Shown here: one piece after another, positions 1 to 42,796 of the stretch
How the letters are laid out: every line of letters begins with the position of its first letter
Numbering within the stretch: position 1 is the first letter of the stretch
Assembly (NCBI GenBank): GCA_947449135.1
Contig: CANFQO010000021.1
Span: 1 to 42,796, forward strand
DNA from: Planctomycetaceae bacterium
GTDB lineage: Bacteria > Planctomycetota > Planctomycetia > Pirellulales > UBA1268
DNA length: 42,796 bases
Direction of reading: 5' to 3'
Position numbers and translations under genes: made by a program
Notes under the pieces: model-generated
What the model saw: only the letters and a program-made list of their open reading frames with translations
Database searches by the model: none
What the model was told of the DNA's origin: nothing

Positions 1-822
1 GGGCTCGATCCCGATCGGGCCACGCTCTTCGTGCAGTCGGACGTGCCGGAGGTGACGGAACTGACCTGGCTGCTGATGACCGTGACGCCGATGGGCCTGC
101 TCGAACGCTGCCATGCCTACAAAGACAAAAAGACCCGCGGACTCCCGGCTGATGCGGGCCTCTTCACCTACCCGGTGCTGATGAGCGCCGACATCCTGGC
201 CTACGACGCCACCGTCGTGCCCGTCGGCGAGGATCAGGTGCAGCACATCGAGGTCTGTCGCGATCTGGCCGGCACGTTCAACCACCTCTACGGCGAGGTG
301 TTCACGCTCCCGAAGCCGAGGCTGGTGGAGGGAGGCGCCCGCGTGCCGGGCACCGACGGCCAGAAGATGAGCAAGAGCTACGACAACACGCTCGAGGTGT
401 TCGACGATCCGGCAGCGCAGAAGAAGAAGATCATGCGGATCACCACCGACTCGCGCCCCATGGAGGAGCCGAAGAATCCTGACGACGACCACCTCTTCGC
501 GCTCTACTCGCTGATGGCCCCGGAGACGGACCGCCTGAAAATGGCAGACCTCTATCGCCGCGGCGGCTTCGGCTACGGCGAGGTGAAGAAGGCGTTGGCG
601 GAGGCGTCGGCCCAGTTCTTCGCGGAGGCGCGGGCCCGACGGGCGGCCCTCGAAGCCGACCCCGAACGAATCGAGGCGATTCTGGCCGCCGGAGCCGAGC
701 GTGCTCGGGCGAAGGCGCGGGATGTGCTCGACCGGGCCCGACGGGCCAGTGGCCTCGCCCGCGGCAAGGCCGGGAAGCCGACCGCAGCAGGAAAATCTTC
801 CGGACGGGGGGCACGAGCATGA
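1..822 (+). CDS. trpS: Tryptophanyl-tRNA synthetase, C-terminal part (5' end outside window)
   Basis: Charges tRNA-Trp with tryptophan in the cytoplasm. The reading frame is open from base 1, so the start lies upstream. The N-terminal Rossmann part with the HIGH-type motif is missing from the window. Visible class-I features are the FVQSDVPE segment near the start and the KMSKS loop in [11 protein letters not shown] (bases about 358-390). The protein ends in a short basic Ala/Lys/Arg-rich tail that looks like a lineage-specific extension. The stop overlaps the acpS start (ATGA at 819-822), so the two genes are probably translationally coupled. The identification is firm; only the N-terminus is unknown. 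Confidence 0.95.
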
Positions 823-1238
823 ACGTTTTGGGCGTCGGCACCGACATCACCGAATGCCTGCGGATCGCGCAGATGATCGAACGCCACGGCGAACTGTTCG
901 TGGATCGCGTCTACACGCCGCTGGAAATCGACTACTGCCGCAGCCGTCGCATGGCCACGCAGCACTTTGCCGGCCGCTGGGCAGCCAAGGAGGCGGTTCT
1001 CAAGGCACTTGGCACCGGCTGGCGGAAGGGCATCAGTTGGCGGGACATCGAGGTCAGAAACGGCCCTGGTGGCCGGCCGCAGGCATTTCTCCGGGGGGGC
1101 ACGCAGGAGATCGCCGAGAAGATGGGGATCCACTGCATCCTCGTGAGCATCTCCCACTGCCGCTCGCACGCCACGGCCTTTGCCATCGCGCTCGACGAAA
1201 CGCCCACGACCTTCACCGGCGATCCGCCGTGGCTGTGA
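819..1238 (+). CDS. acpS: Holo-[acyl-carrier-protein] synthase
   Basis: Transfers the 4'-phosphopantetheine arm of CoA to acyl carrier protein, which activates fatty-acid synthesis. The product is 139 residues, a little longer than the usual 120-130. It opens with the family signature GVGTDITE (metal-binding Asp near residue 8) and has the second signature [15 protein letters not shown] near residue 50 with the conserved Lys-Glu pair. The ATG start overlaps the trpS stop by four bases (ATGA), which fixes the start. An alternative would be another Sfp-type transferase, but the size and both motifs fit AcpS. Confidence 0.95.
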
Positions 1239-1323
1239 TGACCCTGCGGCCTTGTCGTTGTTCGCGCAGGGCTGAGAGGAATGCTGAGCGATGTGGCAGC
1301 CGTTATCCGCTGCCCACCCGGTG

Positions 1324-1431
1324 TCCCCCGGCTTCCGCCGGGGGCTTTTATTCCACGGGAACGTCACCCAGCCGGATGGAGCACTCCCGGATAAAAGCCC
1401 GGAGCGGAAGCGACGGGACCGGGTTCACGGC
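1324..1431. repeat. Dispersed palindromic element, family 1, copy 1 (diverged)
   Basis: A hairpin with an 8-bp perfect stem, CCCCCGGC-TTCC-GCCGGGGG, lies at 1325-1344 and is followed by CTTTTATTCC. About 45 bases further on, ATAAAAGCCC (1391-1400) is the exact reverse complement of GGGCTTTTAT (1342-1351), so the whole unit is a nested inverted repeat. The same layout recurs at 36641-36761 and 39139-39244. The right half here is more diverged than in the other two. The element sits between the convergent acpS and topA genes and may also act as a terminator. Confidence 0.8.
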
Positions 1432-1471
1432 GGACTCGGCCAACCAGGCCACCCCGTTACGGTAACCAGTA

Positions 1472-4255
1472 TCAGCCGTCGAACTTCGCGAGTTCGGCGA
1501 TGCCGCCCTCCATCTGAAGATTGGCCAGCGGCGTTCCCTCTTCCACGGGCGTGATCCCGTCGCGGCGGGTCAACGCCAGCTTCGTGCGGCCGGCCATGAG
1601 CGTAGCGAGTTCCCGCTCAAGTTCCTTCTGTCGGGCCTCCGGGAGCTTCGTGAAGGCCTCGCGGCCACGGCACTTGGGGAAGGCGCGGCAGCCGAGCCAC
1701 GGCCCTCGCTTGCCGTCCCGCAGGTTCATCATGTCGCCGCACTTGGGGCAGGCGATGTCGGTGACAAATGGCGGCGGTGACGGAAACTTGATGTTCCCCT
1801 TCTTGTCCAGATTGAGGATGAACGGTGGCGGTTCGGCCGGCGTCGCCTCGGCTGCCTTCTTGCCCCGTGGCTTGACCGGCCGAGGCTTGTCCTCCACCAG
1901 GAAGTCGCCAAACCGACCGGTTCGCTTGACCATGGGAACGCCGGCGGGAGAGAGCAGGTCGATCTGCTCCGGCAGGAGCGGCCGCCGCTGGCGGTCCACC
2001 GGCATCGCGAACGAACAGGCCGGCACCTCCTTGGGCTTCGCGGGCTTCCTGGGCTTCTTGCCCTTGGCGGTGGGCTTCGGGGGCGGGGCTGGCTCCAGGA
2101 TCTTTTCGTTGTAGCCGCTGCAGGAGAGAAACTCCCCCTTGCCGCCGAGTCGATACTCCAGCCGCCGACCGCACTGCGGGCAGGCATAAGGGGACGGGTC
2201 TGATTTAGCCTTCTCGTGCGGCTCGTCCATGGCGCTGTCGAGCTTGGGGCTGAGTTCGTCGTGAAACTCGTGGAGCATGTCTGTCCACTTCTTCGTGCCC
2301 TGCGCCACCTGATCGAGTTCGCGTTCGATTTCGCGCGTGTAGCCGATTTCGATGAACTGATCACGGAAGCCCCGCTTGAGGAAGCCGGTGACCGCCTCGC
2401 CGATGGCAGTGGCGTGGAATCGGCGATCCTGCTGGATGACGTAGCCACGGTTCTCGATCACGTTGATGATGCTGGCATAGGTCGAGGGTCGACCGATCCC
2501 CTCCTCCTCCATCTTCTTGACGAGCGTGGCCTCGGTGTAGCGGGGCGGCGGTGACTGGAACTTCTGCCGCGGCTCGATGTCGAAGGGTGCGAGCTGCGTC
2601 CCCTTCTGGAAGTCGGGCAGCACCTGGTCGCCGTCGTCCTTGGGCGTGCCACTCACCGCATAAAAGCCGTCGAACCGGAGCACGCGACCGCTCGCCTTGA
2701 AAACGGCACCGGTGTCGCGGTCGCTCCGCCGCATGCGGACGCTCGTCGAATCCCACTCGGCGTCAGTCGCCTGACAGGCGACGAAGCTCTGCCAGATGAG
2801 TCGATAGACCTTGAGGAGTTGGTCACCGTCCCGCATGTCGAGCAGCGCCGCGGAGATGCTGTCGGGATCCCGGAACGCATCAGTCGGCCGGATCGCCTCG
2901 TGTGCCTCCTGAGCGCTCTCGTTGGAGCTCGAATACGAGCGGGCCTTCTCGGGAATGTACTTTTCCCCAAAACGCTCGCTCAGGTAGCGCCGCGCCATAT
3001 CGACGGCCTCTTTCGAGAGGTTGGTCGAGTCGGTTCGCATGTAGGTGATCAGGCCCACGCGGCCCTCGCCTGGCACATCGATGCCTTCGTAGAGTTGCTG
3101 GGCGATCCGCATCGTGCGGTCGGTCGACATGCCCAGCCGGCTGCTGGCGGCCTGCTGCAGCGTGCTCGTGATGAACGGGGGATAGGGCCGGGAACGGGTG
3201 CGGGTGACGTCGATTGACTCGACCGTATACCGAGTGGCCGGGTCGGGGCGGCCGGTGATCCGCACCGTGTTTTTTCCGCGGCCTTTGCCCTCGGCATCGA
3301 GTGCGCGATCGACCGCCACGTCGACGAGTCCGGCGGCTGCCGCGGCCTGCTCGGCAGAAATGGCCAGATCGGCGGTCGAATCCTTGTCGGCATCGATCCG
3401 CAGCGGCTTGCCAGCCACTTCGACAAGATCACACGATAGCGCCCGCCGATCCGCCAGCCAGGCCATCCGTTCTCGCACCAGCGGCGGCCGGCCGCGGTCA
3501 TCGCGTTGTGCCATGAACGAGGCCCACTGTCCGTGCAGGCCTGCGGCATCGGCCACATCGAAGGTCATGTTGGCGGAGATGTCCCAGGATTCTGACGGGG
3601 TGAAGCCGCGAATCTCCTGCTCGCGTTCCACCACGATCCGGGTCGCAACGCTCTGCACTCGCCCGGCGCTCAAACCTCCGGCCACCTTCTTCCAGAGGAT
3701 GGGCGACACCTGATAGCCCACGATCCGGTCCACAATCCGCCGCGCCTGCTGGGCCTCGACCCGCGGCATGTTGATGACCCGCGGTTCCCGGAAGGCCCGC
3801 TGCACCTCCGCCTTGGTGATCGCGTCGAACGTCACCCGCTTGGCATGGGCCGGGTCGACACCGAGCACCTGCGTGAGGTGCCAGGCGATCGCCTCGCCCT
3901 CACGATCCAAGTCGGTGGCGAACCAGACGTCGCTGGCTCCCTTGGCAAGCCGGCGGAGCTCAGAGACGGTTTTGGTCTTGTTGTCGTCGATTTCGTAGGT
4001 GGGGGCGAAATCGTGGTCGAGATCGACGCCAGGAACGGCCTGCTTGGAGCCCCGCGGAGCCTTGCTCGGCAGGTCGCGGATGTGGCCGATCGAGGCCTTG
4101 ACCACGAATCCTGGCCCCAGGTACTTCTCGATGGTCTTGGCCTTGGCCGGGCTCTCGACGATCACCAATTGGAACTGGCCCTTGGGCACAGATGACGTGG
4201 TTGCTTCGGAGCGGCCACGTTTCGCGGGCGGTCGTTTGGAGGTCTTTTTGGCCAT
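1472..4255 (-). CDS. topA: DNA topoisomerase I (type IA)
   Basis: Relaxes negative supercoils by cutting and passing one DNA strand. The product is about 928 residues from the chosen ATG at 4255 (MAKKTSKRPP); an in-frame codon 35 residues upstream is less likely because the extra residues look non-coding. The Toprim domain begins at QLVIVESPAKAKTIEKYLG and contains the acidic metal-binding DLDREGEAIAWHL. The catalytic tyrosine lies in LITYMRTDSTNLS (about residue 405). The tail has two cysteine clusters (YACPQCGRRL and IACPKCGDMMNL...CRAFPKC), typical of topoisomerase zinc ribbons, and a Lys/Pro-rich linker. It is divergent from the PpiD-like gene. Confidence 0.96.
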   Translation of the reverse strand: MAKKTSKRPPAKRGRSEATTSSVPKGQFQLVIVESPAKAKTIEKYLGPGFVVKASIGHIRDLPSKAPRGSKQAVPGVDLDHDFAPTYEIDDNKTKTVSELRRLAKGASDVWFATDLDREGEAIAWHLTQVLGVDPAHAKRVTFDAITKAEVQRAFREPRVINMPRVEAQQARRIVDRIVGYQVSPILWKKVAGGLSAGRVQSVATRIVVEREQEIRGFTPSESWDISANMTFDVADAAGLHGQWASFMAQRDDRGRPPLVRERMAWLADRRALSCDLVEVAGKPLRIDADKDSTADLAISAEQAAAAAGLVDVAVDRALDAEGKGRGKNTVRITGRPDPATRYTVESIDVTRTRSRPYPPFITSTLQQAASSRLGMSTDRTMRIAQQLYEGIDVPGEGRVGLITYMRTDSTNLSKEAVDMARRYLSERFGEKYIPEKARSYSSSNESAQEAHEAIRPTDAFRDPDSISAALLDMRDGDQLLKVYRLIWQSFVACQATDAEWDSTSVRMRRSDRDTGAVFKASGRVLRFDGFYAVSGTPKDDGDQVLPDFQKGTQLAPFDIEPRQKFQSPPPRYTEATLVKKMEEEGIGRPSTYASIINVIENRGYVIQQDRRFHATAIGEAVTGFLKRGFRDQFIEIGYTREIERELDQVAQGTKKWTDMLHEFHDELSPKLDSAMDEPHEKAKSDPSPYACPQCGRRLEYRLGGKGEFLSCSGYNEKILEPAPPPKPTAKGKKPRKPAKPKEVPACSFAMPVDRQRRPLLPEQIDLLSPAGVPMVKRTGRFGDFLVEDKPRPVKPRGKKAAEATPAEPPPFILNLDKKGNIKFPSPPPFVTDIACPKCGDMMNLRDGKRGPWLGCRAFPKCRGREAFTKLPEARQKELERELATLMAGRTKLALTRRDGITPVEEGTPLANLQMEGGIAELAKFDG

Positions 4256-4307
4256 CGTGGGGGGCGTCGTCTGGGGTGGTTTTTGGTGAAAGGTGCCAGC
4301 ATCGGGA

Positions 4308-4335
4308 TTGGCGCAAACCGGCCCAGCGCTACAAT
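4308..4335 (+). promoter_or_regulatory. Candidate sigma-70-type promoter for the PpiD-like gene
   Basis: In the 179-base divergent gap between topA and the PpiD-like gene, TTGGCG (4308-4313) and TACAAT (4330-4335) are separated by 16 bases and resemble -35 and -10 boxes. TACAAT matches the consensus at five of six positions. The position, about 100 bases upstream of the ATG at 4435, is plausible, but this is a pattern match only. Confidence 0.35.
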
Positions 4336-4434
4336 CTGCGGCCTGTCCGCAGGTCTCCAAGCGTTACCCTGCCCCCAAGTTCCTTGTCAAGTCTCGGCGG
4401 TTCTGCCGTCCGAGAACAGCTCACAGGCGGTGCC

Positions 4435-6687
4435 ATGGTCGGCTCGTTCGAGATTTTTCGGAAATACCAGCGTTCCCTGCTCGTTGCCGTGGCAATTCTG
4501 GCCATGCTGGCGTTTTTTGTGCTGCCCCCGTTTCTCCAAATGGGTAGCTCGGCAGTGTCGCAGGATCCCGTCGCCGTCACCTGGAACGGGGGCGAACTTC
4601 GCGAGGGGGGGCTTGAGCGGACAGTCGCCCTGCGGTCGCTCGTCAACCGCTTCCTGATTGAATCGGCGGAGGCCGCCGGCCGCGATCCGTCGCGGATGCC
4701 GCTCCTTCCGGAGGGGGAGGAGCAGACCGTCCAGACGATGCTTCTCGCGCAGGATGCAAAGGCCAACGGCATTCTGGTCAGCGACCAATCGATCAATGAT
4801 TTTCTCGGACAGTGGACCGGCAACCTCGTCCGGCAGGAGCAGTTCGACGAGATCCTCGCCCGGCTGCGGCTCGGGCCGTTTCCCCTGACACAACAGGATC
4901 TGTTCGAGTCGCTGCGCACAGAACTTGCCGCTCGCACGATGCTGATGATGCATCAGTCGGCCTTGATGGGTGATCCGCCGGGATGGCAGTGGGACTACTT
5001 CCGGCGACTCGAGCAGCAGGCCACCGTGGAAGCGGTGCCGGTTGTGGTCGAGAATTTTGCCGGCGATGTGCCCGCCCCCTCTGAATCAGCGCTCCGGACC
5101 TTTTTCGACCGCTACAAGAATGATCTCCCTGAAGCCCGCAGTGCCGACCCAGGCTTCCGTGAGCCGCATCGCGTGCAATATGAATACCTCGTCGCGAAGA
5201 GCGGGCTCTTCGAAGAGGAAGCCGCCAAGGAGGTGACCGACGAGGAGGTCGCCAAATACTACGAGAAGAACAAGACGTCGATGTTCCGCGCGAAGCCCGC
5301 GGCGCCGGAAGCCAAGCCCGCCGCGGCTGAACCAGCCGCAACCACGCCCGACGCAAAGCCGGCTGACGCCGAGGCAAAGCCCGCTGCCCCTGAGACGAAG
5401 CCCGCGGACGCAGCGACGCCGCCCGCCGAAACAAAGCCCGCCGAGGCTCCTCCGACACCAAAGGCCGCTGCGGCCGGCGGTAGTCCATTTGCCACGGTGT
5501 CGTTCAAGCAGCCAGCAGAAGCCGCGGCTGATGCGGCGAAGGCGGCGACCGACGCCACGAAGGCCGCCGACGCCGTCCAGGCTGAGGCGACGAAAGAAAC
5601 AGCACCTGCTGCAGGCGAGGCCAAGGAGAGTTCTCCGACGCCTCCGGCTGCGTCCGCCACGTCTCCTGCGGCGGAAACGTCGGAAGGCAAGGCTGAGGAT
5701 GCAGCCCAGTTCGAGCCCCTCGAAGCCGTGAAGGACGACATTCGCAAACGGCTGGCCAGGGAACGGGCCGATGCCAAGATCGACCAGATTTTCACCCTCG
5801 TGGCCGGCGATATCGGTGGCTACGCGGAAGACTACGCCCTCTGGCTGGCGAGAAAGCCCGCCGGCGTCGAGGCCCCGCGGCCCCCTGACCTGGCAAAAGT
5901 CGCCGAAAAACAGGGGCTCGAGTCGGGCCGCTCGGAACTGGTCCCCGCCGACGCAGCCTTTGCCGCGGGCGGCATCGGTGGCAGCTTCGAGTTTGTTCCG
6001 GATGCCAGCAGCCGCTTTGGCATCCGTCAGCAGCGGTGGATCGATCAGATGTATGGAACCGGATCGATGTCGCTGAGGCCCATCCGGTCACGGGATGTCG
6101 AGGGCAACCGTTATCTGTCATGGCGGACCGAGGACCAGCCTGAATTCACCCCGTCGTTCGAGACCGCGCGTTCCGGTGTCGAACGCGCCTGGAGGATCGT
6201 CGAGGGCCGCAGCCTCGCCAAGAAACGTGCCGAGGAGATCGCGCAGCAGGCCGACACGAAGCAGCAGTCGCTCGAGGCGACGCTCCAGCAGCAGGCCGCC
6301 CCCTCGGGCGGCACCGAAATGAAGGCGATGCCGATCGGACCGTTTTCCTGGCTGACGCAGGGCATGATGGGAACGGGAGGCGGGCCGACCCTCTCGCAGC
6401 CCGAGGGCGTGTCGATGCCCGGCGACGAGTTCATGCGAGCCGTCTTCGGTCTGGAGCAGGGACGCCCGGCCGTGGCCTTCAATGAGCCGAAGACGGTCTG
6501 CTACGTGCTGCGTCTGGTCTCACAGAATCCGCCCACCGCCGAGCTGCAGGAGAAGTTCTTGGCCGGTCGCAACGACCGGCAGAAGATCGGCATGGTCGCG
6601 CAGCGGGAGGCCTCACAGACCTTCCGAAGCCTGATCGAGGGCATGGAGAAGCGTTACCGCCTCGACTGGAAGCGGCAGCCGAGGTAG
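4435..6687 (+). CDS. Membrane-anchored PpiD/SurA-like folding factor (putative)
   Basis: Probably a periplasm-facing chaperone or prolyl isomerase relative; the assignment rests on layout. From the ATG at 4435 the protein is 750 residues. Residues 1-40 are a short basic start and one hydrophobic span (SLLVAVAILAMLAFFVLPPF), as in PpiD. Residues about 60-190 resemble the SurA N-terminal helical domain (DAKANGILVSDQSINDFL). Residues about 283-424 are a low-complexity Ala/Lys/Pro/Glu insert with repeated AKPA-type units. I could not identify a clear parvulin catalytic core. The in-frame extension upstream to 4192 would overlap the topA coding strand and looks spurious. Confidence 0.6.
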   Translation: MVGSFEIFRKYQRSLLVAVAILAMLAFFVLPPFLQMGSSAVSQDPVAVTWNGGELREGGLERTVALRSLVNRFLIESAEAAGRDPSRMPLLPEGEEQTVQTMLLAQDAKANGILVSDQSINDFLGQWTGNLVRQEQFDEILARLRLGPFPLTQQDLFESLRTELAARTMLMMHQSALMGDPPGWQWDYFRRLEQQATVEAVPVVVENFAGDVPAPSESALRTFFDRYKNDLPEARSADPGFREPHRVQYEYLVAKSGLFEEEAAKEVTDEEVAKYYEKNKTSMFRAKPAAPEAKPAAAEPAATTPDAKPADAEAKPAAPETKPADAATPPAETKPAEAPPTPKAAAAGGSPFATVSFKQPAEAAADAAKAATDATKAADAVQAEATKETAPAAGEAKESSPTPPAASATSPAAETSEGKAEDAAQFEPLEAVKDDIRKRLARERADAKIDQIFTLVAGDIGGYAEDYALWLARKPAGVEAPRPPDLAKVAEKQGLESGRSELVPADAAFAAGGIGGSFEFVPDASSRFGIRQQRWIDQMYGTGSMSLRPIRSRDVEGNRYLSWRTEDQPEFTPSFETARSGVERAWRIVEGRSLAKKRAEEIAQQADTKQQSLEATLQQQAAPSGGTEMKAMPIGPFSWLTQGMMGTGGGPTLSQPEGVSMPGDEFMRAVFGLEQGRPAVAFNEPKTVCYVLRLVSQNPPTAELQEKFLAGRNDRQKIGMVAQREASQTFRSLIEGMEKRYRLDWKRQPR

Positions 6688-6733
6688 GGCCCTGTGTCTC
6701 ACTGGCTGTGAAACAAGCCTTCCACGGCTTTCG

Positions 6734-8614
6734 TTACCGGGCCTTGAGCACGATCGCCGCCAGCGGCGGTAGCGTCAGCGTCAGCGAGTGTTCGCGGCCG
6801 TGGTGGGGCACGGCCGCCGACTGGATCGGGCCGCTGTTGCCGGCGTTGCTGCCGCCATACCACGATGAGTCGCTGTTGAAGACTTCCTCGTAGGAGCCCG
6901 CAGAAGGCAGGCCGATCCGGTAGCCCTGACGGAGCACTGGCGTGAAGTTGCAGCAGACGACCAGGCAGTCGTGGCTCTTCGATCCGCGCCGTACGAAGAC
7001 GAGCACGCTGTCCTGCCAGTTGTGGCAGTCGATCCATTCGAAGCCGGCGCCGTCGAAGTCAAGCTCGTGCAGGGCAGGCTCCCGCCTCACGAGATTGTTC
7101 AGATCGGCGACCGCCCGGGACAGGCCGCGATGGCTTTCCCCCGCGAGCAGGTGCCAGTCGAGGCTCTCGTCAAAATTCCATTCGTGCCACTGCCCGAATT
7201 CACCACCCATGAACAGCAATTTCTTGCCGGGATGACACCACATATAGGCGTAGAAGAGCCGCAGGTTGGCGAATTTCTGCCAGACATCCCCCGGCATCTG
7301 ATCGAGAAGCGATCCCTTCCCGTGCACCACCTCGTCATGCGACAGGGGCAGCACGAAGTTCTCGTGGAAGGCGTAGATCAAGCTGAACGTGAGCTCATCG
7401 TGGTGGTATTTGCGGTGCACGGGATCGTGCCGCATGTACCGGAGGGTGTCGTTCATCCAGCCCATGTTCCACTTCAGGCTGAAGCCGAGCCCACCCACGT
7501 AGGTCGGCCGCGACACCCCCGCCCAGGCAGTCGATTCCTCGGCGATCGTGAGCACGCCGGGATGGTGCGAGTGGACTTGAATGTTGAAGCTCTTGATGAA
7601 CTCGACCGCCTCCAGATTCTCACGGCCGCCGTGGCAGTTCGGCACCCACTCGCCGTCCTTGCGGCTGTAGTCGAGGTAGAGCATCGAGGCCACGGCATCG
7701 ACCCGCAGGCCATCGATGTGGTAGCGGTCGAGCCAGAACAGCGCGCTTGAGACAAGGTAGTTGGCAACCTCGTTGCGGCCGTAGTTGAAGATCAGCGTGC
7801 CCCAGTCGGGATGCTCCCCTTTGCGCGGGTCCTCATGCTCATAGAGGGCTGTGCCGTCGAACCGCCGCAGGCCGTGGCCGTCCCGCGGAAAATGCGCTGG
7901 CACCCAGTCGATGATCGCGCCGATACCGGCCCGATGCAGGGCATCGATCAGCGCCATCAGATCCTGGGGCGAGCCGAAGCGGCTGGTGGCCGCAAACAGG
8001 CCGATCGTCTGGTAGCCCCAGCTCGCCGAGAGCGGATGCTCCATCGGCGGCAGAAACTCGACGTGCGTGAACCCCATTTCGAGGCAGTAGGGCACGAGTT
8101 CCCGCTCGAGGTCGGCATACGAGAGCCAGCGGTGCGGGTCGTTGCCCGGCCGTCGCCAGCTGCCGAGATGCACCTCATAGATGCTCAGTGGTGCCGAGAG
8201 GCTATTTCGGGCGGCCCGCTGCTCCATCCATTCCTGGTCGCGCCAGGAGTGGCAGGCGAGATCGACCACCTTGGAGGCGGTCCGTGGCGGCACTTCGGCC
8301 CCGAAGCCGTAGGGGTCGGCCCGGTCGCTGAAGCTACCGTCAGCATGCACGCGATACTTGTAGAGCGTGCCGGCACCGATCCCCGGCACAAACAGCTCCC
8401 AGATGCCCGATGGCACCCGTTTCCGCATGGCGTGGTGCCGGCCATCCCAGCCGTTGAAATCGCCGACCACGCTCAACGCCTCGGCGTTGGGTGCCCAGAC
8501 GGCGAAGTTCACGCCCGCCACCCCGTCGACCACGTGCAACTGCGAACCAAGCTTTTCGTAGCTTTTCCAGTGGCGACCCTCGCCCAGCAGATGGAGATCA
8601 TAGTCGGTGAGCAT
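6734..8614 (-). CDS. glgB: 1,4-alpha-glucan branching enzyme (GH13)
   Basis: Makes alpha-1,6 branches in glycogen. The product is 626 residues, shorter than the roughly 730 of E. coli GlgB, because the first N-terminal beta-sandwich module is absent. The second one ([21 protein letters not shown]) starts at about residue 37. Catalytic-domain motifs are present in order: DWVPAHFP, the nucleophile region [17 protein letters not shown], the acid region [10 protein letters not shown], and [13 protein letters not shown] with the transition-state Asp. It lies tail-to-tail with the PpiD-like gene, 46 bases apart. No other glycogen gene is in the window. Confidence 0.96.
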
Positions 8615-8691
8615 GGCGGCCCATGGTATCGTTCCCGGATGCGGTCCGCCTACCGGAGCCCGCTAACTGCCTATGGAAAGCAGGAGTCTGG

Positions 8692-9339
8692 ATGGGATTC
8701 GAACGCTTTGCGCCGGTCGAACGGCGAATCGACATCAATGGCCGTCCGCTCTCCGTCTGGCGGCCCCCCGACATGGAGGCCCTCATCGATCTGGTCGCCT
8801 TCGACGAGGACGAACGGATTCCCTACTGGGCTGATGTCTGGGAGTCGGCGATCGTACTCGCGGAGAATCTCGCAGCCGTCGACGGCCAAGGCCTTTCCCT
8901 GCTGGAACTTGGCTGCGGCCTGGGCCTGCCCGCGCTGGCAGCAGCCCGCGCAGGGTTTACGGTGACCGCCACCGACTACGAATCACCGGCACTGGAGGGA
9001 GTGCGGTACAACGCGGTCCGCAACGGCCTCGATGCGATCACCACACGGGAGCTCGACTGGCGGAAGCTCCCTGCCGATCTGGGCCGCTACGATCGTGTGG
9101 TGGCGGCCGACGTGCTCTATGAGTCGCACCATCCAGCGGCGCTCGTTGATGTGATCGCCCGCACTCTCAAGCCCGATGGCATCGCACTGGTCGCCGATCC
9201 CTGCCGGCTGAAGGCAGCCGGCTTTGAGCCCGCCGCCCGCGCGGCGGGCCTGGGGGTGATCAAGCAGCAGGCCCGCCGGCCGCGTGGCGCGACCGACGGG
9301 CCTGCCGTCGAAATCTACTGCGTGACGTTTCCAGGCTGA
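8692..9339 (+). CDS. SAM-dependent protein methyltransferase, METTL/ETFB-KMT-like
   Basis: A small class-I methyltransferase of 215 residues. The start at ATG 8692 is set by a good ribosome-binding site (AGGAG at 8682-8686, five bases upstream); a longer frame from 8623 is unlikely. Motif I is LLELGCGLGLPALAAA, followed by TATDYESPAL for the acidic ribose-binding residue and VVAADVLYE as a post-II motif. The upstream PYWADVWESA segment is typical of the family-16 lysine methyltransferases that modify proteins such as ETF-beta or ribosomal proteins. The exact substrate cannot be read from sequence. It is divergent from glgB. Confidence 0.75.
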   Translation: MGFERFAPVERRIDINGRPLSVWRPPDMEALIDLVAFDEDERIPYWADVWESAIVLAENLAAVDGQGLSLLELGCGLGLPALAAARAGFTVTATDYESPALEGVRYNAVRNGLDAITTRELDWRKLPADLGRYDRVVAADVLYESHHPAALVDVIARTLKPDGIALVADPCRLKAAGFEPAARAAGLGVIKQQARRPRGATDGPAVEIYCVTFPG

Positions 9340-9347
9340 CCTTGCGG

Positions 9348-9426
9348 GAAGCCGGAATCGGCGGAAGCTCGAGGAGCATTGGGCGTATCCTCGCCCCTGC
9401 GACGAGACTTCTGCCGTTCCGGCTTC
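9348..9426. terminator. Long interrupted hairpin between convergent genes
   Basis: GAAGCCGGAA (9348-9357) pairs perfectly with TTCCGGCTTC (9417-9426). Just inside, CGGCGGAAG pairs with CTTCTGCCG with one mismatch, then CTCG with CGAG, and an inner CGAGGA/TCCTCG pair closes the loop. The structure fills most of the 94 bases between the methyltransferase and the amidotransferase-like gene, so a bidirectional terminator is the simplest reading. There is only a weak T-rich stretch afterwards. Confidence 0.5.
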
Positions 9427-9433
9427 GTTTCCT

Positions 9434-10180
9434 TTAGGCGACCAGCCGCATCTCGGGCACTTCGCCGGTGATGCCGATCACGAATTCCTCGAAGATCTTC
9501 ACGTCGAGCGCCGAGGCAGTCTCCGCCTCGGGATGGAACTGCGTGCCGATCGCCACCCAGCCCTCGACGGCACTCTCGATCGCTTCGATCACGCCGTCCG
9601 GAGCCCGGGCGGTCACTTTGAAGCTCTCGGCGACGTCGTCGATGCCCATATGGTGCATGCTGTTGACGCGGATTTCGCCGTCGCCATAGACGCGCTCCAT
9701 CACCGTACCCGGCTCCACGACGAGGGCATGCCGGTGGGACTGATCGATCGGATCCTTGTGGGGGATCGCCTTGGGCAGATCCTCGGGGATGTGCAGGAAG
9801 AGCGTGCCACCCTCGGTGATGTTGAGCAGTTGCATGCCACTGCCGATCGCCAGCACGGGCATGTGCCGGGCGCAGATGTGCTTGGCCAGCAGGCGGTCAA
9901 AATCCTCCCGTCGGGCGTCCATCGGCCGCACTGCAGGATGCGGCATGTAGCCGTCGCGACGCGGATCGAGGTCGGCCCCTCCCACCATCACCACGCCGTC
10001 GAGCATGTCGAGCAGGCGAACGACGTCTTCCTCATCGGCCAACGGCGGCAGGATCACAGGGATGCCACCCGCGGCGGTGATGCCGTCGTAGTAGCCAGCC
10101 GCAACGAACGAGAGGGCAGCGTGCTCCTTGCGGGTCGAGCGGTAGTCGGTGTTGATGCCAATGAGGGGTTTGACAGCCAT
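9434..10180 (-). CDS. Class-I glutamine amidotransferase-like protein (peptidase C26 type), nucleophile missing
   Basis: Resembles gamma-glutamyl-GABA hydrolase (PuuD) and other C26 enzymes; 248 residues. Family landmarks are GYYDGITAAGGIPVILPP, DGVVMVGGADLDPRRDG, and the C-terminal His-Glu pair in GTQFHPEAE (His216, Glu218). At the nucleophile elbow the usual G-I-C-R-G reads AIGSGMQLLN, so the catalytic Cys is Gly113 (codon ggc). Hydrolysis of a gamma-glutamyl bond is therefore unlikely by the normal mechanism, and a binding or regulatory role is more likely. The start is supported by AGAGGA shortly upstream of the ATG. The gene stands alone and gives no pathway hint. Confidence 0.75.
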   Translation of the reverse strand: MAVKPLIGINTDYRSTRKEHAALSFVAAGYYDGITAAGGIPVILPPLADEEDVVRLLDMLDGVVMVGGADLDPRRDGYMPHPAVRPMDARREDFDRLLAKHICARHMPVLAIGSGMQLLNITEGGTLFLHIPEDLPKAIPHKDPIDQSHRHALVVEPGTVMERVYGDGEIRVNSMHHMGIDDVAESFKVTARAPDGVIEAIESAVEGWVAIGTQFHPEAETASALDVKIFEEFVIGITGEVPEMRLVA

Positions 10181-10722
10181 GGGGTTCCTCTGAAAAAGCG
10201 ACGAGCCGGCATCCTGCCGACCGGCCCGGCGACGTGGTGGTCAGGTATGACCCCCGCATGCCGCTGGCTGACTCCCACCCCGCATGCCGCCCCACGGAAT
10301 ACCAGCCGAGAGGCAGGGCACGATGCCAGGGTTCACCACGCCATGTGGGGCGCGGGCCAGGCAGCGTCATCCCTAACGCTTCGACCTTCATCCTGTCGGG
10401 GCCGCACGCCGGGCGGGTGCCATCCTGGCACCGGGCCGGCACCCCACCGGGGCACCGGGCCAATTCCGTCGTTCGAGCCACGATCCGATCAACTCAGCCG
10501 ATCACAACGGATCCTTCCGTTGATCGCGTCCTGCGAGTGCCTCACGGCTGCCGCAGACGCAACGGGCGAGAACGTATCGGGCCGACGACGCAAGGCAAGG
10601 ATTTTTCTGATTTTGTGGTCACAGACGCCCTCACCCACCATATCGAGTGCTAGCACGCCCGGTGCTAGCAGATTGAGGCAGGGCGTATCCCCGCATGCGG
10701 GCGTGGAAACGAGTGTGGTGTT
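10181..10722. other. Gene-free stretch with short palindromes and repeats
   Basis: About 540 bases with no convincing gene; the open frames crossing it have no recognisable protein features. It holds a hairpin CAACGGA-TCCT-TCCGTTG near 10508-10525, a direct repeat of GGCACCGGGCC (10427-10437 and 10451-10461), two copies of the self-complementary octamer TGCTAGCA (10648-10655 and 10663-10670), and a perfect 12-base palindrome CCCGCATGCGGG (10690-10701). It lies 3' of miaA and 5' of the amidotransferase-like gene on the minus strand, so terminators and a promoter are expected here. Confidence 0.5.
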
Positions 10723-11721
10723 TTAGGCCCCAATCCAGACGGCAGACTGAAAACTCCGCAGCCATGTCAGCTGCCGTTTGGCGAGCTGTCGCGTCCGTTG
10801 CTGGGTGAGAGCGATCGCCTGCGCAAGCGTCAGTCGCCCTGCCAGGACCTCGAGGGCCTCGGCATAGCCCGCTGATTGCCGGGCGGTGGCACCAATGCCT
10901 CCAGGCCTGCCGACGGCAGCCCGCGTCTCCTCGAGAAGTCCCTCGGCAAACATGCTTTCCACCCGGCGATCGATCCGCTCGCGGAGCGTCCGCCGTGGCT
11001 GGTCGAGGATCATCATCTGCCGCGCAAACACAGGATGCGGCGGCCGTGGGCTGCCCCACGACGATGGCAGCGGCCGTCCCGTTGTCTCTATCACCTCCAA
11101 CGCCCGGATGATTCGGCGCGCATCGTGCGAATGAATCCGGGCTGCCGCCACCGGATCGACCGCCGCCAGCCGGTTGTGCAGGGGACCGGTTCCCGACTGC
11201 TGCACCTCCTCCTCCAGCCGCCGCCGGAAGTCGGGGTCGCCTGGCGGCTGCGGATCGAGGCCGTCGCGGAGCGCGCGGAGGTAGAGCGGCGTCCCTCCCA
11301 CGAAGAGCACCCGTTTTCCACGGCTGCGACAGGCTTCCACGGCGGCCGCTGCGTCCGCCAGCCACCGGGCCACGGTGTAAATTTCGCTTGGCCCCACGAT
11401 GTCGACGACATGGTGCGGAATCTCCGCCCGCTGGGCCGGCGTGGGCTTGGCCGTGCCGATGTCGAGCCCCCGATAAACCGCCATCGAGTCGACGCTCACG
11501 ATTTCGGCGTCGAGCCGGCGAGCCAGAAGCAGGCTGAGGGCTGTTTTTCCAGACGCCGTGGGCCCGGAGAGGATCCAGCAGTCGTCGCCGAGGACCGGTC
11601 CGGGCAGGGCTGCCGGGGCCGCTTCCCCTTGGGCGAATGCCCCGTTCGGGCATGCTAGAGTTGAGGGCCCCTCCGGACCGGCCGGCAGGGCAGCCTTGTG
11701 CTGGTGACTGTCTGGAGCCAT
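10723..11721 (-). CDS. miaA: tRNA dimethylallyltransferase
   Basis: Adds the isopentenyl group to A37 of tRNAs that read codons starting with U. The P-loop ILSGPTASGKTAL is followed by EIVSVDSMAVYRGLDIGTAKP, HHVVDIVGPSE and the FVGGTPLYLRAL motif; the C-terminal TRQLAKRQLTWLR is the usual family ending. The ATG at 11721 gives 332 residues, of which the first 45 form a poorly conserved Ala/Pro-rich leader. A further in-frame ATG at 11796 would run into hisE and is less likely. The start codon lies two bases from the hisE start on the other strand. Confidence 0.93.
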   Translation of the reverse strand: MAPDSHQHKAALPAGPEGPSTLACPNGAFAQGEAAPAALPGPVLGDDCWILSGPTASGKTALSLLLARRLDAEIVSVDSMAVYRGLDIGTAKPTPAQRAEIPHHVVDIVGPSEIYTVARWLADAAAAVEACRSRGKRVLFVGGTPLYLRALRDGLDPQPPGDPDFRRRLEEEVQQSGTGPLHNRLAAVDPVAAARIHSHDARRIIRALEVIETTGRPLPSSWGSPRPPHPVFARQMMILDQPRRTLRERIDRRVESMFAEGLLEETRAAVGRPGGIGATARQSAGYAEALEVLAGRLTLAQAIALTQQRTRQLAKRQLTWLRSFQSAVWIGA

Positions 11722-11723
11722 CG

Positions 11724-12107
11724 ATGCGTCGGTTGGGTGAAACCCTCGAAAACCTGGAGCGGGTGGTGGCGGCGCGGAAGGGAGATCCTTCGGCACGATC
11801 CTACACCAGTCGGCTGCTCGCCGGCGGCGTGCCCGCCATCGGCGCCAAGGTCACCGAAGAGGCCGGCGAATTGGTGGTGGCCGCCGACCGTGAAACCGAC
11901 GACCGCGTCGTCTCCGAAGCCGCCGACCTCGTCTACCACATGCTTGTCCTGCTCGCCTGCCGCGGCGTCGGGCTTTCCCAGGTAGAGGACGAACTCGCCC
12001 GCCGCTTCGGCATCTCCGGCCTCGATGAAAAAGCCTCCCGCACCGCCGGGGCCGGCCACCAGGCCTCCCCACCCTCGCCCCAACGCACCGACGGAGCCAC
12101 CTCGTGA
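11724..12107 (+). CDS. hisE: Phosphoribosyl-ATP pyrophosphatase
   Basis: Second step of histidine synthesis: hydrolyses phosphoribosyl-ATP to phosphoribosyl-AMP. The product is 127 residues from the ATG at 11724, which has GGAG six bases upstream (11714-11717). The MazG-like helical core is clear in LLAGGVPAIGAKVTEEAGEL with the metal-binding EEAGE, and in EAADLVYHMLVLLA. It is a stand-alone HisE, not fused to HisI. The tail after about residue 105 is low-complexity. The last codon overlaps the hisG start as GTGA. Confidence 0.93.
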   Translation: MRRLGETLENLERVVAARKGDPSARSYTSRLLAGGVPAIGAKVTEEAGELVVAADRETDDRVVSEAADLVYHMLVLLACRGVGLSQVEDELARRFGISGLDEKASRTAGAGHQASPPSPQRTDGATS

Positions 12108-12973
12108 GTGATCACGCCAAAACACCGCTGCTGCGGATCGGAGTTCCCAGCAAGGGACGCCTCGCGGAAATCTCCGCCCAGCTCCTCAACGACGCAGGCG
12201 TTTCCTTTCGCCGCAACGAGCGGAGCCTGTTTGCGCTGTGCCGCGGCATGCCGGTCGAGGTGATCTTCCTGCGCACCGACGACATCCCGGTGCTCACGGC
12301 CGAGGGGGCGATTGACCTGGGCATCACGGGGGCCGACCTGGTGGCCGAGAGCGGTTCGCCGCTCGTGCACCGTCTCGACCTCGGCATCGGCTCATGCCGG
12401 CTGGCTCTCTGTGTCGCCGACGACTCCCCCGTGACCGACGCGCGGCAGCTCGCCGGCAAGCGGGTCGCCACCAGCTTCCCACGCATCACGCGGCAGTGGC
12501 TGGCGGAACGTGGCGTTGAGGCCCACTTCGTGGAGCTTTCCGGCAGCGTCGAGATCATGATCAATCTGGGCGTCGCCGACGCGATCGTCGATCTGGTCGA
12601 GACGGGCAGCACGCTCGCGGCCAACCGTCTCCGCGTGCTCGACGAGATCGGCCGCTATGAAACCGTGCTCGTGCAGAACCAAAAGGTCCGTGACGCGGCC
12701 ACGGCCGACCGGATCGTACGGCGGTTGGAGGGGATCGTGATCGCCCGCAACTGGTCGCTGCTCGAATACAACGTGCCCCGAACACGGCTGGCAGAGGCAG
12801 AAAAGATCACGCCCGGCTTCAACTCGCCGACGGTCAGCGGCCTGGAAGATCCCGATTGGTGCGCCGTGCGATCGATGGTGAAGCGGGGCGAGGCCCACGC
12901 GATCATGGAGCGGCTCGACGCCATCGGCGCCTCGGCGATCATCGAAACACAGATCGCCAACTGCCGTCTCTAA
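12104..12973 (+). CDS. hisG: ATP phosphoribosyltransferase, long form
   Basis: First committed step of histidine synthesis, joining ATP and PRPP. The product is 289 residues, the long form with a C-terminal regulatory ACT-like domain (GFNSPTVSGLEDPDWCAV to the end), so no HisZ partner is expected and histidine feedback is likely from family knowledge. The N-terminus shows IGVPSKGRLAE, the middle ITGADLVAE, and the PRPP loop region DAIVDLVETGSTLAANRL. The start is GTG at 12104, overlapping the hisE stop. The palindrome at 12980 follows seven bases after the stop. Confidence 0.95.
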   Translation: MSDHAKTPLLRIGVPSKGRLAEISAQLLNDAGVSFRRNERSLFALCRGMPVEVIFLRTDDIPVLTAEGAIDLGITGADLVAESGSPLVHRLDLGIGSCRLALCVADDSPVTDARQLAGKRVATSFPRITRQWLAERGVEAHFVELSGSVEIMINLGVADAIVDLVETGSTLAANRLRVLDEIGRYETVLVQNQKVRDAATADRIVRRLEGIVIARNWSLLEYNVPRTRLAEAEKITPGFNSPTVSGLEDPDWCAVRSMVKRGEAHAIMERLDAIGASAIIETQIANCRL

Positions 12974-12979
12974 AAAAAG

Positions 12980-13042
12980 AAAAATAGGGACGGGAGTGAC
13001 TTTTGCGACACCGACGGGAAATTGACTCCCGTCCCTATTTTT
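12980..13042. repeat. Dispersed palindrome, family 2, copy A
   Basis: Perfect 18-bp inverted repeat: AAAAATAGGGACGGGAGT (12980-12997) and its exact complement at 13025-13042, around a 27-base loop. Bases 12985-13041 match 13541-13597 (copy B) at 54 of 57 positions in the same orientation, loop included. It lies directly after hisG and can fold into a terminator-like hairpin ending in a T run. A third copy with a different loop is at 31142-31220. Confidence 0.85.
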
Positions 13043-13064
13043 CCCAGCGTCCGGTTAGAACAGC

Positions 13065-13304
13065 ATGACGCCGACAGTATTTCGAGAAGGACCGTATCGC
13101 TTCTTTTTCTTCTCTCGTGAGGAGACAAGAATGCACGTCCATGTGTCGCATCCGGACGGTGAGGCGAAGTTTTGGCTGTCGCCGGACGTTAAACTCGCCA
13201 AGCAAACTGGACTTGGAGATCACGTCATCAGTGAAGCAAGGCAGCTGGTAGTAGATCACTTGCAGGAGATCGTCGATGCCTGGAACAAGCACTTTGGCGG
13301 TTGA
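13065..13304 (+). CDS. DUF4160 family small protein
   Basis: A 79-residue protein with the DUF4160 pattern: TVFREGPYRFFFFSREE, HVHVSHPDGEAKFWL, then a helix ending in WNKHFGG. Proteins of this family are commonly encoded beside DUF2442 proteins, as here, and such pairs are often suspected to be toxin-antitoxin-like modules. No biochemical activity can be read from the sequence. The gene overlaps the DUF2442 gene by 29 bases, and the pair lies between two near-identical palindromes. The ribosome-binding site is weak. Confidence 0.85.
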   Translation: MTPTVFREGPYRFFFFSREETRMHVHVSHPDGEAKFWLSPDVKLAKQTGLGDHVISEARQLVVDHLQEIVDAWNKHFGG

Positions 13305-13524
13305 GATATCGCACGTCTCGCAGCACGGGCTGTGGGTGCTGCTGGATGCAGAGGAACTGTTCCTGCCGTTCGAACAGTTCCCATGGTTTCGCAACGCAAC
13401 GATTGCGCAGATCTGTTCGGTAGAGCGACCAACCGACGACCACCTTTACTGGAAACAGTTGGATATTGACTTGTCCGTGCAGTCGATTCGCAACCCTGCG
13501 GCTTTTCCGCTGATCGCCCGCTGA
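13276..13524 (+). CDS. DUF2442 family small protein
   Basis: An 82-residue protein with typical DUF2442 features: a short beta-rich start (VEISHVSQHGLWVLLD), the FPWFRNATIAQI segment, and HLYWKQLDIDLSVQSI near the end. It overlaps the DUF4160 gene by 29 bases, so the two are almost certainly co-expressed. A role as the partner or neutraliser of the DUF4160 protein is inferred from context only. The right-hand palindrome starts 17 bases after its stop. Confidence 0.85.
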   Translation: MPGTSTLAVEISHVSQHGLWVLLDAEELFLPFEQFPWFRNATIAQICSVERPTDDHLYWKQLDIDLSVQSIRNPAAFPLIAR

Positions 13525-13540
13525 TCCGGAAATTGGAAAT

Positions 13541-13597
13541 TGGGGACGGGAGTGAATTTTGCGATACCGACGGGAAATTGACTCCCGTCCCTATTTT
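13541..13597. repeat. Dispersed palindrome, family 2, copy B
   Basis: GGGACGGGAGT (13543-13553) pairs with ACTCCCGTCCC (13581-13591). The 57 bases match copy A at 54 positions, including the loop. Its last base is the first base of the stop codon (TGA, 13597-13599) of the convergent amidohydrolase gene. Together with copy A it brackets the DUF4160-DUF2442 pair in direct orientation. Confidence 0.85.
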
Positions 13598-14841
13598 CAG
13601 ATGACGCGGCCGCGGCGGAGCGTGGCGACAATCTGCGTGGCGGGATCGAGCACGGCTTCGCTGGGGTCGGCATGCGGCGAACACGGCCTGAGGATGGCGA
13701 GATTGGCGAAACGTCCTGGTGAGAGAGTGCCGCAGCGACGTTCGAAGGCCAGTGCCCACGCGCCATGCTGTGTGGCCATCGCCAAGGCTTCGGCTGGGTT
13801 CACCACACCGCCGTCGACAAGCGCACGGCACTCGGCAAGCACAGACAGATCTGGGTTCGACGCTCGGCTATCGGTGCCGACCGCCATGCGGATGCCCGCG
13901 GCTCGAAAGGCTTCGACCGGCGGCAGCCTGCCGGAGAGCGCCAGCGTGGTCCGCGGGCAGACAACCACGCAGAGCCTGTCGCGATAGCGGGCGAGTCGCG
14001 AGAGCGCGGTCTGATCCTCCGGCAGAAACGTGCCGTGCACCACGACGCCCCGCGGTGCTCTCGCTAGGAGCGTGATCCAGTCGGCCACCGACAGGAGCCG
14101 CGGCGGCGATTCAGGCTGCCAGGCCCCCAACTGTTCGAGCAATGTGCGGAACGCGCCGCCGCCCGTCGCCAGCAGTTCCGCCTCGTCGCGGCTCTCGGCC
14201 AGATGCATCATCACCGGCAGCCGCCGACGCACCGCCTCGCCGACCGCCTGACGGCCGAGGGGCTCCGCCACGGAATAGGGTGCGTGGGGGGAGACGCCGG
14301 TGCAGGTTCCCTCCGAGTTCATCCGCTCCAGATCCCGCACGAGCGACGACCGGGCCGCATGCACGGCGGCGGGCGACAGGCCGAGCGTCTCGCGAAACAC
14401 CCGTACGAGCGGACCAGCATGGCCGGCCACCGGATGCGATGCCGTCGCGATCTCGCCGATGGCAGTCACCCCGGCCGCCGCCGATTGCTTGAGCCCGCTG
14501 GCGACCGCGGCCGCCAGCCTCGCTGCCTCATCGGTGCCTGAAGCGGCCCGCGACCGGCGCATTGCCACCACGCGCTCGATCCACGCGGGCAGGCCACCGC
14601 CGGCGGGCAGTGGATGGTCGAGGTCGGAAAACTCCAGATGCGTGTGCGCGTTGACGAGCCCCGGCAGGATAATCGCATCGCCGAGGTCGTGCACCGGCCC
14701 GGAGGGCTGGCCGCGGCCGACGCCCGAGATCCTGCCCCGCTCGATCCGCACCCAGCCATTTTCGATCGGATCGGTAGCGATCGGCAGCACATGCCGGGCC
14801 CGCATCGTGATCGGCGTCGTGGGAAGGCGACCCCAGTTCAC
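13597..14841 (-). CDS. mqnX: Aminofutalosine deaminase-like amidohydrolase
   Basis: A metal-dependent amidohydrolase of 414 residues. It has the NAHTHLEFSD metal motif, further ligands in MMHLAESRDE and VVVHGTFL, and the catalytic Asp in VGTDSRASNPDLS. It is last in an operon with mqnA and mqnC, so deamination of aminodeoxyfutalosine in menaquinone synthesis is the best reading; alone, the sequence would only say adenosine/guanine-deaminase-like. The start is GTG at 14841, overlapping the mqnC stop as GTGA; an ATG at 14805 is an alternative. The stop abuts a family-2 palindrome. Confidence 0.7.
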   Translation of the reverse strand: MNWGRLPTTPITMRARHVLPIATDPIENGWVRIERGRISGVGRGQPSGPVHDLGDAIILPGLVNAHTHLEFSDLDHPLPAGGGLPAWIERVVAMRRSRAASGTDEAARLAAAVASGLKQSAAAGVTAIGEIATASHPVAGHAGPLVRVFRETLGLSPAAVHAARSSLVRDLERMNSEGTCTGVSPHAPYSVAEPLGRQAVGEAVRRRLPVMMHLAESRDEAELLATGGGAFRTLLEQLGAWQPESPPRLLSVADWITLLARAPRGVVVHGTFLPEDQTALSRLARYRDRLCVVVCPRTTLALSGRLPPVEAFRAAGIRMAVGTDSRASNPDLSVLAECRALVDGGVVNPAEALAMATQHGAWALAFERRCGTLSPGRFANLAILRPCSPHADPSEAVLDPATQIVATLRRGRVI

Positions 14842-15989
14842 GGCGTCGTCGCCGCGACGGGCAACTGCACCGCCCGGGCTTTTTCCCGCGCGGGATCGAC
14901 CGGCGAGGCCGGCGCATCCTCCTCAAAGAGCTCATAAAAAACGTTGCGACGCCGCGGGACCCAGCCCAGCTCCGAGATCGCCGATCGCATCTGCTCGAGC
15001 GTGAGGTGGTGCACGGTGCCCGCCGCACTCACCACATTTTCTTCGATCATCAGGCTACCCATGTCGTTGGCACCGAAGAGCAGCGCGAGCTGGCCGATCT
15101 CTCGCCCCTGCGTCACCCAACTCGACTGGATGTTCGGCACGTTGTCGAGATAGAGCCGGGCCACGGCCTGCGTCTTCAGGTATTCGAAGGGACCAGACGG
15201 CGGGATGTCGGCCATCTCCGTGTTCTCAGGCTGGAACGACCAGCAGATGAAGGCGGTCAGGCCGCCCGTCTCGTCCTGCAGTTGCCGCAGCCGCTCCAGA
15301 TGTTCGATCCGCTCTGGGAGGGTTTCGATGTGGCCGAACATCATCGTCGCGGTGCTGCGACCGCCGAGTTCGTGCCACTGACGGTGCACCTCCAGCCAGT
15401 CGTCGGTGAGCACCTTGCCGCGGGTCATCGCCTGTCGCACCCGATCGACGAGGATCTCGCCACCGCCCCCCGGCAGCGAGCCTAAGCCAGCACGGGCCAG
15501 CCGTTCGAGCACCTCCCGCAGCGGCCGCTTCGATATCTTCGTGAAATGGTAGATCTCGGGCGGCGAAAAGCCGTGAACGTTCACCTGCGGAAAGCGGGCC
15601 TTGATGTCGTGGAGCAGTTCCTCATACCACTCGAGCGAGAGCGTCGGGTGGAGCCCGCCCTGCATGAGGATCTGATCGCCACCAAGGGCAACCGTCTCCT
15701 CGATCTTGGTGAGCAGCGTCTCCCGGTCGAGCACGTAGCCTTCGGGATGCTTCGGCCCTCGGTAGAAGGCGCAAAAGTCACAGACCGCCGTGCAGACGTT
15801 CGTGTAGTTGATGTTGCGGTCAATGTTGTAGGTGCGATAGGGCTCGGGGTGGAGCCGCCGCGTGACCGCGTCTGCCGCCCTGCCGATCGCGGCCAGTTCA
15901 CGCGACTCGAGCAGGCGGACAGCGTCCGCAAACTCCAGCCTGCGTCCGGCCACAGTGTCGTCGAGGATGCGTCGGATCGAAGCGGTCAT
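14838..15989 (-). CDS. mqnC: Cyclic dehypoxanthinyl futalosine synthase (radical SAM)
   Basis: A radical-SAM enzyme that cyclises dehypoxanthine futalosine in the futalosine menaquinone pathway. The iron-sulfur cluster motif is CTAVCDFC in NINYTNVCTAVCDFCAFYR. Family-typical stretches follow: MQGGLHPTLSLEWYEEL, GGGGEILVDRVRQ, TATMMFGHIET, SSWVTQGREIGQ and FGANDMGSLMIEENVVS. These favour MqnC over the related MqnE. The start is taken at ATG 15989 (MTASIRRILDD); a TTG at 16046 overlapping the mqnA stop is possible but gives an atypical leader. The product is 383 residues. Confidence 0.88.
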   Translation of the reverse strand: MTASIRRILDDTVAGRRLEFADAVRLLESRELAAIGRAADAVTRRLHPEPYRTYNIDRNINYTNVCTAVCDFCAFYRGPKHPEGYVLDRETLLTKIEETVALGGDQILMQGGLHPTLSLEWYEELLHDIKARFPQVNVHGFSPPEIYHFTKISKRPLREVLERLARAGLGSLPGGGGEILVDRVRQAMTRGKVLTDDWLEVHRQWHELGGRSTATMMFGHIETLPERIEHLERLRQLQDETGGLTAFICWSFQPENTEMADIPPSGPFEYLKTQAVARLYLDNVPNIQSSWVTQGREIGQLALLFGANDMGSLMIEENVVSAAGTVHHLTLEQMRSAISELGWVPRRRNVFYELFEEDAPASPVDPAREKARAVQLPVAATTP

Positions 15990-16042
15990 GATCGTTGTTG
16001 GAATCCCTGAAGGCTGCCTGCAGCCGGAATCATACCCAGAAA

Positions 16043-16876
16043 TCAAACGCTCGACGCCAGTGACACCGCGACGTCGAAGCCCGCAGGCGCCAGCGCCATG
16101 GCCTCGGCATGCCGATAGAAACGGGCCAGCGCAGCCCGCTCTCGCGGCCCGAGTTCGTAATGGAGATTGTCACGGAGATAGCTCAGGCACTGTGGCACCG
16201 TGAGGCCGTGCGACGCCGCCTCGGCGGCAGCGATCGACGCCAGATTCGCCCGGCCGGCATCGCGGGCTGCTGTCAGGAGGGGCTCAACATGCCGCATATC
16301 GACACCAGAGCGGGCGGCCCAGACGGCAAACACGAACGGCAGCCCCGTCCAACGGCACCACTCGTCACCAAGATCCCAGATCAGCTGAAACGATCCTCGC
16401 TGCGAGCCGATCGCCCGATCGCCGATCAGGAGCACGGCGTCCGCCGACGTGTCGGCCAGGCCAGCACCGATCGGCAGCACCTCCACCTGCGGGACGACAC
16501 CATGTTGTTCTGCCAGCAGGATCCGTGCCAGCGTGGCACTCGTCCGCGATCCCTCGTCCACAGCCAGCCTCGCCACTCGGCCAGGCTGGGTGCGAAAGTA
16601 GAGCTTCACGCTCATCACCGGGCCACGGCAGCCGATACAGGCGTCGGAGACAACGCGATAGCCGTCGCCCCGAAACAGTTCGATCGACGGAATGAGGGCC
16701 ACGTCGAGCCGACCCGCCGACAGCTGATCCGCCAGCCGGCTGGGAAGATCGTAGGCCACGCCAATGCCCCTAGCCGCCAGTCCATAGACCAATGGCTTGG
16801 TGTTGAGATATTGCACGGCCCCGATGCGGATGGCCGAACCTTCGAACGGCGGCTGGACGGGGAGTCGATTGACCAT
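16043..16876 (-). CDS. mqnA: Chorismate dehydratase
   Basis: First enzyme of the futalosine route to menaquinone: dehydrates chorismate to 3-enolpyruvylbenzoate. It has 277 residues and a periplasmic-binding-protein fold. Typical stretches are IGAVQYLNTKPLVYGL at the start, DVALIPSIELFR, VLLIGDRAIG and TGLPFVFAVWAAR. It is first in the operon mqnA-mqnC-deaminase on the minus strand. The ATG has AGGA about eight bases upstream. The genes for the other futalosine steps are not in this window. Confidence 0.9.
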   Translation of the reverse strand: MVNRLPVQPPFEGSAIRIGAVQYLNTKPLVYGLAARGIGVAYDLPSRLADQLSAGRLDVALIPSIELFRGDGYRVVSDACIGCRGPVMSVKLYFRTQPGRVARLAVDEGSRTSATLARILLAEQHGVVPQVEVLPIGAGLADTSADAVLLIGDRAIGSQRGSFQLIWDLGDEWCRWTGLPFVFAVWAARSGVDMRHVEPLLTAARDAGRANLASIAAAEAASHGLTVPQCLSYLRDNLHYELGPRERAALARFYRHAEAMALAPAGFDVAVSLASSV

Positions 16877-16955
16877 GGTGGGTAGTCCTGCGGTGCGCTC
16901 TCAGTGAAGAACCGCAGAGGCCAGCTGAATATAACCGCAGGGAGCCCCCCGGCTT

Positions 16956-18734
16956 TCAGGGCTCAAGCTGGCGAAAGGATCGCAGCCCTAACTGGAGCGG
17001 CACAAAGGTGGCAATCGCCCCCAAGACCCCCACGATCAGGAGGCTGGTGGCCGTTCCCAGCGGCCCGCTCGCCCAGCCAAAAATACCGGCCGACGATGGG
17101 CCTCCACCGCCGAACGCCTCACCCGCCATGGCGAGGTACGTGGGTACTGCCGCGACCGTCACCACGCTGACGATGAAGAGCGAACTGAGCACGAGGCAGA
17201 GCGTGCCACCGAAACCAGCTGCGATCTTTGCTGGCGAGGGTTCCCGCAGGTCGGGCATCCAAGCCCCCAGGCCCACGGCAATCCCTGACAACCCCATGCA
17301 GAGCACGACGCCGCAGATTTCATGAACGCCCAGAAGAGCCGGGGAGATCCCGAGCATGGAATCGCTCAGACACAGGAGTCCACAGCAGGGAAGGACTCCT
17401 CCGATGAACGAGAACAGAAACTTCGACCAGACGATCTGATCGCGATGCACCGGCAGGAGCCCGAGGATCCAGAACCGTCGCCCCTCCAGGCTGATCATCG
17501 GGTAGACGAATCGTGTCGTGAACGTCGACAGAATGAGCCCGGCCACGGCCAGGTTCAGGAAGCTGATCATCGAGGCGTAGGCGATGTTGTAATTGAATGC
17601 CCGAAGGTTGAAGAAATAGATGCCGAGCAAACCGAAGAAGATCGCAAACTGCGACCACTGGGCGATATCACGGCGAAACAGCCGCAGATCCTTCACGAGC
17701 AGCAGTCGCATGGGCCGGCCACGCGCCGTGCCGGCAGCCGAGAGAGCCTCGTCAAACCATGCGATCCGGCGCTGACGGCGGGCCGGCATCTCGCTCACCA
17801 ATTGGCTAAAGCCCGTCCGGTAGCTCGACCGCGCCAGCCGCCGTGCCAACAGGTAGAGAAGCAACCCGTTGGACACCAGCACCGCCAGAAATTTGCCCGC
17901 CTCTGAGAGCGAGGCGAACCGGGCCTCCGGCTGCGTACCCCAGCGCGCCGCTTCGATCAGCCCGCTGGCGAGCCACCAACTCGGAAGAAACTTCTGCTCC
18001 GCGATCGACAGCCGCGTGATGACAGTGTCGAACCATTCCGCAGTCACGCCGCTGGTAGCTGCCGAGCCGAGCAGTGACCAGCCCAGCCACACCGCCCCCG
18101 CGCCGGCGATCGTGAGGAGAATCGCGAGCGCATGCATTCTCAGCCGCCCCAGCCAGGCAACGACCGCCATGCAGAGCATGGCGCCGACCGATGCCGGAAT
18201 CAGGGCAAACGACACCATGAACGGCAGCAGCAGGAGATAAAAGGTCGAGGGCGCCCCCCGTACGACCCCGTAGGCGACGAGCATCGGACTGCCCAGAAGG
18301 ACAAATCCCCAGCTCGAAAACCACATCGCATCGATGAACTTGTGCGCAAAGATCGCCTCGGGCCGGATCGGTAGCGTGAGCAGCAACCGTGTCTCGGGAG
18401 AACAATACATGTTGCCGTAGAGCAGAATTCCCGTGGAGAACACGAGCATGATCATCAGCGACGAGAAAAACGCGTTGAACAGCAGCGAAATGACATCGGC
18501 ATGAATTGAGTCTAGAAACGAGAACGCTTCGAAGAACAGGCTGTACAGCAGCGCCCAGAAGACCGCGCTCAGCAGCACGATCAGCGCCAGCCGCAGCCGC
18601 GCCTCCGAAAGCATCGACCGCAGCGTCTGCCAGGCAATCGCGGCCCTGAGTCGCGAAAAAACCCGAGACTCGGCCTCGACCGCAATCAGGTGGCACGACT
18701 CTTCATGCCTGCCGCTGGTGCTGATGCCGTTCAT
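16956..18734 (-). CDS. ABC exporter membrane protein (ABC-2-like)
   Basis: A 592-residue polytopic membrane protein with about a dozen hydrophobic spans, for example LALIVLLSAVFWALLYSLFF and LLIVGVLGAIATFVPLQLGL. It has two similar halves, each with a membrane block preceded by a cytoplasmic stretch, and resembles the putative ABC-exporter permease family common in Planctomycetota. The start overlaps the ATPase stop by four bases (ATGA at 18731-18734). With the ATPase it should form an export complex; the substrate is unknown. Confidence 0.8.
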   Translation of the reverse strand: MNGISTSGRHEESCHLIAVEAESRVFSRLRAAIAWQTLRSMLSEARLRLALIVLLSAVFWALLYSLFFEAFSFLDSIHADVISLLFNAFFSSLMIMLVFSTGILLYGNMYCSPETRLLLTLPIRPEAIFAHKFIDAMWFSSWGFVLLGSPMLVAYGVVRGAPSTFYLLLLPFMVSFALIPASVGAMLCMAVVAWLGRLRMHALAILLTIAGAGAVWLGWSLLGSAATSGVTAEWFDTVITRLSIAEQKFLPSWWLASGLIEAARWGTQPEARFASLSEAGKFLAVLVSNGLLLYLLARRLARSSYRTGFSQLVSEMPARRQRRIAWFDEALSAAGTARGRPMRLLLVKDLRLFRRDIAQWSQFAIFFGLLGIYFFNLRAFNYNIAYASMISFLNLAVAGLILSTFTTRFVYPMISLEGRRFWILGLLPVHRDQIVWSKFLFSFIGGVLPCCGLLCLSDSMLGISPALLGVHEICGVVLCMGLSGIAVGLGAWMPDLREPSPAKIAAGFGGTLCLVLSSLFIVSVVTVAAVPTYLAMAGEAFGGGGPSSAGIFGWASGPLGTATSLLIVGVLGAIATFVPLQLGLRSFRQLEP

Positions 18735-19504
18735 GGCGTCCCAGTCGCCTCCGCAGGCGTTGTGCCTGCCGACGCCACCGGCTGCACCGTCGTGAGTTCG
18801 AGGTAGAGATTCTCGAGGCTCGTGTGCTCCGTGGCCACCTGGTCACGGAGTTCGGCGATGGTGCCGAGAAAACGCAACTGCCCGCGAACCATGATGCCGA
18901 CACGATCCGCCAGTTCCTCCGCCATGGCAAGCGTATGCGTCGACATGAAGACGGTCATCCCCTCTCGTGTCCGCGACTTCAACAGATCCTTGACGATCCG
19001 AACGCTCCGGGGATCGAGGCCCACCATCGGCTCGTCGAGCACGAGCACATCTGGGTCGTGAAGCAACGCTGCGGCGAACACAAGCCGCTGCCTCATGCCG
19101 AGCGAGTAGCTCTCCGCGAGATCATCGGCGCATTCGGCGAGTTCAAAGTGATCAATCTCCCGGCCGATCTTTTCCCCCGCGATCCTCCGCGGCATCCCGA
19201 ACATGTCGGCGATGAACCAGAGGAACTCCCGTCCTGTGAGCTTGTCGTAGAGCGTGGGCTCATCAGGCACATAGCCCGTGTGGAGGTGGGCGGCGCGGGT
19301 CTCTTTGACCAGATCGTGTCCGGAGATGCGGACGGCGCCACGGGAGGGCCGCAGGAGCCCCACGAGCATTTTGATCGTGGTCGTCTTCCCGGCACCATTG
19401 GGCCCCAGCAGCGCAAAGAGTTCCCCTCGAGGGATGGAGAGGCTGAGATCGGTCACGGCGGGCTTGGGGCCGTAGGTGCGGGTGACGTGGTCGAATTCGA
19501 TCAT
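18731..19504 (-). CDS. ABC transporter ATP-binding protein (exporter type)
   Basis: A 257-residue nucleotide-binding subunit. Walker A is LLGPNGAGKTTTIKML, the signature is ESYSLGMRQRLVFAAALL (unusual SLGMRQR in place of LSGGQ), Walker B is VLVLDEPMVGLDPRS, and the switch is STHTLAMAEELADR. It resembles the CcmA/NatA branch of exporters. Four-base overlaps join it to the upstream accessory gene (19501-19504) and to the permease, so the three are one operon. Confidence 0.92.
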   Translation of the reverse strand: MIEFDHVTRTYGPKPAVTDLSLSIPRGELFALLGPNGAGKTTTIKMLVGLLRPSRGAVRISGHDLVKETRAAHLHTGYVPDEPTLYDKLTGREFLWFIADMFGMPRRIAGEKIGREIDHFELAECADDLAESYSLGMRQRLVFAAALLHDPDVLVLDEPMVGLDPRSVRIVKDLLKSRTREGMTVFMSTHTLAMAEELADRVGIMVRGQLRFLGTIAELRDQVATEHTSLENLYLELTTVQPVASAGTTPAEATGTP

Positions 19505-20475
19505 GGGGCCTCCTCGCCAGTCGCCATCGCGGGACTCGCCGACTCATCGGGCCGGGGTTTGTCCTCTGAGGGCGATACAGAGGGCGAAACAGAGGGCGAA
19601 ACGCTGGCTGCGATCAGGTCTGCGGCGGCTTTGTCGGATCGCCGAACGAAGATCAGTTTGGCGCCCAGAACCAGCGATTCCTGTTTCAGTACCCTGCCGC
19701 TGCGATCGACCCAGAGGCGGCAGATCGGATCGTGACGGGGCGACGAATCGTCGAGGTAGTGCACGATGTCGACACGAACCAACTGGTCTTCCCACACGAT
19801 CGACTCCTGCCCGACGACCGTGGCGCGAAGAATCTGGATCGGAGCCCGTCCTGCCCGCAGCGGGCTGTAAACGGGCACGGTCCACTGCCGGTTCTGGTAG
19901 AGACCGGGAAGCATAGCCTGCGGCGAGAGTTCATCCCGGATCGTCAGCCGGCCTGACAGTTGCTGGGAGGACGTATAGCTGATGCCGTTGGCCCGGACAT
20001 CGACAGTCACCTCACCCTTGTCGATCCTGCCATCGAGAAACACGGAGCCCTCCGTGGCTGGCAGGCTCACCGTCGAACTAAAAGAGCGGAGATCACCCCG
20101 TTGGTCGATCGACAACCGCCCGCGTGCATCGAGTGGGTATGCCGCATCCGCCTTAAACGACGGCGGCAGGAGTCGCATGGCCCAGTCGGGAAGCACTTCG
20201 TTGATGGGAAGCCGATCGAAATGGAGAAGACTCTCCACCTCGATTCCTCCTTCTTCCATCCGCTCCGCTTGGCTCGTGGCCCAGCCCAGCGGCCGATCGT
20301 TCCAGAGCACCGTCCAAGCCACCGGAACGAGCCGATTGTCCGCCGTGTAGAACGCCTGATGCCCCGGCGGCGATCCAGGAGCGAGCGAGGGAAGGATTTT
20401 TGTTACCAGCAGCCAACCGCTGGTGACCATCCAGAAGAGCACGACAAGCGGCATCGACCATGGACGGTGCAGCAT
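19501..20475 (-). CDS. Hypothetical membrane-anchored accessory protein of the ABC exporter
   Basis: I do not recognise a family. From the ATG at 20475 it is 324 residues; a TTG at 20490 is the only longer option. One N-terminal hydrophobic span (MPLVVLFWMVTSGWLLVTKI) anchors a mostly beta-rich, probably extracytoplasmic domain. Near the C-terminus, three 12-base units (19569-19604) encode SVSPSVSPSVSPSE, followed by a charged tail. It is the first gene of the exporter operon, which suggests that it helps recognise or receive the exported substrate. Confidence 0.6.
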   Translation of the reverse strand: MLHRPWSMPLVVLFWMVTSGWLLVTKILPSLAPGSPPGHQAFYTADNRLVPVAWTVLWNDRPLGWATSQAERMEEGGIEVESLLHFDRLPINEVLPDWAMRLLPPSFKADAAYPLDARGRLSIDQRGDLRSFSSTVSLPATEGSVFLDGRIDKGEVTVDVRANGISYTSSQQLSGRLTIRDELSPQAMLPGLYQNRQWTVPVYSPLRAGRAPIQILRATVVGQESIVWEDQLVRVDIVHYLDDSSPRHDPICRLWVDRSGRVLKQESLVLGAKLIFVRRSDKAAADLIAASVSPSVSPSVSPSEDKPRPDESASPAMATGEEAP

Positions 20476-20620
20476 GACGTGACCCGACAAGGAGCGTGCT
20501 GGGCTGGGTGACGGTGCCGAACGCTCTCGCCTGTCGCCGCCTGCGCCGACAGAGACGAAAACCGGGGCTATGGGACGTCAAAATGCCATTCTAGCAGGAC
20601 TGACCGCCCCACCCACGAGC

Positions 20621-20636
20621 TGGCACAGTCCTTGCC
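20621..20636 (+). promoter_or_regulatory. Candidate sigma-54 promoter
   Basis: TGGCACAGTCCTTGCC fits the sigma-54 consensus TGGCACG-N4-TTGC at nearly every position, with the required GG-N10-GC spacing. It points at the zinc-ribbon gene that starts at 20794. Transcription would begin near 20647, at the base of the hairpin at 20648-20668. The 318 bases between the divergent genes hold no other clear feature. Confidence 0.6.
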
Positions 20637-20647
20637 AAATTCTCATC

Positions 20648-20668
20648 TTTCCCGGAATTGCCGGGAAA
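20648..20668 (+). other. Hairpin at the predicted 5' end of the sigma-54 transcript
   Basis: TTTCCCGG-AATTG-CCGGGAAA is a perfect 8-bp stem with a five-base loop. It starts at the position where a transcript from the sigma-54 promoter would begin. It could protect the 5' end of the RNA or serve as a binding site on DNA; the sequence alone does not decide. Confidence 0.5.
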
Positions 20669-20793
20669 GCCCTGCAGGCATAGACTAGCGTCTTCTGGGG
20701 GTGCGTTTCTGATGAGCCACCAGACTTTGTTCAACAATCGATCAGCCCATCCGTCGCCATTTCGATGCCACTCACACGCCGTGGGGAACTCAG

Positions 20794-21132
20794 ATGGAAC
20801 ACGATCAAGACGCTCTGAATTGCAACGTCCAAAAGTTCAACGCTCAGGACACGGCCAATCAGACCTCAGGGCACGCCGTGGACCAGATCATGGAACCTGC
20901 TGACAATCCGGTCTGCTACCACCAGAACTGCCCTGTCTGCGGCCGCAACCTCCGGATCCGCGTCAGGTTGCTGGGCCGTCGCGTCTACTGCCAGCACTGC
21001 GGCGGCGGGTTCATCGCCAGCGATGCGGCTATCGGCACGGGCATCTCGCCTGTGGCAGAACGTCCCCAGTCGGCCATTGTGGACGAACTGATCGAACGGG
21101 CAGCCGTCATGCTGGCTCAGGGCGGCGAGTGA
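20794..21132 (+). CDS. Small zinc-ribbon protein
   Basis: A 112-residue hypothetical protein. Its core is a Cys4 zinc ribbon: CPVCGRNLRIRVRLLGRRV followed by YCQHCGGGF (residues about 45-75). The ends are polar and unconserved in appearance. The ATG has GGGGA six bases upstream. The last 26 bases overlap the 3' end of aroA on the other strand. The candidate sigma-54 promoter 160 bases upstream suggests activation by an enhancer-binding protein. Function unknown. Confidence 0.7.
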   Translation: MEHDQDALNCNVQKFNAQDTANQTSGHAVDQIMEPADNPVCYHQNCPVCGRNLRIRVRLLGRRVYCQHCGGGFIASDAAIGTGISPVAERPQSAIVDELIERAAVMLAQGGE

Positions 21133-22444
21133 TCGCGGCAAGTCGATCCCAGTAGTCCGGGAAGGTCTTTCCCACACAAGCCGGGTCGGCAACGAGGACA
21201 CCCGGCACCTGCAGTCCGGCCAGAGCGAGGCTCATCGCCATGCGGTGATCGTCGTAGGTCTGGACGGTCGCACCGTGCAGACCGGCCACGCCCGCACCAC
21301 CGCCTGCCTCGGCATGCCGCCGACCTGGCGTGATGGTGAGCCCATCGGCATGCTCCGTTACCACCGCGCCGAGGCGACGGAGCTCGCATGCCAGATCACC
21401 GATCCGATCGGTTTCCTTATCGCGGATGTGGGCGACGTTCCTGATCGTGGTCGGACCTTCGGCAAAGAGCGCCACCACTGCGAGCGTTGGCACCGTGTCG
21501 CTGATGGCGTTCATGTCGATGTCGATGCCGCGGACCGCACGGCCAGTCACGGTGATTGACTCGTCCGGTCCATCGCTCCAGGCGACCGTGCAGCCCATGC
21601 GGCCCAGCGCATCGGCAAAGCCGACGTCCCCCTGCATGCTCCGATGGGATAGTCCCTCCACCCGCACGCTGCCGCCAGTAATAGCAGCGGCGGCCAGAAA
21701 ATAGCTGGCTGCCGAGGCATCGGGCTCGATGGCGTAGGTGAGGCCACGGTAGCCGGTCGGCGCGATCTTCCAGCCCCGGTCGCCGTCCGGAATGCAGTCG
21801 GCACCAAAGGCCTCCATCACCCGCCGCGTCATGTCGAGATAGGGCAACGAGACGAGCGTGCCGGCAAAGGTGATCTGCATTCCCCGTGACGTGCAGGGCG
21901 CCACCATCGCCAGCCCACTGGCAAATTGGCTCGATGTGCTCCCACGCACGCTGGCAGTCCCGCCCGGCATGCCCTGCGAACGGATCACCACCGGCGGACA
22001 TCCACCGGGGCTCTCGGCCGTGGCCTCGACGCCCAGTGCCTGGAGTGCCTCCAGCAGGTCGCCGATCGGGCGCTTCCGCATCCGAGGCGTGCCGTCCAGC
22101 CGGTAGGTGCCGCAACCGATTGCACAGACCGCCGACAGGAAGCGAATGGTGGTGCCGCTGGCGGCACAATCGATCAGCGCCTCGCTGGCGGGCACCCTGC
22201 CCCCGGCGCCTGTCACGCGAATCTCCCCTCGCTGCCAGTCGGTGGCGACCCCGATGCCAAGCGAGGCCAGCCCAGCGGCCATCACCCGCGTGTCCTGACT
22301 ATCGAGCACGCCGGTGAGCAGGCTCTCCCCTTTGGCCAGGCCCGCGCAGACCAGCGCCCGATTGGTGATGCTCTTCGAGCCCGGCGGACGGATTGAGCCC
22401 ACGATTGGGTGCGGGCAGACGGGAATTGCCAGAGGATCTGTCAT
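21107..22444 (-). CDS. aroA: 3-phosphoshikimate 1-carboxyvinyltransferase (EPSP synthase)
   Basis: Sixth step of the shikimate pathway: joins shikimate-3-phosphate and PEP, the route to the chorismate that mqnA uses. The product is 445 residues from the ATG at 22444; upstream in-frame codons belong to the dehydrogenase region. Motifs are PGSKSITNRALVCAGLAKG at the N-terminus, CAASGTTIRFLSAVC, and the C-terminal NVAHIRDKETDRI and YDDHRMAMSLALAGL. The start is only 26 bases from that of the divergent alcohol dehydrogenase. Confidence 0.96.
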   Translation of the reverse strand: MTDPLAIPVCPHPIVGSIRPPGSKSITNRALVCAGLAKGESLLTGVLDSQDTRVMAAGLASLGIGVATDWQRGEIRVTGAGGRVPASEALIDCAASGTTIRFLSAVCAIGCGTYRLDGTPRMRKRPIGDLLEALQALGVEATAESPGGCPPVVIRSQGMPGGTASVRGSTSSQFASGLAMVAPCTSRGMQITFAGTLVSLPYLDMTRRVMEAFGADCIPDGDRGWKIAPTGYRGLTYAIEPDASAASYFLAAAAITGGSVRVEGLSHRSMQGDVGFADALGRMGCTVAWSDGPDESITVTGRAVRGIDIDMNAISDTVPTLAVVALFAEGPTTIRNVAHIRDKETDRIGDLACELRRLGAVVTEHADGLTITPGRRHAEAGGGAGVAGLHGATVQTYDDHRMAMSLALAGLQVPGVLVADPACVGKTFPDYWDRLAAITRRPEPA

Positions 22445-22470
22445 GGTTGTGAGCAGGCTATGATACCACC

Positions 22471-23736
22471 ATGACACGGTCCATGGACGATGCTCCCACC
22501 GCCTACGATTTCGCCGCGCCGCCACTGATCCGGTTTGGCGCCGGCAGGATCGACGAGATCGGCGCGGCAGTCGGGCTGCTGGGTCGGCGGGCATGGATCA
22601 TCGGCGGTGGCCGGAGCCTGGCAACTTCCGGAGCGAGGGAACGGATCGATGCGAGCCTGACCGCCAGCGGGATCGACTCCCGGATCATCGCGACCAGCGA
22701 AGGGGAGCCAACGGTGGACCAGGTGGCCGCCGCTCTCGCCGGAATTGCCTCCGACGATCGCGAGGGCGTGGTGGTGGTGACGGTGGGGGGCGGAGCGACG
22801 ATCGACCTTGCCAAGGCCGTCGCGGCACTCGCGACCAACATGCCCGCAGGGCTCGTGTCGGGTTCTGATCGTGAAGCGAGTCTCGATGCATTCGTCGTCG
22901 ATCATCTGGAGGGCGTCGGCCGCGGCCTCACGATCGCGCAGTGGCCGTTGCCGGTGGTGGCGGTGCCCACCACAGCCGGCACCGGCGCCGAAGCGACGCG
23001 GAATGCGGTGATCTCCTGCCCGCGACGGCGGTTCAAGAAGAGCATGCGGAGCCCGATGATGGTGCCGCGGGTGGCGCTGGTCGATCCCGATCTGACGGCA
23101 TCCTGCGATCCGACCACCATCGCCGCCTCCGGGCTCGACTGCATCACGCAGCTGATCGAATCATTCATCTGTCGGTTTCAGCAGCCTCTGCCGCGGTGCC
23201 TCGTGCTGGAATCGCTGCCGCGGGCGCTCCGCGCGTTGCCGCGACTTCTGCAGCAGAAGCCCGAGGGGGAAGATCCGCAGCGCTGGAGAGATAGCCGTGC
23301 GGTCGATCGGGCGGCGATGAGCCATGCCGCCTTGCTCTCCGGCATGGCGCTCACCAACTCGGGCCTCGGCCTGGCACACGGCGTGGCGGCGGCGCTAGGG
23401 ATCGGCTGCGGCACGCCCCACGGCCTGGCCTGTGCGGTGATGCTGCCGACCGCCATGCGGGTCAATCGGAAGGCCGCGGAGCACGATTTCGCGAGGCTCG
23501 AACGGGCGGTTGATCCAGCTTCATCGACGGATCAGGCGGCCGCTGCTGATGCCTTCGTGGAGCGAATCGAGCGGCTTTGTCGCGAATCGGGCGTGCCGCA
23601 TCGGCTGTCGGAACTGGGAGTGAAGGCCGACCAAATCGATTGGCTGGCCGAAAACTCTGGCGGGGCGAGCATGCGGGGCAACCCGGTCACGCTCTCCACG
23701 GCCGAACTCCGCGGCGTGCTCGCGGCCATGTTCTAG
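22471..23736 (+). CDS. Iron-containing (group III) alcohol dehydrogenase
   Basis: An NAD(P)-dependent oxidoreductase of 421 residues in the Fe-ADH/glycerol dehydrogenase superfamily. The nucleotide-binding motif is VTVGGGATIDLAKAVA, followed by VPTTAGTGAEATRNAV. Likely metal ligands are the Asp in ASGLDCITQLIES, His in GLGLAHGVAAALG and His in GTPHGLACAVMLP. The C-terminal helices are of normal length. The substrate cannot be told from sequence. It starts at ATG 22471; a second ATG lies four codons in. Confidence 0.88.
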   Translation: MTRSMDDAPTAYDFAAPPLIRFGAGRIDEIGAAVGLLGRRAWIIGGGRSLATSGARERIDASLTASGIDSRIIATSEGEPTVDQVAAALAGIASDDREGVVVVTVGGGATIDLAKAVAALATNMPAGLVSGSDREASLDAFVVDHLEGVGRGLTIAQWPLPVVAVPTTAGTGAEATRNAVISCPRRRFKKSMRSPMMVPRVALVDPDLTASCDPTTIAASGLDCITQLIESFICRFQQPLPRCLVLESLPRALRALPRLLQQKPEGEDPQRWRDSRAVDRAAMSHAALLSGMALTNSGLGLAHGVAAALGIGCGTPHGLACAVMLPTAMRVNRKAAEHDFARLERAVDPASSTDQAAAADAFVERIERLCRESGVPHRLSELGVKADQIDWLAENSGGASMRGNPVTLSTAELRGVLAAMF

Positions 23737-23754
23737 ACCGCATCCGACATCCCT

Positions 23755-25995
23755 CTAGCGGCCAAGCCGCCAGATGGTCATCTCCGCGATCGAATGCTGA
23801 TGCTTTCGTGCCGTCTCGCGGATCACGAATGGAACATCCTCCCGATCCACGAGGGAAAACCGGGGCTCGAGGAGTCGGGTGAGCCCCGCCAGCGTGGAGA
23901 GCGGTTCGCCATGCTCGCGCCGGCCGCCGATCCACTTGTCCTTCGGCGTGTAGTCCTCGAGCCAGGTGTAGGGGGACGTGATCACAAGCAGTCCGCCGGC
24001 CAGGATTCGCGAAGCGATGCCGTCGAGAAACAGGGCCGGATCGTAGAGCCGGTCGATGAGGTTGCCGGCGAAGACGAGATCGTAGCCCGTGTACACCGCC
24101 TTGAGGTTGCAGGCATCGCCCTGCATGAAGAGAACGCGTGAGCCGGCATCCTCCAGCCCCAGCCGGCCGAGGGAAATGGTCCGCGAGAGCGTGAGCTCCC
24201 CTTCGGTCGGAATCTCGTAGATCAGGTCGCTCCCCTGCTGCAGCCGCACACCCGACTGGATGAACCGGGCCGAAAAGTCGACGGCGTCGACATGCCCGAA
24301 GAAGCGGGCGAATTCAAACGCCGATCGCCCCACGGAGCAGCCGATGTCGAGGCACTTCTGGCGGCGATCCTGCGGCACATGCCGGATGGCTGTCTCGACA
24401 CAGGCCCGCGGAAAGTTGGAGATTCCCAACGCCTCCGGGCCGAAGTGAAATTCCAGATACTGGGTCACAAGCTGGTCGGTTTCATACAACCGCGAGCCTT
24501 CGGTGACCGCCTCGTTCCCCGGCTCCTCGATGATCGGGCGAAAGCCTGCATGCTGGAAGAAGTGACGGCGAAAGGCATAGCGGGCACTGGCGAGGGCCTC
24601 GTTGCCCGTGGCGATCCAGGAGCCACCCTTGATCAGGTTGTGGCGGCCGTCGAAGGTCGGCGCCGAGAAATCGTCGTAGAGCGGATGCACCTCGAAGCCC
24701 TTGAAGGGCATGATCGGTGTCCGTGTCCACTGCCAGACATTGCCGATCACATCGCAGAAATCGCCCTGCGGAAACGCATCGACAGGCATACTCGAGGCAC
24801 CGTGCTCCAGATTGATGTTACCGGGGGCCCGGGTCCAGTCGGGCTGATCGGCGGCAAACGCCGGCGGCAACGTCTGCCGAAGGGCGTACCAGTGCGGCTC
24901 GGTCGGCAGCTGGACGTTCTCCCCTGTTCGCGCGGCGAGCCAGGCGCAGTAGGCCTGAGCCTCCAGGCAGTTGACCTCGACCGGCCAGTTGAGCGGCAGC
25001 GGCATTTCATTGAGCAGGTTCCGTTGCCAATACGCAGCGGCTGCCCCCGTCCCCCGCCGCAGCCAGAACTTAGGGTGCGCGGCCCGCGTGTAGTGCAGCC
25101 AGCCGCGGCCCTCCTCCGTCCACCACTCCTCGCGGGCATAGCCGCCGTCCTCGACAAAGGCGAGAAACTCGCCGTTCGAGACAAGTTGGCGGGCGGCCCG
25201 GAATTCGGGCACTGCGACCTCTTCAACGCCGTATTCATTATCCCAGCCGAAGGTCTGGTCGTCGGCCGGTTTCCCCAGCCGAACCGTCTGCGTGGCGACC
25301 GGCAGCCAGTCGTTGGCCGGCACCGGGCCGGATCGCTTGCAGATCGCCCAGAGCTGCTGTTCATCGGCCGCGAGTTCGCCTCCCTGACGCAGATCGTCGA
25401 GCGGCATCAGCCGCATGATCACACTGGATGTTTCCAGGTGAATCCGCTCATGCTCGATGCCCATCAGAATGATCCAGGCCGGCGAATCCTGCCCGATCGG
25501 CAGTTCGAGAGGCATCGACTCGATGAACGCGTCGACCTGTTCCCGTACGCCGGCGCGGTAGTTGCGCACGGCCGCGACACTCGGCCAGTCGTAGTGGGCC
25601 GTGTTGAGGTCGTCCCACGACATCTCGTCCACGCCGACAGCCATCATCGCCTCGATCCGCGGATCGACTCGGCTGGTGATATAACGGCCGGCGATCAGCT
25701 TGTTGATGTAAAACACCGCCGGGTGGGCGAAGTAGAAGATCAGCGGGTGGCGGAGCGGCTCGTGCCGTTCGTAATACGAGGCGTCGTCGCGGATCAGCGC
25801 GAAGAGCCGCTCGTAGAGCTCACAGGTCTGGTGGTAATACCGGCGGAGTTCCGCCCGTTTGGCGGCCACCGGGTCGGCAGCGGTCGGATCGGCGGTCAGC
25901 AGCACCGTCTTCGTGGGTACAAGCCCAGCGGAAAGAGAGGCGAAGCGGGCACGGACGGCATCGGGCGAGGTGGCAGCAGACGCGGTCGGATTCAT
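23755..25995 (-). CDS. ovoA: 5-histidylcysteine sulfoxide synthase / 4-mercaptohistidine N-methyltransferase
   Basis: Makes the thiol-histidine ovothiol: joins cysteine to histidine C5 with oxygen at a non-heme iron, then methylates the ring. The product is 746 residues with the full three-part layout. A DinB-like N-terminal domain supplies the iron ligands His91 (FYFAHPAVFYINK) and the HxxxH pair His182/His186 (MGIEHERIHLETSS). A formylglycine-enzyme-like domain follows (IGNVWQWTRTPIMPF, LIKGGSWIATGNE, YAFRRHFFQHAGFRP). The C-terminal methyltransferase has CLDIGCSVGRSAFEFAR and the OvoA-typical DYTPKDKWIGG. It is the last gene of a minus-strand run with an amino-acid transporter. OvoB is not in the window. 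Confidence 0.92.
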   Translation of the reverse strand: MNPTASAATSPDAVRARFASLSAGLVPTKTVLLTADPTAADPVAAKRAELRRYYHQTCELYERLFALIRDDASYYERHEPLRHPLIFYFAHPAVFYINKLIAGRYITSRVDPRIEAMMAVGVDEMSWDDLNTAHYDWPSVAAVRNYRAGVREQVDAFIESMPLELPIGQDSPAWIILMGIEHERIHLETSSVIMRLMPLDDLRQGGELAADEQQLWAICKRSGPVPANDWLPVATQTVRLGKPADDQTFGWDNEYGVEEVAVPEFRAARQLVSNGEFLAFVEDGGYAREEWWTEEGRGWLHYTRAAHPKFWLRRGTGAAAAYWQRNLLNEMPLPLNWPVEVNCLEAQAYCAWLAARTGENVQLPTEPHWYALRQTLPPAFAADQPDWTRAPGNINLEHGASSMPVDAFPQGDFCDVIGNVWQWTRTPIMPFKGFEVHPLYDDFSAPTFDGRHNLIKGGSWIATGNEALASARYAFRRHFFQHAGFRPIIEEPGNEAVTEGSRLYETDQLVTQYLEFHFGPEALGISNFPRACVETAIRHVPQDRRQKCLDIGCSVGRSAFEFARFFGHVDAVDFSARFIQSGVRLQQGSDLIYEIPTEGELTLSRTISLGRLGLEDAGSRVLFMQGDACNLKAVYTGYDLVFAGNLIDRLYDPALFLDGIASRILAGGLLVITSPYTWLEDYTPKDKWIGGRREHGEPLSTLAGLTRLLEPRFSLVDREDVPFVIRETARKHQHSIAEMTIWRLGR

Positions 25996-26022
25996 ACTGG
26001 CAGTGGTTCCGGGTCGAGAAAA

Positions 26023-27048
26023 CTACCCCGACACTCTAGCACCCATCCGCAACCCTTCCAGAAACCGTCCGGGAATCGGTCCGCCGGCACCGAGCAGCGC
26101 CCCAACGACCGTTCCCCGGTGGCAATTGTCGCCCCCTACCTGGGCATTGGCGCAGACACCTGCGGCAAAATCGCCGGCATGCCGCCAGGCCAGAAACAGC
26201 GCGGCAGGAAAGGCATCGGGGATGTAGCAGGCGGGGCTCAAGTGCCGCCCCACCACGACGTCGTCGGGGTGGCGATCCCAGTCACGGATCTTGGCCGCGG
26301 AGATCCAGCCATTGGACTGCTCCAGAATGGCCGTGCGGAGATCCTCCCCCTGGCAGACATGGATCAGCATCCTGGTGAGCACGTCGGCGGCGTCGAGCAC
26401 CTCGTCGTCCTTGTGCGTGAGTCCAACATGGAGCCGGACGATCCGCCGCAGTTCGGGATGCTTGGGGCCAAGCGCCGCCACGAGGGCAGGCACGGCCACG
26501 AGCCCGCCGATGTGCACGTCGCGCACGCCACAATTGATCGGCTTGCGGCCGGCGGCAAGGTTGGTGAAGAAGTCGCGGTGGTATTCCTCGACGTAGGTGT
26601 CGCGGTGTCGTCCGGGCGCGAGCATGAAGGCGACGTAGCGGTCGAGCCAGCGTTCGGGATCGTAGTCCCGGTCGCGCCGGACCATCTCGTAGAGTTCCAC
26701 GGCCAACTGTTGATTGAGCGTGTTCTCGCCTGCGTCGAGAAACTGGTGATAGTGGATGCCTCGCTTGCCCCAGTATTCCGCCTGCTCGCGCAAAATGTCG
26801 GTCTTCGGGCTGGCGGCGGTGTAGCTCGACCGCCAAAGAATGCTGTCGGGATGGGGATTCTTCGGCTTGAGAAAGTCGGTGATCAGCCCGTAGTCACGGG
26901 CCAGTGCCTGCCGGTCGTAATACCAATGCACGGGCATCGCGACGGCATCGGCGATGAGCGAGCCGAGAAAGGCCTGCCGCGACGTATCGATGCGGTCGGG
27001 AATGTCGGCGTTGGGGTTTGTGTCGTTCCTGTCGCTGCCAGCCGTCAT
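26023..27048 (-). CDS. ADP-ribosylglycohydrolase-like protein with degenerate metal motifs
   Basis: A 341-residue helical protein that resembles the DraG/ADPRH family at both ends (FLGSLIADAVAMPVHWYYD and VGGDNCHRGTVVGALLGA). The canonical magnesium motifs are altered: GD-ALG reads ADAVAM, the TDDT motif is replaced by the region GENTLNQQLA, and GGDTDT reads GGDNCH. Normal ADP-ribose hydrolysis is therefore doubtful. Its ATG overlaps the transporter ATPase stop by four bases, and ovoA starts 27 bases after its end, so it belongs to the ovothiol operon. A role in that pathway is inference. Confidence 0.7.
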   Translation of the reverse strand: MTAGSDRNDTNPNADIPDRIDTSRQAFLGSLIADAVAMPVHWYYDRQALARDYGLITDFLKPKNPHPDSILWRSSYTAASPKTDILREQAEYWGKRGIHYHQFLDAGENTLNQQLAVELYEMVRRDRDYDPERWLDRYVAFMLAPGRHRDTYVEEYHRDFFTNLAAGRKPINCGVRDVHIGGLVAVPALVAALGPKHPELRRIVRLHVGLTHKDDEVLDAADVLTRMLIHVCQGEDLRTAILEQSNGWISAAKIRDWDRHPDDVVVGRHLSPACYIPDAFPAALFLAWRHAGDFAAGVCANAQVGGDNCHRGTVVGALLGAGGPIPGRFLEGLRMGARVSG

Positions 27049-27773
27049 GAAAGTATCCTCGCAAAGAAACTTCGTACCCGTGGAACGTCACTGCCGTCGA
27101 TGACCTCACCCGGCGAACCGTTGGCCAGCACCCGGCCGTCGCCGACAAACGCCACCTCGTCGGCGACGCGGCGGGCGAACCCCATTTCGTGGGTGACCAG
27201 CACGAACTGCGTGCCGAGATCCTTCAGTTCGCCGATCATCTCCAGCACCTCAGCCGTCATCTCTGGATCGAGCGCGGAGGTAGGCTCGTCGAGAAACAAT
27301 CGCTTCGGCTGCACGACGAGCGCCCTCAGGATGGCAATCCGCTGCTTCTGGCCGCCTGAGAGTTCGGCCGGACGCTTGTGGGCGTGATCGGCCAGGGAAA
27401 AACGCTCCAGCGGCTCACGGACGCGGGCCCGTGCGTCGCGGTCGGTCAGGCCGTGCACATGCATTAGTGGCAGCAGCAGGTTTTCCATGGCGGTCAGGTG
27501 GGGAAACAGATTGTAGGCCTGGAAGACCGTGCCGACAGTGCGACGGTATTCCCGGAGAGCCGGTTCGTCCCGTGGCAGCGGCTCGCCGTCGAACGCCACG
27601 CTGCCGGCGACCGGCACGTCGAGCCCGGCGAGAATCCGCAACAGCGTCGACTTGCCACCGCCCGACGGCCCCACCAGCACGAGCGCCCGCACATCACCTG
27701 TCTGGAGCGCGAGGCCGTCGAGCACGGTGGTCGTGCCGAAGCGTTGCACAAGGTTGCGGACGTCGAGCAGCAT
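27045..27773 (-). CDS. Amino-acid ABC transporter ATP-binding protein
   Basis: A 242-residue ATPase of the polar-amino-acid uptake family (GlnQ/HisP). Walker A is LVGPSGGGKSTLLRIL, the Q-loop VFQAYNLFPHLTAMEN is typical of this family, the signature is LSGGQKQRIAILRAL, Walker B is KRLFLDEPTSALDPE, and the switch is LVTHEMGFARRVAD. It lies 69 bases after the permease and overlaps the ADP-ribosylglycohydrolase-like gene. It powers import by the neighbouring permease and binding protein. Confidence 0.93.
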   Translation of the reverse strand: MLLDVRNLVQRFGTTTVLDGLALQTGDVRALVLVGPSGGGKSTLLRILAGLDVPVAGSVAFDGEPLPRDEPALREYRRTVGTVFQAYNLFPHLTAMENLLLPLMHVHGLTDRDARARVREPLERFSLADHAHKRPAELSGGQKQRIAILRALVVQPKRLFLDEPTSALDPEMTAEVLEMIGELKDLGTQFVLVTHEMGFARRVADEVAFVGDGRVLANGSPGEVIDGSDVPRVRSFFARILS

Positions 27774-27842
27774 GGTCGATGCGATGCGTGAAGGGCGTGA
27801 AATGCAGGGGGATGCGAAGGGCCCAGAGGCTTGGCCTAGAGA

Positions 27843-28607
27843 TCATGCCTCATAGCGGTAGCGACGTTCGAGCACCCGAGACAGTGCCGACAGGGGCAGC
27901 GTGAGCAGCAGATAGCCGGCGGCCAGCGGCAGGTAGCTTTCGAGGGTCGAGTAGGTGAACGAATTCACCTCCTGTGCAGCGAGCGTGAACTCGGAGACCG
28001 CGATCACCGAAAGCAGCGACGAATCCTTGATCAGCGACACAAACTGCCCCGCCACGGCGGGCAGTACGAGGCGGACCGCCTGTGGCAGGATGACAAGCCT
28101 CAGCGACTGCCACGGCGTGAGACCGATGGCCCGGGCGGAATCTCGCTGCGTCTGCGGGATGGCGGCGAGTCCGCCACGGAAGATCTCGGCCATATAGGCG
28201 CCACTGAAAAGCGCGAGCACGAGCACGCCCACGACGTAGCGATTCTCAAGGCCAACGGCACTGGCCACCACATAGAATCCCAGCAAGAGCTGGACGAGCA
28301 GCGGCGTGCCCCGGATCAGTTCGACATAGACGCGGCCCACGGCCTCCAGCATCACGTTCTTCGATCCCAGCAGCACCGCCGCCACGATACCGATCAGGGT
28401 GCTGGCGACGAGCGAGGCCAGGCTGAGGGCGACCGTGACGCCAAACCCCTGCAGAAACTTCTGGCGGTATTCCCAGACGCCGGCCCAGTTCCAGACGTAG
28501 TCCACGCGAGAGAACGCCAGCGCAATCAGCGACGCGAACACGGCGACGACGATAATGTGGGCGAGCCAGCGGGGCATGACAAAAAGTCGAACGGCCCAAG
28601 CCGTCAC
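27843..28607 (-). CDS. Amino-acid ABC transporter permease
   Basis: A 254-residue HisM/GlnP-type permease. Several membrane spans are visible (LAHIIVVAVFASLIALAF; YVVGVLVLALFSGAYMAEIF), with the family EAA-like loop in GLTPWQSLRLVILPQAVR and an RGTPLLVQL segment. The GTG start at 28607 overlaps the hicB stop (GTGA); an ATG at 28577 (MPRWLAH) is an alternative that leaves the overlap. The start is therefore uncertain by ten codons. Confidence 0.9.
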   Translation of the reverse strand: MTAWAVRLFVMPRWLAHIIVVAVFASLIALAFSRVDYVWNWAGVWEYRQKFLQGFGVTVALSLASLVASTLIGIVAAVLLGSKNVMLEAVGRVYVELIRGTPLLVQLLLGFYVVASAVGLENRYVVGVLVLALFSGAYMAEIFRGGLAAIPQTQRDSARAIGLTPWQSLRLVILPQAVRLVLPAVAGQFVSLIKDSSLLSVIAVSEFTLAAQEVNSFTYSTLESYLPLAAGYLLLTLPLSALSRVLERRYRYEA

Positions 28608-28843
28608 GCGCTCCGCTGCATCAGGTTCACGAACTCTCGGCCGGAGAGGGGCTGCGGCAAGGGCTTGCCGTCCCGCTCAAGCGTTTCAATTGTCTCTTCC
28701 ACCAGTTCGCAGAGTTCGGCGAATACGTGCTTGGCATCGTCGCCATGGCAGCCGCCGTAGAACAATTCCGGACAACTGCCGATGAAGCAACTGTCTTCAT
28801 CCGACCACTCGACGATTTTTACGTATCGGTCGCCCTTCGCCAT
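28604..28843 (-). CDS. hicB: HicB-family antitoxin
   Basis: A 79-residue HicB-like protein: VKIVEWSDEDSCFIGSCPEL forms the partial RNase-H-like fold, followed by CHGDDAKHVFAELCELVEETIE and a short tail. In this family the antitoxin neutralises HicA and represses the operon by binding an upstream palindrome. Its start lies inside the end of hicA (overlap 28819-28843), and its stop overlaps the start of the transporter permease. The antitoxin thus links the toxin to the downstream transport genes. Confidence 0.85.
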   Translation of the reverse strand: MAKGDRYVKIVEWSDEDSCFIGSCPELFYGGCHGDDAKHVFAELCELVEETIETLERDGKPLPQPLSGREFVNLMQRSA

Positions 28844-29037
28844 TGGTTCACCTCATTGATCGCCAACCGAACCGCTTGCTCGAGATACCGCTTCGCATCC
28901 TCGCCGTCTCTACCCGCTATCGTAACCACCTTGGCAAGAAGCGGGTGCCTGAAGTTTCGGTGGCTCCCCTTTCCGCGCCGTTCCTTGAATCCGGCATCTT
29001 CGAGGTCACGGACAAGATCACGAATCTTGCGAGGCAT
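28819..29037 (-). CDS. hicA: HicA-family mRNA interferase toxin
   Basis: A 72-residue HicA/YcfA-like toxin of the double-stranded-RNA-binding fold, expected to cleave mRNA. The catalytic His26 lies in GKGSHRNFRHP, preceded by the usual RDLVRDLEDAGFKERR. The C-terminus is slightly longer than in minimal HicA proteins. AAGGAA sits about eight bases upstream of the ATG. A perfect inverted repeat begins 26 bases upstream and is probably the HicB operator. All key residues are present, so it looks intact. Confidence 0.85.
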   Translation of the reverse strand: MPRKIRDLVRDLEDAGFKERRGKGSHRNFRHPLLAKVVTIAGRDGEDAKRYLEQAVRLAINEVNQWRRATDT

Positions 29038-29062
29038 GGGGCCGTTCCTTGGGCGAATGCGC

Positions 29063-29088
29063 GATTAGTGTACGTGAGTACACTAATC
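29063..29088 (-). promoter_or_regulatory. Probable HicB operator upstream of hicA
   Basis: Perfect 11-bp inverted repeat: GATTAGTGTAC (29063-29073) and GTACACTAATC (29078-29088), separated by GTGA. It lies 26 bases upstream of the hicA ATG and stands out as AT-rich in a GC-rich region. HicAB operons are usually self-repressed through such palindromes, so this is the expected operator. It would overlap the promoter, but no -10 or -35 box is clear. Confidence 0.65.
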
Positions 29089-29215
29089 TAACAGGCCCTG
29101 CGAAGCTGTTCCCGCCCGCAGGAACCAAGCCTCGCCCTCGGCACGTTGAAAACCTGCCGCCATAAGGAAAGTCTCATTCCGCGACGAACAGGACTGCTGC
29201 GCCCGCTTTTTCTTC

Positions 29216-29995
29216 TCAGAAGTAAAACGGGATGTCCTGAGCCTTGAAGGCGGCCTTCTCCTCGGGCAGGAACTCGTCGCCGAGTTTTTCGAAGCCGCCT
29301 TCGGCCCGAAATTGCTTGAGAAACTCGTTGACCTGGTCCCGCAGCTGCGTGTCACCGGGACGTAGGCCGACGGCCCAGGTCTCCTCGCGAAATGGACGGA
29401 GCAGGGCCCGCGTCGTGTCGGAATGCCGCTTCTGGTTCTGATAGACCGACAGCGAGTCGTAGATGAAGGCATCGGCCTTCCCCTGTGCCACCTCCATCAC
29501 CGCCGCCGATTCCTTGTCGAGCACGAGCAGCCGGGCCCTCTTGAGCGAGGTCGAGGCGTATTGATGGCCCGTCGTCCCCTTCTTGACGGCAATCGTGCGG
29601 CCTGACGCGTCGAGATCGGCCGATGACTGCACGGGAGAGCCCTTCCCGACGAGCAGCGCCAGTCCGGTCTTGAGGTAGGGCTCCGAAAAAGCGATCGACC
29701 GGCTCCGTTCGGGCGTGGCGGTCATCGAGGAAATGATGCAATCGATCTTGCCGGTCTTGAGGGCGGGGATCAGGCCGTCGAAGGCGATGTTTTCGATCAC
29801 CAGTTCGCGGCCGAGGTGATGTCCGAGTGCCTCGGCGAGTTTCACGCTCACGCCGGTCGGCCGCCCCTGCGGATCGGTCATCTCGAAGGGCGGGTAGGAG
29901 AGTTCCATGCCGACGCGGAGAGGCGGTGCGGCGGATGCCGCCATGGCCGTCGTGATCAGCAGGCACACCAGCAGGGTCAAAGCAGAGGCTCTCAT
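29216..29995 (-). CDS. Amino-acid ABC transporter substrate-binding protein
   Basis: A 259-residue family-3 binding protein with a signal peptide (hydrophobic run up to AMAASAAPP, cleavage near residue 22). Family stretches are LRVGMELSYPPFEMTD, GKIDCIISSMTATPERSRSI (Arg for the substrate carboxylate) and ADAFIYDSLSV (Asp for the amino group). It is the first transport gene of the run, but 178 bases and hicAB separate it from the permease. The ligand could be histidine, cystine or another polar amino acid; the downstream ovoA makes the first two attractive. Confidence 0.9.
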   Translation of the reverse strand: MRASALTLLVCLLITTAMAASAAPPLRVGMELSYPPFEMTDPQGRPTGVSVKLAEALGHHLGRELVIENIAFDGLIPALKTGKIDCIISSMTATPERSRSIAFSEPYLKTGLALLVGKGSPVQSSADLDASGRTIAVKKGTTGHQYASTSLKRARLLVLDKESAAVMEVAQGKADAFIYDSLSVYQNQKRHSDTTRALLRPFREETWAVGLRPGDTQLRDQVNEFLKQFRAEGGFEKLGDEFLPEEKAAFKAQDIPFYF

Positions 29996-30075
29996 GCCCT
30001 GTTCATACCCTGCGGCCCCCCGGGCCGCCAGCCGTGCGGCAGCGATCCCAATGCTGGTCGCTCACGGCGGCAAGG

Positions 30076-30996
30076 TTACGCCGCGGCCCGTGATGCCACC
30101 CCGCGACGGGCCTCCGCGGCCCGCTGCAGCAGGGCGGCTTCCACGCTCTCCGCGAAGCGGCAGCCGAGCCCGGCCAGCCATGTCTCGTGCATCGACCGAT
30201 TCTTGTGGTAGTTGTTCGGCAGCAGCGTGACCTCGCGACCGACATGGAGCCCGGCGATCGCGAAGTGCAAGCGGTCGGTGATGATCCGCCGGTATCGCGC
30301 CGCCAGAGCGAGCGTCTCGGTAGGCGTGCTGCAGAGGGCGACCGGATCGCGGGCGAGTTGTAGGCGGCGGCCTGTCCGCTCATGGTCGCGACGCATCAGG
30401 ATGCCGAGGTCCTGCACTGGCGGGCCGGCAGCGGGCCAGGCCAGGCCGAGCGCCAGATCGGGAGCGAGCACGCCATCCGGCCTCAGATCGAGGCTCGCCC
30501 GCTCACGAACGAACACCTGGGCAAACGATCGGTCTTCCCGGTCGGTGAACGACTGCGGCAGGACGACAACAGGCAGCCTGAGCGACAGCGCCCGCGTGCG
30601 AAGTGCATGGTTCTGGACAGATCGCCTTCCCATGCTGCCGCCTCCACCGAACACGACCACATCGACCTCGGCGGGCTCGTCGAGATCCAGCGGTTGCCAC
30701 TGAATGCCAAACTCGGCAAAGAGCTGTGTCATCGCCAGCTCGATTAAGGCATCGCCGACATGCCCCTGCGGTCGCAGATAGCCGACGCGGCGGCCGAGGA
30801 GCGGCGCCATCACGCGTTCAAACGCCCCCGGCTCCAGCAGCGCTCGCCGGGCTTCCGCTCCGTGAACAGTGCCGGGTGCAATGCGGAGGGCTGGGGGCAC
30901 TCGCTTCGATCCGGAGGACTGACGCCGATCGGGATGCACGACGGCACTACCGTCGCAGACCGCAGCGTCATGTACCGGTTCGTTGCCATGCTCCAT
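30076..30996 (-). CDS. Polysaccharide pyruvyl transferase-like protein
   Basis: Likely adds pyruvate ketals to exopolysaccharide or a related glycan. Family landmarks are GYLRPQGHVGDALIE (the GDALI motif), VVVFGGGGSMGRRS, VVLPQSFTDRED and the C-terminal TDRLHFAIAGLHVGREVTL with LLPNNYHKN. The chosen ATG at 30996 gives 306 residues; a GTG at 31083 and an ATG at about 30811 are alternatives, and none has a good ribosome-binding site. It is 80 bases upstream of the amino-acid binding protein on the same strand, with a GC hairpin (30012-30028) between. Confidence 0.75.
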   Translation of the reverse strand: MEHGNEPVHDAAVCDGSAVVHPDRRQSSGSKRVPPALRIAPGTVHGAEARRALLEPGAFERVMAPLLGRRVGYLRPQGHVGDALIELAMTQLFAEFGIQWQPLDLDEPAEVDVVVFGGGGSMGRRSVQNHALRTRALSLRLPVVVLPQSFTDREDRSFAQVFVRERASLDLRPDGVLAPDLALGLAWPAAGPPVQDLGILMRRDHERTGRRLQLARDPVALCSTPTETLALAARYRRIITDRLHFAIAGLHVGREVTLLPNNYHKNRSMHETWLAGLGCRFAESVEAALLQRAAEARRGVASRAAA

Positions 30997-31141
30997 GGAG
31001 GCTGTATCGGCCACAACTCGCGAAACCCGCTGCCGTAATTCAGAGGAGCCGTTCCGGCAGGCTGGAAAGCCACTCCGTGTCACGAAATTACGGCGAGCAG
31101 CGAACTGTGCGCACGCAAGGCAATCCAGGCAAAATGAAATA

Positions 31142-31220
31142 AAATGGGGACGGGAGTGATTTTTTTACGGCAGCTTCTGCGTTGTCATTGGCACTCCAAA
31201 AATCAGTCCCGTCCCCATTT
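31142..31220. repeat. Dispersed palindrome, family 2, copy C
   Basis: Arms of 23 bases (31142-31164 and 31198-31220) are complementary with one mismatch. The core GGGGACGGGAGTGA is the family signature. The loop differs from copies A and B. The right arm ends inside the stop codon (TAA, 31219-31221) of the convergently placed binding-protein gene, as copy B does for its neighbour. Confidence 0.8.
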
Positions 31221-32310
31221 ATTCGTCGAATGGGCCGGCCAGTATCGCGTCGGGTTGGTCATGCCGACCGGTCTGATCGATCAGATATCGGGCCTGCTTC
31301 TTGAGGTCGTCAGGGGCCTGCCAGCGGTCGGGGCCTGCTGACGCCGTGGCGAGATTCAGCACCAGGTAGGGCGGGATCTCGCGTATCGTCTCGCGTATCG
31401 GCACGGTTTTCGGATCGGTGCCCGAGAGCAGATCCGCAGCTAACCGCCCGGCCACGAGCCCCACCTCGTGGAAGTTGCAGCCGACATCGAACAGCGTGCC
31501 GCGGTCGGGCTTGGCTGGGTTTACGCTAAACACAGGAACACCCGACTTGGCGGCAGTCGCGATAACCGATTCGATCGTGCTCACGACGGTCGTGTCGCCC
31601 GGCACAAAAATCGCCTCGGCACCCCGCCCGATCGTCGACTGCACTGCCTCGATCACGCCGGAGGAATTTTCCACGGGCGCCTCGAGCAGCTCGATGCCGA
31701 GCGCCTTGCAACTCGCCCGGGCAAGCTCCATGTAGCGACGCGAATTCGCCTCGGAGGGGTTGTGGGCCGCACCAACGCGGGCCAGCCGGGGATTGAGCCG
31801 CCGCGCAATCTGAAACGTCGCGTTCACCGGCGACAGGCTGCCGTAGCCGACGATGTGCGGCGGATGGACGAGCGGATCGGCGCGATCGAGGCCGATGCCC
31901 GCCGAAAAAGGATCGGCGACCGCTGCGAACACGTGCTTGAGCCGACCACGCGAGTTGGCAGTCGCCACCGCCTGCAGCGACGGCGTGCTGGAGGTGAGCA
32001 CGAGATCGAATGGACCTCCCGCGATCTCCTGGGCGATTGCGTTGGCCTGGGCCATGTCGCCCTCGGCGTTGTAGCGACGAATGGTCACGGTCTTGCCGTC
32101 GATCCAGCCGCGTTCGGCCAGCCCCTCGATCATCCCCTTGACCGCATCCTCCAGCACCTGGGAACTGGTCTGCTGGAGGACGGCGATCGCCGGCAGGTCA
32201 CGCTTGGCCGACTGCCTGTCGGTGAGCAACAAGAGCGCCGAGGCGACAGTCAACAGGGCGACGGTCGGCACGGAGCGACGTAGAAAAGCAAGTGCGTTCG
32301 TGGGAATCAT
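31219..32310 (-). CDS. ABC transporter substrate-binding protein, TrpX-like
   Basis: A 363-residue extracytoplasmic binding protein of the ABC_sub_bind (TrpX) type. An N-terminal hydrophobic segment (VALLTVASALLLL) is a signal or anchor. Typical stretches are IAVLQQTSSQVLEDAVKGM, LVLTSSTPSLQAV, GAAHNPSEANS and LFDVGCNFHEVGLVAGRLA. AGGAG lies close upstream of the ATG. It is the last gene of an operon with an ATPase, a LivH-like permease and a STAS protein. The ligand is unknown; some relatives bind tryptophan or other aromatic compounds. Confidence 0.82.
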   Translation of the reverse strand: MIPTNALAFLRRSVPTVALLTVASALLLLTDRQSAKRDLPAIAVLQQTSSQVLEDAVKGMIEGLAERGWIDGKTVTIRRYNAEGDMAQANAIAQEIAGGPFDLVLTSSTPSLQAVATANSRGRLKHVFAAVADPFSAGIGLDRADPLVHPPHIVGYGSLSPVNATFQIARRLNPRLARVGAAHNPSEANSRRYMELARASCKALGIELLEAPVENSSGVIEAVQSTIGRGAEAIFVPGDTTVVSTIESVIATAAKSGVPVFSVNPAKPDRGTLFDVGCNFHEVGLVAGRLAADLLSGTDPKTVPIRETIREIPPYLVLNLATASAGPDRWQAPDDLKKQARYLIDQTGRHDQPDAILAGPFDE

Positions 32311-32354
32311 CGCTGCCTTCTCCTGATGCTAGACGCTGATGCTATTCCCTGGTG

Positions 32355-33167
32355 CTAGACATAGAGCACGGTGAGCGCCCGCGCCGCCGACTCGTCGAGC
32401 TGATCGGCGGACCGCAGCCGGTCGAAGCGATAGGCAAGGTCGTCGGCGGAGAGCCGCCGCTTGGCTGCGCCGTGCGCATCGAGAACGATCCGCCCGCGGT
32501 GTATGAGTAGCAGCCGGTCGCCGAGCGTGGCCGCCTGCGCCAGTGAATGCGTCACCATCAGAGCCGTGAGGTGGTGTTCGCGAACGAGCCTGGCCGTGGC
32601 CTGCACCACCCGATCGGCGGCGGCCGGATCGAGCGCGGCGGTGTGCTCGTCGAGGAGCAGCAGGTCGGGCTTGTGCCATGTCGCCATCACGAGCGTGACG
32701 ATCTGCCGCTGGCCCCCTGAGAGCGAGCCGATCGGCTGGTCGAGTCGGGTTTCGAGCCCCGGCACGATGCTCCCGAGCCTCTCCGCAGCTGCGGCCCGCA
32801 GGCTGCGGCTCGTTGCCCACGAGAGCCCGGCCCGCCGCCCGCGGCAGGCGGCGACGGCGATGTTTTCGAGCACGGTAAGGCTGGCAGCGGTGCCAGCCCG
32901 CGGATCCTGAAACACCCGCCCAATAAGCCGGGCCCGCTGGTCTTCACGCCAGCGGGTGATGTCGTGGTCAGCGAGATGGATGCTGCCGCTGTCGAGCCGG
33001 ACCGTGCCGGCGATCGAGCCGAGGAGCGTGCTCTTGCCGGAGCCATTGGTGCCGATCACCACGACAAACTGGCCTGCTGGGACCGTGAGCGTCACACCGT
33101 CCACGGCACGGACTATGGGCCCGCCAGTGGTGGAGAAAGCGACGGTGGCAGCGTTGAGTTCGAGCAT
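32355..33167 (-). CDS. ABC transporter ATP-binding protein (partner of TrpX-like protein)
   Basis: A 270-residue ATPase. Walker A is VVIGTNGSGKSTLLGSI, the signature LSGGQRQIVTLVMAT, Walker B DLLLLDEHTAALDPA (His in place of Pro after the Glu) and the switch LMVTHSLAQAATLGDR. The DEHTAALDP form is typical for the TrpZ/YufO-like branch that works with TrpX-like binding proteins. The ATG at 33167 is chosen; a longer frame to 33245 would overlap the permease gene. Confidence 0.9.
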   Translation of the reverse strand: MLELNAATVAFSTTGGPIVRAVDGVTLTVPAGQFVVVIGTNGSGKSTLLGSIAGTVRLDSGSIHLADHDITRWREDQRARLIGRVFQDPRAGTAASLTVLENIAVAACRGRRAGLSWATSRSLRAAAAERLGSIVPGLETRLDQPIGSLSGGQRQIVTLVMATWHKPDLLLLDEHTAALDPAAADRVVQATARLVREHHLTALMVTHSLAQAATLGDRLLLIHRGRIVLDAHGAAKRRLSADDLAYRFDRLRSADQLDESAARALTVLYV

Positions 33168-33192
33168 GAAATGAATCGGGATCGAGGTGGCC

Positions 33193-34107
33193 TTATCTGG
33201 CCGCTGAGGCCTGCTGCTTCCGCACGAGCATCCGAGGCGCGACAAGCGCCGTCAGCACGACGAGGGCCGTCGTGAACTTGAGCCAGTCGGGATCGAGGCC
33301 GGCGCGGAGCGCCGCTGCGACGAGGAGCCGGAATGTCACGCTGCCGGCGAGCGTGGCCAGGAGGGCTCCGCCCAGCCGCACCTGCCCCACGAGGGCCGCG
33401 CCGAGAAACACGCTCGCCATACCCCAGACCACCATGCCGACCCCCATCTGCACGTCGGCAAAGCCCTGATACTGCGCGACGACCGCGCCGGAGAGTGCGG
33501 TGAGCGAGTTGGCGATCGCGAGGCCGGCCACGGTGAGGCCGCCGGTGTTGCGGCCGAGCGCCCGAGCCATGGTGGGCGTGTCGCCGCCGGCCCGCATGGC
33601 GGTTCCCAGCCTGGTGCGAAAAAAGAGATAGAGGAGAAGCACAGCGACCGACGCAGCCAGCAGCATGAAACCCAGCCTGGCCGCCTCTTCAGCCGCGGCA
33701 TCGGTGAACCCGAGCAGGGTGGCCAGCGGCAGGAGTACAACCTCGGCCTTGTCGAGGAGCGTGGTCACGCCCGACAGCGGCACGTTGCTGCGGCCGAGCA
33801 CGACCAGATTCACGCTCGCCAGCGCCGTCATCATGAGGATGCCAGAGAGCAAGGGCTCAATGCCGAGGATGGCGTGCAGCATGCCGGTGCAGGCACCGGC
33901 CGTGGCGCCGGCCGCCATGCCGGCGAGCGTGGCCAAAGCCGGATCGACGCCCGACACGAGCAGCACGGTCGCCACAACGGCCCCCAGCGTGAAGGAGCCG
34001 TCGGTGGTGATGTCGGGAAATGAGAAGAGCTTGTAGCTGACGAATACGCCAAGCGCCACGAACCCAAGCGCCACGCCAAATGTCCAGGTGGAGAGGAGCG
34101 TGATCAT
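33193..34107 (-). CDS. ABC transporter permease, LivH/TrpY-like
   Basis: A 304-residue permease with eight or nine membrane spans and the branched-chain-amino-acid-permease-like stretches VSYKLFSFPDITTDGSFTLG, GFADVQMGVGMVVWGMASVF and a long central loop ending in RTRLGTAMRA. The ATG at 34107 overlaps the stop of the upstream STAS gene (ATGA, 34104-34107), so they are co-translated. It forms the channel for the TrpX-like binding protein and its ATPase. Confidence 0.88.
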   Translation of the reverse strand: MITLLSTWTFGVALGFVALGVFVSYKLFSFPDITTDGSFTLGAVVATVLLVSGVDPALATLAGMAAGATAGACTGMLHAILGIEPLLSGILMMTALASVNLVVLGRSNVPLSGVTTLLDKAEVVLLPLATLLGFTDAAAEEAARLGFMLLAASVAVLLLYLFFRTRLGTAMRAGGDTPTMARALGRNTGGLTVAGLAIANSLTALSGAVVAQYQGFADVQMGVGMVVWGMASVFLGAALVGQVRLGGALLATLAGSVTFRLLVAAALRAGLDPDWLKFTTALVVLTALVAPRMLVRKQQASAAR

Positions 34108-35447
34108 TGGCCAGCTCCCCCCGCGCGTTTCGGCCCAGCGACCGACAGCGGCGCAAACCAGCAACAGCCGCGGACAAGCTCCGACTGACCGCTGCCGAGC
34201 ACCGGCTGCGGATCACCGAGCAGGTGCATGACCGCCAGAGGCGTGGAGGCGGCGAGATCATCGACCGTGGTGACGAGATCGGCGCCGCCTCGCTTGAGCG
34301 GCCGCAGAGGGAAGATGGCGGCATGGGCATGCCCCAGAGGGCCGTTCACCCCCAGCGGCCGCACGAACTCGGCCAGCGGACCGGCGGGCCTGCCACGCGT
34401 CACCACGCCCACGATCAGGGCGGTGTGCCGGGCATGCACCGGCTCGCGAGAAAAACTCAGCCACCGGGCGGCCACTGCCGGATCACTCGTCTGTGGATGG
34501 TCATCGCCAGTCGCCTCGCCCAGCGGACGGATCAGTTCGACGCCGACGAGCCCATGCACCTCGGCCACGATGACCATCGCCACGCATTCGGCCTTGGACT
34601 GTTCGAGAACCGCAGTCGCCAGCTCATCGAGTTTGACGGCCGGCTCTTCGTCGGCTGGCTCGAAGCCCGCCCGCCCGCTCGGCAGGCCCTCCCAGATCAG
34701 GCCCGACGCAAGCTGCACGTCGGGCACAAGATTCCCTTCGACCAGGCTGTAATCAATCGCTGCAAAGGGCTGCGGGCTGCGGTGAAACACCGCCCCGCAG
34801 GCGGCCAGCATTTCGCCCGCGATCGCGGAGAGCGGCCGGTCATCCGCCAAGGCAGCGAGCCCGAGGCCAAAAGCATGCCGTGGCACAGGCCGACTCGTCG
34901 CTTGGGGAATGCGGCCCAGCAGCACATCGTCAGACGCGCCGCAGATTTCTGCCTGGAGGCCGCTGGTGCCTGGCGATTGCATGCCAATAAAGAGAATGTT
35001 GCCCACACGGAGATCGGCGGCGATGCTCGGCAAGGCGGGTGCCGCGATCGGGCCGGCTGCCTGTGGCTTACCGGGCGGCTGTGTTCCCCCGGACGGCTGC
35101 GTTCCCTTGCCAACTTGGGATTCTCTCAGCAGCGGGGCCAGCCGCGTCAGCTCCAGCACGCGGCCCACCGGTTCGCTGGCGGCACCGATCAGGCACAGAC
35201 CGCCGGCGGTTTTTGCGGCGCGGTGAACATTGAACAGGATGCGGATTCCGGCGGAGCTCAGAAACTTCACGCCGCTGCAGTCGAGCCGAATCGCGTGATG
35301 CCCGCGCCGCAGTTCTTCCGCGACGACATGCTCCAGTTCCTCCCCCGTTTCCGCATCGATCCGGCCGCTGACGACCAGTTCGACAACCGCATCATTGGAC
35401 CCGACTAGGGGAGCGCCGCTCGTTCTTCGCTCGATGCTGATGTCCAT
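34104..35447 (-). CDS. STAS-domain protein with a large unknown C-terminal domain
   Basis: From the ATG at 35447 it is 447 residues; a GTG five codons earlier is possible. Residues about 1-115 are a STAS domain of the anti-sigma-factor-antagonist type, with the loop RLDCSGVKFLSSAGIRILF that carries the usual phosphorylatable Ser. A Pro/Gly-rich linker follows, and then about 300 residues that I do not recognise, starting near VGNILFIGMQSPG. It heads the TrpX-like transporter operon and overlaps the permease. A regulatory link between a partner-switching signal and the transporter is inferred from this position. Confidence 0.7.
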   Translation of the reverse strand: MDISIERRTSGAPLVGSNDAVVELVVSGRIDAETGEELEHVVAEELRRGHHAIRLDCSGVKFLSSAGIRILFNVHRAAKTAGGLCLIGAASEPVGRVLELTRLAPLLRESQVGKGTQPSGGTQPPGKPQAAGPIAAPALPSIAADLRVGNILFIGMQSPGTSGLQAEICGASDDVLLGRIPQATSRPVPRHAFGLGLAALADDRPLSAIAGEMLAACGAVFHRSPQPFAAIDYSLVEGNLVPDVQLASGLIWEGLPSGRAGFEPADEEPAVKLDELATAVLEQSKAECVAMVIVAEVHGLVGVELIRPLGEATGDDHPQTSDPAVAARWLSFSREPVHARHTALIVGVVTRGRPAGPLAEFVRPLGVNGPLGHAHAAIFPLRPLKRGGADLVTTVDDLAASTPLAVMHLLGDPQPVLGSGQSELVRGCCWFAPLSVAGPKRAGGAGQ

Positions 35448-35555
35448 GGGCGATCCGCGCACACCAACGGGAGGGAAGCAGGGAATGGGATTCGGAAAGC
35501 GAGAGATCGCTTACGAGAGAACCCTTATAGTAGCGGCCCACCGAAAGGAACAGTC

Positions 35556-35999
35556 ATGGACACACTCTGGATTCTGCTGGCCACGGGGGCAGGCGCCTGC
35601 ATAGCGCTCCAGGCGGCGGCCAACGGCTCCCTGCGGACCAATCTCGCCGACGCCCGCTATGCGGCCTTTTTCTCAATCTGCGGCACGATCCTGACGGCCG
35701 TGGTCGTGATGCTGGCCATCCGGCCGAGCCCGCCGGCAATGGCAACCATGCGGGCGGCGCCGTGGTGGAACTGGATCGGCGGCCCGCTCGGGGCGCTGAT
35801 CGTTTTGTCGGGAGCTGCCCTCGCCCCTAGGCTCGGTGCCGCGGCCTTCATCGCCTCCGTCGTGGCCGGGCAGTTGCTCTGTTCGCTCCTGCTCGATCAC
35901 TTCGGCCTGATGAACCTGCCCCAACAGGCCCTGACATCGGGCCGGCTCATCGGCGCGGCGATGGTCTTCGCCGGCGTGATGCTCGTGAAATACTGGTAG
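35556..35999 (+). CDS. Small membrane protein of the DMT/YdcZ (DUF606) family
   Basis: A 147-residue integral membrane protein with about five spans (LWILLATGAGACIALQAAANG, then AAFFSICGTILTAVVVMLAI and others). The start ALQAAANGSLR and the final RLIGAAMVFAGVMLVKYW match the YdcZ branch of drug/metabolite transporters. An excellent ribosome-binding site (AAAGGAA, 35544-35550) precedes the ATG. It is divergent from the STAS gene. The substrate is unknown. Confidence 0.82.
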   Translation: MDTLWILLATGAGACIALQAAANGSLRTNLADARYAAFFSICGTILTAVVVMLAIRPSPPAMATMRAAPWWNWIGGPLGALIVLSGAALAPRLGAAAFIASVVAGQLLCSLLLDHFGLMNLPQQALTSGRLIGAAMVFAGVMLVKYW

Positions 36000-36014
36000 G
36001 CAGCAGCCGACTGC

Positions 36015-36506
36015 TCACTGGCCGACGACGGCGGGAAAGCCCGCTTCGACGAGCGCCTGGTAGCCGGGCTTCAGTGGCCGCACGTCGTAGCCGAGCGGCT
36101 GGAGAATCTCCGCTGCCTTGATGCAGCGGCCGCCCGACAGGCAGTGCAGATAGATGATCTTGTTCTTGGGGAGGAGGTTGGTGAGCGATTCGGGCTTTAC
36201 GCCCTTCTCCAACACAGAGAGCGGCAGCGACCGGGCACCGGAGAGATGCCCCTCGTTCCACTCATCTGTCTCGCGGACATCGACCAGCACGGCCTTCTGA
36301 TCGGCCACGGCCTGCTGCACGGCCGCGAGCGAATCCTGCGTGTGCTCAGCGGCCACCGCAAGACCGCCAGCACTGCCGACAATCAGGGCCAACACAATGG
36401 CGCCGGCACACGCGCCAGCCGCCGCCGCCAGGCGATCGCCGCCCGCCATCCGGAGGCATCGACCGAGCGAATCGGAACACACACGAGAAAACATCCTGAC
36501 CACCAT
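36015..36506 (-). CDS. Exported rhodanese-like protein
   Basis: A single-domain rhodanese of 163 residues after a signal-peptide-like start (hydrophobic AGAIVLALIVGSAGGLAVAA, ending near residue 53). The domain shows VLVDVRETDEWNEGHLSGA and the active-site loop HCLSGGRC with the catalytic Cys, then KAAEILQPLGYDV. It may move sulfur or sense thiols outside the cytoplasm. GGGAGG lies seven bases upstream of the ATG. It is convergent with the YdcZ-like gene, 15 bases apart. Confidence 0.85.
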   Translation of the reverse strand: MVVRMFSRVCSDSLGRCLRMAGGDRLAAAAGACAGAIVLALIVGSAGGLAVAAEHTQDSLAAVQQAVADQKAVLVDVRETDEWNEGHLSGARSLPLSVLEKGVKPESLTNLLPKNKIIYLHCLSGGRCIKAAEILQPLGYDVRPLKPGYQALVEAGFPAVVGQ

Positions 36507-36640
36507 GGCAGCACCTCCCTGGGCTTCGCTCGCATTCGCACCGCCACCTCGGCGGCAGACTGAATTCTACCGCATCCGGCCCGATCGATGCACGGCCAAA
36601 GAGGGCCCTGAGCATGCGTCCAAACCGCCGCATACCCAGA

Positions 36641-36761
36641 GTCCCCCGGCTTCCGCCGGGGGCTTTTATTCCTGCCACAAGATCCCTCAAACGGTCACGT
36701 TACCCACCGCAAGAAGCCCCGGACGGAAGTCCACGGACACCGCGTGCATGCCGCGAGCGGG
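36641..36761. repeat. Dispersed palindromic element, family 1, copy 2
   Basis: The same hairpin as copy 1, CCCCCGGC-TTCC-GCCGGGGG, is at 36643-36662, followed by CTTTTATTCC. After about 50 unrelated bases comes the right half beginning AAGAAGCCCCGGACGG, ending GTGCATGCCGCGAGCGGG. That last tail is shared with copy 3. The element fills the gap between the rhodanese promoter region and the stop codon (36762-36764) of the ABC-F gene. Confidence 0.85.
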
Positions 36762-38558
36762 CTATTCCAGCTCTTCCCAACGCTTGAATGCCGCGGCCAG
36801 CTGGGCTTCGCAGTCTTTCAGCCGCCGCTGCGTGGCGGCGATCTCGGCAGCAGGCTGCTTGTAGAAGGACGGCTCCGCGACCTGCTCATGGAGGGTGGCG
36901 ATATCGGCCTCCAACTTTTCGATGGTCTTCGGCAGGAGTTCGAGCTCTCGCTGCTCTTTATAAGACCGTCGTTTGGTGGCGGTGACGGCGGGCTCCTGCG
37001 GCGTCTCTCTCCGCGATTGTGCCGCCCGCGTCGGCTCAGAGGCTTTGGGCCTGGCCGTCGACCGCTGCCGCAGCCAGTCGTCATACCCGCCGACATATTC
37101 ACGAACGCCGCCATCTTCATAGGCGATCACGCTCGTCGCCACGTTGTTGAGAAACTCGCGGTCGTGGCTCACCATCAGGATCGTGCCGGCAAATTCCACG
37201 AGCCGCTGCTCAAGCAGTTCGAGTGTTTCGGCGTCGAGGTCGTTCGTCGGCTCGTCGAGCACGATGACGTTGGCCGGCTGCGTGAAGAGCTTGGCCAACA
37301 ACACACGGTGCCGCTCGCCGCCTGACAGAAACCGCACCTCCGTGCGGGCCCGCTCTGGTGAAAAGAGAAAATCCTGCAGGTAGCCGATGATGTGCCGTGT
37401 GCGGCCGCCGATGGTGACGGTGTCGTTGCCGCCGGCGATGTTGTCGGCGATCGACTTGTCGCCGTCGAGCTGTCCGCGGAGCTGGTCGAAATAGGCAACG
37501 GCCACCTGCGTTCCCAGTTTGACCGTGCCCTGGTCGGGCGAGAGCTGGCCGAGCAGGAGCCGCAGCAGCGTGGTCTTGCCGGCACCGTTGGGCCCGATGA
37601 TGCCCACCTTGTCTCCACGGAGAATCTCCGTGGAGAAGTCGGCGAGGATCGGCCGCTCGCCGTAGCGAAAGGAGAGATTCTCAACCGCACAGACGAGCGT
37701 GCCGCTGCGGGCCGCCTCCTGGATCACGAGCTTTGCCTGCCCGACCTGCTCGCGTCGCCGGCTGCGTTCAACTCGCATCGCCTCCAGTGCCCTGACACGG
37801 CCTTCATTGCGGGTGCGTCGGGCTTTGATCCCCTGGCGGATCCAGACTTCCTCCTCCGCCAGCCGCTTGTCGAAGAGGGCGTTTTGTTTTTCCTCGGCGG
37901 CGAGGGCGTCGGCCTTCCGCGCCAGAAACGTGTCGTAGTCGCACGACCAGTCGAAGAGTCGGCCGCGATCGATCTCCCAGATCCGCGTCGCCAGCTTGCG
38001 GAGAAACGCCCGGTCGTGCGTGACGAACATCAGCGTGCCCGACCATCCCGACAGGAATTGCTCCAGCCAGTCGATGGCGGCGAGATCGAGGTGATTGGTC
38101 GGCTCGTCGAGGAGAAGGAGGTGCGGCTCGGTGACCAGCTCGCGGGCCAGCAATGTCCGCCGCTTGAGCCCAGCCGACATCGCGCTTATGTCGGCGGTGG
38201 CGTCGATCTGCATGCGTTCGAGCGTGCGGGTAACCCGTTCGTCGGCCTCCCAGCCTTCGATCTCGTGGGCTGCCACGGCGGCATCGAGAGCCTGCCGGAC
38301 GATGGTCAACGCGTCCCCGGCCAGATCCAGCGGCACCTCCTGCGAGAGGTAGGCGACGCGAACGCCCGGGGCGACCGTACAGCGACCGTGGTCTGGCTGT
38401 TCCTGCCCGGCGATCATCTTCAGGAGGGTGGTCTTGCCGGAGCCGTTGCGGCCGAGGAGGCCGATCCGCTGCCCGGCCTCGATCTGCCGGGTGACGCCAT
38501 CCAAAAGTGGCGGACCGCGGTAGGCGATCGTCAGGTCGTCGAGGTGAACGAGGGCCAT
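36762..38558 (-). CDS. uup: ABC-F ATPase, Uup type
   Basis: A soluble protein with two ATPase domains and no membrane part; ABC-F proteins act on ribosomes or branched DNA. From the ATG at 38558 it has 598 residues. The first domain has LLGRNGSGKTTLLKMI and LLLLDEPTNHLDL, the second IIGPNGAGKTTLLRLL, FLSGGERHRVLLAKLF and VIVLDEPTNDLDAETLELLE. The last form and the C-terminal coiled coil after a Pro/Arg-rich linker (from about residue 520) point to Uup. The in-frame extension to 38597 is probably not translated. Confidence 0.9.
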   Translation of the reverse strand: MALVHLDDLTIAYRGPPLLDGVTRQIEAGQRIGLLGRNGSGKTTLLKMIAGQEQPDHGRCTVAPGVRVAYLSQEVPLDLAGDALTIVRQALDAAVAAHEIEGWEADERVTRTLERMQIDATADISAMSAGLKRRTLLARELVTEPHLLLLDEPTNHLDLAAIDWLEQFLSGWSGTLMFVTHDRAFLRKLATRIWEIDRGRLFDWSCDYDTFLARKADALAAEEKQNALFDKRLAEEEVWIRQGIKARRTRNEGRVRALEAMRVERSRRREQVGQAKLVIQEAARSGTLVCAVENLSFRYGERPILADFSTEILRGDKVGIIGPNGAGKTTLLRLLLGQLSPDQGTVKLGTQVAVAYFDQLRGQLDGDKSIADNIAGGNDTVTIGGRTRHIIGYLQDFLFSPERARTEVRFLSGGERHRVLLAKLFTQPANVIVLDEPTNDLDAETLELLEQRLVEFAGTILMVSHDREFLNNVATSVIAYEDGGVREYVGGYDDWLRQRSTARPKASEPTRAAQSRRETPQEPAVTATKRRSYKEQRELELLPKTIEKLEADIATLHEQVAEPSFYKQPAAEIAATQRRLKDCEAQLAAAFKRWEELE

Positions 38559-38806
38559 GGGCAACCGGAGGCAACGGGGAGGGCAGAGCCCTCTCAATCT
38601 ACCGGAATGACATGGTTTTCGAATCCCGGGCCCTTTCCGCGGCCCTCAATGCCGGGTGGAGCCGTCGCAAAAACTCACAGCATTCACATTGCACCCGAAC
38701 ATTCCCCTCACATCAGCCGTACACACTGGCGAGTACCGCGCGGTGGCCACGACGGGCCGCCGCTGTCGGCTGTGATGTGAGCCCGTCGTCATGCAGGGAG
38801 GATGAG

Positions 38807-39118
38807 ATGGTTCGTGAAGATCTCCTGTCGCTGTGCGAAAGCTACGTCCGGAGCCGCGACGAGGCTGCTTCCCAGCGGCCGGTGCCAGCAGTCGACCCTG
38901 CCCCCGAAATCGTCCGCAGCTTCCGGTTGGCGGAGATCTCGGAGAGCGAGATGCAGGCGCTCTTGGCCTACGTCGACGACTCGGAAGACGAAGACGACTC
39001 CCTCGCGGCCGACATGGAGGCCGCCGGAATCACTCTCCACGTCTACAACGGTCTCGACGTCGATATGGCCGACGATGACGACGACGAGCCCGCCTGGCAG
39101 CCCGGCCAGCCCCGGTAG
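38807..39118 (+). CDS. Small acidic hypothetical protein
   Basis: A 103-residue protein I do not recognise. The start is well set: AGGGAGG (38795-38801) lies five bases before the ATG, although the frame is open 300 bases further up. The N-terminal half looks helical (EDLLSLCESYVRSRDEAA; EISESEMQALLAYVDD). The C-terminal half is strongly acidic, with DDSEDEDD and a run of Asp near the end. No signal peptide or membrane span is visible. A family-1 palindrome follows directly. Confidence 0.65.
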   Translation: MVREDLLSLCESYVRSRDEAASQRPVPAVDPAPEIVRSFRLAEISESEMQALLAYVDDSEDEDDSLAADMEAAGITLHVYNGLDVDMADDDDDEPAWQPGQPR

Positions 39119-39138
39119 TTGGCCCGAAGGCAGCCGGA

Positions 39139-39244
39139 GTCCCCCGGCTTCCGCCGGGGGCTTCTTGCCAAACGGTTTGCAGCGTCTTTGACAAAAAGCC
39201 CCGGGTGGAAACCCGGGGACACCGTGTGCATGCCGCGAGCGGGG
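39139..39244. repeat. Dispersed palindromic element, family 1, copy 3
   Basis: Best-formed copy: the hairpin CCCCCGGC-TTCC-GCCGGGGG at 39141-39160 is followed by CTTCTTGCC. The right half has its own hairpin, CCCCGGGT-GGAA-ACCCGGGG (about 39199-39218), and the tail GTGTGCATGCCGCGAGCGGG shared with copy 2. It lies between the acidic-protein gene and a small gene on the other strand, where it could act as a bidirectional terminator. Confidence 0.85.
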
Positions 39245-39262
39245 CTCAGTGACCGCACCGGA

Positions 39263-39514
39263 CTAGAAGCAGTCGTTTCTGACTTCCTGCGCGATCAGCT
39301 GCCTGATCCGCTGGATCGCCTGCTGCTCCATCGCCTTCGCGTCGCACCAGAACTGCTTCAGGTCGTCGCGCCATTCGGCGTTGGCGATGTATTGGTCGTA
39401 CCTCCAGAGCGCGTCGAGCCGGCGGCTCAGCTCATGCACGAGGTCGTGATCGTGATCGGCGATGCCCGCGGTCTCGCCTACGTGGCAGAGTTCTCGTTCA
39501 GCGGCAAAGTACAT
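39263..39514 (-). CDS. Small hypothetical helical protein
   Basis: An 83-residue protein without a recognised family, starting at the ATG 39514 (MYFAAERELCHVGE); GGGAG is about ten bases upstream. It is mostly helical and rich in charged and aromatic residues (HELSRRLDALWRYDQYIANA; DDLKQFWCDAKAMEQQAI). The in-frame extension to 39619 is low-complexity and unlikely. Base use and residue mix look like those of a real gene, but support is moderate. Confidence 0.55.
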   Translation of the reverse strand: MYFAAERELCHVGETAGIADHDHDLVHELSRRLDALWRYDQYIANAEWRDDLKQFWCDAKAMEQQAIQRIRQLIAQEVRNDCF

Positions 39515-39679
39515 AAATGAAAATCTCCCGGAGGTTTTCGGTGCTGGGTCGAGACGAGCAGCTTGAGGCTCGCCCACGGGACTGTTGGGAGACCGCTCCG
39601 CGGCGGCAAATCCAGACAACCTCGCCCGAAATTCCTGACGGACAGTTTCCTCGCGAGGCCCCTGCCCCGTCGCGGCACG

Positions 39680-40066
39680 TCAGGGGAGCATCCAGTCGGG
39701 CAGGCGACGGATCTTCCCTTCCTGGTCGACGCAGACCACGGTCGTGGTGCCCGTGGCGAGGATCGTCGTGCCGCGGATCAGCTCGTAGGCATGCTTGATG
39801 TGGGCCGCCCCGATCTTCTCCACCCGGGTCCGCAGCCGAAGCAGGTCGTCGTAATCGGCCGGGGCGTGATACTTACACGAGAGATCCGACACCACCATAA
39901 AGAGTCCCGCCTCCTCAAACTCGCGGTAGGTCCGGCCGAGGGCCCGGAGCATCTCGGTGCGGCCCATTTCGAAGTAGGTGAGGTAGTTGGCATGGTGCAG
40001 CCGCCGTTGCCCGTCGGTCTCCTGATACCGCACCCGGATCTCGATCTCGTGCACCGCTTCGGCCAT
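39680..40066 (-). CDS. Acyl-CoA thioesterase, YbgC/4-hydroxybenzoyl-CoA type
   Basis: A hot-dog-fold thioesterase of about 128 residues from the ATG at 40066. The active-site region EIRVRYQETDGQRRLHHANY carries the catalytic Asp and the HANY turn, then LTYFEMGRTEML. The first part replaces the usual Gly-Gly or Gly-Val pair after the Asp with GQRR, a small deviation. The substrate acyl-CoA is not predictable. A longer frame to 40117 adds an unlikely leader. It is divergent from the ACT-domain gene. Confidence 0.82.
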   Translation of the reverse strand: MAEAVHEIEIRVRYQETDGQRRLHHANYLTYFEMGRTEMLRALGRTYREFEEAGLFMVVSDLSCKYHAPADYDDLLRLRTRVEKIGAAHIKHAYELIRGTTILATGTTTVVCVDQEGKIRRLPDWMLP

Positions 40067-40261
40067 GACCAGATTCCTCGAGGACGTAGCCGGCGGCTCC
40101 ATCGCAGCCGGTGCCACTGGCTTCGTTGACCAGCCGGGCCTCCAGACTCTATTCTTTCCGAGGATTTCACGGCAAAGGCACGGCGAAAGCTGGCCGCGGC
40201 GTGGTTCCTTGAAAATCCCGCCCGCAGCCCTCCGCCCCCAATACCCTCAGGAGTTTGTGAC

Positions 40262-40762
40262 GTGAGCTTAGGCGACGCCGGCGAAGGGATGGGGGTTGGT
40301 TTCGCAACCGCGCGAGGCCGCAATTGGCCGACCCTGCGACAGTTCACCGTGTTTCTTGAAAACAGGGTGGGACAGTTGCTCGAAGTGGTGCGTCGCTTCG
40401 AGGGATCGAGGGTGAAGATCGTGGCCCTCTCGATCAGTGACTCGGGCGAGTGTGCCTTCGCCCGCTTCTTGCTCAGCCATCCGGAGCAGGGCCGCGAGAT
40501 CCTGGAGCGCGGTGGCCTGGCCTTGATCGAGAGCGATCTGATCGGCGTGGAACTGCCCGACGACAATCAGCCGCTCCTGCGGATCTGCACGGCGCTCTTG
40601 CAGGCCGAGGTGAACATCATCCAGGCCTACCCGATCCTCTCGCGGCCCCGCGGCCGACCGGCGGTGGCGTTGATGGTCGACAACACAGAGATGGGGCTGG
40701 AGACGCTCGCCAACAAGGGCTTCACGACGATCAGCGAGGACGATCTCGACGAGCACGATTAG
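40262..40762 (+). CDS. ACT-domain protein (putative amino-acid sensor)
   Basis: A 166-residue protein that appears to hold two ACT-like units: LRQFTVFLENRVGQLLEVVR at about residue 25 and LLRICTALLQAEVNIIQAY at about residue 105. Such proteins bind small ligands, often amino acids. The GTG start at 40262 is backed by AGGAG eight bases upstream; an ATG nine codons later is less well placed. No catalytic domain is attached, so a regulatory role is the best guess. Confidence 0.7.
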   Translation: MSLGDAGEGMGVGFATARGRNWPTLRQFTVFLENRVGQLLEVVRRFEGSRVKIVALSISDSGECAFARFLLSHPEQGREILERGGLALIESDLIGVELPDDNQPLLRICTALLQAEVNIIQAYPILSRPRGRPAVALMVDNTEMGLETLANKGFTTISEDDLDEHD

Positions 40763-40770
40763 CTGGCTTC

Positions 40771-40797
40771 GGAAAAAGTCATCTCCGGACTTTTTCC
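40771..40797. terminator. Bidirectional terminator-like hairpin
   Basis: GGAAAAAGTC (40771-40780) and GACTTTTTCC (40788-40797) form a perfect 10-bp stem around ATCTCCG. The A and T tracts in the arms give a T run on both strands. It lies in the 61 bases between the convergent ACT-domain and zinc-ribbon genes, the expected place for a shared terminator. Confidence 0.6.
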
Positions 40798-40823
40798 ACG
40801 AAGTCGGCGAGTGAAAACGCCGC

Positions 40824-41444
40824 TCACTCAAACATGCCGTCGGGCAGGCCGTTGACCTGCCTCACGATGATCTTCTGGATCGAGTCCCAGGCGACGGCTG
40901 TGAGCGTGACTGTGCCATCGGCAGCCCGGCTGGCAAACAGCCCATGTGAGCCGGCCGACCAGCGGAACTCATAAAACTCCGGCAGGATCACGCTGCCGCC
41001 AGCGACGTGTATTTCCACGATGCCGCCGTGCTCCACCTCTTGAAACAGTCGGGCCACGAGCGTTGCCGTCGGATGGCCGTGCAACGCCTCGGCTGCTTGC
41101 TCCGCCACCACGCCTCCCGATTGCACTTGCCCGACTTCCGCGGGGAGTTCCACAAACTCGGTCACCGACACCTGGCTGCCGCTGTCGTCACCGAGACCGG
41201 CGAAGAGATCCTCCAGTGACCCCAACTGGCTGCCGGCTTCCTCAGTCTTGCCGCCGACACCCGGAATGCTGACGGGCGTGCCACATTTCGAACACTTCCC
41301 CCGCTGCCCCGCCATTTTGGCCGGCACGATGATGCGATGGCCGTTGGAGCAATTGAAGACGATCTTGCCGGCCGCTCCAGCCGCCGCCCCGGGGAGGTGG
41401 GGCTCCGGCATCCTGCGGTCGCCTCGTGCTGCGTCGTCTGCCAT
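40824..41444 (-). CDS. Zinc-ribbon hypothetical protein
   Basis: A 206-residue protein. Residues about 28-62 form a ribbon of planctomycete style, FNCSNGHRIIVPAKMAGQRG then KCSKCGTPVSIP, in which one Cys is replaced by His (C..GH plus CxxC). The rest is a beta-rich domain of unknown function (EHGGIVEIHVAGGSVILPEF; DGTVTLTAVAWDSIQKIIVR) that may bind another protein or DNA. There is no signal peptide. It is divergent from the zinc-ribbon membrane protein at 41625. Confidence 0.7.
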   Translation of the reverse strand: MADDAARGDRRMPEPHLPGAAAGAAGKIVFNCSNGHRIIVPAKMAGQRGKCSKCGTPVSIPGVGGKTEEAGSQLGSLEDLFAGLGDDSGSQVSVTEFVELPAEVGQVQSGGVVAEQAAEALHGHPTATLVARLFQEVEHGGIVEIHVAGGSVILPEFYEFRWSAGSHGLFASRAADGTVTLTAVAWDSIQKIIVRQVNGLPDGMFE

Positions 41445-41624
41445 GGCCGTGGCGGCTTTCCTTCGGTGTGCCGGCGTGGTCGGATCCCGTGCCGCAAGTC
41501 TAGCTTGCTCTTAGGCGTCTTGACGGGGAGGGGCTAGGCTCTGACACTGCCGCGGGTCTGGTCGCTGCGGTCGGGAAGAGCCGGATCGCCCCCGACGCCC
41601 CCATTTTCGCCCAGGATCGAGTCC

Positions 41625-42287
41625 ATGGCCATCCAAGTCATCTGCCCCGGTTGCCGGTCCACCTTCACCGTCAGCGACAAATTTGCGGGCCAGACAGGCC
41701 CCTGCCCGAAATGCAAGAAGCCGATCACCATCCCCACTGACGCCGCGAAGGAGGTGAAGATCCATGGGCCGGAGGAGGAGGCCGCCCGTTCCGGCCGGGG
41801 CCCTGTGGCACCGATCGTGTTCGTGGAACATCGTGTTCCAAAGGTCGTCTCCGTCGCCTTGGTCGCAGGTGCGGTTATGACGATGCTGCTGGCGTTCGCC
41901 GCCCGGATGGTCTGGGGCCCTGGCGGGGCGCCCACATGGCTGCTGGCGGCCACGGCCTGCATCGTGGCCATGCCGTGCGCCTGGGCGGGGTATCAGGTTG
42001 TTCGCGACCGGGATCTGGAGCCCTACTTTGGCCGCTCGTTGCTCCTTCGCACGGCCATCTGCGGCGCGGTCTATGCGGGGCTCTGGTTCGTGAAGGGCTT
42101 CCTGCCGCCCGATCTGACCAACGACATGTGGCCGTGGGTCTACATAGCGCCCCCGTTCCTGGTGGCGGGGGCCCTGGCCGCACTCGCCACGCTCGACCTC
42201 GACTGGGGAACAGGCGTGGCCCACTTTTCGCTCTACGTGATGTTCACAGCGCTGTTGCGCTGGCTGGCCGGATTCATGCCGGTCTGA
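41625..42287 (+). CDS. Membrane protein with N-terminal zinc ribbon
   Basis: A 220-residue protein. The first 38 residues are a Cys4 ribbon (VICPGCRSTFTVSDKFAGQT, then PCPKCKKPITIP). About five membrane spans follow, for example SVALVAGAVMTMLLAFAARM and WLLAATACIVAMPCAWAGYQ. Proteins with this ribbon-plus-membrane layout are frequent in Planctomycetota, but their function is unknown. AGGA is eight bases upstream of the ATG. The partial HD gene starts 22 bases after the stop, so the two may form an operon. Confidence 0.7.
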   Translation: MAIQVICPGCRSTFTVSDKFAGQTGPCPKCKKPITIPTDAAKEVKIHGPEEEAARSGRGPVAPIVFVEHRVPKVVSVALVAGAVMTMLLAFAARMVWGPGGAPTWLLAATACIVAMPCAWAGYQVVRDRDLEPYFGRSLLLRTAICGAVYAGLWFVKGFLPPDLTNDMWPWVYIAPPFLVAGALAALATLDLDWGTGVAHFSLYVMFTALLRWLAGFMPV

Positions 42288-42309
42288 TGCCCGTGCCGTG
42301 GAGCCGCCG

Positions 42310-42796
42310 ATGCCGCTGACAGACCTGCCGGAACTGGTATCGCTCGAATCCCATGCTGAGGGCGTGCGGATTCCTCCGGGAGTCACCGTGCCGCTCACCG
42401 ACCGCGTGCGGGCGCTCCTCGACACCGCCGAGATGCGGCGGCTGGCGCGGGTCAGCCAGCTCGGCCTCGTGTCGCTCGTCTATCCCGGCGCCGTTCATTC
42501 GCGGCTCGAGCACTCGCTGGGGGTCTACCGGCGGTCGCTCGAGTTTCTGGCGCGGCTCAAGCATGACCCCCGGTTTATCGCCGTCGTAACCGAGGCCGAT
42601 GCGGCGGCGTTTGTGGTGGCGGCGCTGGTGCACGACATTGGCCACTGGCCCTTCTGCCATCCGATCGAAGACGTCGGCCTGCAGCAGTTTCCCCGGCACG
42701 AATCGCTGGTGCAGGGCATCCTCGCCGAGGGCGAGCCAGCCAAAGTGCTCGCGGGCTCGTGGGGCGTCGATCCTGCCCGTGTCGCGGCCCTGATCA
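42310..42796 (+). CDS. HD-domain phosphohydrolase, N-terminal part (runs off the window)
   Basis: The first 162 residues of an HD-superfamily metal-dependent hydrolase, in the branch of dGTPase-like and YdhJ-like proteins. The visible motif residues are RVSQLGLVSLVYPGAVHSRL, EHSLGVYRR, and VVAALVHDIGHWPFCHPIED with the diagnostic His-Asp pair. GGAG is six bases upstream of the ATG at 42310. The frame is open to the last base, so the end is outside. Substrate unknown; nucleotide triphosphates are likely from the family. Confidence 0.82.
   Translation, partial: MPLTDLPELVSLESHAEGVRIPPGVTVPLTDRVRALLDTAEMRRLARVSQLGLVSLVYPGAVHSRLEHSLGVYRRSLEFLARLKHDPRFIAVVTEADAAAFVVAALVHDIGHWPFCHPIEDVGLQQFPRHESLVQGILAEGEPAKVLAGSWGVDPARVAALI

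Follow-up and report, generated by a model that had tools for sequence, protein, structure and literature searches.

Classical HicB antitoxins contact their operator with an HTH or RHH domain at the C terminus (PMC10865869, PMC11594946). Class 1 of the Gerdes classification is a very common kind of hicAB module in which hicA precedes hicB, the two genes overlap, HicA has 60–85 aa and HicB 60–90 aa, and HicB lacks a DNA-binding domain (PMC10865869). According to this 2024 survey, the regulation of Class 1 hicAB is unexplained and the class has so far had no experimental analysis; the survey presents as an open question how these modules are controlled if their antitoxin is not a DNA-binding one. 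Here we describe a hicAB pair that landed just 5' of the permease gene of a transporter in a single freshwater planctomycete. The locus provides a defined, conserved candidate operator together with a minimal protein pair for the question of how a HicB without a DNA-binding domain is regulated.

A compact hicAB pair among transporter genes

Throughout, the window is the whole 42,796-nt stretch of DNA that was analysed. Its genes of interest all lie on the minus strand in the order SBP (substrate-binding protein), hicA, hicB, permease, ATPase, DraG-like and ovoA (Table 1). An earlier sequence-only reading had placed a hicAB pair between the binding-protein gene and the permease, and this placement was borne out by the PF07927 match of HicA and by the homologues and fold of HicB.

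Table 1. Genes and candidate regulatory elements, in window coordinates.
Feature	Position	Strand	Evidence or remark
Substrate-binding protein gene, polar amino-acid type ABC transporter (SBP_bac_3)	29216..29995	-	PF00497, 122.9 bits
Weak hicA promoter -35 position, CTGTTA	29089..29094	-	Comparison with relatives' hicA promoters
Candidate operator, perfect 11-bp inverted repeat, loop 4 nt	29063..29088		Right arm covers the -10
hicA promoter -10, TACACT	29067..29072	-	Related hicAB promoters have this hexamer at the corresponding position; one has TGCACT
hicA toxin gene	28819..29037	-	72 aa; PF07927, 42.7 bits against a cut-off of 27
hicB antitoxin gene	28604..28843	-	79 aa, N-terminal-domain-only type; 39-row alignment, AlphaFold model, PDB fold matches
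Terminator-like hairpin after hicB	28590..28605	-	No stronger than shuffled sequence
TCGACT in place of relatives' permease -10 TANNNT	28585..28590	-	7 nt before ATG; TAGACT in same-genus G002 and G003
Permease gene from conserved ATG	27843..28577	-	PF00528; relatives' alignments start at codon 10–11
ABC transporter ATPase gene	27045..27773	-	PF00005
DraG-like ADP-ribosylglycohydrolase gene	26023..27048	-	PF03747, 141.5 bits; below the DraG equivalog cut-off
Extended -10 TGCTAGAGT, candidate own ovoA promoter	26033..26041	-	Inside the DraG 3' end
ovoA, 5-histidylcysteine sulfoxide synthase and methyltransferase domain	23755..25995	-	TIGR04344, TIGR04345

HicA belongs to the same fold family as the toxins of the classical hicAB systems of E. 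coli, Y. pestis (HicAB3) and B. pseudomallei, and shares their catalytic histidine. Its active-site residue H26, along with H31, G22, G24 and D47, is present and invariant in a column-conservation analysis of 72 HicA homologues. HicA is a predicted RNase toxin that HicB would neutralise. It is the only HicA detected in the genome, and PADLOC reported just a weak HicA-like match. hicA lies upstream of hicB, and the two genes overlap by 25 nt.

HicB gave no match in Pfam, even at E<=10, and none in NCBIfam, and its identity rests on homologues and fold. All through the 39-row alignment, homologues have a length of about 79 aa. The AlphaFold model with a mean pLDDT of 86.5 (five models differed, with means of 58–87) shows a beta-beta-beta-alpha arrangement followed by one short C-terminal helix of 11 residues. 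In the PDB, it is most similar to B. pseudomallei HicB, in a structure of the N-terminal domain alone (TM 0.61). Each of the top nine Foldseek matches is a HicB or HicAB structure or TTHA0281, a HicB-like protein of T. thermophilus; the E-values are not significant for a protein so small. A PDB sequence search returned just spurious Kunitz-type and similar matches, which were discarded.

No C-terminal HTH or RHH was found in HicB by Pfam, in the AlphaFold model or among the PDB matches, which cover HicB N-terminal domains. Unlike a classical antitoxin, this HicB consists of the N-terminal domain alone, and the C-terminal HTH or RHH that defines Classes 3 and 4 is absent. The pair at 28604-29037 fits a compact Class 1 module without a DNA-binding domain, in gene order, gene overlap and the sizes of both proteins.

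The pair is an inserted cassette

We collected the permease neighbourhood from about 29 genomes of the family. The SBP, permease, ATPase and DraG genes, and OvoA where the contig reaches it, are conserved around the junction in the relatives, and hicAB occurs at the SBP–permease junction in this genome only; it is absent from every relative with a readable junction. HicB relatives that are 82–90% identical, with a constant overlap of hicA and hicB, lie at unrelated sites in congeneric genomes (G002, G003) and elsewhere in the family, and homologues are spread over many phyla. Since these homologues occupy unrelated places, mostly with the hicA start 194 nt upstream of that of hicB as it is here, the pair appears to move as a unit and is probably mobile. 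Judged from these junctions, hicAB is a cassette that this lineage acquired by insertion, with the SBP gene on one side and the permease unit on the other.

A vehicle for the cassette did not emerge clearly from searches of plasmids (no HicB match), phages (one match of 44%, in Akkermansia phage Chantilly) and viral contigs (three HicB relatives). A search of the planctomycete's own genome for more copies of the cassette or its junctions gave short, chance-level matches only.

Comparison with relatives lacking hicAB had been proposed as a way to see whether the operon is otherwise continuous. The transporter genes are indeed conserved without hicAB, but the binding-protein gene is not joined to them in a single fixed operon. 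The permease–ATPase–DraG–OvoA arrangement is stable across the family, whereas the SBP gene lies 13–31 nt from the permease in G004, G005, G015 and G032, farther off in others, and was not found upstream of the permease in G009, G028, G031 and G011 (about 9 kb or more searched upstream in each). With spacing so variable and SBP missing upstream in four relatives, the link between SBP and permease is loose. The two genes are now 639 nt apart in this genome. The 41 nt that follow the SBP stop resemble the long SBP–permease intergenic region of G003, so the ancestor probably had a long intergenic form. In G003 (L035) this gap is flanked by inverted repeats, AAAAAGGGGACGCAGC ... GCTGCGTCCCCTTTT, and G001 and G002 have repeated units (see also L034 and L036); the intergenic region resembles a small repeat element.

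A dyad on the hicA promoter is conserved in the family

The hicA promoter appears to be of the sigma70 type and to be the cassette's own. Family hicA promoters have TTGAC[GA] or TTGATG at -35 in many cases, a spacing of 16–17 nt, TACACT at -10 and then AAGGA before the ATG; here, a ribosome-binding-site-like AAGGA stands 8 nt 5' of hicA. The 11-bp perfect inverted repeat that the sequence-only reading had noticed 5' of hicA was found at 29063-29088 with its 4-nt loop, and it is above what shuffles of that upstream region give.

To score the dyad in relatives, the -10 half was taken as an anchor and the 9 nt across a 4-nt spacer were compared with its reverse complement. All 12 family hicA promoters, which are related by descent, carry a dyad around the -10 half with this fixed spacer, and 4–9 of 9 positions match. 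The mean is 5.7 of 9, against 2.4 with shuffled left halves, and none of 5000 shuffles scored as high; spacings other than 4 nt gave a lower average. Several relatives have a degenerate left half (4–5 of 9). Because the 12 promoters share the spacer-4 dyad, the palindrome represents a family-wide dyad that is perfect in this genome. Outside the planctomycete's family, a general search of 72 hicA genes did not find a common dyad upstream of hicA. One relative (L203; G009:C120:20500-22600) carries two tandem hicAB copies, the second with a near-perfect dyad, AAAGTGTAC-AAAT-ATACACTTT.

Within the 3.69-Mb genome, a second copy of the 18-nt repeat core was not found at up to 3 mismatches, and a further search with the operator core gave one copy with a single mismatch, on C134, at about the level of the backwards control.

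We regard 29063-29088 as a plausible promoter switch and a candidate operator. Its overlap with the -10 is a likeness to classical hicAB systems (PMC11594946); in contrast to Class 1 modules generally, this one has an operator-like dyad on the hicA -10 that is conserved in the planctomycete's family, and it is inserted directly 5' of a transporter unit that is without its usual promoter. The repeat had been proposed as the target of HicB self-repression. An operator-like dyad on the -10 of 12 promoters favours part of that proposal, but HicB has neither an HTH nor an RHH, and repression by HicB through the classical route is therefore unsupported.

The permease -10 is lost and the ovoA -10 is kept

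The hicB stop had been read as overlapping the permease start as GTGA. These letters are present and the open frame does extend to GTG 28607, but this is merely the first start codon of the frame, and homology with the relatives begins, in most of them, at the conserved ATG (28577-28575), 27 nt past the hicB stop, where most relatives also have an ATG.

Of 26 relatives, 22 have a TANNNT hexamer 6–10 nt before the permease ATG, where shuffles expect 2.6 and none of 2000 reached 22. A box so close to the ATG suggests a leaderless transcript; a search of the literature on leaderless transcription in planctomycetes gave nothing useful. Family permease genes (27843-28577, L034-L061) have the conserved TANNNT mostly 6–7 nt before the ATG, often as TGGTANNCT, and the SBP gene may carry a similar box, GGTATGAAC, before its own ATG. 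In this genome, a search within 60 nt of the permease ATG at 28577 found no TANNNT, and between the SBP stop and that ATG the hexamer occurs only at the hicA promoter and once inside hicA. With the leaderless-type promoter no longer recognisable, the simplest reading is that permease, ATPase and DraG are transcribed from farther upstream, most likely through hicAB, with the hicA promoter, the SBP promoter or both as the source. The hairpin after hicB was rejected as a terminator between hicB and the permease since it is no better than shuffles; a T5 follows it, with the T run 4 nt off the stem.

Insertion of the cassette need not have caused the loss of the permease -10. The sister genome G004 (support 0.999) has neither hicAB nor the permease -10, and its SBP gene lies 29 nt from the permease; the loss may thus be older or independent.

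For ovoA, an extended -10, TGNTANNNT, precedes the start by about 26–65 nt in 14 of 17 sequences (shuffled mean 0.7); these 14 include this genome and represent several genera. It occurs in differing draG reading frames and at differing distances from the draG stop, and it often holds the sole AGA codon for arginine in draG, a codon that makes up 24 of 606 Arg codons. These variations in frame and distance, together with the rare codon, indicate that the element is conserved as DNA and not as protein. On this pattern, a separate promoter for ovoA is very likely, and it is intact in this genome. Readthrough from hicAB had been proposed to place the permease, ATPase, DraG-like and ovoA genes alike under HicB control. 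For the transporter genes, dependence on hicAB transcription is plausible given the missing permease -10, but ovoA keeps its extended -10, which argues against HicB control of this gene and leaves the suggested tie between a toxin–antitoxin switch and a redox thiol weak.

Transcription of the transporter unit

The explanation we favour, and consider probable overall, is that a Class 1 hicAB cassette with its own promoter and operator-like palindrome inserted between the SBP gene and the permease unit. HicA would act as an RNase toxin neutralised by HicB, and the palindrome would most likely serve hicAB autorepression, with either the HicAB complex or some other factor as the repressor. Transcription of permease, ATPase and DraG would most likely run across hicAB and start at the hicA promoter, the SBP promoter or both, and ovoA would be driven chiefly by a conserved promoter of its own. 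The toxin–antitoxin cassette here occupies the place of the relatives' host promoter, which illustrates how such modules could become wired to their neighbours. A stronger version, in which a HicB lacking a DNA-binding domain uses a palindromic operator and the toxin–antitoxin promoter replaced the lost leaderless-type one, bringing permease, ATPase and DraG-like hydrolase under toxin–antitoxin feedback, seems unlikely to us; operator binding is proposed there to be by the HicAB complex, by HicA or by the conserved C-terminal helix.

The other explanations differ in which promoter serves the permease. A tentative possibility is that its genes are transcribed from the SBP promoter, with hicAB merely read through and the operator of little importance for them. 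The sister genome G004 speaks for this, since SBP-promoter transcription is likely there across its short gap without hicAB or a permease -10, but the probable long-form ancestor and the present distance between SBP and permease count against it. It is doubtful that the hairpin at 28605-28590 ends hicAB transcripts, leaving the permease on an unrecognised promoter and hicAB as a passenger without effect on the transporter: a terminator-like stem with T5 does stand shortly after hicB, and a promoter-like box of its own precedes the permease unit in most relatives, but the hairpin does not exceed shuffled strength, its T run is displaced from the stem, and the box is absent near the permease ATG here. 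The original proposal, that HicB alone represses the hicA operator and that its release in stress jointly increases expression of permease, ATPase, DraG and ovoA, we judge very unlikely. In its favour are the palindrome overlapping the -10, an arrangement also described for HicB3 of Y. pestis and HicB of B. pseudomallei (PMC11594946), and the lack of a recognisable promoter between hicB and the permease; against it stand a HicB without HTH or RHH, the conserved promoter-like element of ovoA, and an SBP promoter that could read through as well.

OvoA and its gene neighbourhood

OvoA resembles described ovothiol biosynthesis enzymes in that both of its domains exceed the curated cut-offs (TIGR04344, 623.1 bits against 400; TIGR04345, 299.6 against 170). 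Its gene adjoins a DraG-like gene and an ABC transporter in an arrangement that is family-wide, and the relatives show no link of this arrangement to hicAB. The pairing of a DraG-like enzyme with ovothiol synthesis (23755-27773) is kept across the family. In G006, G030, G033, G019 and G013, the OvoA match beside draG starts only near residue 490, in the methyltransferase part. A 1031-aa open frame on the plus strand (24292-27387) runs antisense to ovoA, draG and the ATPase gene and is most likely a by-product of high-G+C codon usage.
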